Assembly (NCBI GenBank): GCA_903882665.1
Contig: CAIRXW010000023.1
Coordinates: 124,001-188,000 of the forward strand
Reading direction: 5' to 3'
DNA length: 64,000 nt
Source of the DNA: an uncultured Chlorobiaceae bacterium
Lineage (GTDB): Bacteria > Bacteroidota > Chlorobiia > Chlorobiales > Chlorobiaceae
Shown here: piece by piece, positions 1 to 64,000 of the stretch
Position numbering within the stretch: the first letter of the stretch is position 1
How the letters are laid out: each line of letters begins with the position of its first letter
The notes under the pieces: generated by a model
Seen by the model: only the letters and a program-made list of their open reading frames with translations
What the model was told of the DNA's origin: nothing
Databases searched by the model: none
Translations under genes and position numbers: made by a program

Positions 1-2
1 CG

Positions 3-287
3 CACCTTGATATTGCAGTGGTAGTACTCAGTGTCGCTGAAAAACCGATCGCAGTAATAGTTGTGCAAGGTACCGACCAGAACACCATAACCGTCGTCAA
101 GTGGCATAAAAAAGCTCTTTGCACTGGTGAAGCCTGCCTGTCGGAAAAGGAGAGTGCAAGTTACGCAACAGCTCTGCTGAAGCCAAGCATAATTCCGCAG
201 GAAGGAACCTTTCCTCTATTTCCTGCGGTTTATAGAGAACAAATCGGGCAAATCTCTTTCCTTGACCATTGTTCTTGTGATCATTGA
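3..287 (+). CDS. Possible 3' end of an unrecognised gene (partial)
   Basis: A reading frame is open from the left edge of the window to a stop at 285-287 and encodes about 94 residues. I recognise no family in it. The translation is moderately protein-like, with a hydrophobic N-terminal part (AVVVLSVAEKPIAVIVV) and a cysteine-containing tail, and it stops 9 bases before the 6-phosphogluconolactonase start. That spacing is what a preceding operon gene would show. It could equally be a chance open frame in non-coding DNA, and the true 5' end lies outside the window. Confidence 0.3.
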   Translation, partial: HLDIAVVVLSVAEKPIAVIVVQGTDQNTITVVKWHKKALCTGEACLSEKESASYATALLKPSIIPQEGTFPLFPAVYREQIGQISFLDHCSCDH

Positions 288-296
288 ACCAACCTG

Positions 297-1103
297 ATGA
301 ACCGTACAGATCGAAAATTCTTTTACAGCGGCAGAGAGAGTGAGATAACGGGACATGCCGCTGCGCTGATTATTGCCGAGGCTTATCGTGCTGTGGATGA
401 TCACGGGCGATTTTCACTGGTACTTGCTGGCGGTAACTCTCCGAGGCTCCTCTATAATAAACTTGCACAAGGCATTCCCGCCGCGCTTTTTGAACACTAT
501 GCCCTTGCGGTGCCCTGCCAGAACCCGGGAGACAGACAGAGCATCCATCGCCTTCCACCAAACACATGGCTTTTTCAGGGAGATGAGCGCTGTGTCCCGT
601 TTGACCATCCTGACAGCAATTACCGGATGGTGAAGGATACATTGATACGGCACTCCGGCATTGCTGACGATCACCTTTTCAGAATGACCGCTGAAAAGAA
701 TGATGCAGAAGAGGTTGCCAGAAGTTATGAAATGGCTATCCGCACGTTTTTCTCGGCCGAAGAAAGTTTGTCGCCGCAGGGTTATCCGCTCTTTGACCTT
801 ATTCTGCTTGGCCTTGGCGAAGATGGCCATACCGCATCACTCTTTGCAGAAAACAGAGAGGCACTTCAAGAGCGGAAACGATGGGTGGTTGCAGTCAACG
901 CACCACAGGCAAAGCCTCCGGGAATTCGGCTGACCCTTACCCTGCCGGTCATCAACCATGCCCGGAACGTGCTCTTTTTTACCACTGGACGCGAAAAATG
1001 CCAACTGGCAAAAAAAATCTTTCTTGAAGAGGAGATGAGCGTGCCTGCAAGCCTGGTCAAGCCGGAAAGTGGACGACTATACTGGTTTGCGGCTCAACCG
1101 TAG
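297..1103 (+). CDS. pgl: 6-phosphogluconolactonase
   Basis: This enzyme hydrolyses 6-phosphogluconolactone to 6-phosphogluconate, the second step of the oxidative pentose-phosphate pathway, in the cytosol. The 268-residue length fits the DevB/Pgl family. Visible motifs are [10 protein letters not shown] (residues 41-50, sugar-phosphate loop), GDER (95-98) and [12 protein letters not shown] (from 172). The ATG at 297 lacks a strong ribosome site but gives a full-length N-terminus. The gene converges on zwf, the preceding enzyme of the pathway, and their 3' ends overlap by 10 bases. With zwf and gnd it makes a complete NADPH-producing oxidative branch. Confidence 0.93.
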
Positions 1104-2530
1104 ATGCACTGCACCGACTCCGGACCCCATGAATGCTCCGGATAGCTTTCCGGCGCTTGCGAGCCAACCGCCTCCCTGATAGCGTCAATAATCGCCCAAG
1201 AGTATTCGACACTGTCCTGGCGGATAAAGTTCATCTGATCACCCGCCATGGCATCAAGCAACAACCGATGATAGGGAGTCACGCCGGACTCGGTAAACGA
1301 GGTCTTGTAATCGAATTTCATGAAAACGGGATCAGTAATGACCGATTCACCCGGACGTTTTGCCCCGAACTTTATGGCGATGGTCTCTTCCGGCTGGATA
1401 CGCAGAATCACCTGGTTAGCAGTATAGCTGCAACTCTCTGCAGGGCCAAAATAGTTCTGGGGAGGACATTTGAAGGTAATGACAATCTCGGTCACCGTTT
1501 CGGCCAGATTTTTTCCCGCTTTGACAAAGAAAGGCACATCCTTCCATCGCCAGTTATCGACAAAAAATTTTATTGCAGCATAGGTTTCAACCGTTGAGTT
1601 TGGCGCAACGTTTTTTTCAGAACGATATCCCTCATACTGGCCGAGAACAACCGCTCCTCCAACGCTCCGGGGAGTAACAAGGCGGATTGATCGGAGAAGC
1701 TTCGCTTTTTCGTCGCGCACCGCATCGGCTGAAAAATCGACCGGCGGCTCCATGGCAACTGATGCAAGAAGCTGCAACGCGTGATTCTGCATGATGTCGC
1801 GCAGCAAACCAGCCTCCTCATAAAAAGCTCCCCGGTCACGGATACCGAACTTTTCGGCAATGGTGATGGTAACATTGGCAATGTTCTGGCGGTTCCACAA
1901 GGGTTCAAAAATCCCGTTGGAAAAACGGAAGACCATGATGTTCTGAACCGTCTCCTTGCCGAGGTAGTGGTCGATCCGAAAAATACGCTCTTCATGGAAA
2001 ACTTCCCCAATGACGGTATTGAGTTCACGCGCCGTCTGCAAGTTACTTCCGTAGGGCTTCTCCACAATGATTTTCCGCCAACTACCCGATGAACCATCCT
2101 TTTCTCCAAGCCCCGCATGGTCAAGATTCCTGACAATGACGGGCGCAAGAGCGGGCGGAGTGGCAAGATAGAAGAGAAGATTGCGACAGGTGGCTGTCTC
2201 GGGGGTACCCTTCATAAGCTCTTTTTGCAGAGCAGGATAGTCCTCTCTCCGGGCAAAGTCAACCCTCACATAAAAGAGCCTTGCTGAAAATGATGCAAAA
2301 GCAGCTTCATCCAGCAAGGTTTCAGGCAATAACGCTGCCATCTTTTCATGTACCTTTGAACGGAACTCTTCGTGAGAGAGAGCGGATCGCCCGACACCGA
2401 TAATGCGGTACTCATCGGGAAGATGGCCCCAAAGGGCAAGCTCATAGAGTGAGGGAAAGAGTTTGCGGGCAGCAAGGTCGCTGTGAGCACCAAAAATAAC
2501 AATGGTGCAATTATCGAGTTTTAGCTGCAT
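1094..2530 (-). CDS. zwf: Glucose-6-phosphate 1-dehydrogenase
   Basis: It oxidises glucose-6-phosphate to 6-phosphogluconolactone with NAD(P)+ and is the entry enzyme of the oxidative pentose-phosphate route. The 478-residue length is typical. The N-terminal Rossmann loop reads [10 protein letters not shown] (residues 14-23) and differs from the common GASGDLA form by His and Ser. The substrate-binding and catalytic segment RIDHYLGKE lies near residue 190, followed by [18 protein letters not shown]. It starts 12 bases downstream of the gnd stop on the same strand, so gnd-zwf is probably one transcript. Its 3' end overlaps pgl, which is read from the other strand. Confidence 0.95.
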
Positions 2531-2542
2531 GTTATTGCCCGG

Positions 2543-3442
2543 TTATGGTTTGTCGATGAAGGCGTGTCCTCCGAACTCGTGTCGCAGGGCTGCAACCGCC
2601 CTGTCAGAAAAATTTTCGTCGGAACGTGAACGGTAACGACTGAAGAGGGAGGCTGCAATCACCGGAATCGAAACCTCATGCTCAAGGGCGGCCTCGACCG
2701 TCCAGCGCCCCTCTCCTGAATCGGCAATTGAGCCTTTGAGATATCCAAGCTTTGGATCCTTCTGCAGCGCACTCTCCATCAGCTCCATCAGCCAGCCACG
2801 GATTACCGAGCCATGGGCCCAGACCCGGGAGAGCGCTTCAAGATCAAAATCATAGCCACTTGCATCAAGCAGGTTGAACCCTTCGCCGATTGCCTGCATC
2901 ATGCCATATTCAATACCGTTATGCACCATTTTTGCAAAGTGGCCAGATCCGGAACGGCCCATATAACCATACCCCTTTTCCACGCAGAGATCCACCAGCA
3001 AGGGTTCAATAATATCATAGACCGCCTTTTCGCCACCAACCATGATGCATGCACCATGCCGAGCCCCTTCAAGACCACCGCTTGTGCCCGCATCAAGAAA
3101 GCTTATCCCCTCTTCGCGAAGGCGAGCCGCCCGCCGTTCGGAATCCTTGTAGTGTGAATTCCCGCCATCGACAATGATATCGCCCCGTTCAAGCAGGGGT
3201 GCAAGCAGCTCAATCGTACTGTCTACCGGGGCACCGGCAGGCACCATCAACCAGATCAAACGAGGGGAGTTGAGCCTACCGGCAAGCTCCTGCAGGGAAC
3301 CGGCAGCAACAGCCCCTTTTGCCGCCAGGGCAGCAACGGCCTCCCTGGCAAGATCATAAACCACAAGATCATGGCGGCACTCAAGCAGATGCTCCGCCAT
3401 ATTGAACCCCATTTTTCCCAATCCAACAATCCCTGCTTTCAT
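2543..3442 (-). CDS. gnd: 6-phosphogluconate dehydrogenase, short decarboxylating form
   Basis: It converts 6-phosphogluconate to ribulose-5-phosphate and CO2. At 299 residues it belongs to the short GndA/YqeC-like class rather than the 470-residue form. The Rossmann loop GLGKMG is at residues 7-12. DGGNSHYKDSERR and GTSGGLEGARHG follow, and GHFAKMVHNGIEYGMMQ carries the catalytic lysine. It is the first gene of the gnd-zwf pair. The short class often prefers NAD+, but the sequence alone does not settle the cofactor. Confidence 0.92.
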   Translation of the reverse strand: MKAGIVGLGKMGFNMAEHLLECRHDLVVYDLAREAVAALAAKGAVAAGSLQELAGRLNSPRLIWLMVPAGAPVDSTIELLAPLLERGDIIVDGGNSHYKDSERRAARLREEGISFLDAGTSGGLEGARHGACIMVGGEKAVYDIIEPLLVDLCVEKGYGYMGRSGSGHFAKMVHNGIEYGMMQAIGEGFNLLDASGYDFDLEALSRVWAHGSVIRGWLMELMESALQKDPKLGYLKGSIADSGEGRWTVEAALEHEVSIPVIAASLFSRYRSRSDENFSDRAVAALRHEFGGHAFIDKP

Positions 3443-3483
3443 AACGCTCCATCAATAGTATCCACAAAAAAAATCCAACATAT

Positions 3484-4659
3484 TCACCCCTCTGCAGCAC
3501 TCAGTACTCCGTCCTCACTCCTGCTTTTCGAACGATCAACCAGCTTCTGGTAGCGGCCGATCACGAAGCCATTGACTGAAGACCATGACTGTGTCTCCGC
3601 ATAGGCAAGTCCGCCAGCTTTCATTTCCCGATAGATGAGGGAGTCGTCAAGCAATTCAAGACACCGGGCATAAAAATCACAAACCCTTCCTTGATGAGCA
3701 ACAACTCCGCCTGTCGAACGGTCAGCAATATCACGGCAACCACCAACATCAGAAACGACAACAGGAAGACCTGAGGCAAGGGCTTCAAGCGCAACATTGC
3801 AGAAAGCCTCGGTCGTTGAGGGAAAAAGAAAAATATCTCCGGATGCATAGGCTTCAGGCAACTTCTCCCCGGTAAGATAGCCGGTAAAGACAGCTTCAGG
3901 CATTCTTCTCCTCATCGCCTCCTCTTCGGGACCGGAGCCGATCATGACAAAGCGCACCCGGTCGGCATATTGGCCCTGCATAAAGCGGTCGTAAACACGC
4001 ATGACAACCTCAATATCCTTGTAAAGCACAAAACGTCCGGCATAGACAATAACGCTCCGGCCTGCTGCATTCCAGGCTGAACGAAGTTTTTCGGATCGGC
4101 GGAGTGGATTAAAAAGCTCCCTGTCAACTCCCCTTGACCAGATCTCAATATTTTGAATAGCATACCCGGCCAGTTTAGACCGGACACCCTCATTCGGTGC
4201 CAGAACAATATCGCAGTTGTTGTAAAACCAGGTCAAATATTTCCAGGCATATTTTACAGCAAACCCGAGATGGTAATAACTGAAATAAGAGGGAAAATCA
4301 GTGTGAAATGCGGAGACAACCGGAATATTTTTTCTTCTGGCATGAAGAAGAAACGCCCTGCCGATGATATCAGGTGTCGAAATATGCACCATATCGGGCG
4401 CAAACGCCTCGAGCTGCAAACGTGTTTCATCCGTAAAAAAACCCAGTTTGTAGTCAGGATAAAGCGGAATCGGCACAGAGGGCATACGATGGACACACAA
4501 ACCGTTATGGTTATCCCCGCTTGAAACATCAGGAGACCATACAGCCACCTCATGACCGTTTTTGCGGAATGACGCGACCAGTTGATAGATGGATTTTACG
4601 GCACCGTCCTTGTCCCTGACATAAGTCCCCGAGTATAAGGCTATCTTCATAAGAGACAA
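3484..4659 (-). CDS. Glycosyltransferase family 4 (GT-B fold)
   Basis: A 391-residue two-domain GT-B glycosyltransferase. The N-terminal domain shows the acceptor-side glycine/aspartate loop (YVRDKDGAVKSIYQL, residues 13-27). The C-terminal domain carries VIVYAGRFVLYKD, and then PSTTEAFCNVALEALASGLPVV, the E-x7-E nucleotide-sugar motif. The family includes alpha-mannosyl and glucosyl transferases acting on lipid or polysaccharide acceptors; donor and acceptor cannot be told here. Starts at 4659 and 4650 (third codon later) are both possible. It is separated from gnd by 41 bases and may be cotranscribed with it. Confidence 0.85.
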   Translation of the reverse strand: MSLMKIALYSGTYVRDKDGAVKSIYQLVASFRKNGHEVAVWSPDVSSGDNHNGLCVHRMPSVPIPLYPDYKLGFFTDETRLQLEAFAPDMVHISTPDIIGRAFLLHARRKNIPVVSAFHTDFPSYFSYYHLGFAVKYAWKYLTWFYNNCDIVLAPNEGVRSKLAGYAIQNIEIWSRGVDRELFNPLRRSEKLRSAWNAAGRSVIVYAGRFVLYKDIEVVMRVYDRFMQGQYADRVRFVMIGSGPEEEAMRRRMPEAVFTGYLTGEKLPEAYASGDIFLFPSTTEAFCNVALEALASGLPVVVSDVGGCRDIADRSTGGVVAHQGRVCDFYARCLELLDDSLIYREMKAGGLAYAETQSWSSVNGFVIGRYQKLVDRSKSRSEDGVLSAAEG

Positions 4660-4784
4660 AATATAAAGGCCATATCGATTCAGCTTCCCTGCTGACGATA
4701 TCTTGAAAAAATTCCCGGTCTGTCAGCAAGCCTGAACCAAAGGTAACATTTCCCCGGAAAAATCCATCACTCACCATAATTCAA

Positions 4785-5255
4785 TCACTTCACCGGCAGG
4801 GAGAGTTTCGCCACTTTCGGTTGAACCAGTCTCTTGTAACTTTCGTAGGAGAGGCGCAGCAGCTCTGTATGGGCTCCGGCATTGAAGGCGATTTCATCAT
4901 CATCTTCAAGCTCTTCCGATACATAGACTGCCATACCATAAAGGTTGCCGAAAGGAGGCATGGCACCGATCTCGCACTCAGGAAAGAGTCCGGAAAATTC
5001 TCTCTCTCCGGCAAGCTCCACCTTACCCGCACCGGTCAGTTCACGTAAAAGCTCAAAGTCGAGCTGACGGGAAGCAGGCAAAACAACCATGGCCAATTTT
5101 CCGTCAAGAGTGACAATGACCGTTTTTGCCAGCTCTTTTCCCGGAACATGAGCGGCTGCAGCTATCTCCTGGGCAGTATAGGCCGGAGAGTGGCTGACAA
5201 CAAAATACCTGACATCGTGGCTGTCAAGAAACTCCCTCAATTTGCGAATAGGCAT
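4785..5255 (-). CDS. YbaK/ProX-type aminoacyl-tRNA deacylase domain protein
   Basis: A 156-residue single-domain protein of the YbaK/prolyl-tRNA-editing family, which hydrolyses mischarged aminoacyl-tRNAs. The N-terminus HSPAYTAQEIAAAAHVPG and the following lysine in GKELAKTVIV, the expected active-site lysine, are clear, as is GAMPPFGNLYGM. The ATG at 5255 is chosen over the frame's upstream start because GGGAGG lies a few bases before it and family homology begins with MPIRKLREFL. It is not fused to a prolyl-tRNA synthetase. Substrate specificity cannot be assigned. Confidence 0.85.
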   Translation of the reverse strand: MPIRKLREFLDSHDVRYFVVSHSPAYTAQEIAAAAHVPGKELAKTVIVTLDGKLAMVVLPASRQLDFELLRELTGAGKVELAGEREFSGLFPECEIGAMPPFGNLYGMAVYVSEELEDDDEIAFNAGAHTELLRLSYESYKRLVQPKVAKLSLPVK

Positions 5256-5387
5256 ACAACCTCCCTTTGTTAAACAGTGACAAGATGTCAACAACAAGCT
5301 AAAGCAACTCACCACCGGGACCTGGCTCTCAGACAAGCTCCACACCCTGAACGTCAGCGGTGTAATTATTCCCAATAAAATAACATA

Positions 5388-6176
5388 TTACTGCAATTCG
5401 ACCAAGCCGGATAACGGCCTCTTTCCTTCAACCCATGCTTTCAGCGCAGGAAGGGCCGACCGATAGCCTGCCTCCATAATATCAGGAATCTGGGCGGTAT
5501 CGATCAGGGTGAATTCCGAAAGATCGGGTGAAATAGAGAGATCTGCTACATCTATTTGCAATGCCGTCATATTGGTGATGGTGCTGTAGAAGGCATTCAG
5601 CAGAAGGTCGATAATATTTGCAGGCTTTTTGAAGACACGGCGGGCCAGAAGATCGACACAGACAATCGACTCGGCGCCGCTTTCAACGAGCGGAGAAACC
5701 GGCACATTTTCCATGAGCACACCGTCAACAAGCAGTGAACCCGCCCACTCGACCGGTTTGAAAAGACCTGGAATGCAACTGCTTGCCATCACGGCAAGAG
5801 CGACGTCCCCTTTGGTAAAAACAACTTTTTTTCCTGTACCGATATCGGTAGCAACTATTGAAAGCGGAATAAAGGCATCTTCAATAGTTTTATCGCCCAA
5901 CAGACTGCATACAATATCGCCCATTTTTTTGTTTGACAGAAGGCCGTATTGCGAAAGTGCCAGGCTGGTCATATCAAGCCAGTCGAGGTCGAAAACAATA
6001 TCGCGAATCTCCTGCCAGCTTTTGCCGAAAGCATGGAGCGATGCAATAAAAGCGCCAATGCTGGTGCCACTGATCATCGAGACCGTGATATCCAGTTCAG
6101 TCAGCGCCCTGAGTACTCCTACATGAGCAGCACCGAGCACGGCCCCTCCCCCAAGCGCAAGAGCTGTTTTTTTCAT
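5388..6176 (-). CDS. Patatin-like phospholipase (RssA/YlbK family)
   Basis: A 262-residue serine lipid hydrolase with a Ser-Asp dyad. The oxyanion-hole glycines are at the N-terminus ([16 protein letters not shown]), the nucleophile elbow is GTSIG (Ser39), and the catalytic Asp sits in [13 protein letters not shown]. Length and motif order match the bacterial RssA/YlbK proteins, usually cytoplasmic or loosely membrane associated. It has no signal peptide. A 211-base gap containing no other gene separates the start of this gene from the end of the aldehyde dehydrogenase when both are read on the minus strand, apart from a short 53-base spacer next to 6230. Confidence 0.88.
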
Positions 6177-6229
6177 TCTGAATCACATAATAAAGGGTTC
6201 CCGGACGGTACGGCCGGAGAGTGATAACT

Positions 6230-7657
6230 TCACTGGAAAAAGGTGACAAGAGGTTTGAGCAGCCTGAACTTCCACCAACTGTAGGGAGGATAGCGCAAAG
6301 CGGGATCGGGAGAACATGAGCGGCAGAGAACGCTCCGCTGAAAAGAGAAGGTTTCAAACCCCGCCCGGCCATGACAGACGCCAAATCCACTGTTACCGAG
6401 CCCGCCAAAAGGAAGACGGTGAAGAGCAGCCTGAAAAAAGAGGTCGTTGATGCAGACGCCACCTGAACGGGAGTGAGCTACAACCCGCTTCTGTACTTCC
6501 CGATCAGAAGAAAAAAGATAGATCGCAAGGGGCTCAGCTATGCTACGGATGAGATCAAGTGCATCTGAAAGCTCCGCATAGGCAATGACCGGCAAAAGGG
6601 GGCCGAAAATCTCTGACTGCATGAGTGGAGAGGCTGGCGTCACTCCCCGGAGAATGGTGGGTGAGATGTAACACTCACCCTGATCGCTCTCCCCACCGCT
6701 CCAGAGTGAAGAGCCGTCAAGAAGCTTTTTGAGTCGATGGAAGTGATCGCTGTTGACAATGCGGGGATAATCGGGACTCAAACGGGGATCGTCACCATAA
6801 AAGTCGGTAATCGCCACCTGCATATAATGAAGCAGCTCCTCCTCACGATGCTCATGCACCAGAACATAATCAGGCGCAAGGCATGTCTGGCCCGCATTCA
6901 AAAACTTGGCCCAGACAATCCTGCGCGCCGTCACCCTGACGTCACAGCTCTCATCAACAATACAGGGAGATTTCCCTCCAAGTTCAAGCGTCAACGGAGT
7001 AAGATGACGGGCAGCGGCAAGCATCACCTCCCGGCCAATCGCAGGGCTGCCCGTAAAGAAAATATAGCCGAACCGTTCAGCAAGCAGAGCCTTGCTCGCT
7101 TCCACTCCTCCCTCAACCACCCTGATCGCACTCTGGTCAAGATAGTGGTCCACCCCTTCGGCAATAAGTGCCGAGCTGCTGGGCGCATGTTCCGAGGGTT
7201 TGACCACCGCACAGTTTCCGGCAGCAATGGCGCTGATGAGAGGTACAAGAGAGAGATTGAAGGGATAGTTCCACGCCCCGATGATGAGCACAACGCCATA
7301 GGGTTCAGGAGAGTAAGAGGCTCTTGCTGGCTGATAGATGAGCGGGACGGAGACCCGGCGGGGCTTCATCCATGAGGCGAGGTGCTTCAGGGCAAAACGG
7401 ATTTCGCCACGAAGGTATCCCGTTTCAGTCAAAAAGGTCTCTGCCGCAGACTTCCTGAAATCGTGATGAACGGCGGCAGCAATATCTCGTTCGCGCTCAA
7501 TGAGGAATCTCTGAAGCGCAAGAAGTTGCGAAATCCTCCACGACAGATCGCGGGTTATGCCGCTCTCAAAGGTCTCCCGCAAGAGCGCCAACTCCGAAAA
7601 CCGCTGATCATTCTGCATAAAAGGAAGAGATGGCAAAACATTATCGCTGAACTTCAC
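6230..7657 (-). CDS. Aldehyde dehydrogenase, class-3-like
   Basis: A 475-residue NAD(P)-dependent aldehyde dehydrogenase. It has the Rossmann segment IIGAWNYPFNLSLVPLI, the KPSEHAPSSS cofactor motif, the general-base motif ELGGKSPCIVD and the nucleophile segment FLNAGQTCLAPDYVL. It most resembles the class-3 fatty or aromatic aldehyde dehydrogenases, which lack a long N-terminal arm and have a hydrophobic tail (LLKPLVTFF here). The start at 7657 is GTG. An ATG at 7618 is an alternative and would remove 13 residues. Its physiological aldehyde is unknown, though detoxification of lipid aldehydes is plausible. Confidence 0.92.
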   Translation of the reverse strand: MKFSDNVLPSLPFMQNDQRFSELALLRETFESGITRDLSWRISQLLALQRFLIERERDIAAAVHHDFRKSAAETFLTETGYLRGEIRFALKHLASWMKPRRVSVPLIYQPARASYSPEPYGVVLIIGAWNYPFNLSLVPLISAIAAGNCAVVKPSEHAPSSSALIAEGVDHYLDQSAIRVVEGGVEASKALLAERFGYIFFTGSPAIGREVMLAAARHLTPLTLELGGKSPCIVDESCDVRVTARRIVWAKFLNAGQTCLAPDYVLVHEHREEELLHYMQVAITDFYGDDPRLSPDYPRIVNSDHFHRLKKLLDGSSLWSGGESDQGECYISPTILRGVTPASPLMQSEIFGPLLPVIAYAELSDALDLIRSIAEPLAIYLFSSDREVQKRVVAHSRSGGVCINDLFFQAALHRLPFGGLGNSGFGVCHGRAGFETFSFQRSVLCRSCSPDPALRYPPYSWWKFRLLKPLVTFFQ

Positions 7658-7820
7658 CGGGCCCCAAGGAAAAGAGAGTAAAAGACAATGTAACGAAAAA
7701 GCGCTTCAGCCGTGCCGGCAACCCGCTCATCATCCCCGATTTTTTGCCAGAGCACAATCAGTTCACTACATTACTCTTTAAAATTGCGCTTTTGCAAAAA
7801 CAGTTACCCATATTTCACCA

Positions 7821-8582
7821 ATGATGGAATGGATTACGCAGCCTGAAGCCTGGATTGCTTTGGCAACATTGACTGCTCTCGAAATTGTTCTCGGCATCGA
7901 CAACATTATCTTTCTCTCCATCATCGTCGGGCGGCTGCCGGAACAGCAGCGAGGCAAGGGACGAATTATCGGACTTGGTCTCGCCATGCTGACCAGAATC
8001 GCCCTCCTGCTCTCAATAACCTGGGTTATGGGACTTACCGGCGGCCTCTTTACCCTGCTTGATCATGCGGTTTCAGGACGCGACCTGATTCTGATTGGCG
8101 GAGGACTTTTCCTGCTTGCAAAAAGCACACAGGAGATCCATCAAAGCCTTGAAGGAAGTGAAGAAGAGACAAAAAAAAGCGGCTCAGCCAGCACTTTTGC
8201 CGTCACCATGTTACAGATTGCCATTATCGATATTGTGTTTTCACTTGATTCGGTCATTACGGCCGTCGGGCTTGCCAAAGATGTTGAAGTGATGATTATC
8301 GCAATCATGATCTCGATCGGCATTATGATGCTGGCCGCCAAATCGATCAGCGATTTTGTTGAAGCACACCCGACCATCAAGATGCTTGCCCTGAGTTTTC
8401 TCATTCTTGTCGGAGTGACCCTGCTTGCCGAAGGGGCCGGTTTTGAAATTCCGAGAGGATACATCTATTTTGCCATGGCTTTTTCCATCTCGGTTGAAAT
8501 GCTGAACATTCGTCTGCGCAAAAAAGCCGCGAAGCCGGTCCGTCTCCATCCAACCATGAATATTGATGGCGATGGCGCCTGA
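7821..8582 (+). CDS. TerC-family integral membrane protein
   Basis: A 253-residue polytopic membrane protein with about seven hydrophobic segments. The family acidic motifs lie within membrane helices: EIVLGIDNIIFLSI near residue 20 and IIDIVFSLDSVITAVG near 140. A short charged loop (EGSEEETKKSG) separates the two repeats. TerC/YgdQ-type proteins have been linked to metal-ion, mainly manganese, export and to tellurite resistance. The sequence supports a transporter role but not a specific ion. It stands alone, divergent from the aldehyde dehydrogenase gene. Confidence 0.88.
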   Translation: MMEWITQPEAWIALATLTALEIVLGIDNIIFLSIIVGRLPEQQRGKGRIIGLGLAMLTRIALLLSITWVMGLTGGLFTLLDHAVSGRDLILIGGGLFLLAKSTQEIHQSLEGSEEETKKSGSASTFAVTMLQIAIIDIVFSLDSVITAVGLAKDVEVMIIAIMISIGIMMLAAKSISDFVEAHPTIKMLALSFLILVGVTLLAEGAGFEIPRGYIYFAMAFSISVEMLNIRLRKKAAKPVRLHPTMNIDGDGA

Positions 8583-8645
8583 AAAGAGAAAACTGCAAAA
8601 CAAAAGGGAATCCTGAAATAACCTCGGGTGGCGAAGCCTCCGTAT

Positions 8646-9461
8646 TCATGAGAGTGCCAGGCGCTCCAGCAGAATGGCGGCGGAGACGGATGCGTTAAGC
8701 GATTCAACCCGCACGCTTGTGCCGCCGTGGGGAATGCGCACCAACCGGTCGGCCAGCGCTCTGACTGGTTCACTGATACCGTTGGCTTCATTGCCGATCA
8801 CCAGCACCTGTTTTTCAGGCCAGGAGCTGAACTCCCGGAAATCCTTGCCCTCAAGCGATGAACAGACAATGGAATAACCCAGCTTCTTAAGCCGCCGGAG
8901 TTCAAGATCAAGACGATCAACACCGTAATGACGGATTGCATAGATGCTTCCTGCGCATGAACGGACGGCCTTCGGATTGTATCGGTCGGCTGTACCGGAA
9001 CTGCAAATCATGGCATCAGCTCCGAACCAGACCGCTGTTCTCAGTATGGTACCCACATTGCCAGGATCCTGAACATCATCGAGCGCAACCATGAATGATC
9101 TTCCCGACTTTACCAAACCAGCCTCTGCGGCAGGCTCAACCGGGCGCAGAGGCTGGCGGAAAACGCCGAATATCCCCTGCGATGTTGCGGTTTCGGTAAG
9201 CTGTGAGCACTCTTTTTCTCCTAATGAAAAAAGCTTTCCTTTCCAGGCCTGGGCAAAGCGTGCTGCCTCGGCTTCCCCCTCCCTGACGAGCAGCGCAACA
9301 AGCATCTCAGGATCGGGCAGGTTCAGGCAAAGCTCCCGGACTGTACGAAGCCCTTCGGCAAGAAAGAGCCCCTCCTGATCCCTGAACTTTTTCTGATGAA
9401 GTCTGGTGTAATGCTTGAGCTTCGCCTTGCTCAACAAGGGTGCGATTTCAACAGGCTTCAT
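8646..9461 (-). CDS. SpoU/TrmH-family 2'-O-ribose RNA methyltransferase
   Basis: A 271-residue SPOUT methyltransferase. Residues 1-100 form an RNA-binding L7Ae-like domain (KAKLKHYTRLHQKKFRDQEG). The knotted SAM domain shows the three family motifs: DDVQDPGNVGTILRTA, VLVIGNEANGIS and VRIPHGGTSVRVESLNASV. It modifies a ribose in rRNA or tRNA (RlmB- or TsnR-like), but the exact nucleotide cannot be deduced. Its start overlaps the stop of the upstream membrane-protein gene by four bases (ATGA type), so the two are translationally coupled. Confidence 0.9.
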   Translation of the reverse strand: MKPVEIAPLLSKAKLKHYTRLHQKKFRDQEGLFLAEGLRTVRELCLNLPDPEMLVALLVREGEAEAARFAQAWKGKLFSLGEKECSQLTETATSQGIFGVFRQPLRPVEPAAEAGLVKSGRSFMVALDDVQDPGNVGTILRTAVWFGADAMICSSGTADRYNPKAVRSCAGSIYAIRHYGVDRLDLELRRLKKLGYSIVCSSLEGKDFREFSSWPEKQVLVIGNEANGISEPVRALADRLVRIPHGGTSVRVESLNASVSAAILLERLALS

Positions 9462-10288
9462 GACCTCTCTCCAGCTCTCTTCAGACTGGAAATCACCGAT
9501 TTCGGGTCATGAGAAAAATCCGGAGGAGGCACACCGGAGCCTTTTGAGAGAGCCTCACCATCAAGATCAACAGAAAAGCCTTTGTCGACGCACTCTGGAT
9601 CATCCCCGACGCCGGTCATACAGCGGCGGATATAGTCGTCGAAACTCTCCCTGTCCATAGTGTGGCCCTCCAGAATACATGGACTCTCCCCTTCAGCTTC
9701 GCCGGCAGCCTCACTTGAACGAGAGCCCTCCTCAACCATGAGCGTGATTTTGAGCATCACCTCATCCCGTGAAAGAGTACCAAGACCTGCTTTTTGCACA
9801 AGCCGCCCGAAAGAGGCTTCATCAATCTTTTCCATCATCTGCAGCAATTGCCCAAGCCCTCCGTACATCTCTGCATGAACCCTGATGGCCTCCTCAATCG
9901 ATACCGTAACCGGAGCTGCCGACTGAGTGCTGCCATGCAACCGTTCAGAGAGAGCAGATACGGGAGCTTTCCCTTTTGAACGCTTCAGGGTTTTTCGTCC
10001 GATAAACTCCTCATCAACACCATAATCCTTGAGCCGATCCTGCATGATACCGCCATTTTTCTCCCTTGCACGCCGCATCGAAACCGAGTCAATTTCCGTC
10101 CGCTCGCCCTGCAGAAGCCGCACAACAAACGCAATACCAGTCAAGGCGGCAGCAACAATAAAGCAGAGAAGAATCAGCTCGAGACGCAACCCGAAAAGCG
10201 CAACAACCAGCACTTCAACCGCAATAAGCCCGGCAAAAAGAACCAGCAGAAGTTTCAGAAAAACACGTTCAGTCATAGATTTGTGCAC
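9458..10288 (-). CDS. Conserved hypothetical membrane-anchored protein
   Basis: I do not recognise a family. The 276-residue protein begins with a short cytoplasmic stretch and two adjacent hydrophobic helices (LLLVLFAGLIAVEVLVVALFGL and LILLCFIVAAALTGIAFVV, about residues 13-60). A long charged cytoplasmic part follows, rich in Glu, Ser and Gly, with no cysteines or catalytic motif that I can identify. The tail reads SGVPPPDFSHDPKSVISSLKRAG. It is the first gene of a two-gene operon with the SpoU methylase, overlapping it by four bases. Coding status is supported by that overlap and the balanced composition. Confidence 0.7.
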   Translation of the reverse strand: MHKSMTERVFLKLLLVLFAGLIAVEVLVVALFGLRLELILLCFIVAAALTGIAFVVRLLQGERTEIDSVSMRRAREKNGGIMQDRLKDYGVDEEFIGRKTLKRSKGKAPVSALSERLHGSTQSAAPVTVSIEEAIRVHAEMYGGLGQLLQMMEKIDEASFGRLVQKAGLGTLSRDEVMLKITLMVEEGSRSSEAAGEAEGESPCILEGHTMDRESFDDYIRRCMTGVGDDPECVDKGFSVDLDGEALSKGSGVPPPDFSHDPKSVISSLKRAGERS

Positions 10289-10677
10289 TTTATTTACAAT
10301 TCCGGCTAATTTAACTCTTCTTGACGAGATATCCCGAAGCGCCTTCCGATTGCCGCAATTGCGTTGTATTTCTGCTTCATTTTTTTAATAGATATCACCG
10401 TCCGTAGTGACCTTATTTATTAATGGTATCGCGGCGGGAACATCGATGCCGATGTTGCTGTTATCTGTGGCAGATTACTGGCTACGTCCTCTGGTTCACA
10501 GCATGGTTTCACAATCAGGGATTTGGTAACCGTGAATCAGTACTCATTTATCCAGACACCTTTTGACATTGACGGGATTGTCGGCGGTTCAGATACGATC
10601 ATGAGTCTGTGTGTGTGATCCGAGAACATAATGCCCATCAGTTCAGCCTTCACAACTGGTGGGCAGCATCGTTGCAG
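10289..10677. other. Non-coding gap without recognised gene
   Basis: About 390 bases between the start of the membrane-protein gene and the peptidase remnant. Frames are short and interrupted on both strands. A minus-strand frame at 10537-10779 runs through the remnant and ends in a plausible-looking tail (FSDHTHRLMIVSEPP), but it has no clear start and no family. The stretch is probably decayed DNA. Confidence 0.5.
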
Positions 10678-10729
10678 ATGCAGGAAAAAAAGGTTGATGA
10701 TTGAACTGATTGCACCTGCGGGCGACAGA
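10678..10729 (+). pseudogene. Remnant duplicate of the U32 peptidase 5' end
   Basis: These bases repeat the first codons of the U32 peptidase at 11637. Both begin ATG-CAG-GAA-AAA-AAG-GTT and both continue with codons for ELIAPAGD. The copy here carries a five-base insertion after the sixth codon, which breaks the frame and creates an early stop, plus a few substitutions (GCACCT for GCGCCA). Similarity stops after the GGCGACA. The complete gene lies 960 bases to the right, beyond the outer-membrane protein gene. Confidence 0.75.
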
Positions 10730-10740
10730 GGGCTGGATAG

Positions 10741-10772
10741 CAAAAAAACGGCAGGAGCGAAAACCCCTGCCG
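10741..10772 (-). terminator. Rho-independent terminator of the outer-membrane protein gene
   Basis: On the minus strand, arms CGGCAGG (10772-10766) and CCTGCCG (10755-10749) enclose a ten-base loop and are followed by seven Ts. It lies 32 bases past the stop of the beta-barrel gene. Confidence 0.85.
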
Positions 10773-10803
10773 GAAACACTGGTGCTGAAAAGAGAGGCGA
10801 TCC

Positions 10804-11406
10804 TTAGAAGTTGTACCTGATACCAGCAAGAATGTTGCTGCCAGAAACACTGAAAGCCATAGTACCATCCTTACTCGTAACATCTGATGTTCTGAAATAG
10901 CGGTAACCAAGATCGACGACAACGTTCTCTGACGCCTTGAAGCCAAGACCGGCACCAACCTGCCATGCAAACACACTTTCATCAGGGTCCGTCACTCCCG
11001 CTGACTTTGATTTAACCGAAGCAAGACCAACACCCCCTGTCAGATATGGGGAGACACCGGAATCCTTTATGGAAAAATCATAATAGCCATTGGCCATGAA
11101 CAACAAAGCTGAAACATCAGCAGCGTCAGCTCCGGTAGCAGGTACCCCCAAATAATTATCCACGGAATACGTCTGGTAACTTACGGCTCCTTCAATACGA
11201 TACTCGTCAGACTTAAAACCAATAGCAACACCGAACGGAACCCCCGCCTTGTACTCAACAACATCAGTCACAGTGTGGCCACCCGCCGTTACATCAGACT
11301 TATTGAGCAGTCCCAAACCAGCCGAAACACCGATGTAAGGCGTAGCACATGCTGGAGTCGCCCAGAGACCAGCAAACAACATCGGTAACAATAAATGTTT
11401 TTTCAT
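10804..11406 (-). CDS. Outer-membrane beta-barrel protein (OmpA/Opa-like porin family)
   Basis: A 200-residue secreted protein. The first about 21 residues (MKKHLLLPMLFAGLWATPACA) form a signal peptide. The rest alternates short beta strands such as YIGVSAGLGLL, YRIEGAVSYQTYSV and FAWQVGAGLGF, and ends in a barrel-closing strand with terminal Phe (NILAGIRYNF), the usual BAM recognition end. It resembles small opacity-type or OmpW/OmpA-barrel proteins without a peptidoglycan domain. It is monocistronic, with its own terminator. It lies between the intact and broken copies of the U32 peptidase start, which suggests it was inserted there. Confidence 0.88.
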   Translation of the reverse strand: MKKHLLLPMLFAGLWATPACATPYIGVSAGLGLLNKSDVTAGGHTVTDVVEYKAGVPFGVAIGFKSDEYRIEGAVSYQTYSVDNYLGVPATGADAADVSALLFMANGYYDFSIKDSGVSPYLTGGVGLASVKSKSAGVTDPDESVFAWQVGAGLGFKASENVVVDLGYRYFRTSDVTSKDGTMAFSVSGSNILAGIRYNF

Positions 11407-11636
11407 TGTCTCATCTCATTTGTGATTTCAAAAAAACTACACACAACATTACAGTTACTTTAGAGTACTCATTCAGCATCAAATTTCAAAAAAAATTATC
11501 AAAATACTTCATCAGCGCATTTTTCTTTTGTCGCTCCCCCACCCCAAAAATCCAAATTCGTTACCGATTTCTCTCGCCTCTTGTGTACATTATTTGCCTG
11601 ATGAAGCACTGCGGATCTCTCACATAAAACTTGTAC

Positions 11637-12878
11637 ATGCAGGAAAAAAAGGTTGAACTGATTGCGCCAGCGGGCGACATGACCGGACTGGTCACCGCGC
11701 TGAAGGCTGGTGCGGATGCCGTCTACTTTGGAGCCGAAGGCTATAACATGCGTGCCGGAAGCAGCAATTTCACTCCGGCGGACTTTCCCGAACTGAAATC
11801 GCTTTGCACAACATACAAGGCAAAAGGGTATCTGGCGCTCAATACCATTGTCTATGACGGCGAACTGAAGAAGATGACGCAGACTGTGTCGGCAGCAAAA
11901 CAAGCGGGTATTGACGCCATCATCTGCTCCGATATGGCGGTCATTGAATCGTGCCGGAAGGCTGAAATTCCGTTTCATATTTCAACACAGACATCAGTCA
12001 GCAACTACCGTGCGGTCAGGTTCTATGCCGACCTTGGTGCAAAAATGATTGTGCTGGCACGGGAACTCACCCTTGAGCAGGTGCGCCATATTATCGGCAA
12101 CATAAAGCGTGACCGACTCGACCTGCGCATTGAGTGCTTTGTGCATGGGGCGATGTGCGTCGCGGTTTCGGGGCGCTGCTTCATGTCGCAGGAGCTCTTT
12201 GGCCGATCGGCAAACCGTGGGGAGTGCGTGCAGCCCTGCCGCCGCCACTATATCATTACCGATCCGGAGGAGAACGAGGAGCTTGAACTCGGTACCGATT
12301 ATGTGATGAGCCCCAAAGATCTCTGCGCCATTGAATTTCTTGATGTGCTTATCGATGCAGGGATCAGCGCCTTCAAGATTGAGGGAAGAAGCCGCAGCCC
12401 GGAATATGTGCAGACGGCCACAGGCGCCTACCGCACGGCGCTCGACTTCTGTACCGTTCACCGCAGCGACACAGAGTTCAGGAGTGAGTACAGCCAACTG
12501 ACCATCAAGCTCAAAAAGGAGCTGGCCCTGGTCTACAACCGGGGATTTTCGGAGGGGTTTTATTTCGGCAAACCCTTTGACGCATGGATCCGGGAGTACG
12601 GCTCACTGGCTGAAGAGAAAAAAAGTTATATCGGAGAGATAAAGAAATATTATCCAAAGGCCGGGGTGGCTGAATTCCTGATGTATGCCGGAAACCTCAA
12701 GAGCGGCAACAAGCTCTCCATCCTCGGGCCGAAAACAGGAGTTGTTACCTGCATTGCCGAAACCTTTTACACCAATGATCAGCCTGCTGCGGAAGCGACC
12801 AAAGGCGACAGCGTCACCGTCAAGTGCACAAAGGTGAGGAAAAACGACAAGGTTTATCTTCTGGAAAAACGGCGATAG
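11637..12878 (+). CDS. Peptidase U32 family protein
   Basis: A protein of about 413 residues of the U32 family. These proteins are annotated as collagenase-like proteases, but several members (TrhP/RlhA/UbiU type) act in tRNA, rRNA or ubiquinone hydroxylation. The N-terminus [26 protein letters not shown] and the family signature [19 protein letters not shown] (cysteines and glycine in register) are clear. The ATG at 11637 is preferred over an in-frame TTG two codons earlier, because the remnant copy at 10678 also begins at this ATG. The gene is monocistronic. A hairpin without a T-run follows at 12888-12912. Confidence 0.9.
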
Positions 12879-12982
12879 GCGGCAAACCTGGAAGAATCGT
12901 TTTTTCTTCCAGCAAGCTTTTGCGTACATTTGATAAAGATAGTACTGACCTATTCAGAACGTCTGCAGCCGGAGCCTGTATC

Positions 12983-14062
12983 ATGATTTACAAGGTAATT
13001 TCAAAAACAGAGTTCAGGAAGTTCATCAATGCAATTGTCAAGCACAACAATGCCTACGGGCCCCGGAAGGTCGATACTGGAAGCGGCGGCAAACCGATCT
13101 ACCAGTTCAAGCCGGTGAAATCGGCCGATGAAATCGATTTCGATTATACGGTTACCTACTCTTCAGCCAAGCATTTCTTTTTGCCTTTCCGCGATGAACT
13201 GTCGCGATTCAACTTCGAAGATGGAAACTGGGAACAGGAGGTGCGCTATGAAGCGCCGCCCACAATCCTGATAGGCCTCAGGCCATGCGATATCAGTGCA
13301 ATCAACATGCTCGATGAGGTTATGCTCCACAGCCCCTATCCATCTCCATACTACCTCGCCCGCAGGAAAAACACCTTCATTATCGGCATGGACCACCTTC
13401 CCCTGCCGGACTGCTTCTGCAAATCGATGAACCGGCATACGGTCAACCACGGATTCAATCTTTTCTGCTCGGATATCGGCGACAAATACTACCTTTCTAT
13501 CAACTCCTCCAAGGCCTATTCGTTCCTCAAGGAGTTCATGATCGAGGAACCCTCCTACGAGGACAACTGCCAACTGATCGAACGGCGCAAGACAATCAAA
13601 CACAGCTTCGAAACCAATATTGAGGTGACCGGCCTGCCCGTTTTCCTCGACATCGAGTTCGATTCACCGATATGGCAAAAATGGGGTGACAAGTGCCTGA
13701 GCTGCGGATCATGCGCGATGGTCTGCCCTACCTGTTACTGCTACAGCGTCGAAGAGCGTTTCGACGTCGACCTGAAAGGCTCTTCACGGCAGAACCACCT
13801 TTACTCGTGCAACCTCGTCGATTTCGCCCAGGTTGCCGGCGGCCATAATTTCAGGCCCAGAAACGGTGACCGGCTCAAATACCGCTACTACCACCACTAT
13901 CGCGGATTCGCTGCAAACGACAACCAGCAGATCTGCGTAGGGTGCAACCGTTGCGGCCGTGCGTGTCTGGCAGACATCAACCCGAAAGACGTCATCAACG
14001 ATCTCAGACTGGAGCGAGAATCATGCATGATATGCGTTTCACCCTCCCCGGACAGGACCTGA
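12983..14062 (+). CDS. [NiFe] sulfhydrogenase subunit beta, iron-sulfur protein (HydB/HyhB/AsrA family)
   Basis: A 359-residue electron-transfer subunit of a soluble group 3b [NiFe] hydrogenase. The C-terminal third carries two ferredoxin-type 4Fe-4S motifs: [17 protein letters not shown] (about residue 238) and [17 protein letters not shown] (about residue 320). The N-terminal part ([19 protein letters not shown]) matches the HydB/AsrA domain. I chose ATG 12983 because GGAG lies at 12971; the longer open frame from 12824 would run over the end of the U32 gene. It is the first of four overlapping or closely spaced genes (beta, gamma, delta, alpha) and overlaps the next by 40 bases. Confidence 0.93.
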
Positions 14063-14940
14063 ACCGCGAACCGTTCGCGATGAAGTCCCCGGACTTCCAG
14101 AAAAAATGCGAAGTCATGATCACCGATCGGGGCTACAAGTGCCGGATCACCAACACCGTCCCCATCTCTTCGCAGGAGAAACTGTTCCTCCTGCGCATTG
14201 TCGACCCTGTGGAGCGCCAGCTCTTCAACTTCAGACCTGGCCAGTTCCTCATGCTCGAAGTGCCCGGATACGGGGAAGCCCCGCTCTCCATCTCGAGCGA
14301 CAACAGCAACCACGAATTTATCGAACTCTGCATCCGCAAGGCAGGTCACGTGACATCGGCCATGTTTGAAGCCAAACAGGGAGCGATAGTCTCCATCAGG
14401 GGACCTTTCGGCACCGCATTCCCGATGGAGGCGATGGAGGAGAGCAATATACTGCTGGTTGCCGGAGGACTCGGCATAGCCCCGATACGCGCCCCCCTCT
14501 ACTGGATCAGCAATCACAGGGACAAGTACAAAAACGTCTATCTTCTCTATGGAGCAAAGGAACCCTCCCAGCTTCTCTTCAGTTATCAGTTCGAAGAGTG
14601 GCAGAAGGTGAGCAACGTCCAACTGATGACCATCGTTGAAAAACCGGACGATTCCTGGAAAGGCAGGAGCGGAATGATCACGGCACTTTTCGATGAATTT
14701 TCCTTCGATTCGAAGAAAACGTTCGCCATCGTCTGCGGACCGCCCGTCATGTTCAAATTCGTCTGCAACTACCTCGACGGCAAAGGCATTCCGATGAACC
14801 GGATGTTTGTATCCCTCGAACGCAGGATGCACTGCGGCATGGGCAAGTGCTGCCGCTGCATGGTCGGATCGACCTTCACCTGCCTGGACGGTCCTGTTTT
14901 CGACTACTGGTCAGTCATGAACCTCAAGGAAGCGATTTAG
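14023..14940 (+). CDS. Sulfhydrogenase subunit gamma, FAD/NAD(P)-binding reductase
   Basis: A 305-residue flavoprotein of the ferredoxin-NADP reductase and PyrK-like group. It passes electrons between NAD(P)H and the iron-sulfur chain of the hydrogenase. An FAD-binding barrel ([24 protein letters not shown]) is followed by the nucleotide domain ([17 protein letters not shown]). A C-terminal 2Fe-2S motif follows ([23 protein letters not shown], four cysteines). The ATG at 14023 has GGAG eight bases before it and lies inside the 3' end of the beta-subunit gene, implying translational coupling. A later ATG at 14080 is possible. Confidence 0.92.
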
Positions 14941-14950
14941 GGAGAATCAC

Positions 14951-15715
14951 ATGAACCATCTCGGTTTCAAAATCGGCAAAATGAAGATCGGCTCGTTCGA
15001 CTTCACCTGCTGTGAAGGATGCCAGTTGCAACTGGCCAACAAGGAATCGACCCTGCCTGCCTTCCTCGGGCTGCTCGACATCCGCAACTTCCGTGAAATA
15101 TCTTCGGAACGGCATGACGACTACGACATTGCCCTCGTCGAGGGGAGCATCACACGAAGCGACGAAATCGAGCGGCTCAAGGCGATCCGCGCACAGGCCA
15201 GCGTGCTTGTCGCTTTCGGCTCCTGCGCCTGCTTCGGCGGCGTAAACAGCCTCAAGAACAAAATCCCGGCGGAGGAGGCTATCAAAGGGGTTTATGGCGA
15301 CAAAAAGATTGAAACGATGCCCTCAACGAAAATCAGCGATATCGTTTCCGTAGACTTCATGGTCCCCGGTTGTCCGGTCTCCAAGGAAGAAGTGGAGCGA
15401 ATCGTAGTCGGTGTTGTGACGCGTTCCCTGAACAACCTGCCGAAATACCCGGTCTGCGTTGACTGCAAACAGCGGCTCAATACCTGCCTGTTCGATCTCG
15501 GTGAAGTGTGCCTCGGGCCGGTCACCAGGGCGGGCTGCGATGCTGTCTGCCCATCAGGCAAAACCCCCTGCCTCGGCTGCCGCGGGCCAGCCGACGACAT
15601 CAACTTCCCCTCCTTTCTCCAGCTCGTCAAAGAGAAGGGGCTCAGTCAGGACGAGATGCGGGAAAAACTGACATTCTATAACGGATTTGCAGATTACCTC
15701 GACCATGAAAGTTGA
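14951..15715 (+). CDS. Sulfhydrogenase subunit delta, [NiFe] hydrogenase small subunit
   Basis: A 254-residue small subunit that carries the iron-sulfur clusters next to the Ni-Fe site. The proximal-cluster motif CCEGCQLQL (Cys20, 21, 24) is present. Conserved cysteines follow in [11 protein letters not shown] and [10 protein letters not shown], and a C-terminal cysteine-rich stretch ([24 protein letters not shown]) binds further clusters. It has no twin-arginine signal, consistent with a cytoplasmic group 3 enzyme. GGGAG precedes the ATG, which lies 10 bases after the gamma-subunit stop. Its last four codons overlap the large-subunit start. Confidence 0.93.
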
Positions 15716-16979
15716 TTTCAACATCGATATCCACCACCTCCCGAGGGTGGAGGGGCACGGCAACATTCACATCTCGGTGAAAGAGGGAAAGCTCGCGGAT
15801 GCGACATGGGAGGTGATCGAAACCCCGAGATTCTTCGAAATGATGCTCAGGGGTGTCAGCGCTGAACGGGCCTCCTTCCTCACTTCCCGCATCTGCGGAA
15901 TCTGTTCAATCAGCCATTCGCTGGCCAGCATCAGGGCTCTCGAACGCGCCATGGAAATCGAACCACCAAAGGCGGCAGAAGCGATCCGGCTCCTGGCCAT
16001 GCACGGAGAAACTCTCCAGAGCCATGCACTGCACCTCTTCTTCCTTGCTGCGCCTGACTTTCTCGACATGCCGAGCGCGATTCCGATCCTGCATTCCCAC
16101 CCCGAAATCGTGAAAGCAGGGCTTTCGCTCAAGGAGCTTGGTAACGAGATGAGCATCGCCACCACCGGTCGGGCTACCCATCCGGTCAGCCTCGTGCTGG
16201 GTGGCGTGAGCAAGGCTCCCTCGAAACAGCGCCTGAAAGAGCTCAAGGAGATGATCATGAAACGCCGGCCAGCCCTCGACAAGGCCACCGACTTTTTCAG
16301 GACGCTCACGATTCCGGAGTTCGTGCGGGAAACCGAGTTCATTTCACTTCGCAACGGCAAAGACTATCCGTTCATCGGCGGCGACCTGGTATCCACCGAT
16401 GGAGTCGTCCGCGATGAGAACGACTACCTGCAAATGACCAACGAATACCTCGTCGACTTCTCGTCATCGAAGTTCACCCGCTTAAGCCGCCAGTCCTCTG
16501 CAGCGGGCGCACTTGCCCGGTTCAACAACAATTCCAGGCTGCTCGGGCATCGTGCTCACGAGGTCGCCGCCTCCTTCGGCCTCGAACCGGTCTGCCACAA
16601 CCCGTTCATGAACAACATCGCCCAGCTCGTTGAGTGCCACCACATCTTCGAAAATGCCGAAACGCTCATCGACCTCCTGCTCGACGACGACCTGCTGGAG
16701 ATCAGGACGTCATACAAACCAAAGGCCGGCGCGGCAACCGGTGCTGTCGAAGCTCCGAGAGGCATCCTTTACCACCACATGGAAACAGACGATGTCGGCA
16801 AGGTGGTCAAAGCTGACTGCATCATCCCGACAACCCAGAACAACGCCAATATCCATTACGACCTGCATGCGCTTGCCGCCGAAGCCGTGAAGGAAGGGAA
16901 AACCGACCGTGAGACTGAAAAGCTCTGTGTCATGCTGGTAAGGTCATACGACCCCTGCATTTCATGTTCGGTGCATTAG
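15705..16979 (+). CDS. Sulfhydrogenase subunit alpha, [NiFe] hydrogenase large subunit
   Basis: A 424-residue catalytic subunit that binds the Ni-Fe(CN)2CO site. The N-terminal motif [10 protein letters not shown] supplies Cys64 and Cys67. The C-terminal motif DPCISCSVH supplies Cys418 and Cys421. The protein stops exactly at this His424, whereas most large subunits carry a short tail beyond it that a maturation protease removes. The ATG at 15705 overlaps the delta gene by 11 bases and gives the family start ([14 protein letters not shown]). Together the four genes encode an NAD(P)-linked cytoplasmic hydrogenase or sulfur reductase. A decayed second copy of the 3' end lies at 20022-20327. Confidence 0.95.
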
Positions 16980-16999
16980 GGGGGAGAGCGGTTGATCCG

Positions 17000-17039
17000 G
17001 ATCTGACTAATCCGACCGATCGGACGGATCAATCAGATC
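17000..17039. repeat. 40-base near-perfect palindrome between convergent genes
   Basis: The interval reads almost identically on both strands: arms begin GATCTGA and end TCAGATC, centred on CGATCG, with only a few mismatched pairs. It lies 20 bases past the hydrogenase stop and includes the stop codon of the convergent four-helix gene. It has no T-run but could still act as a bidirectional terminator or a mobile palindromic unit. Confidence 0.7.
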
Positions 17040-17803
17040 TTCACAACCCCTCGGCACTCAGGGTAGCCGCTGCAGCCCCAAAACTGTTTACCCTCGTTTA
17101 TTCCGGCCTTGGCTGTCCGCAACACCATGGGCTTGACGCATTGCGGACACGAGGGAATGGAATCAGCAGGTTCAAGTGAACCGGAATGCTCCACCTGCTG
17201 CCGTTTTCGCTCGACCAGACGGGCTGCAGCAAGTTGCTCACTATAGCCCCCGCCCTCAACAAACGCTTTTTCCAGCGCGGCAATCTGCCGGTCGAGCAGG
17301 TAGTTCGCCTGATGGATAAGGCAAATAATCGCATTGGAGCGAATAGCAGCAGCATCATGCTCCAGCCACGGCGCATAGAGCTCCCAACGTTCCTGATCGG
17401 TGAGATCAGTCAGAGCCGCCTGATCTGCATGTTCTCTCCTGAACCGTTTCGGCACTTCGCGAACAGCATTCCCTTCCTGGCTTGAAGGCGGCCATTGCGT
17501 CAGATGCCGATGTCGAAGATAGTCCTCATAATCAAGCAGAAGCTCCTCAAGGCTGGCTCGTGCAACATTGATCAGCCGCAGTTCAGTCTGGGAGGAAGTT
17601 GCCGCAGCACGGCTTCCTTCAGCAATATTCTGCCGTCCTGAACGGGCCGCCTGAATCATCTGGTCAAGCGTCCGCGATCTCGAATCAATGAATTTCTCGC
17701 AAAACCAGTAAGTGGCGTCATATATCAGGGTGGCAGTCTGAAAACTGGCGCTCTTACGATAGCCGCCGCTCGGTCGCAGCTTTTTCTGAGGGTTCTCTGG
17801 CAA
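17033..17803 (-). CDS. Four-helix-bundle protein fused to a topoisomerase-type C4 zinc finger
   Basis: A 256-residue protein. The first half shows the four-helix-bundle (S23-IVP-like) signature: a basic N-terminus, then YDATYWFCEKFI, DQMIQAARSGRQNIAEGSRA and LRLINVARASLEELLLDYEDYL. A helical middle containing NAIICLIHQANYLLDRQIAALE follows. The C-terminus is a C4 zinc finger of the topoisomerase I type (CPQCVKPMVLR ... FWGCSGYPECRG, four cysteines). Four-helix-bundle proteins are widespread accessory genes of unknown function, and the finger suggests nucleic-acid binding. It is convergent with the hydrogenase operon and opens the accessory island. Confidence 0.8.
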   Translation of the reverse strand: MPENPQKKLRPSGGYRKSASFQTATLIYDATYWFCEKFIDSRSRTLDQMIQAARSGRQNIAEGSRAAATSSQTELRLINVARASLEELLLDYEDYLRHRHLTQWPPSSQEGNAVREVPKRFRREHADQAALTDLTDQERWELYAPWLEHDAAAIRSNAIICLIHQANYLLDRQIAALEKAFVEGGGYSEQLAAARLVERKRQQVEHSGSLEPADSIPSCPQCVKPMVLRTAKAGINEGKQFWGCSGYPECRGVVKI

Positions 17804-18004
17804 TGAAGTAATAGAAAAAAGTACAAGAGTCCATGTCTTGTGTAGTGATATTTTATCAGTAAAATATCAAAAAAACAAGTTCAGACCTCTTTCTGAAAAT
17901 CCTCTTACCTGTTGCCCCCTTTCATTTTGTCGGCTATTTTTATACTCCATGATAAAATCAGCCGAAAAACACTGTAACCGATACCAGTTTCCACCATCCT
18001 CCTG

Positions 18005-18148
18005 TCAGAATCTGAAGCGCTGCAGCATCCTGCCGGTCAGTTCAGCAAACTCTTTTCTTTGATCAGGATCTCCGGCAAAAGAGGAGTAACATGCAAACCG
18101 GAGGTTCTCGAAATACTCGCCGCGCCATCCGCCTTGCTCCTTGCATGC
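18005..18148 (-). pseudogene. C-terminal gene fragment (unknown family)
   Basis: A minus-strand frame of about 47 codons has no start of its own. Two in-frame stops lie just upstream, and it reads GGWRGEYFENLRFACYSSF and continues through DPDQRKEFAELTGRMLQRFRF to a stop at 18007-18005. The composition is protein-like and the ending looks like a genuine C-terminus, but I cannot name the family. It sits in a gap of about 480 bases between the four-helix gene and the antitoxin and is probably the stump of a gene lost during island turnover. Confidence 0.45.
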
Positions 18149-18157
18149 TCATCACAC

Positions 18158-18178
18158 TTTTTAGAGGTTCTCTAAAAA
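18158..18178. promoter_or_regulatory. Inverted repeat, candidate operator of the TacA/TacT pair
   Basis: Perfect nine-base arms TTTTTAGAG and CTCTAAAAA are separated by three bases, about 105 bases before the antitoxin ATG. DUF1778-type antitoxins repress their own promoters by binding such dyads. No T-run follows on the plus strand, which argues against a terminator. The role is inferred. Confidence 0.4.
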
Positions 18179-18282
18179 ACTATACTATTTATCTGCACCT
18201 CCTGAATATTTCATCAGAACGATTGGCTTATGTATTGCGATTCGTATATCCCGGTAAATTGCCGTACGAAACAAGAGTCATC

Positions 18283-18711
18283 ATGAAAACGAACGAAAAT
18301 GAACAAGGCAAAACTGCCACTCGAAAATCATCCGAGACCAGAACAAGGCAGTCAAAGAGCATGACTGGTGCCGCAAAAATAAACAAGAGTGTCGGCACTC
18401 TCAAATCTGCTGCCCGGAAAGATGCAAAGCAAAGCAGTGACAGCATAGCCCGTCTTGAAGCGAGAATCTCCAGGACAACCCATACCCGGATAAAACTTGC
18501 CGCAGACATTCAGGGGAGAACAGTAACCGATTTTGTCGTTCATGCAGCACTCGATGCTGCCACAAAGGCAATCGAAGAAAATTTTGTCGTTCAGTTATCA
18601 ATGGAGGGACAAGAGGCTTTTGCCGAAGCCCTGCTGAATCCACCGGAGCCAAATGACGCTCTTCGACGAGCCTTCGAAAGGCATTCGGCACTTACAGGCA
18701 GGAACGACTGA
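18283..18711 (+). CDS. DUF1778 (TacA-type) antitoxin with long basic N-terminus
   Basis: A 142-residue protein whose C-terminal about 90 residues match DUF1778 ribbon-helix-helix antitoxins: SIARLEARISRTTHTRIKLAADIQGRTVTDFVV is the DNA-binding part, and NPPEPNDALRRAFERHSAL is the toxin-neutralising tail. Typical members are about 90 residues. The extra about 50 residues are rich in Lys, Thr and Ser (KTATRKSSETRTRQSK). Translation could instead begin at ATG 18361, which would remove 26 residues. The acetyltransferase toxin starts 16 bases downstream of its stop. The pair blocks translation when unbalanced, by acetylating aminoacyl-tRNA. Confidence 0.82.
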   Translation: MKTNENEQGKTATRKSSETRTRQSKSMTGAAKINKSVGTLKSAARKDAKQSSDSIARLEARISRTTHTRIKLAADIQGRTVTDFVVHAALDAATKAIEENFVVQLSMEGQEAFAEALLNPPEPNDALRRAFERHSALTGRND

Positions 18712-18727
18712 CCGGCCATCAGCGACT

Positions 18728-19228
18728 ATGAATGTCCCACGATTCTCGATAACCCCCTTGAGCCGAGAGCATCAGAAATCCGGATTCTGCAGCGGTTCAG
18801 ACCTGCTCGACCGATATTTTTCCGAACGTGTCGGTCAGGATGTGAGAAGGAATCTCACGAAGTGCTTTGTGGCGATCGATAACCGTCACGAACGAATTAC
18901 AGGTTTCTACACACTTTCAGCAGCCCAGATACCATTGCTCCAACTGCCGGAAAAACTGGCCAACAGGATGCCCCATTATCATGCAGTACCAGCATCAAGA
19001 CTTGGGCGACTCGCCATCGATAAAAGCTATCAGGGAGAGGGACTTGGCAGCACGCTCATTGCAGACGCACTGATACGCTCATCAAGTTCTTCGATGGCTG
19101 TTTATGCCTTGCTGGTCGATGCAAAAGACGAGAGCGCAGCGACGTTTTACCTGCACCACGGATTCATTCCCTGTATCGGTGCACCTCATACATCGTTTCT
19201 GCCATTAGGCACGGTCAAGAGTCTCTGA
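18728..19228 (+). CDS. GNAT acetyltransferase toxin (TacT-like)
   Basis: A 166-residue GNAT-fold protein partnered with the DUF1778 antitoxin. It shows SREHQKSGFCSGSDLLDRYF at the N-terminus, typical of TacT/AtaT toxins, and the acetyl-CoA loop region RLGRLAIDKSYQGEGLGSTLIADAL. A C-terminal tyrosine lies in ATFYLHHGFIP. Family members acetylate the amino group of charged tRNA. The ATG at 18728 gives the family start (MNVPRFSITPLSREHQ); the longer frame would overlap the antitoxin by 59 bases. No promoter separates it from the antitoxin, so one transcript is expected. Confidence 0.87.
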   Translation: MNVPRFSITPLSREHQKSGFCSGSDLLDRYFSERVGQDVRRNLTKCFVAIDNRHERITGFYTLSAAQIPLLQLPEKLANRMPHYHAVPASRLGRLAIDKSYQGEGLGSTLIADALIRSSSSSMAVYALLVDAKDESAATFYLHHGFIPCIGAPHTSFLPLGTVKSL

Positions 19229-19319
19229 CAGCTAAAAATCTTTCTTGGTTCGACCGGTTGCTTGCTATGAAATCGCGAACCTCATCGAGGATCCACCGGG
19301 TAAATCATCAAGCTCTGGT

Positions 19320-19607
19320 TTATCCCTGTTTTGCGGCGCCATCAACCAGTGTTCCGTTAATGAACTTGTGAATAATACTTGCTACATAAGTCTGGTACGG
19401 CAAACCTTCTTTGATGGCCTTTCTTTGTAACTCAGTGAGGTCTCTTTCAGAAATCCGAATATTCAGCCGCTTATCCTTTTTCAAAGTATTGCGGGCGTAC
19501 TCAGCCAGCTCTTTTCTTCTTTCTGGAAGGTCGGCGACAGGAACCCATTCACCTTTTTCAAAGCTATCCAGTATTTCCTTCTCTTCTTTGGTCAGTTTAG
19601 TCGTCAT
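19320..19607 (-). CDS. BrnA/CopG-like ribbon-helix-helix antitoxin
   Basis: A 95-residue protein with a helical, acidic N-terminal half (LTKEEKEILDSFEKGEW) and a ribbon-helix-helix segment, RLNIRISERDLTELQRKAIKEGLPYQTYVASIIHKF, typical of antitoxins in which the RHH fold follows a toxin-binding arm. The ATG at 19607 is preferred to 19619 because TTGGAG precedes it. It overlaps the 3' end of the toxin gene by 11 bases, so the two are coupled. Toxin-first order matches BrnT/BrnA systems. Confidence 0.8.
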   Translation of the reverse strand: MTTKLTKEEKEILDSFEKGEWVPVADLPERRKELAEYARNTLKKDKRLNIRISERDLTELQRKAIKEGLPYQTYVASIIHKFINGTLVDGAAKQG

Positions 19608-19881
19608 GTTTTTCTCCAAGATATTGCTGAGTAGCCTTCCTGCTCGGGATAATGGTTTTCAGAAACAACTCTTCCTCATTCTCAACATAAGGAACGAGAT
19701 ATGCGTAATTGGTCATGCCAATGACCATGATTCGTTGTCCAGGGTATACCTCCTGGTTGGGATGTAGATAGTCGTCCAATATCTCACCCCTTTCAACAAA
19801 AAAAACCACATCCTCGAAACAGATTCCCCGTGATGCTTTGAGTACCAAGCTCTTTTCCGTGTTCCAATTGATTCTTTTCAT
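19597..19881 (-). CDS. BrnT-like toxin (RelE-fold ribonuclease family)
   Basis: A 94-residue protein starting NWNTEKSLVLKASRGICFEDVVFFVERGEILDDYLHPN. It resembles the BrnT/COG2929 family, which has a RelE-like fold and cleaves RNA. The middle (PGQRIMVIGMTNYAYLVPYVE) and the tail (FLKTIIPSRKATQQYLGEK) fit the family pattern of strand, arginine and helix. It is the upstream gene of a toxin-antitoxin operon with the RHH protein at 19320-19607. Substrate specificity is not visible. Confidence 0.8.
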   Translation of the reverse strand: MKRINWNTEKSLVLKASRGICFEDVVFFVERGEILDDYLHPNQEVYPGQRIMVIGMTNYAYLVPYVENEEELFLKTIIPSRKATQQYLGEKHDD

Positions 19882-20021
19882 CTTGTCAATTTATCACAAT
19901 GTGTGCAGTTTGGCAATGCTATACCGAGGTTTCGGACAAGTTCAAGCGATGAAAACAAGGAGCAGGTCTTGTTTTTCAGCATTCAATCGGTAAAATCTCA
20001 AAACAAAAGAGATATCCTTTT

Positions 20022-20327
20022 TACTGCGACGATGACCTCCGCAACATCATAGCCGACTACAACAAACCCAAAGCCGGGGCCGCCATCGGCGCCATTGGAG
20101 CACCATGAGGCATCCTCTACCACCACATGGAAACGGATGATAACGGCAAGGTAGTCAAAGCCGACTGCATCATCCCGACAACCCGGAATAATGCCAATAT
20201 CCATTACGACCTGAAGGCGCTTGCCGCCAAGGCCGTGAAGGAAGGAAAAACCGACCGTGAGACTGAAAAGCTCTGTGTCATGCTGGTGAGGTCATACGAC
20301 CCCTGCATTTCATGCTCGGTACACTGA
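20022..20327 (+). pseudogene. Truncated, decayed duplicate of the hydrogenase large-subunit 3' end
   Basis: About 100 codons match residues about 328-424 of the large subunit at 15705-16979. It lacks all upstream codons and has an in-frame TGA at 20106-20108 where the intact gene has an arginine codon, plus a one-codon insertion (YNKPKAG versus YKPKAG). Downstream of the stop the frame is clean: 62 of 66 residues agree with the intact copy, including the last ligand motif DPCISCSVH. It also ends directly after His. The nucleotide differences are mostly silent, so it is a diverged allele or paralog rather than a fresh copy. Confidence 0.9.
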
Positions 20328-20381
20328 GGGGGGGATGGAAGCAGAAGGCAGGAGAGCAAAGCGGCTCCCCTGCCTCTCAAC

Positions 20382-20810
20382 TCAGAGAATCTCGACAAGC
20401 TCAATTTCAAAGGTGAGCTGCTGACCTGCAAGCGGATGATTGGCATCAAGCGTCACGGCAGTATCACTAATATCAACAATCATCACAATGGCCTGCTGGT
20501 CATCGGCAAGCCCGACCTGAAGCTGCTGGCCAATTTCAAGCTCCATATCATCAGGAAAGCGCTCGCGATCGACATCGGTTACAAGCTCTTTGCTGTGCAC
20601 GCCATAAGCCTCTGTTGGCGGGATGACCGAAACCCTTTTCTCTCCGGGGGCCATGTCGAGTACCGCAATATCGAATCCGGTTATGACATGCCCCTCACCC
20701 ACAGTAAACTCCAGTGGTTCGCGATCAGCCGATGTGTCGAACATCGTACCGTCATCAAGCGTTCCTGTATAGTGAACCCTGACGGTATCCCCTTTTTTTG
20801 CCTGCGCCAT
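20382..20810 (-). CDS. FKBP-type peptidyl-prolyl cis-trans isomerase (SlyD-like)
   Basis: A 142-residue protein that catalyses proline isomerisation and acts as a folding chaperone. The FKBP half reads [23 protein letters not shown], with [20 protein letters not shown] next. The inserted IF chaperone domain lies between residues about 70 and 115, and the C-terminus returns to [19 protein letters not shown], as in SlyD. The metal-binding histidine tail of E. coli SlyD is absent. GGAGG lies just before the ATG. The gene is monocistronic and flanks the hydrogenase remnant. Confidence 0.93.
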
Positions 20811-20950
20811 GCACTCCTCCTTTTTAACTGATCAAAAATATTTATCTCTTTACAACCCGGATCACGACCAGCTCACTCCATCAACAGAGAGCAACAACGA
20901 CCGGAATGGGTAGGCGAAACTATGGAAAAAACGGCAAAAATCACATTGTT

Positions 20951-22033
20951 TTATGCCTCGCGGGGCATTTTACCCTGATCCATCTCCATGGTCAGTTTCG
21001 GCAGCCATCCGGGATAGTTGCTCTTGATAAAATCGATCAACTGTTCACGCACCAGACAACGCAACTCCCAAACATTGGAGGAGTTCGCTGCGCTGACAAG
21101 TGCCCGTATCTCGACCGACTTATCGGTGATGTTGGTTATATGGAGTTTTGCTACACGGCCATCCCATAAAGGAGTTGATGCCACGACCCGCTCCAGCTCA
21201 TGGCGAAGCGTTTCGGGATTGACGGTATAATCGGTATAGAAAAACACCGTGCCCAGCAGTTCGGCTGAAGTGCGTGACCAGTTCTGAAAGGGACGATCAA
21301 TAAACCAGGTGATGGGCACAATAAGACGTCGCTGGTCCCAAAGTTGTACAACCACATAAGTGAGGGTAATTTCCTCAATCCGGCCCCACTCATTTTCAAC
21401 AACGACCACATCATCGATGCTGATCGGCTGCGTGATGGCAATCTGGATTCCGGAGATGAGGGTTGTCAGGCTTTTCTGTGCAGCAAACCCAAGGATCACT
21501 CCCGCAATGCCTGCGGAGGCAAGAATACTCAGCCCAACCTGGCGCACCGTATCAAAGGTCATCAGCACACTGGAAACAGCAAGAAGAATAAGAAGCACGT
21601 TAAGAATCTTGCGGGCGAGGCTGACATGGGTGGAAATTTTTCTTGCCGATTCGTTTTCCCGGACTTTCGAGGCATAGCGTTGCAGGATAAACTGCTCAAA
21701 CACCCTGAAAAGTCTCATGATGAACCATGATACTGCGATAATGGCAATAATGAGAAGGGTATGATGGAGCACGTCCCTTGTATCCGGCAAGAGCGGCAGA
21801 TAATGAAGAAGTATACCCAGAGCAATCAGTGTAACAAGTGCCCTGAATGGCCAAGCCATCAGTTCCAGGGGAATGCTGGTACCCCTGATCGAATGGCGAA
21901 TTGCTGCTATGGCTTTACTGAAGAGTGAATTAGCCGCCAGATAACCAACCAGGGCAACCACAACAACTATCACCGGCAACAGGTAACCACCCTGAAGCGA
22001 AGTCCATAAACTCATGGTCGTCTCCATACACAT
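20951..22033 (-). CDS. Mechanosensitive ion channel, MscS family
   Basis: A 360-residue inner-membrane channel that releases solutes on hypo-osmotic shock. Several N-terminal helices (YLLPVIVVVVALVGYLAAN, LVTLIALGILLHYLPLL, LLIIAIIAVSWFIMRLF) precede the pore helix, ILASAGIAGVILGFAAQKSLTTLISG. The beta domain QPISIDDVVVVENEWGRIEEITLTYVVVQLWDQRRLIVP and an alpha/beta tail follow. The start may be 22033, 22027 or 22015. This variant has more transmembrane helices than the minimal three-helix MscS and resembles the YbdG/large MscS-like class. Confidence 0.88.
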   Translation of the reverse strand: MCMETTMSLWTSLQGGYLLPVIVVVVALVGYLAANSLFSKAIAAIRHSIRGTSIPLELMAWPFRALVTLIALGILLHYLPLLPDTRDVLHHTLLIIAIIAVSWFIMRLFRVFEQFILQRYASKVRENESARKISTHVSLARKILNVLLILLAVSSVLMTFDTVRQVGLSILASAGIAGVILGFAAQKSLTTLISGIQIAITQPISIDDVVVVENEWGRIEEITLTYVVVQLWDQRRLIVPITWFIDRPFQNWSRTSAELLGTVFFYTDYTVNPETLRHELERVVASTPLWDGRVAKLHITNITDKSVEIRALVSAANSSNVWELRCLVREQLIDFIKSNYPGWLPKLTMEMDQGKMPREA

Positions 22034-22084
22034 GCAACAATAAGCTCACCCTGAGCCACATGATTCGGTGATTTTCCCGATATC

Positions 22085-23278
22085 TTAACCTTTCAGCCGG
22101 GCAAATTCACTTTTTGAACGGCTCACACAATCCTCAATAGCCATACCGCCAAAATAGTTGCCCGTCAAGAGCAGACTCTTTTTTCCCTTCAACAGTTGAT
22201 CAGTTTTTTCAAGCCACTGGTGGTGACCAAGTTGCAATGTTGGTACTGTATTGTACTTTGCTTCGGTATGCTCTATCTTCGAAAACCCGACACCAAGCAC
22301 CTCGGTGATACGGCTTCTTTTGGTCTTTTCATCAAGGCCCGGCTTAAAATGAAAAACAAAGCCACGATAGTTATCGTCAGGCACTGTATCGCGGGAGACC
22401 ACCGAAAAAAAGACATCATCGGGCGAAATAAGAGCCGCAACCGGCTTCAGCTTAACATTCTCCTTGCGGACAATGACCCCGACGGAGTCAACATCGGCTG
22501 CCTTGAGCTGACCGAGATGGTTCGCAATATCAGGATTGCTCCCCCTCAAAAGCTTTGATGCGACTGAAGAGGGTGTTGCCAGAACAAGGGTTTTGGCAGA
22601 ATACTCTCCGCCTCCGGCACTCCTGATCTCATACAACCCATCTTTATAGACCACTGAATTGATATCCTGACTGGTAAAAATATTCAGGCCGCTTTTTGCG
22701 GAAATGGTGCGTGCGACGCTCTGCAGGCCATGCTTGAAGGTATAGTTCTTCAGCACATCTTTTCTTTTCTCCCGACTTTTAAACATCATGTCGGCCGGAA
22801 AATCATCAGTTTGCTGCGAAGGCACAGCATTGAAAAAGTGGCGAATCACATCATGGTAGTTCCTCTCCCCCACAATTTTCGAGTAATAGGAGCGGACACT
22901 CAGGCCGGTTTTTTTCAGTGTAAAGAGGTTCGGAACGGACACAAGCAGTTCCAGAATATTAAGCTGAGAGACAATGGATTTGATTTTTCCATTCACAAAC
23001 AGGGTAAAGGGCACTTTGGCACGCGGAATGATCGAATCCTTCATGCCGCACTCTTCAACAATATCAAGCAGATTCTGGTAAGAGCTATAACAGGTATGTG
23101 CCCCAAGTTCCATCCAGAATTTTTTTCCATTGGCACTGTACTGGGGAGAGGCAAAAGAGCCTCCAACCGAATCATTTTTTTCAAGCAGTGTGGTTTTCAT
23201 TCCGGCCTGCACACAATAATAAGCAAGGCTTAGGCCGCTTATGCCACCGCCGATAACAACAACATCGTTTTGCATCAT
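22085..23278 (-). CDS. FAD-dependent protoporphyrinogen-oxidase-like amine oxidoreductase
   Basis: A protein of about 397 residues. The N-terminal FAD site reads DVVVIGGGISGLSLAYYCVQAGMKTTLLEKNDSVGG, and a C-terminal FAD motif reads LLLTGNYFGGMAIEDCVSRS. The middle resembles HemG/HemY protoporphyrinogen oxidases, which make protoporphyrin IX for heme and bacteriochlorophyll synthesis. Related carotenoid desaturases share the fold, but the tail fits protoporphyrinogen oxidase better. The ATG at 23278 (or the next codon, 23275) is chosen because the longer frame adds a non-homologous leader. Confidence 0.78.
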   Translation of the reverse strand: MMQNDVVVIGGGISGLSLAYYCVQAGMKTTLLEKNDSVGGSFASPQYSANGKKFWMELGAHTCYSSYQNLLDIVEECGMKDSIIPRAKVPFTLFVNGKIKSIVSQLNILELLVSVPNLFTLKKTGLSVRSYYSKIVGERNYHDVIRHFFNAVPSQQTDDFPADMMFKSREKRKDVLKNYTFKHGLQSVARTISAKSGLNIFTSQDINSVVYKDGLYEIRSAGGGEYSAKTLVLATPSSVASKLLRGSNPDIANHLGQLKAADVDSVGVIVRKENVKLKPVAALISPDDVFFSVVSRDTVPDDNYRGFVFHFKPGLDEKTKRSRITEVLGVGFSKIEHTEAKYNTVPTLQLGHHQWLEKTDQLLKGKKSLLLTGNYFGGMAIEDCVSRSKSEFARLKG

Positions 23279-23416
23279 AAAAGAAAAAAGAGTTTCGTGA
23301 GATGCGTTTAAAAAAAACAGGTGAGCACGCGCAACAAACAAAAGCACCGTGCAGGCCGGAAACAATCAAAAACTTCTGGCTCAATTTAGCGAAAACAGAG
23401 AAGAAGACCGCTTTTC

Positions 23417-23944
23417 TCAAGCCTGTTTTTCATCTTCCCGATAGTTTTGCGAGTAGCGTACATAGTTTTCGGGCGACTCCTCAATAGTGCGTCGTTCGGC
23501 ATCGGTTATCGGGCGCATCACTTTAGCAGGAACACCGGCAACCAGCATTCCTGACGGCACCGTAAACCCCTGTCTTACCAGCGAACCAGCAGCAACAATC
23601 GACCAGGGTTCAACCACACAATCATCAAGCAGCACTGCACCCATACCGATAAGCACATAATCCTTCACCGTGCAGGCATGAAGCACGGCTCCGTGACCGA
23701 TGGTCACACAGTTTCCTATATTCAACGGACCGGTATCGTGTGTGACATGCAGCGTTGCATTATCCTGCACACTGGTTTTTTCACCGATACGGATCGGGCA
23801 GACATCACCCCGCACTACCGCATTAAACCAGACACTTGAAAAAGCACCAATATGCACATCACCAATAACAAACGCACCATCCGTCATGAAAACAGTTTCG
23901 TGCAGCTTCGGCCAGAGCCCCCTGTAAGGCATTACCTTTCCCAT
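23417..23944 (-). CDS. Gamma-class carbonic anhydrase family protein (YrdA/PaaY type)
   Basis: A protein of about 175 residues with a left-handed beta-helix built from hexapeptide repeats (GDVHIGAFSSVWFNAVVRGDVCPIRIG, TIGHGAVLHACTV, YVLIGMGAVLLDDCVV). The three metal-binding histidines of the family are seen in LHVTHDTG, TIGHGAVLH and LHACTV. A helical tail ends the protein. It forms trimers, and catalysis is proven only for some members. The ATG at 23944 gives the usual start; an ATG at 23968 adds eight residues. Confidence 0.88.
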   Translation of the reverse strand: MGKVMPYRGLWPKLHETVFMTDGAFVIGDVHIGAFSSVWFNAVVRGDVCPIRIGEKTSVQDNATLHVTHDTGPLNIGNCVTIGHGAVLHACTVKDYVLIGMGAVLLDDCVVEPWSIVAAGSLVRQGFTVPSGMLVAGVPAKVMRPITDAERRTIEESPENYVRYSQNYREDEKQA

Positions 23945-24182
23945 ACAAATTCCATGTAAATTTCTCAACCGTTAGAGATACCTTTTCTCGCGTTTTACCC
24001 TTTTACAACCCCCGTCACCGAACCTCGACAGGCCCCGAAGAGCAAAAAAACAGCGCCCACCAACAACTGTTTCAGTGACGACTGAAAAACGATGATCAAC
24101 TGAAGATAAAATATTTTTTTTTCACGAGTGGATTTATTAGATTTCGTCAAGAGTGTAGTTAAACCTAAAAAAACAAGCAGCC

Positions 24183-24440
24183 ATGGTTAATATAAATGGG
24201 GTTTTTACCAACTGGGGACGGGCTTACGGCAGATTCGTTGAGGTCTTCATTGATGGTCACTGGTGGGTCATGGGTGATTACATGGAAAATGTTGGCAAAT
24301 CAACAAAGCGTCTGTTGAAGAATGCCTATCCATTTATTTATGGTGGTTCATCTGGTTCGTCCGTCTTCAGGGGTTCATCTCCGAAGAAGTCCGGTTATGC
24401 CAAACCGACCAAGGATATCGAAAGACGATTCAAAGACTGA
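24183..24440 (+). CDS. csmE: Chlorosome envelope protein CsmE (CsmA paralog)
   Basis: An 85-residue protein of the chlorosome baseplate family. It aligns with the csmA product in this window: GVFTNWGRAYGRFVEVFIDGHWWVMGD matches [27 protein letters not shown], including His26, the presumed bacteriochlorophyll a ligand. It has the same C-terminal block (FRGSSPKKSGYAKPTKDIERRF), which in CsmA is a cleaved propeptide. CsmE is known as a minor CsmA-like envelope protein in green sulfur bacteria. It stands alone with its own terminator, 28 kb from csmA. No clear ribosome site precedes the ATG. Confidence 0.9.
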   Translation: MVNINGVFTNWGRAYGRFVEVFIDGHWWVMGDYMENVGKSTKRLLKNAYPFIYGGSSGSSVFRGSSPKKSGYAKPTKDIERRFKD

Positions 24441-24480
24441 GCGGTTCATTCCTCTTTCCGTCATCAGAATGTTATCAGGT

Positions 24481-24509
24481 AAAAAACGAGGTTCACTGCC
24501 TCGTTTTTT
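24481..24509 (+). terminator. Rho-independent terminator after csmE
   Basis: Stem AAAACGAGG (24483-24491) pairs with CCTCGTTTT (24499-24507) around a seven-base loop and runs into a T-tract. It lies about 45 bases past the csmE stop. Confidence 0.88.
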
Positions 24510-24605
24510 ATTGTACCACCCGCCCCTCTTTGCCTGAAAAATCAACAACCACGGGTGAATCAACCTTCTGGTCCAAGAGCGAAACACTCCCTTTTCAGCA
24601 CTGAT

Positions 24606-25376
24606 ATGAAAGCAACACTGAGCTGCAACAAGCTAAAAAAGATTTACAACAAGCGTGAAGTTGTCAAGAGCTCTTCCATAGAGGTGAAACAAGGGAAGAT
24701 TGTGGGGCTTCTCGGGCCGAACGGTGCAGGGAAAACCACCACTTTCTATATGATTGTCGGGCTTGTGCGGCCTGATGGCGGTGAAGTTTTTCTCGACAGT
24801 GAAAACATCACCGCCATGGCGATGTACAAGCGTGCACGTCTCGGCATCGGCTATCTCCCCCAGGAAGCGTCAGTCTTCCGAAACATGACGGTCGAGGAAA
24901 ACATCCTGAGCGTGCTTGAATTCACATCCCTCTCCGAAGCAGCACGAAAGGAAAGAGCGAGCATGATGCTCGAAGAGCTGAACATCACCTCTATACGCAA
25001 AAGCATGGGCTATGCACTCTCGGGTGGTGAACGACGGCGAACGGAAATAGCAAGGGCCCTGGCGCTCAACCCAAAATTTATTCTGCTCGACGAACCCTTT
25101 GCCGGAGTCGATCCGATCGCCGTTGAAGATATTCAGCAAATTGTTGAAGGGCTTGCCCGACGCGATATCGGCGTACTTATTACCGACCATAATGTCCATG
25201 AAACCCTCTCCATTACCGACCACGCCTACCTGCTCTTTGACGGAAGCATCTTCATGCACGGCACCCCGGAAGAGATCGCAGCAAATCCGGTGGTGAGAGA
25301 GATGTACCTTGGAGAAAAATTCACACTCGACAGGTATCAGCCGGCGCCCGTAACTTCAACAAATTTAAGTAAATAA
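24606..25376 (+). CDS. lptB: Lipopolysaccharide export ABC ATPase
   Basis: A 256-residue ABC ATPase that powers lipopolysaccharide extraction with LptFG. Walker A is GPNGAGKTT, the Q-loop segment is [20 protein letters not shown], the signature is LSGGERRR, Walker B is [13 protein letters not shown], and the switch region is [11 protein letters not shown]. These match LptB closely, including the YLPQE and DPIAV features. The ATG at 24606 is chosen because family homology starts at once ([16 protein letters not shown]). The other lpt genes are not adjacent. Confidence 0.92.
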
Positions 25377-25387
25377 ATATTTGTAAT

Positions 25388-26074
25388 ATGCCGGATTACA
25401 ACTCTTCATATTACAATAATGTCAATCTGGATATTCTGAATCTTATTCCGAATACAGCGGCATTCATTCTTGAAATTGGTTGCGGAGCAGGTGCGCTGGC
25501 AAAGGCTACTCGCGAACGAAATCCATCAGCGCATTATATTGGCGTCGAGATAGTTGAAGAGGTTGCCAATCAGGCTGTTGCCCACATGAATCACACTCTT
25601 GTCGGAGACATTACGACAAAAAAAACCCTTGAAAATCTTGACAAGATACGTTGTGAGAAGCTTTTTGATACGCTCATTATTGGGGATGTTCTTGAGCACC
25701 TTTATGATCCCTGGAGTGTGTTGACGGAACTGCGTTACCGTATGGCAAAAAATGGTCTTTGTATTATCTGTATTCCGAATGTAGCACACTGGAGCGTCTT
25801 GTTGCAACAATTACGTGGACGGTGGGACTATACTGATGCGGGATTACTCGACAAAACACATATCCGTTTCTTTACTCTTGAAACAGCAGCCGAACTTTTC
25901 AATAAAGCTGGCTGGCAACTTCTTGATGCCAAAGCACGTGTTTTTTGGCCCGAACAAACTAATGAGATACTTAAAGCTTTTCTGCCTTTGGTCAATCAAT
26001 ATGGTATTGAAGAGGAAAAGTTACGGAGAGAACTTTCAGCCTTTCAATGGGTAATTCGTGCGGTAAATACTTAA
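25388..26074 (+). CDS. Class I SAM-dependent methyltransferase (MetW-like)
   Basis: A 228-residue methyltransferase with motif I ILEIGCGAGALAKATRERNP, an acidic motif II position (YIGVEIVEEVAN) and DTLIIGDVLEHLYDPW before strand 4. The IGDVLEHLYDP form occurs in MetW-like and polysaccharide-linked methyltransferases. It starts 11 bases after lptB and leads into the AT-rich glycan island, so a surface-polysaccharide substrate is likely. The substrate is not determinable from sequence. Confidence 0.85.
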   Translation: MPDYNSSYYNNVNLDILNLIPNTAAFILEIGCGAGALAKATRERNPSAHYIGVEIVEEVANQAVAHMNHTLVGDITTKKTLENLDKIRCEKLFDTLIIGDVLEHLYDPWSVLTELRYRMAKNGLCIICIPNVAHWSVLLQQLRGRWDYTDAGLLDKTHIRFFTLETAAELFNKAGWQLLDAKARVFWPEQTNEILKAFLPLVNQYGIEEEKLRRELSAFQWVIRAVNT

Positions 26075-26377
26075 TTGCACAACAGTCGGCTTTGCTGTAA
26101 AATGCTAAATATTTTTTTGTTAAGTGCTCCACAGTAATGCCTCCTGAAGTAAAATAAGGCAAAGCACTATGAAGTCACGCAAAAACGACTTAAAATTACG
26201 GAACGACTTTTTGTAGTACGCTTATAAGAACAAAGCAACTCCCCTAAAGAGAAAATCAGATTTTTTTTAGCGTATCACAATATCATCCCACACCATATTT
26301 CCAAGCCAATAAATAATTGAAACCATATTACTTAACAGCAAACAGCAATATACTGCGATATAAATATTTCAATCAAG
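26075..26377. other. AT-rich gap without recognised gene
   Basis: About 300 bases with very low GC and no frame longer than a few dozen codons. A short plus-strand stretch after 26168 (ATGAAGTCACGCAAAAAC and onward) is open for about 15 codons but has no recognisable family. Nothing else is visible apart from likely promoter-like AT tracts before the next gene. Confidence 0.55.
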
Positions 26378-27961
26378 ATGCCAAATCATTATAAAATAGC
26401 AGCCATAACTATGGCAAAAAATGAGTGCGATATTATTGAGCTATTTATTAAAATAAATTTACGAACTGTTGATGCCATATATATAATTGATAACAATAGC
26501 GATGACGGGACTGCCGAAATAGTCAAAAAAATCCAATCTTTAAATTACCCGGTCAGTTACACTCTGGTAACTGACTGCGCATTTAATCAGTCAAAATATA
26601 TAACATCCGCAGTTCAAGAAGTGGCAAATAATAATATTTATGACATTATTATCCCTCTTGATGCAGACGAATTCCTGTATTCTCAAACCGTATCTCCACG
26701 CGAAATAACCCAATCTCTGATGTCAACAAATCAATTTGGACTTATTCCATGGAAAACATATTGTCCCATTTCAGATGACTATTTCAACAGAATAGCGCCG
26801 CTCTATGAAAATTTTTCGATGCGAGAGGCCGAGTCTCCACAATATTACAAGGTGATTATAGGGAATGAATTTGCGAAAAATTGCCAAATTGATGAAGGGA
26901 ACCATTTTGCCAGGAATAAGGATTTTTTGTCGGCTCCAGTTATGCTTCCTCTTATACTGCAGCATATACCTGTAAGAAGTAAAGAACAAATAATCCGAAA
27001 ATCAATTCTGGGCAGTTACGCTTTAGCTCTCAAGAAAAACAGATTGTGCGGTGAAGGGTTTCACTGGGATTTAATGGCAAAAAAAATACGGGATAATGAT
27101 TATGACATTAAACAAAAAGACATATTTGATATTGCCTTGAATTATTCAGTCCCAGAAAGCCGCTTAATCATCAAGGAAATTTCAACAAATGGACCAAAAA
27201 TCGGCAACGAAACTGATACAATAGAATTTAAAAATCTTGCCTGTATCAATCTAATAAAATCATTTGATTTATTTATTTCAAATTTATTTCCTTTACTTAA
27301 CAGCACCAATATAAACAAAAAAATAATGAGCGATTATCAATTTACAACCACGTGGTTTAATGATGCAGCAAAAAATGTATGGGATCAGCTTATTCCGAAA
27401 ATAAAACCAAAAAAGATACTGGAAGTTGGATCATACGAAGGGGCAAGTGCTTGTTATCTGATCGACAAATTAGCAGGAAATGATACTGAATTGGAACTTC
27501 ATTGTATTGATACTTGGGAAGGAGGAATCGAACACAAGCTGAATGGCTCAGCTCAAGCGGACATGGCTAATGTTGAAAATCGATTTGACTTCAATATTAA
27601 ACTTTCGTCTTCTAATGCAAAAAACAAGGCAACGGTCATTAAACACAAAGATTTTTCTGATATATGTTTATGCCAATTGATCTGCGAAGGAAAAAAGAAT
27701 TATTTTGACTTTATATATATTGATGGTTCTCATCAAGCGCCTGACGTTTTATGCGATGCTGTACTTGCTTTTCGTCTTTTGAAGGTTGGAGGGCATATGG
27801 CTTTTGATGATTATTTGTGGTCAGAAAATTTACCTTACGGGAAAGACCCGCTCAGATGTCCAAAACCTGCTATTGACGCATTTATCAATATTAATTACAG
27901 AAAAATCAACATATTACCAGCCCCTCTTTACCAATTATATATACAGAAAATATCAGATTAA
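26378..27961 (+). CDS. Glycosyltransferase family 2 fused to a class I methyltransferase
   Basis: A 527-residue two-domain protein. Residues 1-310 form a GT2-like (DUF4922/WaaE-type) glycosyltransferase: AAITMAKNECDIIELFIKINL, then AIYIIDNNSDDGT, and the metal-binding DADEFLY near residue 95. Residues about 325-527 form a separate methyltransferase: KILEVGSYEGASACYLIDKL, CIDTWEGG, FIYIDGSHQAPDVLCDAVLAFRLLKVGGHMAFDDY. The GC content is far below that of the flanking genes and codons end mostly in A or T, which suggests transfer. It probably decorates a surface polysaccharide. Confidence 0.85.
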   Translation: MPNHYKIAAITMAKNECDIIELFIKINLRTVDAIYIIDNNSDDGTAEIVKKIQSLNYPVSYTLVTDCAFNQSKYITSAVQEVANNNIYDIIIPLDADEFLYSQTVSPREITQSLMSTNQFGLIPWKTYCPISDDYFNRIAPLYENFSMREAESPQYYKVIIGNEFAKNCQIDEGNHFARNKDFLSAPVMLPLILQHIPVRSKEQIIRKSILGSYALALKKNRLCGEGFHWDLMAKKIRDNDYDIKQKDIFDIALNYSVPESRLIIKEISTNGPKIGNETDTIEFKNLACINLIKSFDLFISNLFPLLNSTNINKKIMSDYQFTTTWFNDAAKNVWDQLIPKIKPKKILEVGSYEGASACYLIDKLAGNDTELELHCIDTWEGGIEHKLNGSAQADMANVENRFDFNIKLSSSNAKNKATVIKHKDFSDICLCQLICEGKKNYFDFIYIDGSHQAPDVLCDAVLAFRLLKVGGHMAFDDYLWSENLPYGKDPLRCPKPAIDAFININYRKINILPAPLYQLYIQKISD

Positions 27962-28085
27962 TGCCTGCATTTATACTGTACAGAGCATACACGTTATTTA
28001 TCGATAGCATTATCATCAAACAATAGAAAAAATCCATACCACCGCCTTGTCAAAATAATTGCAACCTTTTAAATTATAACAAGAT

Positions 28086-28853
28086 ATGGCGAGTCAACTT
28101 CAATCATTAATAACGTTACAAAAGAACATACTTAATTTAACCAAAAACTATCTTGAAAAACAAGGCTGGTTAAACAACAAACCGCTTGACGATGAAGGGT
28201 TTACACCTTGGTACACTTATCCTGCAATTTCTTTTTTAAAAGATATTATTCAGTATGACTCAAAAGTACTTGAATATGGCTCCGGATACAGCACACTATT
28301 TTATAACTCAAAAGTTAAAGAATGTGTTTCAATCGAACATAATTCTGCCTGGGCAGACAATTTACTTAAAACAAACAGTCTATATAACATTATAATATCA
28401 GCACAAGGCGATATCGCTGAAACAAATAACGATGTATTGATCAATAAATTTAATTCTTTAAATTTTGAACAACCACTCAGTGCCAACAATAATCACAATA
28501 TTGAGCATGGATTACTTAATATGGAATTTATTGGATATGCCACAAAAATCTGCAATAAACCAAAAGATTATTATGACATTATTGTAATTGACGGAATGGC
28601 CAGAATACTGAGTGGTTTTATAGCATCCGAAATGATCTCAGAAAATGGAATTATTATTTTAGATAATTCAGATCGATGGCAATACAATTCACTTCAAAAA
28701 TATTTAATCGAACACGGATTCGGACGTATTGATTTCTGGGGACCCGGTCCTGTAAATTCTTATGCCTGGTGTACATCTTTTTTTTCAAAAAGATTCCATA
28801 TTGTGAATAACGTAATTGAAAGAGTTAAAGGGTCGGGTGACTTAGGGTGGTAA
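28086..28853 (+). CDS. SAM-dependent methyltransferase-like protein
   Basis: A 255-residue protein of low GC. A Rossmann segment KVLEYGSGYSTLFYNSKVKECVSIEHN and a later strand DIIVIDGMARILSGFIASEMISENGIIILDNSDRW resemble class I methyltransferases acting on glycans. The glycine loop is less canonical than in its two neighbours (EYGSGYST). It forms an island with the GT2-methyltransferase fusion 124 bases upstream. Function beyond polysaccharide modification is not visible. Confidence 0.75.
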   Translation: MASQLQSLITLQKNILNLTKNYLEKQGWLNNKPLDDEGFTPWYTYPAISFLKDIIQYDSKVLEYGSGYSTLFYNSKVKECVSIEHNSAWADNLLKTNSLYNIIISAQGDIAETNNDVLINKFNSLNFEQPLSANNNHNIEHGLLNMEFIGYATKICNKPKDYYDIIVIDGMARILSGFIASEMISENGIIILDNSDRWQYNSLQKYLIEHGFGRIDFWGPGPVNSYAWCTSFFSKRFHIVNNVIERVKGSGDLGW

Positions 28854-29156
28854 TATTTTTTATTTCCAAAAAAGGCCACGGATACTCTAACGGATTCTGT
28901 ATGAGCCATGAACTCAATGCGCTTGTCCAGGATCGGATTGCGTATGGCTAAAAAGCGCGCACAGGCCGAACCCGTCCGCTGGCCAGCTTGACTGCAAATT
29001 ATTAATTGTAGCAGATATGCTTGACTGGATAGTGGTTACAAACTGAATCCAGTTGTCTGGTTGATATTGGAGATGAGAGATAATGGTCAGCCAATTTGGC
29101 AGACGCCCTTTCTTGGGTATCTTGAATGAAGTAACCATAGCAAAGAGCAAAACCTC
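28854..29156. other. Gap between the glycan island and the HD hydrolase
   Basis: About 300 bases in which GC returns to the chromosomal level. A plus-strand frame ending near 29130 (DNGQPIWQTPFLGYLE) and an overlapping minus-strand frame are both short and unrecognised. This may be decayed coding DNA at the island boundary; no gene is supported. Confidence 0.4.
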
Positions 29157-30584
29157 ATGATAGCCGAACGCCTGCTTTTTCAATCTGATGGCGGATTTAT
29201 CCGCATCCCTGTATGGGGCCATATCCCGCTCAGCGGAGCGCTGAAAAAAATTCTTTCGCACCCATCATTTCTTCGCCTCAAGGGAATTCGGCAGCTCTCC
29301 TTCTCGCAGCAGGTTTACCCCGGAGCAACGCATACCCGCTTTGAGCACTCCATCGGAGTTTATCACCTCATGAAGCTGATACTGCAACGCATGTTGACGA
29401 GCCCCCTGGCACTCAGCCTGCAGGATGAGCGATTCCGGTTTAACGACCACAACTGCCGTGTACTGCTCTCAGCCTCTCTTTTGCACGATATCGGCCACTT
29501 TCCCCATGCCCACATCATCGAGGAGCAGATTCCCCTGTGCGGCGGTGAGCCGGTTTTTTCACACCACGAGGAGCTTTGCCGCCACTTTATCTATGAACAA
29601 AACCCCGGGGTTCCAACAATCGCGGAGATTCTGCAGATAGAGTGGAGGGTACCACCCGAAGCTGTCATAGCGCTCATCACGGGCAGTTCGGGAACCTGCT
29701 TCAGCAAGCTGATCAGCGGCACACTTGACCCTGACAAGATGGACTACCTCATGCGTGACGCGCACCACTGCAACATTCCCTACGGAAGCATCGATATCGA
29801 CCGACTGATTGAGTCGTTTGTACCTGACCCGCAACGTGATCGGTTTGCCATCACCGAAAAAGGGATTGCGCCTCTTGAGAGCCTGCTCTTTGCGAAGTAC
29901 ATGATGATGCGCAATGTTTACTGGCACCATACAAGCAGGGCGCTCTCGGCAATGCTCCGCAGGCTTCTGCAGGATATTGCAAACGATGAAATACTCTCTG
30001 CGGATGCCTTGCGCGAACTCTTTTACGGCAATGCCGATGACCGGGTGCTGCATGAACTGAAGCAGTTGATGCCGGAAAAGAGGCATCCACTTGGTGCACT
30101 GCTTGATGATATTCTGATGCGGCGGGTCTACAAGAGAGCAATAACAGTACAACCCTACCTGCCGGAATCGGCCAAAGAGGATGAGCGGTGGTTCATCTAT
30201 AACAGTAACAGCGCAATGCGCCGCGCCATGGAGGTGGAGATCTGCCGTTTTCTCGGCAAGCGCTACCATCTCAGGCTCCACGGCCATGAGGTGCTGATTG
30301 ATCCGCCATCGAAAAAGGATATTTTCGATTACGCAGATCTGAAGGAGCTCAGGGTCTACCCGACCCGATCGGAGCACATCCACTACTCTCTGCAGTGTGA
30401 GTCGGAGTATGTGCGGTTTGATGAGTTGAACGAGTCGGTTTTTCAGTCGGATTTCATTCTTGCATTCGAACGCTATACCAAAAAATTCAGAGTGCTCTGT
30501 CGCCCTGATCTGGTTGAGCGCATCGTGGAATCGCGCGAAGAGATCATGCGTATGCTCGCCAATGATCTTGACCTGTTTCGTTAG
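29157..30584 (+). CDS. HD-domain phosphohydrolase (COG1078, dGTPase-like)
   Basis: A 475-residue metal-dependent hydrolase. The metal ligands are in HTRFEHSIGVYHLM (about residue 62) and SASLLHDIGHFPHAHIIE (about residue 107), with the family Asp in KMDYLMRDAHHCNIPYGSIDIDRLI. This layout matches the COG1078/SAMHD1-like group, related to dNTP triphosphohydrolases; the substrate has not been fixed for most bacterial members. The frame begins IAERLLFQSDGGFIRIPVWGH. A large antisense frame covers this gene and is a shadow. Confidence 0.87.
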   Translation: MIAERLLFQSDGGFIRIPVWGHIPLSGALKKILSHPSFLRLKGIRQLSFSQQVYPGATHTRFEHSIGVYHLMKLILQRMLTSPLALSLQDERFRFNDHNCRVLLSASLLHDIGHFPHAHIIEEQIPLCGGEPVFSHHEELCRHFIYEQNPGVPTIAEILQIEWRVPPEAVIALITGSSGTCFSKLISGTLDPDKMDYLMRDAHHCNIPYGSIDIDRLIESFVPDPQRDRFAITEKGIAPLESLLFAKYMMMRNVYWHHTSRALSAMLRRLLQDIANDEILSADALRELFYGNADDRVLHELKQLMPEKRHPLGALLDDILMRRVYKRAITVQPYLPESAKEDERWFIYNSNSAMRRAMEVEICRFLGKRYHLRLHGHEVLIDPPSKKDIFDYADLKELRVYPTRSEHIHYSLQCESEYVRFDELNESVFQSDFILAFERYTKKFRVLCRPDLVERIVESREEIMRMLANDLDLFR

Positions 30585-30589
30585 AAGCA

Positions 30590-30781
30590 TCACGTAAACT
30601 GCTTCCAGTTGACAACAGTGTGACACACAACAGCCATAACAAAAAGAGCGATCAGCCAGACGCTGGTCGAGAGAGAGATGCCGGCGACAAGCGTAATAAA
30701 TAGCACAAAGCCGGTAATAATTGAAAAGAGAAATACTCCGATTGCAAAAGGGCTTGCCCAGAATCTGCTGTTTGTGTTCAT
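30590..30781 (-). CDS. Small two-helix membrane protein
   Basis: A 63-residue hydrophobic protein with two predicted membrane segments (FAIGVFLFSIITGFVLFITLVAGI and VWLIALFVMAVVCHTVV) joined by a short SLSTS turn, and a basic tail WKQF. I do not recognise a family. It is convergent with the HD hydrolase, ending six bases from it. The clean hydrophobic pattern supports a real gene, though it is short. Confidence 0.6.
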   Translation of the reverse strand: MNTNSRFWASPFAIGVFLFSIITGFVLFITLVAGISLSTSVWLIALFVMAVVCHTVVNWKQFT

Positions 30782-31011
30782 CGTATCAGTTACATTTAAA
30801 TAAGAGTGAAGCTATGGCTCTTGCGGCAAACAAGAAACTCTCTGTCCACGGTAAACAAAGTACACCCGGGATTCTTAAAGAATTATAAATGAATCCTTAA
30901 ACGTTGCTAAAAAAACGCTGCTGATTCCAGCAAAAGAGCAAAAAATCAAAAAACCGAAAGAGCATTGTTGACTTTATCTTATATTTGATCAAAGCTAAAC
31001 ACTATTGCCGT

Positions 31012-31335
31012 ATGGAACATCAGGACAAATTTTACAAAGGGCTCTTCTTCGGCGCTGTACTTGGCGCAGCCGCAGGGACCATTATGGGACTGCTTTTCGC
31101 ACCATACAAGGGAAGGGAGACCCAGCAGATTATTTCGGGCAAAATCAAACTTGCGCTCGACAAGGCCAACGACCTCTACGAAAGCAGTGAACACGACGCC
31201 GCTTACAACAACGATGCGAAAACACGCTCGCAGGAGATCATCGACACCGCACGTGACGAGGCAAAAAAAATCCTTAATGAGGCTAACAACATTATCAGAG
31301 AGATCAAGGGATACCCCAAAGCCAAGGAAAACTGA
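31012..31335 (+). CDS. YtxH-domain (gas-vesicle-like) envelope protein
   Basis: A 107-residue protein. It starts with a single glycine-rich membrane helix (YKGLFFGAVLGAAAGTIMGLLFAPYKGRE), the YtxH signature. A helical charged tail with repeated Ala, Glu and Lys (EIIDTARDEAKKILNEANNIIREI) probably forms a coiled coil. YtxH proteins are often stress-induced and of unknown function. The ATG at 31012 is taken as start; the longer frame adds nine non-homologous residues. It ends three bases before the next start. Confidence 0.82.
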   Translation: MEHQDKFYKGLFFGAVLGAAAGTIMGLLFAPYKGRETQQIISGKIKLALDKANDLYESSEHDAAYNNDAKTRSQEIIDTARDEAKKILNEANNIIREIKGYPKAKEN

Positions 31336-31338
31336 GTG

Positions 31339-32130
31339 ATGCTCTCATACCTGAGCGCAAACCTTACAGCAAGTGGCATTGCAAAACACGCTATTTTGCT
31401 TCTGCACGCCTTTCCTCTCTCTGCCGCAATGTGGCGGTTCCAGCTTGAGGCTCTTGGTGATGCCGGCTATGCTGTAATTGCACCAAACGCCTTTGGTATC
31501 GCAGGATCCGAAGAACGTGAGGAATGGACATTTACCGGCTACGCCCATGAGCTTGCCCAACTCCTCAAGTTGTTGAAGGTGGAACGTGTGACGATTGTCG
31601 GCCTTTCGATGGGTGGATACCAGGCTTTTGAATTCTATCGGCTCTACCCTGACAAAACCGCATCGCTGGTTCTGTGCGACACCAGGGCTGAAGCCGATGC
31701 CCCCGCAGCCCGCTCAGTGCGGGAGGAGTTCATCCGCGCAATAGAGGCCGGAGGTGCTGAAGAGGCAGCCAGACGAATGATTCCGAACTATTTTACCGCC
31801 GAGAGTTTCGTCAGGAAACCGGAACTGGCTGCAGAGGCCACCACAATGATACGTGAGCAGAGCGCCACAGTCATCAACGCCGCAATGCGGGCAATCATGA
31901 CGCGCTCAGATGCAACCCCGCTTCTTGCAACCATCAACTGCCCGGTACTGGTACTGAACGGGAAAGAGGACAAGCTTACCACACCCGAAACGGCTGAAAG
32001 CATGCACGCGCTCACTGCAGGCTCAAAGCTCCGTCTCCTGGCGAGTGCTGCTCATATCTCAAACATGGAGCAGCCCGAAGCATTCAACAACGCCCTGCTT
32101 GCCCATCTTGAAGCGCCCAGTCGCTGCTGA
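31339..32130 (+). CDS. Alpha/beta-hydrolase fold protein
   Basis: A 263-residue hydrolase of the esterase/3-oxoadipate-enol-lactonase type. The oxyanion motif is LLHAFPLSAAMW (HxxP), the nucleophile is GLSMGG (Ser90), the acid is probably in VLVLNGKEDKLT, and the catalytic His is in LASAAHISNMEQPEAF. It has no signal peptide and is likely cytoplasmic. The start ATG lies three bases after the ytxH stop, so they are cotranscribed. The substrate is unknown. Confidence 0.87.
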   Translation: MLSYLSANLTASGIAKHAILLLHAFPLSAAMWRFQLEALGDAGYAVIAPNAFGIAGSEEREEWTFTGYAHELAQLLKLLKVERVTIVGLSMGGYQAFEFYRLYPDKTASLVLCDTRAEADAPAARSVREEFIRAIEAGGAEEAARRMIPNYFTAESFVRKPELAAEATTMIREQSATVINAAMRAIMTRSDATPLLATINCPVLVLNGKEDKLTTPETAESMHALTAGSKLRLLASAAHISNMEQPEAFNNALLAHLEAPSRC

Positions 32131-32146
32131 CCTCCCTTTTACCCAA

Positions 32147-33448
32147 TCAGGCTTCGAGACGTTCAAGAAGTTCAAAAAAGTTAGGGAACGAGACGCCGAC
32201 AACATCAACATCTGAAATGTCAATAGGGCACCCTGTCGCCTTGCTCGCAATGGCAAAGCTCATGGCAATCCTGTGATCATCAAAACTCTCAATCACCACC
32301 GTTCCAGACGGAGTTATCCTGCGCCCCTTGACCACAAAACCGTCGGGGTACTGCTCGCAATCAAAACCGAGACGCTGAAGATTGACCACGAGGGCGTCAA
32401 TCCGGTCGCTCTCCTTGGTTCTCAGCTCGGCGGCGTTATGCAACTCAAACTGGCCGGACGCAAAAGCTGAAAGAACGGCAAGCATGGGGATTTCATCAAT
32501 GATAAACGAGACAAGCTGCGGATCCTTGATCACAAGGGGTTCAAGCCCTGTATGGTTATTGACCAGAATATCACCGATAGTTTCACCACCAATCACCCTC
32601 TGGTTTTCAATCGTCAAACCTGCCCCGGCCTCTGTCAGAAGAGCAAGAAATGCGGCTCGTGTCGGGTTGAGGCAGACATCCCTGATGATGATTTCCGAAC
32701 CTCGTGCAAGCAGACCGAGCGCAACAATGAAACAGGCGGCAGATGGATCTGCGGGAATAAAGAAGGGCTTTGCTGCAAGAACCTTTCGGCCCGGCACGAC
32801 GATAACCCGTTCTCCATCGCACTCAATGCTTTCGAGACCGAGCATCACTTCAGTATGGTCACGCGAGAGCACCGGTTCGATAATCCTCGATTCGCCGTCG
32901 GCATGGAGGGCGGCAAAAGCCACCAGTGATTTCACCTGCGCTGAAGGAACCGGCAGACGGTAATTGATCGGCTTCAACTCTCTGGTTCCCTGAATGCGAA
33001 TCGGCGCTGTACCGGACGGCGAAAGCTGAACGTCGACTCCCATCAGGCGCAACGGGTCGGCAACCCTCTTCATTGGCCGCTTCATCAGCGAACTGTCGCC
33101 AATCAACTCACTGGCAAAGGGCTGGGCAGCCAAAATACCGGCAAACATGCGCATGGTACTTCCCGAATTATTACACATCAATGGATCTGAGGGGGGCTGA
33201 AAACTCCATAGTCCCCTTGATTCGATGACCACTCGCCGGATGCGGCGACCGTAGGCTCCATTCACCTCTTCCTGGTGAAGGGTAATACCGGCACTTTTCA
33301 AAACACCGAGGGTCGACTGATTATCAAATCCGGCGGAAAAGTTGGTGATCTCTGTTGTCCCTTCCGACAATGCACCGATAAGCGCCGCACGGTGGGAGAT
33401 CGACTTGTCGGGGGGTAACGCTGTAACTTCACCTTTGAACACTCTCAT
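32147..33448 (-). CDS. aroA: 3-phosphoshikimate 1-carboxyvinyltransferase (EPSP synthase)
   Basis: A 433-residue enzyme that joins shikimate-3-phosphate and phosphoenolpyruvate in the shikimate pathway for aromatic amino acids. The shikimate site [16 protein letters not shown] is at residues 12-27. [17 protein letters not shown] is the NSGTT-like motif, and [28 protein letters not shown] and [15 protein letters not shown] follow. All match the bacterial class. It converges on the hydrolase gene, ending 17 bases from it. Confidence 0.95.
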
Positions 33449-33470
33449 GAGTCACGGGATTGGTATTGAC

Positions 33471-33502
33471 AAAAAAAAGGCAACTCCCGCGAAGGAGCTG
33501 CC
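33471..33502 (-). terminator. Rho-independent terminator after rpsU
   Basis: On the minus strand, GGCAGCTCC (33502-33494) pairs with GGAGTTGCC (33487-33479) and is followed by eight Ts. It lies between the rpsU stop and the aroA start. Confidence 0.9.
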
Positions 33503-33530
33503 TGTACATAACTGTTTCGAACGGGAATGA

Positions 33531-33728
33531 TCATGAATTGCGTTCTTCATTTGCCCTCTGCGCTCTTCGTCTGCTCCTCGAGCGCTTCAAACGACCATCC
33601 ACCGAAGGTTTGACGAAGTATGCGTTTGCACGAAACTCCTTTAAAACACCTGCACGCTCATACTTCTTCTTGAAGCGTTTCAGCATTTTATCGATCGATT
33701 CATTGTCATTTATCTGCACACTAACCAA
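33531..33728 (-). CDS. rpsU: 30S ribosomal protein S21
   Basis: A 65-residue basic ribosomal protein: [28 protein letters not shown], then a tail rich in Arg and Lys ([16 protein letters not shown]). S21 binds the 3' end of 16S rRNA and helps mRNA selection. GGGGG lies a few bases before the ATG, an unusually strong ribosome site. The gene has its own terminator and precedes aroA on the same strand, without coupling. Confidence 0.95.
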
Positions 33729-33752
33729 TGTAATTCACCCCCTTTTAAAAGA

Positions 33753-34313
33753 TCAACGTCTAAGTTTCATTTTAATAAGATCCGTAACACTTTCTGCATT
33801 TTTTCCATTCGCAGAGTTCATCTGCACATTTTCGAGAAGCTGTTTTCTGCCACTTTTGCAAAATTCCACAATAATGACAAAGGCACCACTTCCTGTCGCC
33901 TGTTTTTCCCTGACCACCCCAACCTCACCAAGCGCCTGATGATAGAGTGCATCACCCTTGGCATAGATACCATGAGGCGAGTAAACCTGGCACTCTTCGG
34001 CTTTCAACTCATCCGGACTGACCTCCCGGTCAATCTGTATTTGCCACTCCTTGAGCAGATAGACCTGATTGCACTCGGCACAACGAACCCAGTACTGGTT
34101 TTCTGCTGCAGGCGGCAATTCACCAGACCCGTTTTTACTGCCTTTTGGCTTTTTGACAACCACCGACGCCAGATAATCATCCTCCCTGGGCTTGTCGCTC
34201 GGCATCCATTCACCGACAAATACCTTCTCTGTAATCTGGCCGCAACCTTCACAGAAGCAAGCCTTGATCTTACCCTCCAAAATGAACTGTCTTTTTCTGG
34301 ACTCTACCTTCAT
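33753..34313 (-). CDS. Conserved hypothetical protein with zinc-ribbon-like cysteines
   Basis: A protein of about 186 residues that I do not recognise. It has a cysteine cluster CFCEGCG near residue 20 and CAEC near residue 81, compatible with one structural zinc site. A middle segment is rich in Lys, Gly and Ser (KKPKGSKNGSGE), and the C-terminal half (VYSPHGIYAKGDALYHQALGEVGVVREK) resembles the short beta modules of CarD-like or KOW domains. I chose ATG 34313; an ATG at 34418 adds 35 less plausible residues. It is followed by rpsU after 24 bases. Confidence 0.65.
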   Translation of the reverse strand: MKVESRKRQFILEGKIKACFCEGCGQITEKVFVGEWMPSDKPREDDYLASVVVKKPKGSKNGSGELPPAAENQYWVRCAECNQVYLLKEWQIQIDREVSPDELKAEECQVYSPHGIYAKGDALYHQALGEVGVVREKQATGSGAFVIIVEFCKSGRKQLLENVQMNSANGKNAESVTDLIKMKLRR

Positions 34314-34497
34314 ATTATATTGCTGGTTGTTAACCCGGCCCGAAACCGTATGGATTTCCGATTCTCTGCGCTCCGATCTCTTTTTGCGGGCTTCATGGCG
34401 CAATATAGTGCATCGCACCTGAAAAAAAAGAGGAATGTTCTTGAGTGCTTAGTTAAGGAAATCCTCCCTAAAAAACAACCGGATAATTCAATAGCGA

Positions 34498-35871
34498 TCA
34501 CTTATGGGTTAACGCATCAATAAGATCTGATTTTGTAAGCAATTGAAGACGTCCATCTGACCGGCTTATCAGCACTCCCGATGCACTTTGCTGCAGTTTA
34601 TCGGATAATTCGGAAATCGTTGCATCGAGCCGACAGACAGGAAACGGCTGCTCCATAAAGCCGACAACCTTTGCGTTCATCGCATCGTCGTTTTCAATAA
34701 GAATAGAGAGAATCTTGTTTTCACTGATACTGCCAATCGGAGCATTATAGGAGACAATCGGAAGCTGGGATACATCGTTCTGCTTCATCATCTCAAACAC
34801 TTCAGCAAGCGTATTTTCAGGATAGGCGAAAATAAGATCCCTGCGCGCTTTCAATTGAAGGATATCCTCGGCCGTGATCTGCTCAAGGGCTGATTTCGCC
34901 TTGCGGTAAAAGCCACGTTTGCGCATCCACTCATCATGGAACATCTTGCTCAAATAATAACCGCCAAAATCGTTCATCACCACCACCACACAATCATCCT
35001 CTCGATATGCCGCACCGGCCCGAAGCGCCGCTGCCATTGCCGCACCCGAAGCTCCACCGGCAAAAACAGCTTCCATCCGCAAAAGCTCCCTTCCGCAGTT
35101 GAAGGCGTCATAATCACTTACCTGTACCACATCATCAAGAAGCGATGAATCCCAAAAAGCGGAGGGCTGACTGGAACCGATCTCCTCAAGCTCGGAAAAT
35201 GCCGGTTTTCCAGGCACTCCATCCCTGAAGAGCCCCGCATAGATTGAGCCCTGCGATTCAACACCGATAATCTGAATTGCAGGGTTCTTTGCTTTCAAAA
35301 AAGTGGCGATACCAAAAACCATAGCCCCGGAGATCATCGGCACAAAAACATGGGTAACCTGTCCCTCCGTCTGGCGAAAAATCTCACTGCCGGTAGCGTC
35401 ACAATGAACCTTGAGGCTGAGAGGATTGGCATACATGCCGGCAAAAAAGGCGTTAGGAATACTCCGAACCAGACTTTCAGCCACATTCATGCAACTGCGC
35501 GGCTCTCCGGGCAAGGCATCCGAAGGGGTAATCACCAGTTCCGCACCGAGAGCGCGAAGCATATCCTGCTTCTCCCGCGATATTTTATCAGGAGCGGCCA
35601 GCAGCAACTTGTAGCCACGGCTCACACCGGCCATGGCGAGGGCAATTCCGCTGTTGCCAAAAGTCCAGTCCACAAGCGTCATTCCCGGATGAATCAGCTT
35701 GCGCTCTTCAGCATCTTTGACAATGGCAGAGGCAACACGGTAGTAGTGCGACCAGGCCGGATTCATGTACTCAAGTTTGGCCATAACCTTTGGCCTGATT
35801 TGGCGAGCCATCTGTTGTACAGGAACCATCGGCGTTTCTGCGGCAAGACCGAATATATCGTGGTTCGACAT
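34498..35871 (-). CDS. Cystathionine-beta-synthase-like protein with CBS pair, lacking the PLP lysine
   Basis: A 457-residue protein. Residues 1-330 have the fold-type II PLP-enzyme sequence of cysteine synthase/CBS, and the last about 110 residues form two CBS domains (LIFAYPENTLAEVFEMMKQNDVSQLPIV and the following repeat). The motif that should read S-x-K-D-R is SHYYR (residues 41-45), so the Schiff-base lysine is Tyr43. GNTG is replaced by GNSG, and the glycine-rich phosphate loop by MISGAMVFGI. It cannot bind PLP in the usual way and may be a regulatory or structural homolog. The start at 35871 is inferred from homology. Confidence 0.85.
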   Translation of the reverse strand: MSNHDIFGLAAETPMVPVQQMARQIRPKVMAKLEYMNPAWSHYYRVASAIVKDAEERKLIHPGMTLVDWTFGNSGIALAMAGVSRGYKLLLAAPDKISREKQDMLRALGAELVITPSDALPGEPRSCMNVAESLVRSIPNAFFAGMYANPLSLKVHCDATGSEIFRQTEGQVTHVFVPMISGAMVFGIATFLKAKNPAIQIIGVESQGSIYAGLFRDGVPGKPAFSELEEIGSSQPSAFWDSSLLDDVVQVSDYDAFNCGRELLRMEAVFAGGASGAAMAAALRAGAAYREDDCVVVVMNDFGGYYLSKMFHDEWMRKRGFYRKAKSALEQITAEDILQLKARRDLIFAYPENTLAEVFEMMKQNDVSQLPIVSYNAPIGSISENKILSILIENDDAMNAKVVGFMEQPFPVCRLDATISELSDKLQQSASGVLISRSDGRLQLLTKSDLIDALTHK

Positions 35872-36077
35872 GGTAGTAGCTGAAAGATGAGTTAACGTGA
35901 CAACGCAATGCCCCGGTGGCGCTGTAGAGAAAATATACAAGGAATAAGCGCCTTTCCGGTTTGAAAATCATAGACAAAATATGTTTTTTTACAGGAAGTT
36001 CCGCCAACCAGACAAAGGACAAAAGAGGACGGGGGGTTTACAACAACACGGTAACAGCAAAAGAGGGCCGCCGAGTT

Positions 36078-37229
36078 ATGGATGAAAAAAAAAGGGAGTT
36101 TGCTGCAGGAGAAATTCCACCTGAAAACATGACAGAGGCGCTGGTCTCGCTCGAAAACCTTGCCCGAAATGTACGCCTGATCCGCCAGAGAATTGGCGAA
36201 AAGAGGCGAATCATGGGCATCGTCAAGGCAAATGCTTACGGACATAACGTCCACAGGGTTGCTGAAACACTTGAAAAATCGGGCATTGAAGATTTCGGTG
36301 TAGCAAACATCCATGAAGCCATTGAACTGAAAAAGGGCGGCACGCTGAAAAAACCGACCACCATTCTGGCCTTCTCTTCGCCGCTTCCCTCACAGATTCC
36401 ATTTTTTCTGCACCACAGCATCGAAATGACAATCTGCGACAGCCTGACAATTCATGCCGCAGAGGAGATTGCCGCAGCAGAGAACAAAACCATTGCCGTA
36501 CAGCTCAAAGTTGATACCGGCATGGGGCGTCTCGGTGCTCCCCCCAGGGTGGCCATGGAGCTCCTCCGGCAAATCGAGAGCTCCCCGCACCTTGAGCTGA
36601 CGGGAATCTACACCCACTTTGCCGACAGCGCAACAGCCGGGGGCTTCACTCAAAAACAGCTCGATGCCTTTACAACGCTCACTGCAGAATACGAACACGC
36701 TTCATCAAAAAAGGTATGCAAACATGCTGCCAACAGCGGAGCAATCCTTTCAGCGCCCCAATCCTGGCTTGATATGGTGCGACCCGGCATTCTGCTCTAC
36801 GGTTACCATCCGGCAAAAAACACTTCTTGCCGCCTTGACGTCAAACCGGTCATGCAGTTCGAAGCAAAAATAATTTTTGTCAAAAAAGTACCTGCCGGAA
36901 CCACCATCAGCTATAACCGAACCTGGACGGCACCGGAAGCGTGCTCCATCGCCACCATAGCCGCAGGCTACGCCGATGGTTATGCAAGAGCCCTCTCAGG
37001 CCGCGCCACCATCATGATCAACGGCAACGCTTACCCGCAGGTCGGTACCGTCACGATGGATCAGATCATGGTTGACCTCGGCACCCGCCACAATGTCAAA
37101 ACGGGCGACAAAGCCATTCTCTTTGGCTGGGAGGGAGACGGGGCTGACACCCTTGCCGAATTGGCTGGCACCATCAGCTACGAAACGCTCTGTTCGGTCT
37201 CTTCAAGGGTAAAACGCATCTTCCTATGA
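36078..37229 (+). CDS. alr: Alanine racemase
   Basis: A 383-residue PLP enzyme making D-alanine for peptidoglycan. The PLP lysine is Lys50 in MGIVKANAYGHN. LKVDTGMGRLG, GIYTHFADSA and SYNRTW, which carries the catalytic tyrosine of the second subunit, follow. AAGYADGYARALSGRA and GTVTMDQIMVDLG complete the C-terminal beta domain. The ATG at 36078 fits the usual N-terminus; longer starts run into an unsupported leader. It overlaps the next gene by four bases. Confidence 0.95.
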   Translation: MDEKKREFAAGEIPPENMTEALVSLENLARNVRLIRQRIGEKRRIMGIVKANAYGHNVHRVAETLEKSGIEDFGVANIHEAIELKKGGTLKKPTTILAFSSPLPSQIPFFLHHSIEMTICDSLTIHAAEEIAAAENKTIAVQLKVDTGMGRLGAPPRVAMELLRQIESSPHLELTGIYTHFADSATAGGFTQKQLDAFTTLTAEYEHASSKKVCKHAANSGAILSAPQSWLDMVRPGILLYGYHPAKNTSCRLDVKPVMQFEAKIIFVKKVPAGTTISYNRTWTAPEACSIATIAAGYADGYARALSGRATIMINGNAYPQVGTVTMDQIMVDLGTRHNVKTGDKAILFGWEGDGADTLAELAGTISYETLCSVSSRVKRIFL

Positions 37230-37741
37230 ATCCCCTCGAAAAACTGGCGCTGAAGCTCAGTCTCACCAAGGCTGAAATTACCCTGGTCTCCGCTCTTCTG
37301 GCCTTTCTGCTGCTTGGAGGCATCCTTGTCACTATCCGTTCGTCAGAGGAGGCTGATCTCCTTGTTAAAAAAGCAGAAACTGCACGCTACCGTGAAGCGG
37401 AGGTCGACAGCCTCATCGCCCTTGCTGCCCTGCAGCAGGCAAGCGTCAAGGAAGATGTTTTGCAAGATGCAGAGGCCGAAGGGGAGGAACTTGCTGCTGA
37501 AAAAAGAACGGAGCACCGCCCATCAGAAAAAAAAGTGTTTAATGGCACCCTCTCGTTCAACAAGGCGAGCAGCCAGCAACTACAGAAAATTCCGGGCGTC
37601 GGACCAGTCATGGCCGAACGGCTGGTTACTTTCAGAAAATCAAAAGGAGGAAAAGTGCTGCAATTTCAGGACTTTCTGGAAGTCAAGGGGATCGGCAAAA
37701 AAAAGCTTGAATCCCTCAAAAAATATTTCATACTCGAATAA
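37226..37741 (+). CDS. ComEA-like helix-hairpin-helix protein
   Basis: A 171-residue protein. A membrane anchor (ITLVSALLAFLLLGGILVTI, residues about 18-37) is followed by a charged helical linker. A C-terminal pair of helix-hairpin-helix motifs, LQKIPGVGPVMAERLVTFRKSKG and FLEVKGIGKKKLESLKKYF, completes it, as in the DNA-binding protein ComEA of natural transformation. It overlaps alr (ATGA) and touches the PilM-like gene, suggesting a transcript shared with pilus or competence functions. Confidence 0.85.
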   Translation: MNPLEKLALKLSLTKAEITLVSALLAFLLLGGILVTIRSSEEADLLVKKAETARYREAEVDSLIALAALQQASVKEDVLQDAEAEGEELAAEKRTEHRPSEKKVFNGTLSFNKASSQQLQKIPGVGPVMAERLVTFRKSKGGKVLQFQDFLEVKGIGKKKLESLKKYFILE

Positions 37742-38625
37742 TGAGCACAAGCATGATCGCCTGCGCCATCGACCAGAAAGAGTGCGCCATCGTCCGCATG
37801 ACAAAATCCGGCGGCAACCTTTACAGCCTGAACGGTTGCAAAACCTTTCCATTCGGCCTTGACCACCTTGATTCCGCCAAAGGGAGCCGACTGCTGAAAA
37901 AGCTCGACCGCCACATCAATGAGCGACCCGATGAAGAGCTGGCGCTCTGCGTCGCACCAAAAAACTACTTTCCCCTTCCCGCCTCTTTTCCCGCCAATAC
38001 GAGCGCAAAGAAGCACCAGGAATACTGCCGGATTGAGGCGCAATACTTTTTAAGCAAACCCGAAGCGCACGATTGCGACTGTGCCTGTTACGGCATGAGC
38101 CAGAACGGACTGCATGAAAAAAAGATGCTGCTCTTCTATCCCGCCGCAGCCTGCAGAAAAGTTTCAGAACACTTTGCAGCCTCACGCCGACTCATTTTCA
38201 GCGGCACTCCGCAGTTGCCTCTTCTTCACCTCTCCAGGTTTACTGCCGGGAGGCAGGTGATCCTTGAGATTGAAAGCAACTATCTCCTCCTGACAGAATC
38301 AAAAGAGGGCCGGATAGAACAATTTTCATGTCGGGAAACAAAAAACCGGAAAGAGAGCGAATACTTCACCATCAAGGAGCTTGTCGAAAACCCGCTCTTC
38401 CGCGAAACGGAGGTACAACTAACCGGCACACTGGCCGACAAGGCGATGACGAGACTCATCAAAAAAGAGAGCTCAATGACGCTCAAACCCCTCAGCATAC
38501 CTCCATCACTCTCCATCAGTAACCCTGATAAATTTTCCATCTCTTCAGGCGTAACGGTAAAAGCCATCAGCACCGCAGTGATGGCTCTCGACGAACAAAA
38601 AAGGTTTACGTTCTTTTCTGATTGA
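37741..38625 (+). CDS. PilM/GspL-like actin-fold protein
   Basis: A 294-residue protein overlapping the ComEA-like gene by one base. It begins with an actin-like nucleotide-binding segment (MIACAIDQKECAIVRM) and has further strands (LALCVAPKNYFPLPASFP, QVILEIESNYLLLTESKEGRIEQF) that resemble PilM and GspL, the actin-like organisers of type IV pili and type II secretion. The homology is weak and family assignment is tentative. Its 3' end has a diverged remnant at 39432-39506. Confidence 0.6.
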   Translation: MSTSMIACAIDQKECAIVRMTKSGGNLYSLNGCKTFPFGLDHLDSAKGSRLLKKLDRHINERPDEELALCVAPKNYFPLPASFPANTSAKKHQEYCRIEAQYFLSKPEAHDCDCACYGMSQNGLHEKKMLLFYPAAACRKVSEHFAASRRLIFSGTPQLPLLHLSRFTAGRQVILEIESNYLLLTESKEGRIEQFSCRETKNRKESEYFTIKELVENPLFRETEVQLTGTLADKAMTRLIKKESSMTLKPLSIPPSLSISNPDKFSISSGVTVKAISTAVMALDEQKRFTFFSD

Positions 38626-38653
38626 GCGCCCCGGTGATCTTGAAATAGTTGGT

Positions 38654-38760
38654 GGCCAAAAGTTGAGTTTCAGTGAAACAGATTGCAACTTTGGCCAGAT
38701 AAAGCGTTTTATATTTGGCCAAAGTCGCTGATATTTCCTATCTTTAGCCAGATATAAAAC
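38654..38760. repeat. Cluster of two palindromic repeat units
   Basis: Two hairpins stand side by side in the gap after the PilM-like gene. Unit 1: arms 38654-38665 and 38686-38696 (GGCCAAAAGTTG / CAACTTTGGCC), with a nested near-palindrome GTTTCAGTGAAAC in the loop. Unit 2: arms 38706-38724 and 38742-38760, 17 of 19 bases paired, 17-base loop. Each arm contains TTGGCCA or TAGCCAGA. This resembles REP- or MITE-like elements. Confidence 0.75.
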
Positions 38761-38847
38761 TGAAACGGTGGTTCCAAAGACATAATCGTTGAACTCGGGC
38801 TACCACTAATCAAGATGTCCTTAGAGCTGCTGAGCACAAGTTTGTCG

Positions 38848-39102
38848 TCAATGGGGCACAGTCACTGAAGAACAGGATATTTGCTCCCTCAGAAACTCAG
38901 GCGCAAAATCAGCTCCATTGCTCCAGCTCAAGGTGTGGCCTTCGAGAGTGAAGGAGCTGAAAAACTCCTTGTCTTTGAGTGGTTCAAACAGTTCGCCATA
39001 CAGCTCGGAAAAGAGATCAATCTCCCCTTCCGCGCCGTCATTGAACGCAACCCATACCTTGTAATCACCGCAATATCTGGCTTGTGTAACGTGCATAAAC
39101 AT
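38848..39102 (-). CDS. DUF2442 domain protein
   Basis: An 84-residue protein of the DUF2442 family: HVTQARYCGDYKVWVAFNDGAEGEIDLFSEL, then FFSSFTLEGHTLSWSNGADFAPEFL, the diagnostic W-NG-D-APE ending. DUF2442 and DUF4160 genes commonly occur as adjacent pairs in mobile and accessory regions, often suspected to be toxin-antitoxin-like, but the biochemistry is not known. It follows the DUF4160 gene by three bases. Confidence 0.85.
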   Translation of the reverse strand: MFMHVTQARYCGDYKVWVAFNDGAEGEIDLFSELYGELFEPLKDKEFFSSFTLEGHTLSWSNGADFAPEFLREQISCSSVTVPH

Positions 39103-39105
39103 GGC

Positions 39106-39363
39106 TTACTCCAGTGGCTTAATTTTCGATAGTGGCTTTCTGTTCATTGCTGCTTCCCAATTTACCATAAGCTCCTGCTGATGAAGAGTATACCACTCAA
39201 GCACAGCACTCAATGCTCTTCTTGGAAACCTGCCGTTTACCACCCCGGTTTCAATATCCACAGAAATTTCATATTCGCCATATTCAGCATGAAAATGTGG
39301 CGGAGTATGTTCCCGAATATACATCCGTATCACTATCCCAAGAAAGCGGCTGATTTCAGGCAT
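39106..39363 (-). CDS. DUF4160 domain protein
   Basis: An 85-residue protein with the DUF4160 signature: PEISRFLGIVIRMYIREHTPPHFHAEYGEYE (HxPPHFHA), an acidic strand, FPRRALSAVLEWYTLHQQELM and a basic tail. It is the upstream partner of the DUF2442 gene, three bases apart, forming a two-gene operon. Function is unknown; the pair is a frequent accessory module. It is inserted between the PilM-like gene and a remnant of that gene. Confidence 0.85.
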   Translation of the reverse strand: MPEISRFLGIVIRMYIREHTPPHFHAEYGEYEISVDIETGVVNGRFPRRALSAVLEWYTLHQQELMVNWEAAMNRKPLSKIKPLE

Positions 39364-39431
39364 AACGCTATCTCATCAAAGATATTTAGCAATCCGTCAA
39401 CTTGACTTTTAATGGGTGACTATTCCGATGA

Positions 39432-39506
39432 AAAAGTTCCACCCGTTCCGGAATCCGCCTCGATCAACAAGCCATCAGCACGGCACTGATGGCTCTTGAC
39501 AAATAA
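39432..39506 (+). pseudogene. Remnant of the PilM-like gene 3' end
   Basis: In frame with a stop at 39504-39506, this stretch reads SGIRLDQQAISTALMALDK, matching the end of the gene at 37741-38625 (SGVTVKAISTAVMALDEQ). The nucleotide match continues past the remnant's stop to about 39532, through the shared AAAAAG and TTTCTTCTGATT stretches, into the asd stop region. It has no 5' part and is diverged rather than identical. Confidence 0.75.
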
Positions 39507-39513
39507 AAAGAAT

Positions 39514-40539
39514 CTACGCTTTCTTCTGATTAACAATCACCTCGGCAATCTGCACCGCGTTGGTCGCCGCGCCTTTGCGCAGGTTGTCGGCGACAATCCA
39601 CATGTTGATGGTCTGGGGATGCCAGTAGTCGCGGCGGATTCTGCCTGCAAAAACTTCGTCGCGCTCGTAGGAGGTGAGCGGCATGGGGTAGATGCGTGCC
39701 GAAGGGTCGTCCTGCAGAATGATGCCCGGCGACGTGCGAAGAAGCTCGCGCACCTCGTCAATATCAAATTCGCGCTCAAGCTCAATGTTGAGCGACTCTC
39801 CGTGTCCGCCGTAGACCGGAATGCGCACCGTGGTGGGAGAAATACTCATGCTCTTGTCACCCATGATTTTGCGGGTCTCGTTGACCATTTTCATCTCCTC
39901 CTTGGTGTAGCCGTTATCGGTGAAGGCGTCAATCTGCGGCACGGCGTTGAAGGCGATCTGGTGAAAATGGGTGAACTGCTCCTGGCTCTCTCCGGCCAAC
40001 TCGCTTTCAAGGGCGTCGCGTCCTATCTTTCCCTTGCCGGTAACCGACTGATAGGTTGACACCACCACTCTTTTGACGCCGAAGCGGTCGTGCAGCGGCT
40101 TGAGCACCACCACCATCTGTATGGTTGAGCAGTTGGGGTTGGCAATAATCGGTTCGGGGCGACCGTCAGCCCTGAAAATGGCTTCGGGGTTAACCTCCGG
40201 CACAACAAGGGGCACATCAGGCTCCATGCGGAATGCCGATGAGTTGTCGATAACAACCGCACCTTCAGCCGCCGCAACCACGGCCCACTCTTTGCTGGCG
40301 GTGGCACCTGCGGAAAAAAGGGCGATATCGACATCACGGAAAGCCTCTTCAGAGGGTTCACGAATGATGAACTCCTTGCCCCTGAAAGTAACCGTCTGAC
40401 CGGCACTTCTTGACGAAGCAAGCGGCACAAAGTCGGTTGCGGGAAAATTTCTCTCTTCAAGAACCTTGATCATCGTGCGACCGACCAGACCGGTTGCACC
40501 AAGTACCGCCACACGGCAACGGGAATCCTGACTACTCAT
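39514..40539 (-). CDS. asd: Aspartate-semialdehyde dehydrogenase
   Basis: A 341-residue enzyme reducing aspartyl phosphate to aspartate semialdehyde, the branch point to lysine, threonine, methionine and diaminopimelate. The NADP loop GATGLVGRTM is at residues 14-23, the nucleophile Cys137 is in NPNCSTIQMV, and the substrate motif HQIAFNAVPQIDAF and MVNETRKIMGD follow. It is a standard bacterial form. It begins a minus-strand run with dusB and recA. Confidence 0.95.
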   Translation of the reverse strand: MSSQDSRCRVAVLGATGLVGRTMIKVLEERNFPATDFVPLASSRSAGQTVTFRGKEFIIREPSEEAFRDVDIALFSAGATASKEWAVVAAAEGAVVIDNSSAFRMEPDVPLVVPEVNPEAIFRADGRPEPIIANPNCSTIQMVVVLKPLHDRFGVKRVVVSTYQSVTGKGKIGRDALESELAGESQEQFTHFHQIAFNAVPQIDAFTDNGYTKEEMKMVNETRKIMGDKSMSISPTTVRIPVYGGHGESLNIELEREFDIDEVRELLRTSPGIILQDDPSARIYPMPLTSYERDEVFAGRIRRDYWHPQTINMWIVADNLRKGAATNAVQIAEVIVNQKKA

Positions 40540-40545
40540 AACTTA

Positions 40546-41604
40546 TTATATATTATTGGCTTGATAATTTAACGACAATCTGTCGGAATGGTCATTGAGG
40601 CACTCCGTTCCCTCAAGAATCTTCCCATCCCTTGCATATCCTTCGCACTCCTCACGGTAGTCAAGAAGAATCTCGACAACCTGCTCCCATCCATCCTCGC
40701 GTACCAGCCTGTTGCGTGCCCGCGACACCATCGGGAGCGCTTTCAGGTAGGTGGCATAGTGGCGGCGCATCTCAAGCACCCCATACTTTTCGCCCTTGAA
40801 CTGCACGGAGAGCTTCAAGTGCTCAATGGCAACCTCAATCCTTGCACGAAAATCGGGCGGTGCCATCAGCTTGCCGGTTTTCAGCAACTCTTTTGCCGCC
40901 TCAAAAATAAAAGGGTTACCTATGGAACCCCGGCCAATCATCACGCCATCCGCACCGGTTTCAGCAAACATGGCAAGAGCATCTTCGGGGTACCAGATAT
41001 CGCCATTGGCAATCAGCGGTATGTGCGCCTGCTCTTTGGCCTGACGGATCCAGTTCCAGTCTGCCCTCCCCTTGTACATCTGGCTGCGCGTACGCCCGTG
41101 CAGCGCAAGAGCCTGAATGCCGGCATCCTCAAGGCGAGGCAGAATATCGAGAATGTTAATCGACTCAAGATCCCAGCCAATCCTTGTTTTGGCCGTCACC
41201 GGAATGGAGACCGCTTTAACAACCGCCCCGGAAATAGCAGCCATCTTCTCCGGCTCCCTGAGCAGCGCCGCGCCAGCGCCCTTACCAGCAACCTTTTTGG
41301 TCGGGCAGCCGAAATTGATATCAAGATAATCGGGACCATACTCTTCAGCAATGACCGCCGCTTCAACCATCGACTCAACACTGCTGCCAAAAATCTGGAT
41401 GGCAAAGGGCCGCTCCACCTCATCGACCTTCAGCTTGCGGAGCGACTTCTCAACTCCCCTGCGCAGCGCTTCGGCACTGATGAACTCAGTATAGACAATA
41501 TCGGCCCCATGCCGCTTGCAGAGTTGCCGGAATGCCCGGTCGGTCACATCCTCCATCGGAGCCAGAATAACCGGCCGTTCAATCTCAATGGTTCCTATTT
41601 TCAT
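40546..41604 (-). CDS. dusB: tRNA-dihydrouridine synthase
   Basis: A 352-residue flavoenzyme reducing uridine to dihydrouridine in the tRNA D-loop. It has an FMN-binding TIM barrel starting ILAPMEDVTDRAFRQLCKRHGADIV, the catalytic cysteine in INFGCPTKKVAGKGAG, and KTRIGWD, LALHGRTRSQMYKG and IANGDIW as further family motifs. DusB is the likely subtype from overall sequence, though Dus subfamilies are similar. It lies six bases from asd and two from recA. Confidence 0.93.
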   Translation of the reverse strand: MKIGTIEIERPVILAPMEDVTDRAFRQLCKRHGADIVYTEFISAEALRRGVEKSLRKLKVDEVERPFAIQIFGSSVESMVEAAVIAEEYGPDYLDINFGCPTKKVAGKGAGAALLREPEKMAAISGAVVKAVSIPVTAKTRIGWDLESINILDILPRLEDAGIQALALHGRTRSQMYKGRADWNWIRQAKEQAHIPLIANGDIWYPEDALAMFAETGADGVMIGRGSIGNPFIFEAAKELLKTGKLMAPPDFRARIEVAIEHLKLSVQFKGEKYGVLEMRRHYATYLKALPMVSRARNRLVREDGWEQVVEILLDYREECEGYARDGKILEGTECLNDHSDRLSLNYQANNI

Positions 41605-41606
41605 GC

Positions 41607-42665
41607 CTACCCGTTAATAATCTCTGCAGGCCCGCTCATCAGCGCCTTGACCTGAGCCTGAATCTTGCTGTAGAGTGCCGCATCTTCACGGAAAGCCTTT
41701 TTGACAGTTTCACGTCCCTGACCAAGCTTGTCCGTACCATAACTGAACCATGAACCGGCCTTTTTGACCACACCGAACTCAACGGCGAGATCAATCAATT
41801 CACCCATGGCCGAAATCCCCTCTCCATAAAGAATATCAAACTCGGCAGTCTTGAACGGAGGGGCAACCTTGTTTTTGACCACCTTCACCCTCGTACGGTT
41901 ACCCGTAATCTCTTCGCCATCCTTGATCTGGGCAATTTTACGAATATCGAGACGCACTGACGCATAAAATTTCAGCGCCTTGCCGCCAGTCGTCGTTTCA
42001 GGATTGCCATAAACAACGCCGATTTTATCGCGAAGCTGGTTAATAAAAATACAGACACAGCTCGATTTTGAGATGGCGCCGGTAAGCTTGCGCAGCGCCT
42101 GGCTCATAAGCCGCGCCTGGAGACCCATCACACTGTCGCCCATCTCGCCTTCAAGCTCCGCCTGGGGCACCAGAGCCGCAACAGAATCGACAACCACCAC
42201 ATCAATGGCGTTGCTCCTCACCAGCGTCTCCACAATCGAAAGCGCCTGCTCGCCCGATTCCGGCTGGCTGATAAGCAGGGCGTTGATATCAACACCAAGC
42301 TTTCGGGCGTAGGAGGGATCGAAGGCGTGTTCAGCATCGACGATAGCCGCAATTCCCCCCTCTTTCTGTGCCTCAGCAATAACATGGAGAGCAAGGGTAG
42401 TTTTTCCGGAAGATTCCGGTCCATAAATTTCAGTGACACGGCCACGCGGCAGGCCGCCGACGCCAAGGGCAAAATCAAGAGTCATCGATCCGGTTGAAAT
42501 CGACTGCACCTTCATTCCTGCCGAATCGTCACCGAGGCGCATGATGGCTCCCTTGCCAAACTGCTTTTCAAGAGCTTCGACCGCAAGGTTCAGTTGCTTG
42601 AGTTTTGCCGGATCAACCGTAACGGCCTTTTTTTCAATTTTCGGAGTATCCATAATATTCTGCAT
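41607..42665 (-). CDS. recA: Recombinase A
   Basis: A 352-residue ATPase that forms the strand-exchange filament and triggers SOS. Walker [10 protein letters not shown] is at residues 82-90. [61 protein letters not shown] and [15 protein letters not shown] match RecA throughout. No LexA box was found in the short upstream region. The tail is short (PAEIING), and the gene is followed immediately by dusB. Confidence 0.97.
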
Positions 42666-42697
42666 GTAAAAAATTGAAGAAAGAGAGTCTCTTCAGG

Positions 42698-43684
42698 TTA
42701 TAGAATAGTCTTGAGCGTTTCTGAGAGCTCCCGGTAAGACAAACCAAGCTCCTGCTCTGAGCGGGTGCTGGTGTAGGCAAGAAGCCTTGAAGCGATACGA
42801 ATGCTCTCAAGGCTGATGAATGAAGGACGGCTTGAGAGCATCGACCAGAGCTCTCCGCCAAAACCGGCAAGCAGGCCGACAGCCCCGGGCACCATAAACG
42901 CCCGGCCCATGCTGCTGCCTGCAAGAGTACGAATAGTGCCAAAAAGTTCCCGGAAACTCAGATTGCGGCCGACAACAACATAGCGCTCCCCCGTTCGCCC
43001 CTTTTCCCATGCCGCCAGGTGGGCATCAGCTACATCGCGGACATCAACAAAACCGGTGCCTCCCGAAGGAAAGAACGGCAGTTTTCCCTCATAGATGAGC
43101 CGCAGCACCTCGTTCGAAGAGCTGAGCGAAGCGGGGTTCTGGCGATCAACGCCAATAACGACACCGGGATTGACCATCACCACTTCGAGCCCCTCGGCCA
43201 CCCCGCGCAACCCCTCAAGTTCAGTCAGATGCTTGGCCTCCATATAGCCGTTCCGTCGTTGCCACTCCTGAAAAGTGGTTGACTCATTGGCTGGTGAACC
43301 ATCCTCGGAAGCACCGATGGCAGCAATGGAGCTGGTCAGGACGAGCCTGCGTATATTATTATAAAGGCATGCATTGACCACATTGCGTGTACCAACCACA
43401 TTGGCCTCGTAGAGTGCTCGACGGGAACTCCGGGTATAGGAGATAAACCCTGCGCAATGAAAGACCGTGTCGGCCCCCCTGAAAGCATCGAGAAGGGCAA
43501 GAGAATCCATGATATCTGCGCGAACAATATCAACCGGCAACCCCTCAAGAAAAGAGCAGTCCGAGCTGTTCCGGGCAATCACCCTGAGGCGCCCCCCTCC
43601 GGAAAGCCGTGAAAGCAGTGCAAGAACAATCTGCGAACCGATATATCCGGTAGCCCCGGTTATGACAATTGATGAGTTGAGCAT
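42698..43684 (-). CDS. NAD-dependent epimerase/dehydratase (dihydroflavonol-4-reductase-like)
   Basis: A 328-residue extended short-chain dehydrogenase. The Rossmann loop TGATGYIGSQIV is near the start, FHCAGFISYTR and RRLVLTSSIAAIGAS follow, and the catalytic Tyr-Lys pair is in GYMEAKHLTE. The substrate-binding C-terminal part resembles sugar or steroid-type reductases such as HpnA/DFR. The start at 43684 is chosen over the longer frame, whose first about 52 residues are non-homologous. The exact substrate is not readable. Confidence 0.87.
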   Translation of the reverse strand: MLNSSIVITGATGYIGSQIVLALLSRLSGGGRLRVIARNSSDCSFLEGLPVDIVRADIMDSLALLDAFRGADTVFHCAGFISYTRSSRRALYEANVVGTRNVVNACLYNNIRRLVLTSSIAAIGASEDGSPANESTTFQEWQRRNGYMEAKHLTELEGLRGVAEGLEVVMVNPGVVIGVDRQNPASLSSSNEVLRLIYEGKLPFFPSGGTGFVDVRDVADAHLAAWEKGRTGERYVVVGRNLSFRELFGTIRTLAGSSMGRAFMVPGAVGLLAGFGGELWSMLSSRPSFISLESIRIASRLLAYTSTRSEQELGLSYRELSETLKTIL

Positions 43685-44083
43685 TAAACGCTGAATAAAA
43701 AAAAAGAGCCAAGCTGTAACTGTATAAACAACAGCGAGACTTCCACTGTTCACAAAAATAAGAATTTCGCGGGTATTGTTTTCTTCTATTTTTGTAAGGC
43801 AGCAATTCCGGTTATCCGCCCGACCGCCGACAGGCATCATAACTGATATTTATCCATACTAAAGAGCAAAATGAACTGCTGGGTAACATCACACATTCAT
43901 TCTTATAAATTATCCTGGAGCTTGATTGATATTTTGGTGGCGAATCTGAAGCCGCTCGATCATATGCTGAACGGGCCCTCAAAATATTCCCCCATCAAAA
44001 CCCTTATACTTTCCTTATCTTCACCTTCGATGGCAATGTGGCGCGATTTTTGGAAAACCGGCTTACCAGTAAATTATTCAGTA
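43685..44083. other. Divergent promoter region
   Basis: About 400 bases between the epimerase start and the M16 peptidase start, which are read in opposite directions. An open frame of 71 codons precedes the chosen M16 start but encodes nothing family-like. Otherwise I see only AT-rich tracts that could hold the two promoters. Confidence 0.5.
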
Positions 44084-45370
44084 ATGGCGAAAGAAAGTTC
44101 CCACCACCAGTCACCTCCCTTTTCAGGATCTTCACTCCGGCAGGGTGTTCTGGCCAGCGGGTTGAGGATTATCACCGATTCGGTCGCGTCGGTAAAAAGC
44201 GTTACGCTCGGCATACAGATTGATGCCGGTTCACGCGATGACCCCAAAGAGTCTCCGGGACTGGCACACTTTATTGAGCACGCCATTTTTAAAGGCACCG
44301 GGCGGCGCACCTACATCGACATCGCCAGAAACATTGAAAAAAACGGTGGTTACCTCGATGCCTATACCACCAAGGAGCAGACCTGCATCTACCTGCGCTG
44401 CCTGCCGGAACACCTTGAGCCCTCTTTTGATCTTCTCTCTGATCTGGTCTGCGACCCGGTGTTTCCTCCTGAAGAGATTGAAAAAGAGAAAGAGGTGGTC
44501 ATTGAGGAGATCAGCAGCGTCAACGATACCCCTGAAGAGCTTATTTTTGAGGAGTTCGACCTGCGCTCGTTCCCCCGCCACCCTCTCGGCACACCGATAC
44601 TTGGTACCGAAAAAAGCGTTGATGCCTTCAGTATTGATAACCTGAACAACTTCATGCGGCAGCACTATATTCCGCAGAAGATGCTTGTCACGGCTACCGG
44701 CATGGTGCAGCACGACGAAATCATGCAACTTGCCGACCGATTTCTTGGCAAGCTCAGGGAGCCCGCCGGAAGCCAATATATCCGGCAGCCCTTCCTTGCA
44801 GAAGATTACACCCCCTTTACCCTTACACTGAAAAAAAGGGTCTGCCAGGCGCAGATTGTCCTCGGCACCGCCATAGCACGTCACGATCCGCTCTTTTACA
44901 GTTTCATGGTGCTCAACTCCATGCTCGGCAACGGCATGAGCTCGCTGCTCAATCTGGAACTTCGTGAAAAACGGGGACTGGCCTACAACGTCTACTCGTC
45001 AATCACCTTTTTCGATGATGTTACCGCGATGAACATCTATGCCGGAACCGACAGCAACAAGACCAAAATCACCCTTGAACTGATCGACAAGCTGCTCAAG
45101 AGCGATGCACTGAAAAATCCCGACCCAGAAGAGGTGAGAGCGGCAAAAACAAAACTGCTCGGCTCGCACATCATGGGAATGGAAAAGATGACGCGGAGAA
45201 TGTCGCAGACCGCATCCGACCTCTCCTATTTCGGGCGCGTTATTGAGCCTGAAGAGAAAACTGCCGCTCTGGAGGCGGTTACTGCCAGCGATATTGCTGA
45301 AGCAGCCATGCGGATGCTGCATGATGCGCCTTACTCCACACTGGTCTATAAACCGGGGCGGCAGAACTGA
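44084..45370 (+). CDS. M16-family zinc metallopeptidase (processing-peptidase-like)
   Basis: A 428-residue inverzincin. The zinc motif HFIEH (His62, Glu65, His66) is near the N-terminus; the distal Glu lies in the segment following YTTKEQTCIYL. LNLELREKRGLAYNVYSS is the C-terminal R/Y motif. It resembles bacterial PqqL/YmxG-type processing peptidases acting on short peptides. The ATG at 44084 is preferred because homology begins at once; the longer frame adds 71 unlikely residues. Confidence 0.9.
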   Translation: MAKESSHHQSPPFSGSSLRQGVLASGLRIITDSVASVKSVTLGIQIDAGSRDDPKESPGLAHFIEHAIFKGTGRRTYIDIARNIEKNGGYLDAYTTKEQTCIYLRCLPEHLEPSFDLLSDLVCDPVFPPEEIEKEKEVVIEEISSVNDTPEELIFEEFDLRSFPRHPLGTPILGTEKSVDAFSIDNLNNFMRQHYIPQKMLVTATGMVQHDEIMQLADRFLGKLREPAGSQYIRQPFLAEDYTPFTLTLKKRVCQAQIVLGTAIARHDPLFYSFMVLNSMLGNGMSSLLNLELREKRGLAYNVYSSITFFDDVTAMNIYAGTDSNKTKITLELIDKLLKSDALKNPDPEEVRAAKTKLLGSHIMGMEKMTRRMSQTASDLSYFGRVIEPEEKTAALEAVTASDIAEAAMRMLHDAPYSTLVYKPGRQN

Positions 45371-45460
45371 AGCGGGCGAAGCGCTGTTTTAAAACAGAAG
45401 ATTAATTCGTATCTTTCGGACTTTTAATTTTTCACCATTACCAATTAACCAAAGAGAGCC

Positions 45461-46741
45461 TTGCAAAAGAATATCAAGAACGTCAGCGAAACCGAACAAG
45501 AGCTGGAAATCATTCTTTCCGCTGAAGAATTCGGTGCAGAATATAACCAGGAACTCGAAGAGGCAAAGAGAAACATCCAGATCAAGGGATTCCGAAAAGG
45601 ACATGCCCCTGCAGGCTTGATTAAAAAACTGGCTGGCCCCTCCATTGAGGCAACCGTAGCCGAAAAAATGGCATCCAAATATTTCGGTGAGATCGCCGAT
45701 GCCGAAAACATCAAACCGGCAAGCCGCGCACAGATTATCGATTTCACCTTTACACCCGATGAGCTGAAAATCCAGCTCTCCTACGAAATCCATCCCGAAT
45801 TCGACGTGAAGGATTTCAGTGGGTATACCTTCACTCAGAACCGCTATATCGTTACCGATGAGGATGTCGATCGTGAAATAAAGCTTATTCTCAAAGGCCA
45901 CGGCAGCCTCATCAGCATTGACGAGGCCGCACTCTCAACCGATACCGTTATCGGCGATGTGTTCAGACTTGATGAAGCGGGCGAACCGGAAGAAGATCAG
46001 AAAACCGAAAACCACCATTTCACCCTTGAGTACCTTCCGGAGGAGAATCCCTTCCGCGTAGCGCTTACAGGGAAAAAAGCCGGAGAGAGCGTTGAGGTTG
46101 AAAACGAGGAGAAAGGCTCCCAACCCGCTTCCCGTTTCCGCGTTGTCATCAGCGAAATCAAACGGCTTGAACTGCCTGAACTGACCGACGAGCTGGTCAA
46201 AGAGATTTCGGAAAATCGGTTTGAATCGGTGACCGACTTCACTGCCGACGTCCGTATCCAGATTGAACAGCACTTTTTACTGAAGTCTGATGAGGAGTTC
46301 CTCGAATCCATCTCCGAGAAACTGATCGAGGAAAATCCGGTTCCTGCGCCGAACTCCATGATCGCCTCATTCTCGAAAATGCTTGTTGAAAATGCCAAAC
46401 GCCAGATGGGCGGCAACTTTCCACGCGGGTTCGACGAAGAGCAGTTCCGCCTTGCCATGAAGCCGAATGCCGAAAAACATGCCCAATGGCTGCTGATCAG
46501 CCAGAAAATAGCTGAAGAAGCAGAACTTTCTGTCTCCGATGAGGACATCAAGGCTTACGCCGATAAAGAGGCCGAAAAAAGCGAATCCATGAATGCCGAA
46601 GAGATTCTGAAAACCTACCTGTCGGCAGAGTTTCGCGATTACATCACCGATACCATTCTCAAAGAGAAGATCTACGATGTCATCAAGTCGAAGGTAACCA
46701 TCACTGAAGAAGAAAAACCGCTTCCAGCTCACGAAGGCTGA
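45461..46741 (+). CDS. tig: Trigger factor, ribosome-associated chaperone
   Basis: A 426-residue chaperone with peptidyl-prolyl isomerase activity, bound at the ribosome exit. The ribosome-binding signature [13 protein letters not shown] lies near residue 45, close to the canonical G-F-R-x-G-x-x-P, followed by a central FKBP-like part and a long helical C-terminus. The start is TTG with AGAGAG a few bases upstream. No clpP gene follows; the gene ends at a terminator before acpS on the opposite strand. Confidence 0.93.
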
Positions 46742-46756
46742 TTTTTTATACAGAAA

Positions 46757-46801
46757 ACAAAAAAGCAGGAGTTCAATGATATCGGACTCCTGCTTTTTTT
46801 T
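46757..46801. terminator. Bidirectional terminator between tig and acpS
   Basis: Stem GCAGGAGT (46765-46772) pairs with ACTCCTGC (46786-46793). An A-run precedes it and an eight-T run follows, so it can end transcripts from tig (+) and acpS (-). Confidence 0.9.
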
Positions 46802-46816
46802 GCCCAGTTTGTTCCG

Positions 46817-47179
46817 TTATACCCCCTCAAGCAACGCTGTGGCAATCGCAGAATGGCGGTCGTGGGCAATGGAGAGTTTCATGGAGCTGCCAGCAGGAAA
46901 ACAAGCTGCACCCAGGGGGCGCACAAAAGGACGACCCCGTTCATCATTGAGTATGGCAAAGCTCTTCCAGTGCACACCACCACCAAAGCCTGTGCCGAGT
47001 GCCTTGACAACCGCCTCTTTGGCTGCAAACCGGCCAGCGATACTGGCGATAACCTGTGGTTTGTGCAGGCAAATTGCAATCTCCTCTTCTGTCAGAAAGC
47101 GCTGAAGAAACTTCACCCCATAGCGGCTGTAGAGCCTTTCAATCCGGTCAAGATCAACAATATCCACTCCAATCTCCAT
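46817..47179 (-). CDS. acpS: Holo-[acyl-carrier-protein] synthase
   Basis: A 120-residue phosphopantetheinyl transferase that activates acyl carrier protein. The Mg-binding GVDIVDLDRIERLYSRYG lies near the start and AGRFAAKEAVVKALGTGF near the middle, both diagnostic. The C-terminal half keeps the trimer-forming strands. It is followed on the same strand by the bidirectional terminator and preceded by nadC, 17 bases upstream, so nadC-acpS may be one unit. Confidence 0.94.
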   Translation of the reverse strand: MEIGVDIVDLDRIERLYSRYGVKFLQRFLTEEEIAICLHKPQVIASIAGRFAAKEAVVKALGTGFGGGVHWKSFAILNDERGRPFVRPLGAACFPAGSSMKLSIAHDRHSAIATALLEGV

Positions 47180-47196
47180 CTCTTTTCCTCTCCCCT

Positions 47197-48075
47197 TCAG
47201 ACAAGTGCTATGGTCATTGAAAGATCAAGAGCCTTGACACTGTGCGTCAGCTCTCCGATTGAGATAAAGTCAACGCCGGTTTCAGCAACTTCAACCACAT
47301 TGTGCATGCCAATATTGCCAGAGGCTTCAAGCAGAGGAATGTTCCGGCCACTCCGGACAAGGGCGACAGCCTCACGCAGCAGTTCATGTGTAAAATTGTC
47401 GAGAAGAATAATATCCGGCTGACAAACAAGTGCCTCCCGCAACTCCTTTATTGAGCGTACCTCGGTTTCGATCTTCACCGCAAGTTTTTGCTCTTTGCAA
47501 TATCTCTGTGCCCGATGAATGGCCTTGGCAATGCCTCCGGAGGCATCGATATGGTTATCCTTGATGAGAATCATGTCGAAAAGGCCAAAACGGTGGTTTG
47601 TCCCTCCTCCAATCCTGACCGCCTCCTTGTCGAAATAGCGCAATCCCGGAGCGGTTTTTCGTGTATCGAGAATTTTGGTGCCCGTATGGCTCACCTTGTC
47701 AACATAGCCCCTCGTTCTTGTGGCAATCCCCGACATACGCTGCAAAAAATTGAGTGTGGTGCGTTCAGCGACGAGAAGCTGAGCCAGATTTCCCGTCACG
47801 TCAAGAATGATCTCACCGCAGCAAACCCTTTCGCCGTCACGGCGATGCAGCACAACGGAGAGTCTGGAATCGCAGGCAGCAAAAACCTGCATAGCAACTT
47901 CAGACCCGGCGAGAATGCCATCCTCCTTGGCCCTGATAACGGCACTGCCCACCTGACGGGAATCAATGGTGGCAAGGGTGGTAATATCACCCGTGTAACG
48001 GTCCTCCTCAAGAGCGAGCATAATTGCTCTCGCGCGACACCCTTCATAAAAATCGTCACAATCCCTGCTCTGCAT
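47197..48075 (-). CDS. nadC: Nicotinate-nucleotide pyrophosphorylase (carboxylating)
   Basis: A 292-residue quinolinate phosphoribosyltransferase in NAD synthesis. The pattern RTTLNFLQRMSGIATRTRGYVD, TKILDTRKTAPGLRYFDKEAV, GGGTNHRFGLFDMILIKDNH, KIETEVRSIKE, ILLDNF and LEASGNIG are all diagnostic of NadC. It is transcribed away from the YopX insert and toward acpS. Confidence 0.96.
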   Translation of the reverse strand: MQSRDCDDFYEGCRARAIMLALEEDRYTGDITTLATIDSRQVGSAVIRAKEDGILAGSEVAMQVFAACDSRLSVVLHRRDGERVCCGEIILDVTGNLAQLLVAERTTLNFLQRMSGIATRTRGYVDKVSHTGTKILDTRKTAPGLRYFDKEAVRIGGGTNHRFGLFDMILIKDNHIDASGGIAKAIHRAQRYCKEQKLAVKIETEVRSIKELREALVCQPDIILLDNFTHELLREAVALVRSGRNIPLLEASGNIGMHNVVEVAETGVDFISIGELTHSVKALDLSMTIALV

Positions 48076-48172
48076 GATGGCCGTTCCCTATTACATTAAA
48101 AAAATAGCGTCACCGCAGCAAGGTAGTGAATTCGCCAATAGCGTCGCACAAAAAAATCTCCCCGTTACCCGG

Positions 48173-48191
48173 GTCAAACCCTGAACCGGAG
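48173..48191 (+). repeat. Direct repeat, left copy
   Basis: The 19-nt sequence GTCAAACCCTGAACCGGAG recurs at 48692-48710 with one mismatch (A for the second G of GGAG). The two copies flank the YopX insert. They are candidate target-site or attachment repeats. Confidence 0.7.
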
Positions 48192-48328
48192 AAAGATATT
48201 GACTGTAGAAGAGCAAGCATATCGAGAGTTGTAAAAAAATGGCTTGTTGTAGAACGAGATAGAGAATTGTTATATTGGAAAAAAGCGATATGGGCAGGTA
48301 TTGGCTTATGCAATGATCTCGAAGCACT

Positions 48329-48349
48329 GCCCGGTTTCGGGGCTTTTTT
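48329..48349 (+). terminator. Terminator-like hairpin upstream of the YopX gene
   Basis: GCCC (48329-48332) can pair with GGGC (48340-48343), followed by six Ts. The only sequence before it within the insert is about 150 bases without a clear gene. A weak promoter-like TTGTTG/TTATATT pair lies upstream, so a short untranslated transcript is possible but unproven. Confidence 0.45.
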
Positions 48350-48703
48350 ATGTCAGAAACACACATGGATACCAGCAGAATAAAATTTAAAGCGTTATTT
48401 CAGGACGTTGCGTCACTTGAGGATATCTGGAAGTTCTCTACAGTAAATAGCCGCGATGTCGATTTTGTGAAGTTCCGCCAACGCTCGGAATGGTTGCAGT
48501 TTACCGGACTCAATGACCGTAAGGGTCATGAGATTTATGAAGGTGATCTTCTGGAGTGGGAAGGTTTGATTATTGAAGTTGTTTTTGATTGCGGAAGTTT
48601 CAAAGTTCTCAATGACGGCAGCTCCGACATGCTCCTGTGGTTTTGTTTGCCCGAATGCAACGTTGTCGGCAACAAATACGAAAAGAAAAAAGTCAAACCC
48701 TGA
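48350..48703 (+). CDS. YopX-family protein
   Basis: A 117-residue protein with the phage- and plasmid-linked YopX pattern: IKFKALFQDVASLEDIW at the start, SEWLQFTGLNDRKGHEIYEGDLLEWEG in the middle (the QFTGLxDxxGxxIYEGD motif), then a beta tail. YopX proteins are accessory genes of unknown role. The start may be 48350 or, more likely by homology, 48365. It lies in a small insert between near-identical repeats, in front of folB. Confidence 0.82.
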   Translation: MSETHMDTSRIKFKALFQDVASLEDIWKFSTVNSRDVDFVKFRQRSEWLQFTGLNDRKGHEIYEGDLLEWEGLIIEVVFDCGSFKVLNDGSSDMLLWFCLPECNVVGNKYEKKKVKP

Positions 48704-48710
48704 ACCAGAG
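48692..48710 (+). repeat. Direct repeat, right copy
   Basis: GTCAAACCCTGAACCAGAG, a one-mismatch copy of 48173-48191. The first codons of the repeat are also the last of the YopX gene (VKP-stop). Confidence 0.7.
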
Positions 48711-48769
48711 TTACCGCACGCTTCCGCGGAAAGCCGATACACGACGATTTTATTCACCCAAAGGTTTCT

Positions 48770-49147
48770 ATGATACACTGTGCCAACTCATGTGTCCGGC
48801 TGGTAAACATGGTTTTTTATGCCCACCACGGAGTACTCAAGGAAGAACATACTGTTGGCGGGAAGTATGAAGTCGATGCCGAGCTCTTTTTTGACTTCAC
48901 CGATGCCGCACAAAACGATGATATCACGAAAACGGTTGATTACGGCGCGGTATACAAAAAGATAAAGGAGGCACTGACCCTCCGCAAATACTTTCTCATA
49001 GAGGCAGTCGCCTGTGCGATCGCCCGTGAGCTCCTCCATGACTTTGCGGTTCTTGAGCAGGTGGCCATCAGGGTACGCAAACGCAACCCGCCTGTCAACG
49101 GCATCTGCGATTATGCCGAAGCCGATTACACTGCCTCCCGCCACTGA
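48770..49147 (+). CDS. folB: Dihydroneopterin aldolase
   Basis: A 125-residue folate-pathway enzyme that cleaves dihydroneopterin to 6-hydroxymethyl-dihydropterin. [23 protein letters not shown] near the start and [13 protein letters not shown], then [16 protein letters not shown] (active-site region) match FolB. Its product feeds FolK, whose gene starts four bases downstream. Confidence 0.93.
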
Positions 49148-49151
49148 CATC

Positions 49152-49697
49152 ATGCCGAAACACAACGTTTTTATCGGGATAGGCTCCAATATCGGAGATC
49201 GTCTCCACCACCTGCAGGAGGCGGTCGACAGGCTGTCGATGCTTGATGACACCAGGGTATCAGCGATATCGGCCATCTATATGACTGAACCGGTTGGCGA
49301 GAGTGAACAGAACCGCTTCTATAACGGCGTTCTTCAGCTTGAAACTTCACTTCCACCGGAGGAGTTGCGCCGGCAGTGCAAAACCATTGAACAGGAGCTG
49401 GGACGGCCTGACGCCTATCCCCGCTGGAGCCCGAGGGTAATTGATCTCGACATTCTGCTCTATGACGACGCAATCATCAAGACCGAAACGCTCTCCATTC
49501 CTCACCCGGAACTGCATTACCGGAAATTTGTCCTTATTCCGCTGCTCGACATTGCCAACCCCCTGCACCCCGCAATGCAGCAAACCATGCTGCAACTTCT
49601 CGAATACTGCAATGACCGCTCAGTACTGATAAAAACAAGGGAGAAAATCAGGATAAAAAAAAGACGGAGCACCTCCCGAAAAGGCTCCGTCCTGTAA
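49152..49697 (+). CDS. folK: 2-amino-4-hydroxy-6-hydroxymethyldihydropteridine pyrophosphokinase
   Basis: A 181-residue kinase that pyrophosphorylates the FolB product for folate synthesis. VFIGIGSNIGDRLHHLQEAV at the N-terminus, the catalytic and metal segment PRWSPRVIDLDILLYDD and IPHPELHYRKFVLIPL are diagnostic. The ATG at 49152 follows folB by four bases. The C-terminal tail is lysine- and arginine-rich and its codons form one arm of the arsA terminator on the opposite strand. Confidence 0.94.
   Translation: MPKHNVFIGIGSNIGDRLHHLQEAVDRLSMLDDTRVSAISAIYMTEPVGESEQNRFYNGVLQLETSLPPEELRRQCKTIEQELGRPDAYPRWSPRVIDLDILLYDDAIIKTETLSIPHPELHYRKFVLIPLLDIANPLHPAMQQTMLQLLEYCNDRSVLIKTREKIRIKKRRSTSRKGSVL
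49655..49691 (-). terminator. Rho-independent terminator after the ArsA/Get3-type gene
   Basis: On the minus strand GACGGAGC (49691-49684) pairs with GCTCCGTC (49670-49663), followed by a T-run. The structure sits within the 3' end of folK. Confidence 0.85.
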
Positions 49698-49735
49698 AAG
49701 GCAAAGATAATCTGGCAAAAACAACCGGGAAACAC

Positions 49736-50890
49736 TCAGTTGGCAAAGGTAATATTAAGGTTTCCTTCTGCAAAGTCAGCCCCTTCAGTCTTGCGACCAA
49801 CAAGGACATTGGGAAGAATAATACTTTTGCGGAAGTTATTGATATCGACCAGCAGCTCATCACCCTTGATATTGACATTAAGCTTCTTCACCTCAACGTT
49901 GGGCAGATAGAGACTCAGAACATATTTACCGTTGATTTTCTCCAGCATCTGGGTTTTATCGTCCGTGTAGAGAATATCTGCCGGATTGACATCACCAAAC
50001 ATCTCCTGGCTCAACTGATAAAGCCGCTCGATATTAATGATCTCTGCCGTGGACTGTTTCACCCTGAAAATAGGCACCGGATAGAAGCAGTTTTCAATCA
50101 CCCGGAGATATTTGCTCTGAATATCGATAAGACTCTGCAGGTAGCTGTCGGTTGAGCTTGAAGGAAGAATCTTGTTGACGATGGCGGCATCAAGCTTGTA
50201 ACCGAAAAGATTGAGGTAGGTCTGCACGCGCAAAGCCTCCTTGATAACCATGTTTTCCGGATTAAGAACAACCCGGAAGGTGGTTATGGATTTATCCTGA
50301 AGCATGGCATGGAGTTCTTTCATGTGCGAATTCACCTCCGGCATAAGCTTGAAGATATTTTTCTTCGGCATAAACTTGCTCAAAAGCGGAGCCGCAAAAC
50401 CAATGGCCTTTGAGTGCCATCCACCAATTTTATCGGCATACCATCCGTACGATTCGGGCATTCCGAGCAAACGCATGGTCTCTCCTGTCGGGGCAGCATC
50501 AACAACGACCACATCATAATCGCCTGACCTGGCAGCTTTCCAGATATAGCGCAGACTGATCATCTCCTCCATACCAGGCATGATGGCAAGCTCTTCAGCA
50601 ACAACCTCATTGGCTCCATCGTGCATTAAAATCGATGAAAAATAGGAATAAAGCTCAGTCCAATTCTCCCTGATTTCCGCAAGAACATTCACCTCCATGG
50701 CAAAAAGATTCTTTTCGACCTCCACCGGCGTGGAAGAGAGTTCGGTGCTCAACGCGTCAGCAAGACTGTGCGCCACATCGGTACTCATAATCAAAACCCG
50801 TTGTCCTCTTCGCGCAATTGCTGTTGCTGATGAAGCTGAAACGGTAGTCTTTCCTACCCCTCCTTTACCCAGGTAAAGAATAATTCTCAT
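49736..50890 (-). CDS. ArsA/Get3-type ATPase with C-terminal HSP20-like domain (first copy)
   Basis: A 384-residue ATPase of the ArsA/Get3 family. The deviant Walker A is [14 protein letters not shown] at residues 8-21, switch I is [15 protein letters not shown], and the usual STDPAHS is STDVAHS. Residues about 310-384 form an alpha-crystallin-like domain ([28 protein letters not shown]), the Get3d architecture. Get3-type proteins deliver hydrophobic membrane proteins; whether this one does is not known. It is single-domain, unlike plasmid ArsA. It ends the minus-strand run that begins with the second copy. Confidence 0.88.
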
Positions 50891-50960
50891 GTTGATAATA
50901 AAACTATTGAGTGAACTTAATTCTTGACTGAATGCTTGTTATCGATGAGTTGCTCCTTCG

Positions 50961-52358
50961 CTACCCCGGCTCCTTGCCCGTCAGAGTGGCATCAGGTGTA
51001 CCTTCTTCTTCATCAGGAGAGTCATCCAGACTCATCATGTTTTTCACAATGGCAGGAACCTCCTCTTCAAGAGTTTTGACGATAATGGTTTTGCGCTTCG
51101 GAACTGCATCCGCCAGTTCATCCACTCCAACGTCTGCTTTCACGGATGGCCTGGAAACCTCATTTTTCGGCTCACCCGGAAAAAAGTCGCTGCTGAAACA
51201 ATCAGCATTGGGCGTCGCATCGTCATCGCTTTTGATCTGAATACTCTTTTTTCTGATACGAGGCTCATTACCGCCATCCGCATCGTACGCTTTCTCCTGC
51301 TGCACCTCATCATCCGATCCGCCATCATCCGTTTTTGGCGCGGGGCGTTGGGGCCTTTTCTTTGCATTCTCACTAAAACTTGAAGAGAGGCGTAAAAGCT
51401 TTCCAACAGAGCCAATTACCCCGTCATTTTTGACTGCCGTCTTGACGATATTGAGCACAAAACGCTCGGCCTGGGGATTGTCTGCTATGCTGTTGAGCAA
51501 TTCATTGAGTGCCGTAAGCATACCGGGAACATGCTGCAGATCACTCTTGACCTGCTCACGAATCTTGAATGGAGTATCACCAATAATCTCCTTCAGTGAC
51601 CCGGTAATTTTTTTAATTGACGCGGGATCAGTGGGAAGCATGCTCTCAATTCCCCTGATAAAGTCAGCCGGAAAAAAACCTTCCGCACTCTCTGCTCCGC
51701 CCTGCGCTCCTCCTGGCGGAACGCCACCCGGCTGCGGCCCCCTTTCATCCGAAGGATAACCGATCGAGGCCTTGTATTGCTCAAGCAAATCCTGACCATA
51801 ACCAATAGAGCTCTCCCGCTGAGGAGAATCTGAAGCGCCAAAACGAAGGGAGATAATTCGAGGCACACAAACACTTCTTGCGCCCTGCAAAATACGGTGA
51901 GAAACATCGTCAGGGAGATCGCTCCGGTAATTAAGACCAAGGCGCTCCTCAATAACCGACTCAATAACCGTGTGAAGCCTGGTAATCAATTCAGCTTCCC
52001 TCAGTTCAACCATATCAAAAATCACATAAACAGGATCCTTCTCCTCACGACGCACCTTGAAATTGAGCGTCGCAAAATCATGGTCTTTATTCCGGCTGCT
52101 CACCGTGACAGAACCAAGATTAAATCGGTCGAGATAATCCTTGTTCGATCCCCTTGCCCAGAAATAAACCGCCTTGTCGCTATAGATCAGGTAATCCTGA
52201 AAGGCAATATTTCCAACGCGCTCCTGGTGTGATTCATAAAAAACGCCCTCAAAAAATGCTATCGGATTTTCACCGGCATTCAGGAGCCCCTTCTGAAAAA
52301 ACTCAGTAACATCACTCTGATCGGTCTGTGCCGAAACATACAACGATAAATTAGCCAT
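50961..52358 (-). CDS. Conserved hypothetical protein of the chlorosome locus
   Basis: I do not recognise a named family. The 465-residue protein opens with NLSLYVSAQTDQSDVTEFFQKG, then a region whose pattern (GVFYESHQERVGNIAFQDYLIYSDKAVYFWARG) resembles bacterial PH-like (bPH/GRAM) modules, followed by a long charged, proline-containing linker. A basic and acidic C-terminal half (SSSFSENAKKRPQRP, RIRKKSIQIKSDDDATPN) follows. No membrane helix or catalytic motif is visible. It lies between csmA and the first ArsA-type gene on one strand, so a role in chlorosome assembly is suspected only from position. Confidence 0.7.
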   Translation of the reverse strand: MANLSLYVSAQTDQSDVTEFFQKGLLNAGENPIAFFEGVFYESHQERVGNIAFQDYLIYSDKAVYFWARGSNKDYLDRFNLGSVTVSSRNKDHDFATLNFKVRREEKDPVYVIFDMVELREAELITRLHTVIESVIEERLGLNYRSDLPDDVSHRILQGARSVCVPRIISLRFGASDSPQRESSIGYGQDLLEQYKASIGYPSDERGPQPGGVPPGGAQGGAESAEGFFPADFIRGIESMLPTDPASIKKITGSLKEIIGDTPFKIREQVKSDLQHVPGMLTALNELLNSIADNPQAERFVLNIVKTAVKNDGVIGSVGKLLRLSSSFSENAKKRPQRPAPKTDDGGSDDEVQQEKAYDADGGNEPRIRKKSIQIKSDDDATPNADCFSSDFFPGEPKNEVSRPSVKADVGVDELADAVPKRKTIIVKTLEEEVPAIVKNMMSLDDSPDEEEGTPDATLTGKEPG

Positions 52359-52472
52359 TACCCATACCCGTTCACTTGATACTGATTAGCACGCAGAACT
52401 GAAATCTATGAAAATTTTATAATAAAGAGAAATCACGCGATAAAGCCGGGAGTGATCGGGGGGCCTCACGAA

Positions 52473-52511
52473 AATAAAAAAGGCAGTGAAAGCTTTAACC
52501 TTTTCACTGCC
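52473..52511 (-). terminator. Rho-independent terminator after csmA
   Basis: On the minus strand GGCAGTGAAA (52511-52502) pairs with TTTCACTGCC (52491-52482), followed by a T-run (52481-52473). It separates csmA from the gene at 50961-52358. Confidence 0.9.
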
Positions 52512-52538
52512 TGGGCAAAGAGCATAACGGTAGTATGC

Positions 52539-52790
52539 TTACTCTGCGAACTTTGATTCTACAGCTTTCGAAGGAACAGCATAGCCGGAAAATTCAGGTG
52601 ATGACCCGCGAAGACTGGCACCAGAACCGCTGCCAACGTTGCCATAAGCGTTACGATTGATTCTCATTGTGCCTTTGCCCAGAGAATCAAACAACAGACC
52701 AACAGTCTCCCAATGCCCCTCAACCATCACTTCAAAAACGCGACCGGCTGCTGCAAGGATATCGGTAAATACGCCTCCACCACTACTCAT
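52539..52790 (-). CDS. csmA: Chlorosome baseplate protein CsmA
   Basis: An 83-residue precursor of the most abundant chlorosome baseplate protein, which binds bacteriochlorophyll a and passes energy from the chlorosome to the FMO protein and reaction centre. [22 protein letters not shown] holds His26, the expected pigment ligand. The C-terminal about 20 residues ([19 protein letters not shown]) are the propeptide removed in the mature form. AGGGGG lies just before the ATG. It follows csmC after 142 bases and ends at its own terminator. Confidence 0.97.
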
Positions 52791-52932
52791 AATTCCCCCT
52801 TGGAATTTAATTATTGGAAAGTCATCAAAATTTACAACAGTACTCTTTGTTTCAATTTACGGTAATAATAAACAAAAACAAGGAAAAAAATCCTTTCTGG
52901 CAAGTCAAAACCCTGCCAAACCTTCAAAATTC

Positions 52933-53352
52933 CTACCTTTTAATCGGGCCTTTCTGGAAAGAACCTGCAAAATTCTTGACAACTTCAGAAGCAGAATTCC
53001 CTGCATCACCAACAGCCGTAGCAGCATTCCCTGTTGCATTTTCAACGGTTTCAACAGCGCTGACATAGAGCTCACTGGCCGTTCTGGATGCATCTTTAAC
53101 AGTAATGGCAACGCGATCAAGAGTCTCGCCAACAACACCACTGGTACTGCCAAGCAGATTGCCAATGCCCGAAGCGTCAATAACAGCACCCACAGTCCCG
53201 GTTACCGTATCAAAAAGACTACCGGCAAGATTCAGACTGCCGACAACGGCACTCTGACCAGTCAAAAGCACACTCTCGGCAAGGAACGTAAGCCGATCAA
53301 TAAATTCAAGTTCCTTGAAATCTTTACGCAGATTCTGGTAGGATTCCGACAT
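52933..53352 (-). CDS. csmC: Chlorosome envelope protein CsmC
   Basis: A 139-residue chlorosome envelope protein. It starts [23 protein letters not shown], has a hydrophobic middle ([35 protein letters not shown]) and ends in a helical Ala/Val/Thr/Asp-rich part ([20 protein letters not shown]), as in CsmC/CsmD-type proteins. GGGAG precedes the ATG. In green sulfur bacteria csmC is usually next to csmA, as here. Confidence 0.9.
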
Positions 53353-53482
53353 AATATTCTCCCTGGAAATGAGGCCGCCAAAACGGAGCCCCGGTTATGA
53401 TGATGAAACTGACAAATAATTATATTGGTAAAAGCTAACCATAAATATTGATCTAAACAAATACTCTGCAGAGAGAAGTACC

Positions 53483-54709
53483 TTATCCCCTGTCGTAAGC
53501 CTTCTGTTCTTTTTGCGATCGGCTATGCTCCTGACCGTTCAGGTCAAAAGGAATGTGCAGCCATTTATCCTTGAAAACAGCATCTCCCGGTTCAAGCCCG
53601 GTCAGGCTGATCGGAAGCGTAATGATCTTGCGCTGATTGCCGATCTGTACAAACAACTCATCGCCGGTTACCCAGACATCAATATCGACAGGGTTGGCAA
53701 ACATGAGCTTCAACTGCACCTCATAAACATCACCATTACGGACAAACTTTATCGGAGGCTCGTCATACATCATATCGGAAGGATCGCTGTCGCCGTACAT
53801 GTCTTTGGCAAACATTTCGAGTGACTTGAGACCGACAATTTCCTGCTCGTACATCTTCAGCTTTTTGACCGGAAGGGGAGAAAAGCCCTCTTCGATCTCT
53901 CCAAGGTACTTCTGCTGGATAGCTTTCCAGTTCTCCAGATAGCCGCTGTTCTCCTGTGTATCAAGCAGCTTGTTAACCAGCACCATATCCACCTTGAAGC
54001 CGTAAAGGTTCAGATAGGTCAAGGCACGCATGGTCTCCTTGATCGACATTTTCTCCGCATTCATGACCAGACGCACCGTCGACTTCTTATTATCCGTAAG
54101 AATCTCGCGGATATCTTCAAGCTCCTCAAATACCTGGTCAACCGACTCAACAGCATCAGCCGGAGGAATAAAAAATGCAATTTTATCGGACATCCTTGAA
54201 AGCGGCTTGCTCAGCGGCTTGATAAGGTATTTATTGACATTTTTGATCGCCTTCATACCCCATGCAAGGGTATCGGGAAGAGAGAGAAGTCGAAGGGTTT
54301 CACCCGTCGGAGCAGTATCGAGCACCAGAACATCATAGAGTCCGGAAGCTTTATAACGCTTTACCCTCAAAAGAGAGAAAAGCTCTTCCATACCCGGCAA
54401 AATGGTCATTTCATCAGCCATCACCCCCGAAATACCCTGGGCCATAAAAACTCTTGTATAGTACTTCTGCACGGCATGCCAGTTCTTCTTCAGGTCTACA
54501 TAGGGATTGACCTCAATGGCATCAAGATTCTCCTTTATTTTGGTCGGTTCGGCGCCAAGAGGCAGGTTGAACGAATCCGAAAGACTGTGTGCGGGATCGG
54601 TTGAAAGAACAAGAGTGCGATAACCAAGTTGCGACAAACGAACTGCTGTAGCCGCAGAGACACTGGTTTTGCCTACCCCGCCTTTTCCTGTAAAAGTTAA
54701 AATACGCAT
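53483..54709 (-). CDS. ArsA/Get3-type ATPase with C-terminal HSP20-like domain (second copy)
   Basis: A 408-residue paralog of the protein at 49736-50890, with Walker [15 protein letters not shown], the canonical STDPAHSLSD switch and DTAPTGETLRLLSLPD. The HSP20-like tail (YEVQLKLMFANPVDIDVWVTGDELFVQI) is also present. The two copies lie either side of csmC-csmA and the conserved unknown gene, all on the minus strand. The order here is this gene, csmC, csmA, unknown gene, first ArsA-type gene. A role in targeting hydrophobic chlorosome proteins is a hypothesis from context. Confidence 0.88.
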   Translation of the reverse strand: MRILTFTGKGGVGKTSVSAATAVRLSQLGYRTLVLSTDPAHSLSDSFNLPLGAEPTKIKENLDAIEVNPYVDLKKNWHAVQKYYTRVFMAQGISGVMADEMTILPGMEELFSLLRVKRYKASGLYDVLVLDTAPTGETLRLLSLPDTLAWGMKAIKNVNKYLIKPLSKPLSRMSDKIAFFIPPADAVESVDQVFEELEDIREILTDNKKSTVRLVMNAEKMSIKETMRALTYLNLYGFKVDMVLVNKLLDTQENSGYLENWKAIQQKYLGEIEEGFSPLPVKKLKMYEQEIVGLKSLEMFAKDMYGDSDPSDMMYDEPPIKFVRNGDVYEVQLKLMFANPVDIDVWVTGDELFVQIGNQRKIITLPISLTGLEPGDAVFKDKWLHIPFDLNGQEHSRSQKEQKAYDRG

Positions 54710-54916
54710 GAACCGAACATTGGATTTATGGACGCTGAGGGAAAAATCAGAAATCAGAAAAAGCCAAAGATATCACTCTGAGCTGACACTACAAAAGATT
54801 CAACATACACACTTCTGCCAAGGTTAAAAATTTAAACTTTTTTATCTCACCCGAAGAGTTTGCAAATGACTCTTCGGCTCACTTAATTAACCCTTTCAAT
54901 CAAGATTATCACCCTC

Positions 54917-55711
54917 ATGCCTGAAACAAACTCCATCGTCGATATCCGGGCAACCCTTGTCCAGACTCGCCGTATCAGCACTGCTGTCACCATCATCACC
55001 CTCGATTGCCCGGCAATTGCCAGTGTGGCAAAACCCGGAAACTTTGTCAACGTCAAGGTCAGTGACACAACGCTGCCACTGCTCCGTCGGCCATTTTCGA
55101 TACACAATGTGCGGGGATCGCTTATCGACATCATGGTCAAATCAATCGGACCCGGCACCACGCTTTTCTGCGACAGTGCACCTGGGTCAACGGTGATGGT
55201 ACTCGGCCCGCTCGGGAACTGCTTCGACATTGCCGGCAAGGAGTTCGACACCGCCATTCTTCTCTCCGGAGGAATTGGCACCGCTCCCATGCTTTTTCTT
55301 GAAAAAACGCTTGCCGCAAAAGGCAAAAAGGTCATCAACCTCATTGGAGGCCAGACAAAAGAGGATATACTCGCCGGGGAGCTTTCAAACTGCCGGTTTG
55401 CAACCGATGACGGTTCAGCAGGATTCAGGGGTACCGTGGTGGAACTGCTCCAAAGCGAGCTGGCGGCTCTCAAAAAAGAGGGCACACCGAAGGTTTTTGC
55501 GTGCGGACCAAATGCCATGCTCAAAGCAGTTGCCAGATACTGCCATGAGCAGCAACTTGCCGCTGAAGTTTCACTTGAATCGGTGATGGGCTGCGGCATA
55601 GGAATCTGCTACGGCTGCAGCGTTGAGGTCAAAAGCCCGGATGGAGGACTCCGCACCATCCTGCTCTGCCGGGAGGGCCCTGTCATTGATGCGGAGCTGC
55701 TTGCAGTATAA
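54917..55711 (+). CDS. pyrK: Dihydroorotate dehydrogenase electron-transfer subunit
   Basis: A 264-residue FAD and 2Fe-2S protein that carries electrons from dihydroorotate dehydrogenase PyrD to NAD+. FVNVKVSDTTLPLLRRPFSIHNV is the FAD-binding segment, AILLSGGIGTAPMLFLE the nucleotide fold, and the four-cysteine 2Fe-2S motif is CGIGICYGCSVEV with a later Cys near the end. No pyrD is adjacent. The fold is related to the hydrogenase gamma subunit in this window. Confidence 0.92.
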   Translation: MPETNSIVDIRATLVQTRRISTAVTIITLDCPAIASVAKPGNFVNVKVSDTTLPLLRRPFSIHNVRGSLIDIMVKSIGPGTTLFCDSAPGSTVMVLGPLGNCFDIAGKEFDTAILLSGGIGTAPMLFLEKTLAAKGKKVINLIGGQTKEDILAGELSNCRFATDDGSAGFRGTVVELLQSELAALKKEGTPKVFACGPNAMLKAVARYCHEQQLAAEVSLESVMGCGIGICYGCSVEVKSPDGGLRTILLCREGPVIDAELLAV

Positions 55712-55793
55712 ATAAGATAACTTTATCTTTATAATGCAGGGCGAGAGCCATTCCGTACCGTTTTTTTCAATAAACCTCCAAATTCAAAATACC

Positions 55794-56252
55794 ATGGCAA
55801 GAGGACTTAACAAGGTAATGCTCATCGGCAGACTCGGTGGTGAACCAGAGCACCGGCAGGCTGGTTCGACAACAGTAACAAACTTCACGCTTGCGACGAG
55901 CGAAAAGTTCAAGAACCAGCAGGGCGAACTTCAGGAGAAAACGGAGTGGCACCGGATTGTCGCATGGGGACGACTGGCAGAAATCTGCAAAGAATATCTG
56001 CACAAGGGTTCACAAGTCTACCTTGAGGGTAAACTGCAAACAAGGAACTGGGAAAAAGAGGGTGTCAAGCAATACACCACAGAGATCGTCATCAGCGACA
56101 TGCAGATGCTTGATGGCAAGCCATCGGGCGCAGCCTTCGAAGGCAGCTCGCAGGGTTACGAGCGCCATCAGGGTGCCTCTGACACTCAGTCACCGCCCGC
56201 TCCATCTTCGGTGCCGATGCTTGAAAACGACAAAGACGACCTGCCGTTCTGA
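55794..56252 (+). CDS. ssb: Single-stranded DNA-binding protein
   Basis: A 152-residue SSB: an OB fold ([19 protein letters not shown], then [32 protein letters not shown]), a flexible Ser/Gln/Pro linker and the conserved acidic tip DDLPF that recruits partner proteins. The ATG at 55794 is preferred because the longer frame adds 20 residues before the family start. It follows pyrK after 82 bases and precedes holA. Confidence 0.94.
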
Positions 56253-56294
56253 AACACCCCCCGTTCCCGGTTATTGCGAACGACGTGAATGGTC

Positions 56295-56325
56295 AGTGGG
56301 CAGTAATCAGTGATCAGTAGTCAGG
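56295..56325 (+). repeat. Short CAGT/ATCAGT repeat tract
   Basis: A run of imperfect direct repeats of the type CAGTnATCAGTnATCAGTAGTCAG in the ssb-holA gap. Such tracts occur as intergenic filler in many genomes. A hairpin follows at 56343-56362. Confidence 0.55.
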
Positions 56326-56342
56326 GAGGAGAACAACAAATC

Positions 56343-56362
56343 GGGTGCGCTCCGGCGCACCC
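56343..56362 (+). terminator. Hairpin after ssb, possible terminator
   Basis: GGGTGCGC (56343-56350) pairs with GCGCACCC (56355-56362) around a four-base loop. The T-run is weak (CTTAATACC), so termination is uncertain. Confidence 0.4.
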
Positions 56363-56383
56363 CTTAATACCTTATAATCAACG

Positions 56384-57424
56384 ATGGATGCACTGAAAAA
56401 AAATATTCTTGCCGGAACCATTGCACCGGTTTATCTCTTTTACGGCCCCGAAAGCTACCTCAAGGAGGAGTTTGCCGGCATGATCAAAACGGCGATTTTT
56501 CCATCCGAAAGCGACGCGGCATGCAACACCTCTCTCCTCTACGGCCCCGATCTCACGCCGGGCGAACTGGTATCAAAGGCCTCCGAATATCCGATGTTCT
56601 CCCCGAAACAGCTCATCATTGTCCGGCAATTCGAAAAAATCAAAAAGCCGACGACAAAAGAGCTCCAGAAGCAGCACGAAGAAAAATTCAACCGGTACAT
56701 CCAGAGCCCGGCAGAATTTACCGTCCTGATACTCGACGCAGACCAGGTTGAGAAAAAAGAGATTGATAAACCACCATTCAGCACGCTGAAAAAATACCGC
56801 CACGACTTCGCGGCCATCAAAACGCCAGAACTCTTCGTTTCCGCCAGGGCCAAAGCTTCCGGATGGATATTTGAACCCGATGCCCTCAAAGCCTTTACTG
56901 CCTATATCGAGCCATCTGCCAGAGAGATATGCCATGAAATTGAAAAAATCATCATGTACGCATCCGCCAGGGGAGCTGAAAAACGCATCACGGCAGCCGA
57001 CGTCCTCGACTGCGTCGGCATATCGCGCAGCTACAACGTCTTTGAACTCGAAAAAGCGCTTGCCGGGCGGAGCCTGAGACTCTGCAGCGGTATATCGCTC
57101 ATGATCATGGATCGTGAGGGTCAAAAAGAGGGTCTTGGCAACATCGTCCGCTTTTTGACCACCTTTTACATCCGCCTCTGGAAACTCTCGCTGCCTGGGG
57201 TACGGCAACTTCCCCAGGCAGAAATCGCAAAAATCCTCGGCATGTACGGCAAGCAGGAGTACTTCATCAAAAACTACCTCACCTACACCGGCTCATTTTC
57301 ACTCCATGATACCGAGCGCGCCATCACCGCCCTGCGAGAGACTGATGCCGCACTCAAAGGATTGCTCCCCTACCCGGACGAAAAATATCTGCTCCTGCGA
57401 CTCATGCAGAAACTTCTCGGGTAA
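56384..57424 (+). CDS. holA: DNA polymerase III delta subunit
   Basis: A 346-residue clamp-loader subunit. [22 protein letters not shown] opens the sliding-clamp-interacting domain, [15 protein letters not shown] and [20 protein letters not shown] lie in the middle, and [32 protein letters not shown] is the collar-domain end. These match the bacterial HolA layout, including the missing Walker motifs. The start codon follows the CAGT tract. Confidence 0.9.
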
Positions 57425-57438
57425 AGATAACCGGCTCC

Positions 57439-58431
57439 TCAGAGCCACCCTTTCTGCCGATACCAGGCAATTGTTTTAGCAACCCCTTCGGCAAGTGAGG
57501 TTCCTGCCCTGAAACCGAGTTCAATCTCAGCCTGATCGGGCGAACAGACCCAGTAATCCTGCACAAGTTCATTGATCTTGTCACGATTGATGAGCGCAGC
57601 TCTTCCCCGTAACGAAGCAACGGCTCCAACCAGCGTCGCAACAAAAAAGAGAAGAGGCTCAGGCAGCGAAAGCCTGCGGATTTTCGTAAAACCAAGCACC
57701 GGTTTGGCCGCAGCAATCAGCTCATCCCATGACGAGGAGCTTGAAGAGGTCAGATAATAGATCCGCCCCGCAGCCTTGTTTGAGCGGGCCGCCATCATCA
57801 TGCCATCAACAAGATCGTCAACATAAATCATACTGAACCGCTGCCTGGCCGCACTGCCCGTCGACAGCAAGAGACCCCTGGCAAGCATCTGAAAAACCTG
57901 CAACACATCCCGGTCACCCGGCCCGTACACCGCAGGAGGACGCACAATGGTAACCGGAATAGTACCCGAATACTCCATACAGAGCGCTTCCGCCCGTAAC
58001 TTGCTGCGCCCGTAAGCACTAACCGGAGAAGGCGCGTCACCTTCACGCACACCATGCAGCCCCTCCGAAGCCGGGCCTGCAACCGTCAGTGAAGAAACAT
58101 AAAGAAAGCGCTTGAGGCGGGGATTGTGCTCCACCACGGCCGCCAGCAGATGCTTCACCGGTATCACATTACCGGCATCATAGCCCGCCTCGTCAAACGC
58201 CTTCGTTACCCCCGCCAGGTGCACAATTCGATCGACACCACGCACCGCACGCCGAAGAGCCTCCGGATCGCAAAAACTGCCCTGGACGACCTCCACCCCT
58301 TCCGGCAAAGCACCGCTATTACTCTCAGGACGAAGAAAAACCCTTACCCCCTCACCCTCTGCCGCAAGATGGCGCAACACCTGCGCGCCAATAAAACCGC
58401 TCGAGCCAGTAACCAATATTGTTTCACGCAT
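57439..58431 (-). CDS. NAD-dependent epimerase/dehydratase
   Basis: A 330-residue extended SDR enzyme. TGSSGFIGAQVLRHL opens the Rossmann fold, VDRIVHLAGVTKAFDEAG and FLYVSSLTVAGPAS follow, and the catalytic Tyr-Lys pair is in SAYGRSKLRAEAL. It resembles the DFR/steroid-dehydrogenase-like branch that includes 3-ketosphinganine-reductase-type and hopanoid genes, but the substrate is unknown. It is divergent from the SPT-like gene at 58664, so a joint lipid role is possible. Confidence 0.88.
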   Translation of the reverse strand: MRETILVTGSSGFIGAQVLRHLAAEGEGVRVFLRPESNSGALPEGVEVVQGSFCDPEALRRAVRGVDRIVHLAGVTKAFDEAGYDAGNVIPVKHLLAAVVEHNPRLKRFLYVSSLTVAGPASEGLHGVREGDAPSPVSAYGRSKLRAEALCMEYSGTIPVTIVRPPAVYGPGDRDVLQVFQMLARGLLLSTGSAARQRFSMIYVDDLVDGMMMAARSNKAAGRIYYLTSSSSSSWDELIAAAKPVLGFTKIRRLSLPEPLLFFVATLVGAVASLRGRAALINRDKINELVQDYWVCSPDQAEIELGFRAGTSLAEGVAKTIAWYRQKGWL

Positions 58432-58663
58432 ATCCCCTCTCGCCCCGTTTATTCACTCAATAACACCGCTTTCCCCCTGCGGGCTTTTCCTTCAGCAAAA
58501 AAAAGCAGAACCTGCTTCAACAAAAAACTAAAAATTTTGATACATTTCCCTTTCAAAGCAAAATGCGCTTACCCTGAAAACCGGTCACCGAAAGAAAAAC
58601 AAAACAAAAGACCGTAAACACAAGAAATTCCAGCTTTTTTTGTTGCTGCTGAAATAAATTTGC

Positions 58664-59872
58664 ATGACTGTGGAGAAAACCAAAGACCTCTTTAAAAAGT
58701 GCATAGAGTATACCATTGCTGACGAAGTCAAGGAGCAGGGCTTATACCCCTTTTTTCATCCCATAGACGAAAACGAAGGCCCAGTCGTCTCATTTGGAGG
58801 ACGAAAGCTGGTGATGGCCGGTTCAAACAACTATCTCGGTCTGACCGCCGATCCAAGGGTAAAAGCTGCTTCAATCAACGCCATCAACAAATACGGCACC
58901 AGTTGCAGCGGATCGCGCTACATGACCGGCACGGTGAACCTGCACATTGAGCTTGAAGAGAAACTCGCCGACTTTTTTGAAAAAGAGCGCTGTCTGCTCT
59001 TCAGCACCGGCTACCAGACCGGGCAAGGCATCATCCCGACACTGGTCCAGCGCGGCGAATACATTGTCTCCGACCGCGACAACCACGCAAGCCTTGTGGC
59101 AGCAACGGTCATGGCACTCGGAGCAGGAGCCAACCTTGCCCGCTACAACCACAACAACATGGAAGATCTGGAGCGCGTGCTTCAAACCATCCCTGAAACT
59201 GCCGGCCGCCTGATCGTCTCTGATGGAGTCTTCTCCGTATCGGGTGAAATTGTTGACCTTCCAACCCTGGTACAACTGGCAAAAAAATATAACGCCCGTA
59301 TTCTTATTGACGATGCCCATGCAGTCGGTGTCATCGGCAAAAACGGAAGGGGAACCCCTTCAGAGTTCGGCCTTGTCAACGAGGTTGACCTTATCATGGG
59401 CACCTTCTCGAAAACCTTCGGCTCACTCGGCGGCTATGTTGTGGGCGACCGCGCCGTCATCAACTTTATCAAACACAACGCTCCGGCCCTTATTTTCAGC
59501 GCTTCGCCAACACCGGCAAGTGTCGCCGCCGTTCTGGCCACCCTCGATATCATCCGCACCGAACCGGAACTCAAAGAGCAGCTCATTGCCAATACCGATT
59601 ACGTACGCCAGGCACTGCTCAACGCCGGCTTTACGCTCATGCCATCGCGCACAGCCATCGTCACCATACTGATCAGCGACCAGATGAAAACCCTCTACTT
59701 CTGGAAAAAACTGTTCGATGCCGGTGTCTACGTCAACGCCTTCATCCGTCCCGGCGTTATGCCCGGCCACGAAGCACTTCGCACCAGCTTCATGGCAACC
59801 CACCAGCGCGTCCATCTCGACAAGGTCATCACCGAATTCTGCACCATCGGCAAAGAGCTTGGCGTTATCTGA
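58664..59872 (+). CDS. Alpha-oxoamine synthase, serine palmitoyltransferase/KBL-like
   Basis: A 402-residue PLP enzyme that condenses an amino acid with an acyl-CoA. The PLP lysine is Lys250 in [20 protein letters not shown] (216-219) and His141 stack and bind the cofactor, and [17 protein letters not shown] and [12 protein letters not shown] are characteristic. The N-terminus and the overall sequence resemble bacterial serine palmitoyltransferase more than KBL or BioF, suggesting a long-chain base or amino-ketone product. Substrates are not proven. It is followed by a terminator. Confidence 0.8.
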
Positions 59873-59909
59873 CAGGTAAGAGCTTTACTTCATATCTTTT
59901 ATGCACAAT

Positions 59910-59933
59910 CCCCGGCACCAGCCGGGGTTTTTT
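59910..59933 (+). terminator. Rho-independent terminator after the SPT-like gene
   Basis: CCCCGG (59910-59915) pairs with CCGGGG (59922-59927) around a six-base loop, followed by six Ts. Confidence 0.88.
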
Positions 59934-60183
59934 ATTGCAAAAATATTGCTTCAAGCATCTTCATTCTGGTCCTTATTGCAGTAATCATTGCATTGTTGCA
60001 TTTTTTTTTAATAACTTCGAGTTGGATTAAATTTATACGCGGATGAGGAGACCGATTTTTGCTCCCTCCTGATTTGATTGCCGAGGCTGGGTAAAGGGTG
60101 ATTATGTACTGCCAAACAAGGTAAAAACGAGTTATTGACCCTGTTTTTTTGTCCGTATCATTGCAACCAAACCACATACCATC
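59934..60183. other. Upstream region of the TonB receptor
   Basis: About 250 bases without a gene. I looked for a cobalamin-riboswitch core and for an iron-regulator palindrome and saw neither clearly. An AT-rich tract near 60001-60040 may contain the promoter. A minus-strand frame here is short and unrecognised. Confidence 0.5.
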
Positions 60184-62856
60184 ATGAAAACAAAAAAGGT
60201 ACAAGCATTTCGCTTTGTGCGTTTTGTTGTTTCGTCGGTTTCCCTCATGACATTACTGGGACCTCTCCCCTCTTATGGAGCTGATACCGGTACAGTAAGA
60301 GGCAAAATCATCGACAAGGCAGACGGCGAAGGCGTTTACGGTGCTTCCGTCAGCATCGCCGGCACCACCATCGGCACGGCAACTGACATGAACGGCAACT
60401 TCACCCTCCAGAACGTCCCTGCAAAATCGCAAAAAATCTCCATATCCATTGTCGGCTACGCTCCGGCAAGCCAGACGATAACCGTCAGCACAGGCCAGAC
60501 ATCCAACGTAAACGTGCAACTCGGCCAGACCACCATCATGGCCTCCGAAGTGGTGGTCGGTGCCTCAACATACAAACAGGACCGGCTTGATGTTCCCGTG
60601 ACCGTTAACGTGGTCTCGAATGAAAAAATCAGGCAAGAACCAAATGCCACTCTCGACAAAGTCGTCGAGGATGTTCCAGGCGTATCGGTAACTCGTGCAG
60701 GTGGCCAGACCACAGCCGGCCTGCAAATTCGTGGTTCAAACACCTATCAGGGTGGTGCCATCGGCACCCGCGTACAGGGCTTTTATGACGGATTTCCACT
60801 CAACGCCCCGGAATCCGGTGAAATTGCATGGCCATCAGTCAACATGAATGCCGCCGACAAGGTAGAAATCCTGAAAGGCGCTGCTGCTACCCTTTACGGT
60901 TCAGGTGCGATGGGCGGTGTGGTCAATGTCTTTGGACACCTTCCAGACAAATTGGAAGTAAAGGCCGGTGTAAACGGCGGATTCTATGATGCCCCTCCGT
61001 CGTCCGATCAGAGCAACTATCGAAAACCTGCGGGGACAACTGCCTCGTCAATAGGAACCCCCTGGTTCTGGAACACCTATCTCGGCCTTGGCAACAAGAG
61101 CGGGAAGTGGAACTACAGTCTTCTTTACACCCATAGCAATGATGATGGCTATCGGCAGAACGCACAAACCAGGCTCGATGATGTCAAGCTGAAAGTCCGT
61201 TACGACATTGATGCCAAGCAGTATCTGCAGATAAGTTCATTCTACAGTGAAACTGTTGGAGGATATGCATACAGTTGGCCTTATCAGGCGACAGGAGTTC
61301 CCAATAATTTCACCACGATCGAAAATAGATCATTCGATATTTTCCAACAAGGGAGAGTTTTTGCGAGTGAAACAGCTTTCGCAGATTATATGACGGCACA
61401 CCTCGGCGAAACTTTTACTGGTGGCGGCATGACTGTTACTGTGCCAACATCGTTCCCTAAAGCAGTTTTCATGGGTCCAGGTAATCCACTTAACGGAGTT
61501 TATACCGCAGCTCAATATGCACATTTGGTAAATACCACCATTACACACGGAGCATTGACCAATTACAAGACCTACGATACCGTCTACGCCGATGATATTA
61601 TCAAAAGAAAGAATGCACAGGTCGGCTTAAACTATGTCAACCTCCTCAGCGATAATGTTAGTCTTGACACGAGGGCATACTACACACGTTTTGATACCCG
61701 TATCGAGTATAACCCAACGGCCGTTTTGCAAGATTATCCCATAACGGACAGAACACCTGGAGAGTTTAATCAAACCTATTCAAACCGTTACGGTGCCGGT
61801 GCCAAGCTTGACTGGAGAATTAATGACCACCATCGCTTTATTTTTGGAGTAGATGGCAATATCACTGATGTCATGTCAACCACAGTTGCCGCAGAATTAC
61901 CGACAAAAAACACGTTGAAGCCAATTCAGGAAAAAAATGCTGCGGCCTTTGTCCAGGATGAATGGAAAATCACGGACAAGCTGACATCATTACTTTCCCT
62001 GCGTTATGACTGGAGTAGTATTGATGCTACCCGAGCAGAAACGAGTGCTGGTCACTTTATTGACTTAACGAACAAGTCGGTAGATGCCATAAGTCCCCGC
62101 GTTGCTCTTAACTACAAGGCAATGGACGACATGTCCTTCCGGGCTTCGTTTGGAAAAAGCTTCCGTGCTCCAACACTATCTGAACGCTTCATTCGCGATG
62201 GAGGCATGTTCACAGGAATACCAAACCCTGCTCTTGACAAGGAGAGTATGACAGCTTATGAAGTAGGTATGTTCAAGCAGTTTGGCGACAAGGTCTCTTT
62301 GGATATCGCAGGTTACATTAACGACTACGATAACCTCATCGAGTCGATTATTACGCCTGTTGGATCGGGTGGAACATTTATCTACCAAAATATAACCAAA
62401 GCACGCATCTGGGGTATTGAGACCAGTCTCAATTACAGGCCATCCAATGACTGGCTACTGAATGCGAACTATACCTACATGAATGCCAAAAACCTTTCCT
62501 ATGTTGCCGGGCAAAGTTCATTTCAGGATCTGAACCCCGACCCAACATGGTTGCCATACAGGGCTGAGCATATGGCATCAGCAGGAGCGACCTGGAAGCC
62601 GACCAACAAACTAGCACTCACTCTAAATGGACGCTACGTAAGTCAGTATAAGTCAATAAGCACTTATGCCAATGCAACCAGGGCCAACTATCCAGGTGGC
62701 TTTATTGTGCTCAACACCGGCCTGAAATACCAGGCAGTTGATACCGTCTCTTTGAGCCTCCTTTGCCGCAACATTGGCAATGTGCAGTACGAAGAGGCCG
62801 AGTGGTTCCGTGCCCCCGGACGCAGTTATGTGTTTGGAATGGATTGCACCTTCTGA
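60184..62856 (+). CDS. TonB-dependent outer-membrane receptor with CarboxypepD-like N-domain
   Basis: An 890-residue receptor. A signal peptide of about 35 residues is followed by a carboxypeptidase-regulatory-like domain (GTVRGKIIDKADGEGVYGASVSIAGTTIGTATD), then a plug domain (SNEKIRQEPNATLDKVVEDVPGVSVTRAGG, KVEILKGAAATLYGSGAMGGVVNV). A 22-strand barrel ends in the terminal Phe (GRSYVFGMDCTF). It imports an iron complex, cobalamin or another chelate by energy from TonB. Its gene directly precedes the magnesium-chelatase-type gene, which makes a metal or tetrapyrrole ligand plausible but unproven. Confidence 0.9.
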   Translation: MKTKKVQAFRFVRFVVSSVSLMTLLGPLPSYGADTGTVRGKIIDKADGEGVYGASVSIAGTTIGTATDMNGNFTLQNVPAKSQKISISIVGYAPASQTITVSTGQTSNVNVQLGQTTIMASEVVVGASTYKQDRLDVPVTVNVVSNEKIRQEPNATLDKVVEDVPGVSVTRAGGQTTAGLQIRGSNTYQGGAIGTRVQGFYDGFPLNAPESGEIAWPSVNMNAADKVEILKGAAATLYGSGAMGGVVNVFGHLPDKLEVKAGVNGGFYDAPPSSDQSNYRKPAGTTASSIGTPWFWNTYLGLGNKSGKWNYSLLYTHSNDDGYRQNAQTRLDDVKLKVRYDIDAKQYLQISSFYSETVGGYAYSWPYQATGVPNNFTTIENRSFDIFQQGRVFASETAFADYMTAHLGETFTGGGMTVTVPTSFPKAVFMGPGNPLNGVYTAAQYAHLVNTTITHGALTNYKTYDTVYADDIIKRKNAQVGLNYVNLLSDNVSLDTRAYYTRFDTRIEYNPTAVLQDYPITDRTPGEFNQTYSNRYGAGAKLDWRINDHHRFIFGVDGNITDVMSTTVAAELPTKNTLKPIQEKNAAAFVQDEWKITDKLTSLLSLRYDWSSIDATRAETSAGHFIDLTNKSVDAISPRVALNYKAMDDMSFRASFGKSFRAPTLSERFIRDGGMFTGIPNPALDKESMTAYEVGMFKQFGDKVSLDIAGYINDYDNLIESIITPVGSGGTFIYQNITKARIWGIETSLNYRPSNDWLLNANYTYMNAKNLSYVAGQSSFQDLNPDPTWLPYRAEHMASAGATWKPTNKLALTLNGRYVSQYKSISTYANATRANYPGGFIVLNTGLKYQAVDTVSLSLLCRNIGNVQYEEAEWFRAPGRSYVFGMDCTF

Positions 62857-62889
62857 GTGAAACCAGTTCATCAACAGAACGTTACAACA

Positions 62890-62929
62890 GCAGCCAGCCC
62901 TTCAGCAAAGAGGGGCTGGCTCTTTTTTT
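62890..62929 (+). terminator. Rho-independent terminator after the TonB receptor
   Basis: AGCCAGCCC (62892-62900) pairs with GGGCTGGCT (62913-62921) around a 12-base loop, followed by a T-run. This separates the receptor from the chelatase gene. Confidence 0.9.
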
Positions 62930-63012
62930 AATCGTTAGTTTACATCAAGGGATTTTATTACATTTTGCAATCCTGTTAAAACCACCAGAAACGCACATCT
63001 TTTTGTAATTCT

Positions 63013-64000
63013 ATGCACGATAAAATCAGAATTGCCGCTATTGTCGGGATGGAGCAATGCAACCAGCGGGTATGGCACGAAGTAACCTCCAAGATCGCCG
63101 CACACGCCGAATTGACCCAATGGACCGATCAGGATCTTGAGCACCAGAATCCTGCAGCAGCCGAAGCAATCCGCAATGCCGATTGTATTTTTACCACACT
63201 GATACAGTTCAAGATGCAGGCCGACTGGCTGCAGGAGCAGGTCGCGCAGTCGAAAGCAACAGTCGTTTTTGCCTACGAGTCGATGCCGGAGGTAATGCAA
63301 CTGACGAAAATTGGAACCTATGTGGTTTCGGGAGATGGCAGCGGCATGCCCGATATCGTCAAGAAAGTTGCAAAAATGCTGGTGAAGGGACGCGACGAGG
63401 ATGCGCTCTACGGCTACATGAAGCTGCTGAAAATCATGCGCACCATGCTGCCGCTGATCCCCAAAAAAGCAAAGGATTTCAAGAACTGGATGCAGGTCTA
63501 CACCTACTGGATGAATCCGACCACGGAGAACCTTGCATCGATGTTCAACTATATCATTGCTGAATACTTCGAAGTTGAAGTCAAGGTTGAGAAGGTGCAA
63601 GAGGTGCCGACCATGGGCTTCTACCATCCTGATGCACCGGAATACCAGAAAGATCTGCACCATTACGAAAAATGGCTGCACAAACGCAATAAAAACTCGG
63701 CAAAACAGCGCAACATCGGCATGTTGTTTTTCCGCAAGCACCTGCTTCAGGAAAAGGAGTATATCGACAATGCCATCCGTGCCATCGAAGCCAAGGGGCT
63801 CAATCCCCTGCCGGTTTTTGTGATGGGTGTTGAAGGACACGTTGCCGCAAGAGAGTGGTTTACGCACAACAACATCGACATGCTCATCAACATGATGGGC
63901 TTCGGCTTTGTGGGCGGCCCCGCAGGCGCAACCACACCGGGTGCATCATCGGCCGCACGCGACGAGATTCTCGGCAAAATCAACGCCCCCTACGTCGTCT
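63013..64000 (+). CDS. Magnesium-chelatase H subunit family protein (BchH/BchS/BchT), partial
   Basis: The first 329 codons of a large subunit of the type that inserts Mg into protoporphyrin IX for bacteriochlorophyll. It continues past the window. The opening IRIAAIVGMEQCNQRVWHEV, AYESMPEVMQLTKIGTYVVSG and NIGMLFFRKHLLQEKEYIDNAI are characteristic of BchH/CobN-type proteins, and MMGFGFVGGPAGATTPGASSAAR is a conserved substrate-region block. Green sulfur bacteria carry three paralogs (BchH, BchS, BchT); the part seen does not decide which. Full members are about 1,200-1,300 residues. Confidence 0.9.
   Translation, partial: MHDKIRIAAIVGMEQCNQRVWHEVTSKIAAHAELTQWTDQDLEHQNPAAAEAIRNADCIFTTLIQFKMQADWLQEQVAQSKATVVFAYESMPEVMQLTKIGTYVVSGDGSGMPDIVKKVAKMLVKGRDEDALYGYMKLLKIMRTMLPLIPKKAKDFKNWMQVYTYWMNPTTENLASMFNYIIAEYFEVEVKVEKVQEVPTMGFYHPDAPEYQKDLHHYEKWLHKRNKNSAKQRNIGMLFFRKHLLQEKEYIDNAIRAIEAKGLNPLPVFVMGVEGHVAAREWFTHNNIDMLINMMGFGFVGGPAGATTPGASSAARDEILGKINAPYVV

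Follow-up and report, generated by a model that had tools for sequence, protein, structure and literature searches.

In Rv1077, a Bateman-type cystathionine beta-synthase of M. tuberculosis, and in human CBS, a CBS pair lies C-terminal to a fold-type II core, and both proteins can be aligned nearly end to end with the protein described here, which is encoded in a 64-kb stretch of DNA (the window) from an uncultured member of the Chlorobiaceae. The Chlorobiaceae protein differs from these enzymes in that the PLP lysine, the phosphate loop and the pyridine serine are missing, and in that its core evolves faster than its CBS pair. The C. elegans protein CYSL-1 is a cysteine synthase-like signalling protein and offers a parallel for a cysteine-synthase fold serving in signalling, but it is eukaryotic. 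In plants, TSB-like, which has the same fold type, is catalytically dead and has become an allosteric partner that activates tryptophan synthase alpha (PMC12727527). It shares the PLP fold type with the Chlorobiaceae protein and, like the latter in our reading, is catalytically dead and kept for a regulatory role; it differs in being a paralogue beside an active copy, with the substitutions E190A and D386E, no CBS pair and a known partner, TSA (PMC12727527), whereas the Chlorobiaceae protein is an orthologue and carries a CBS pair. Among open-licence papers, we found none on a CBS pseudoenzyme or on the Chlorobium gene.

Architecture and descent of the protein

The minus-strand open reading frame encodes 457 aa and is free of internal stops (Table 1). 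Pfam identified a PALP domain at residues 10-299 (197 bits) and a single CBS domain at residues 342-392 (CBS1), and the second repeat, CBS2, which has no Pfam call, was placed at approximately residues 412-454 from the predicted secondary structure and from the alignment with Rv1077, the best solved relative by sequence, which extends from residue 8 to 452. The protein thus contains the two tandem CBS repeats that characterize a Bateman protein. The top NCBIfam match was TIGR01137, with 328 bits, below the equivalog cut-off of 510. The protein is homologous to cystathionine beta-synthase over its full length and orthologous to it, and is therefore a CBS by descent. An AlphaFold2 model was obtained from a shallow alignment (mean pLDDT 71, pTM 0.66, CBS pair at low confidence), and pocket geometry was not taken from it; in this model, human CBS is the top predicted fold match of the full-length protein, and the modelled core matches Capnocytophaga CapA1 and Legionella CBS (target TM 0.88 and 0.90, rmsd 1.9 and 2.2, respectively).

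Table 1. Features of the CBS-like gene and its surroundings, in positions of the window
Feature	Positions	Strand	Basis
CDS, lysine-less cystathionine beta-synthase homologue, 457 aa	34498..35871	-	ORF, Pfam, alignment to Rv1077
Former catalytic core, residues 1-320, PALP fold	34912..35871	-	Pfam PALP 10-299; fold match to CBS cores; accelerated in Chlorobiaceae
SHYYR, residues 41-45, replacing S-x-K-D-R; PLP lysine replaced by Tyr43 (codon 35743-35745)	35737..35751	-	Alignment, orthologue comparison
TFGNSG, residues 70-75, replacing substrate/PLP loop T[SA]GNTG; Asn73 is N/T/S/D among orthologues	35647..35664	-	Orthologue comparison
ISGAM, residues 180-184, replacing phosphate loop GTGGT	35320..35334	-	Orthologue comparison
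GGASG, residues 272-276; residue 274 Ala for canonical Ser	35044..35058	-	Orthologue comparison
CBS pair (Bateman module), residues 339-457; best-conserved part in Chlorobiaceae	34501..34857	-	Pfam, secondary structure, identity, tree lengths
TKSD, residues 446-449, equivalent by alignment to human SAM-site T535/D538	34525..34536	-	T 54/57, D 57/57; PMC9232105
Conserved neighbour, 186 aa, weak zinc-ribbon match; likewise adjacent to the canonical CBS gene of sister families	33753..34313	-	Synteny, class-wide search
aroA (EPSP synthase), syntenic marker and rate yardstick	32147..33448	-	Synteny, tree lengths

Loss of the PLP lysine and of other catalytic residues

The SSKDR motif of Rv1077 is aligned with SHYYR of the Chlorobiaceae protein, and the alignment columns bear out the original prediction that SHYYR stands in place of S-x-K-D-R. 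We compared 57 distinct full-length sequences from Chlorobiaceae: Tyr occupies position 43 in 55 of them, Asp and Ser in one each, and Lys in none, and at the PLP position of canonical relatives we found Lys in 28/28 sequences, a residue-level sample drawn from the same, single phylum, so that independent losses elsewhere are possible. The motif itself varies among the orthologues (SHYCR, SPYYR, SPYCR, SNYYR, SDYYR, SHYGR, SHDYR and SHSYR), many of which come from metagenome-assembled genomes, the single SHDYR and SHSYR variants among them. The constant feature across Chlorobiaceae is the missing lysine: where conservation of SHYYR had been anticipated, the loss of the lysine under purifying selection extends to 57/57 sequences, but SHYYR is not invariant. 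A sequencing error or a single-strain oddity is ruled out, because the lysine is missing in all sampled Chlorobiaceae.

A peptide-pattern scan with one genome per species returned 58 loci, every one of them in Chlorobiaceae or in records named Chlorobiota or Chlorobiales, and a class-wide search recovered the protein in most Chlorobiaceae genomes, in both genera. The genomes of the family without a copy likely reflect assembly gaps, as suggested by the concomitant absence of the neighbouring gene at 33753-34313 and by partial copies (G007, G076 and G079) that break off at contig ends. In two genomes from another family of the order (G086 and G087), the neighbouring gene is present and CBS matches are found only at the level of cysteine synthases. 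Additionally, one Chlorobiaceae bin (G065) contains an extra full-length CBS homologue (L115, 2995-4335; 29% identity) with a canonical SIKDR motif, representing either an acquisition or contamination.

The glycine-rich phosphate loop was also correctly described as altered: GTGGT is absent in Chlorobiaceae, and ISGAM and its variants occupy these columns, through replacement of Gly180 by I/V/A/G/S, Thr181 by Ser, Gly183 by Ala and Thr184 by Met. Residue 274, a serine in canonical enzymes that contacts the PLP pyridine nitrogen, is Ala in 55/57 Chlorobiaceae sequences, and further pocket changes affect Asp44 (Tyr/Cys/Gly), Gln146 (Met) and Gly230 (Glu/Asp). The earlier view of an intact scaffold and CBS pair accordingly stands for the fold, which is kept with no stop, but not for the catalytic pocket, which is degraded at many positions.

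Among the 57 sequences, no new conserved lysine was found in the core; canonical enzymes already have Lys, or Lys/Arg, at the positions of the conserved core lysines 32, 88, 101 and 193, which rules out that another lysine has taken over. With no conserved lysine gained nearby and catalytic residues lost clade-wide, the assignment as a pseudoenzyme was upheld. In Rv1077, the K44A substitution abolished the 412 nm PLP peak (PMC9232105). Judging from the sequence comparisons, it is close to certain that PLP Schiff-base chemistry has been lost, with no internal aldimine, and the protein probably does not bind PLP.

In-place origin and inverted constraint

Two sister families within the order provided 10 genomes with canonical orthologues (L105-L114) of 43-47% identity to the Chlorobiaceae protein, which differ from it in keeping S[IV]KDR (SIKDR or SVKDR), GTGGT and GGSSG and in having the core as the slower part. 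Of these 10 loci, eight have the neighbouring gene after the CBS gene and six have aroA after it, in the same order as in Chlorobiaceae; the stretches compared were of unequal length, and L110 and L113 showed neither. In the tree, sequences of Chlorobiaceae and of the sister families group in a single clade (support 100), apart from 18 further sequences from the phylum, which are all canonical. This single clade and the gene order shared with canonical sister families indicate that the enzyme was disabled in place on the Chlorobiaceae stem, and not in a duplicate copy. The neighbouring gene itself is conserved across the class, including in two genomes without the CBS gene. Elsewhere in the window, at 38848-39363 on the minus strand, two small ORFs of 84 and 85 aa resemble a DUF2442/DUF4160 pair; the flanking genes, hyp_37741 and asd, are nearly adjacent in some relatives, so the ORF pair looks like a variable insertion.

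The gene is maintained under purifying selection, as had been proposed: the frame is open, and pairwise dN/dS within Chlorobiaceae has a median of 0.088 in the core (561 pairs) and of 0.042 in the CBS pair (532 pairs), values (0.04-0.09) that, with the open frame, rule out a pseudogene. In the sister clade, the medians are 0.057 for the core and 0.073 for the CBS pair, from just 6 and 5 qualifying pairs, respectively. Mean within-group identity of the core and the CBS pair is 0.748 and 0.887 in Chlorobiaceae, 0.774 and 0.653 in the sister clade, and 0.632 and 0.347 in the outgroup. On a fixed topology, the core tree has 3.24 times the length of the CBS-pair tree in Chlorobiaceae and 0.53 times its length in the sister clade; the core has a stem branch of 1.06 versus 0.06. 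Against the yardstick of aroA from the same loci, for which the Chlorobiaceae tree is 1.91 times as long as the sister tree, the corresponding values of 8.15 for the core and 1.11 for the CBS pair show that the main shift is an approximately fourfold acceleration of the core relative to aroA, with the CBS pair somewhat slowed. Constraint is thus inverted, canonical CBS conserving the core and Chlorobiaceae the CBS pair, a result that goes beyond the original prediction.

Ligand site, sulfur metabolism and possible function

In human CBS, SAM is bound through F443, Q445, T535 and D538, and in Rv1077, the SAM residues E390, S411, D432 and W433 were proposed and mutation-tested (PMC9232105). Matched by eye, the equivalents of the human residues are F410 (57/57), V412, T446 (54/57) and D449 (57/57), so that three of the four are kept and Q445 is replaced by Val, whereas the Rv1077 residues correspond to K386, E407, S429 and A430 and hence are not kept. 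This pattern would fit an adenosyl or adenylate ligand, of unspecified identity, in a human-type site.

The genome encodes two canonical CysK proteins and a canonical CysE, so that cysteine synthesis from sulfide is independent of the CBS-like protein, as well as an S-adenosylhomocysteinase. In C47, a PF01053 Cys/Met-metabolism PLP enzyme is followed by cysK and then by cysE, whose product ends in isoleucine, together with a second PF01053 enzyme (gene names by inspection). The two CysK proteins (L143, 4.8-9.0 kb region; L144, 5258-6211) are closely similar and lie in different contexts, one adjoining cysE and the two PF01053 genes and the other beside crp-like/encapsulin-like and SufS-like genes (names by inspection). 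Life in sulfide-rich settings may have made reverse transsulfuration dispensable.

From these comparisons, the protein is very probably no longer an enzyme and would instead be a regulator or a scaffold. With constraint inverted in favour of the CBS pair, the sensor, regulator or partner role originally envisaged appears more likely. We favour, with some confidence, a PLP-free pseudoenzyme in which the CBS pair provides the selected, ligand-sensing function, the old core serves as a scaffold, and a partner, possibly in cysteine/methionine metabolism, is probably regulated. Sequence comparison shows that the protein is the in-place orthologue of a Bateman-type CBS that abandoned PLP chemistry on the Chlorobiaceae stem. 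The gene would have been kept for its C-terminal CBS pair, in which, by homology, the region around F410, T446 and D449 probably accommodates SAM, AMP or ATP as an adenosyl ligand. The old catalytic core could act as a dimerisation scaffold and docking surface, and ligand binding might alter the oligomeric state or an exposed surface and thereby control a partner, the likeliest candidates being CysK, CysE or other enzymes that make cysteine or methionine. Only tentatively do we extend this to the proposal that, across the whole family and without gene duplication, a Bateman-type CBS became an allosteric regulator that is free of PLP, senses an adenosyl ligand and acts on sulfur amino-acid synthesis. 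Counting against the favoured reading, the Rv1077 SAM residues and human Q445 are not retained, and no sulfur-metabolism gene adjoins the CBS-like gene. A search for a riboswitch near the gene yielded zero Rfam matches anywhere in the window.

Alternatively, the core itself might form complexes with CysK, CysE or another enzyme, activating or inhibiting it, while the CBS pair merely tunes or fixes the oligomer. Such a dead subunit has a same-fold precedent in plant TSB-like with tryptophan synthase alpha (PMC12727527), and it agrees with the presence of canonical CysK and CysE and with the behaviour of Rv1077, in which dimers form through the core and the tetramer through the CBS pair (PMC9232105). 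However, the core evolves faster, unlike what would be expected of a main docking surface, which makes this alternative rather unlikely. The loop for the substrate carboxylate, which in CysK also holds the CysE tail, is altered as well.

The sensing role of the CBS pair that we favour also has to accommodate the finding, which counts against it, that the old pocket is slightly better conserved than the remaining core (entropy 0.525 versus 0.724); relative to the remaining core, pocket entropy rose from 0.41 to 0.73. This lower entropy and the invariance of W69, S74, S181, W240 and F302 in Chlorobiaceae suggest that the pocket may still be doing something. It could have been rebuilt as a PLP-free active site or as a site for another small molecule, as fixed, non-drifting substitutions (D68, S74, A77, S181, E205, L214, W240 and F302) would suggest, but the lysine position is variable (Y/D/S), as are positions 71, 73 and 180, and the whole core is accelerated, the constrained part being the CBS pair, so we give a rebuilt pocket little credence. 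Binding of PLP without a Schiff base, by a PLP sensor or carrier, would draw on the preserved fold and on Asn73 and the loop glycines, present in most sequences; with the GTGGT loop and the pyridine serine gone and Asn73 not fixed, it is highly improbable. That the protein is an active cystathionine beta-synthase using a different lysine is scarcely credible, despite its full-length homology to active enzymes, given that none of the four conserved core lysines is new and the other PLP contacts are degraded.

Annotation by simple homology would call the gene a cystathionine beta-synthase in all green sulfur bacteria, crediting these organisms with a reverse-transsulfuration step of which the protein is very probably incapable. 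Should the regulatory reading be true, the Chlorobiaceae protein would be a case in which the CBS regulatory module has been naturally uncoupled from its enzyme. It would then offer a simple system in which to study the function of a CBS pair with no catalysis left to regulate and the conversion of an enzyme into a regulator without duplication.
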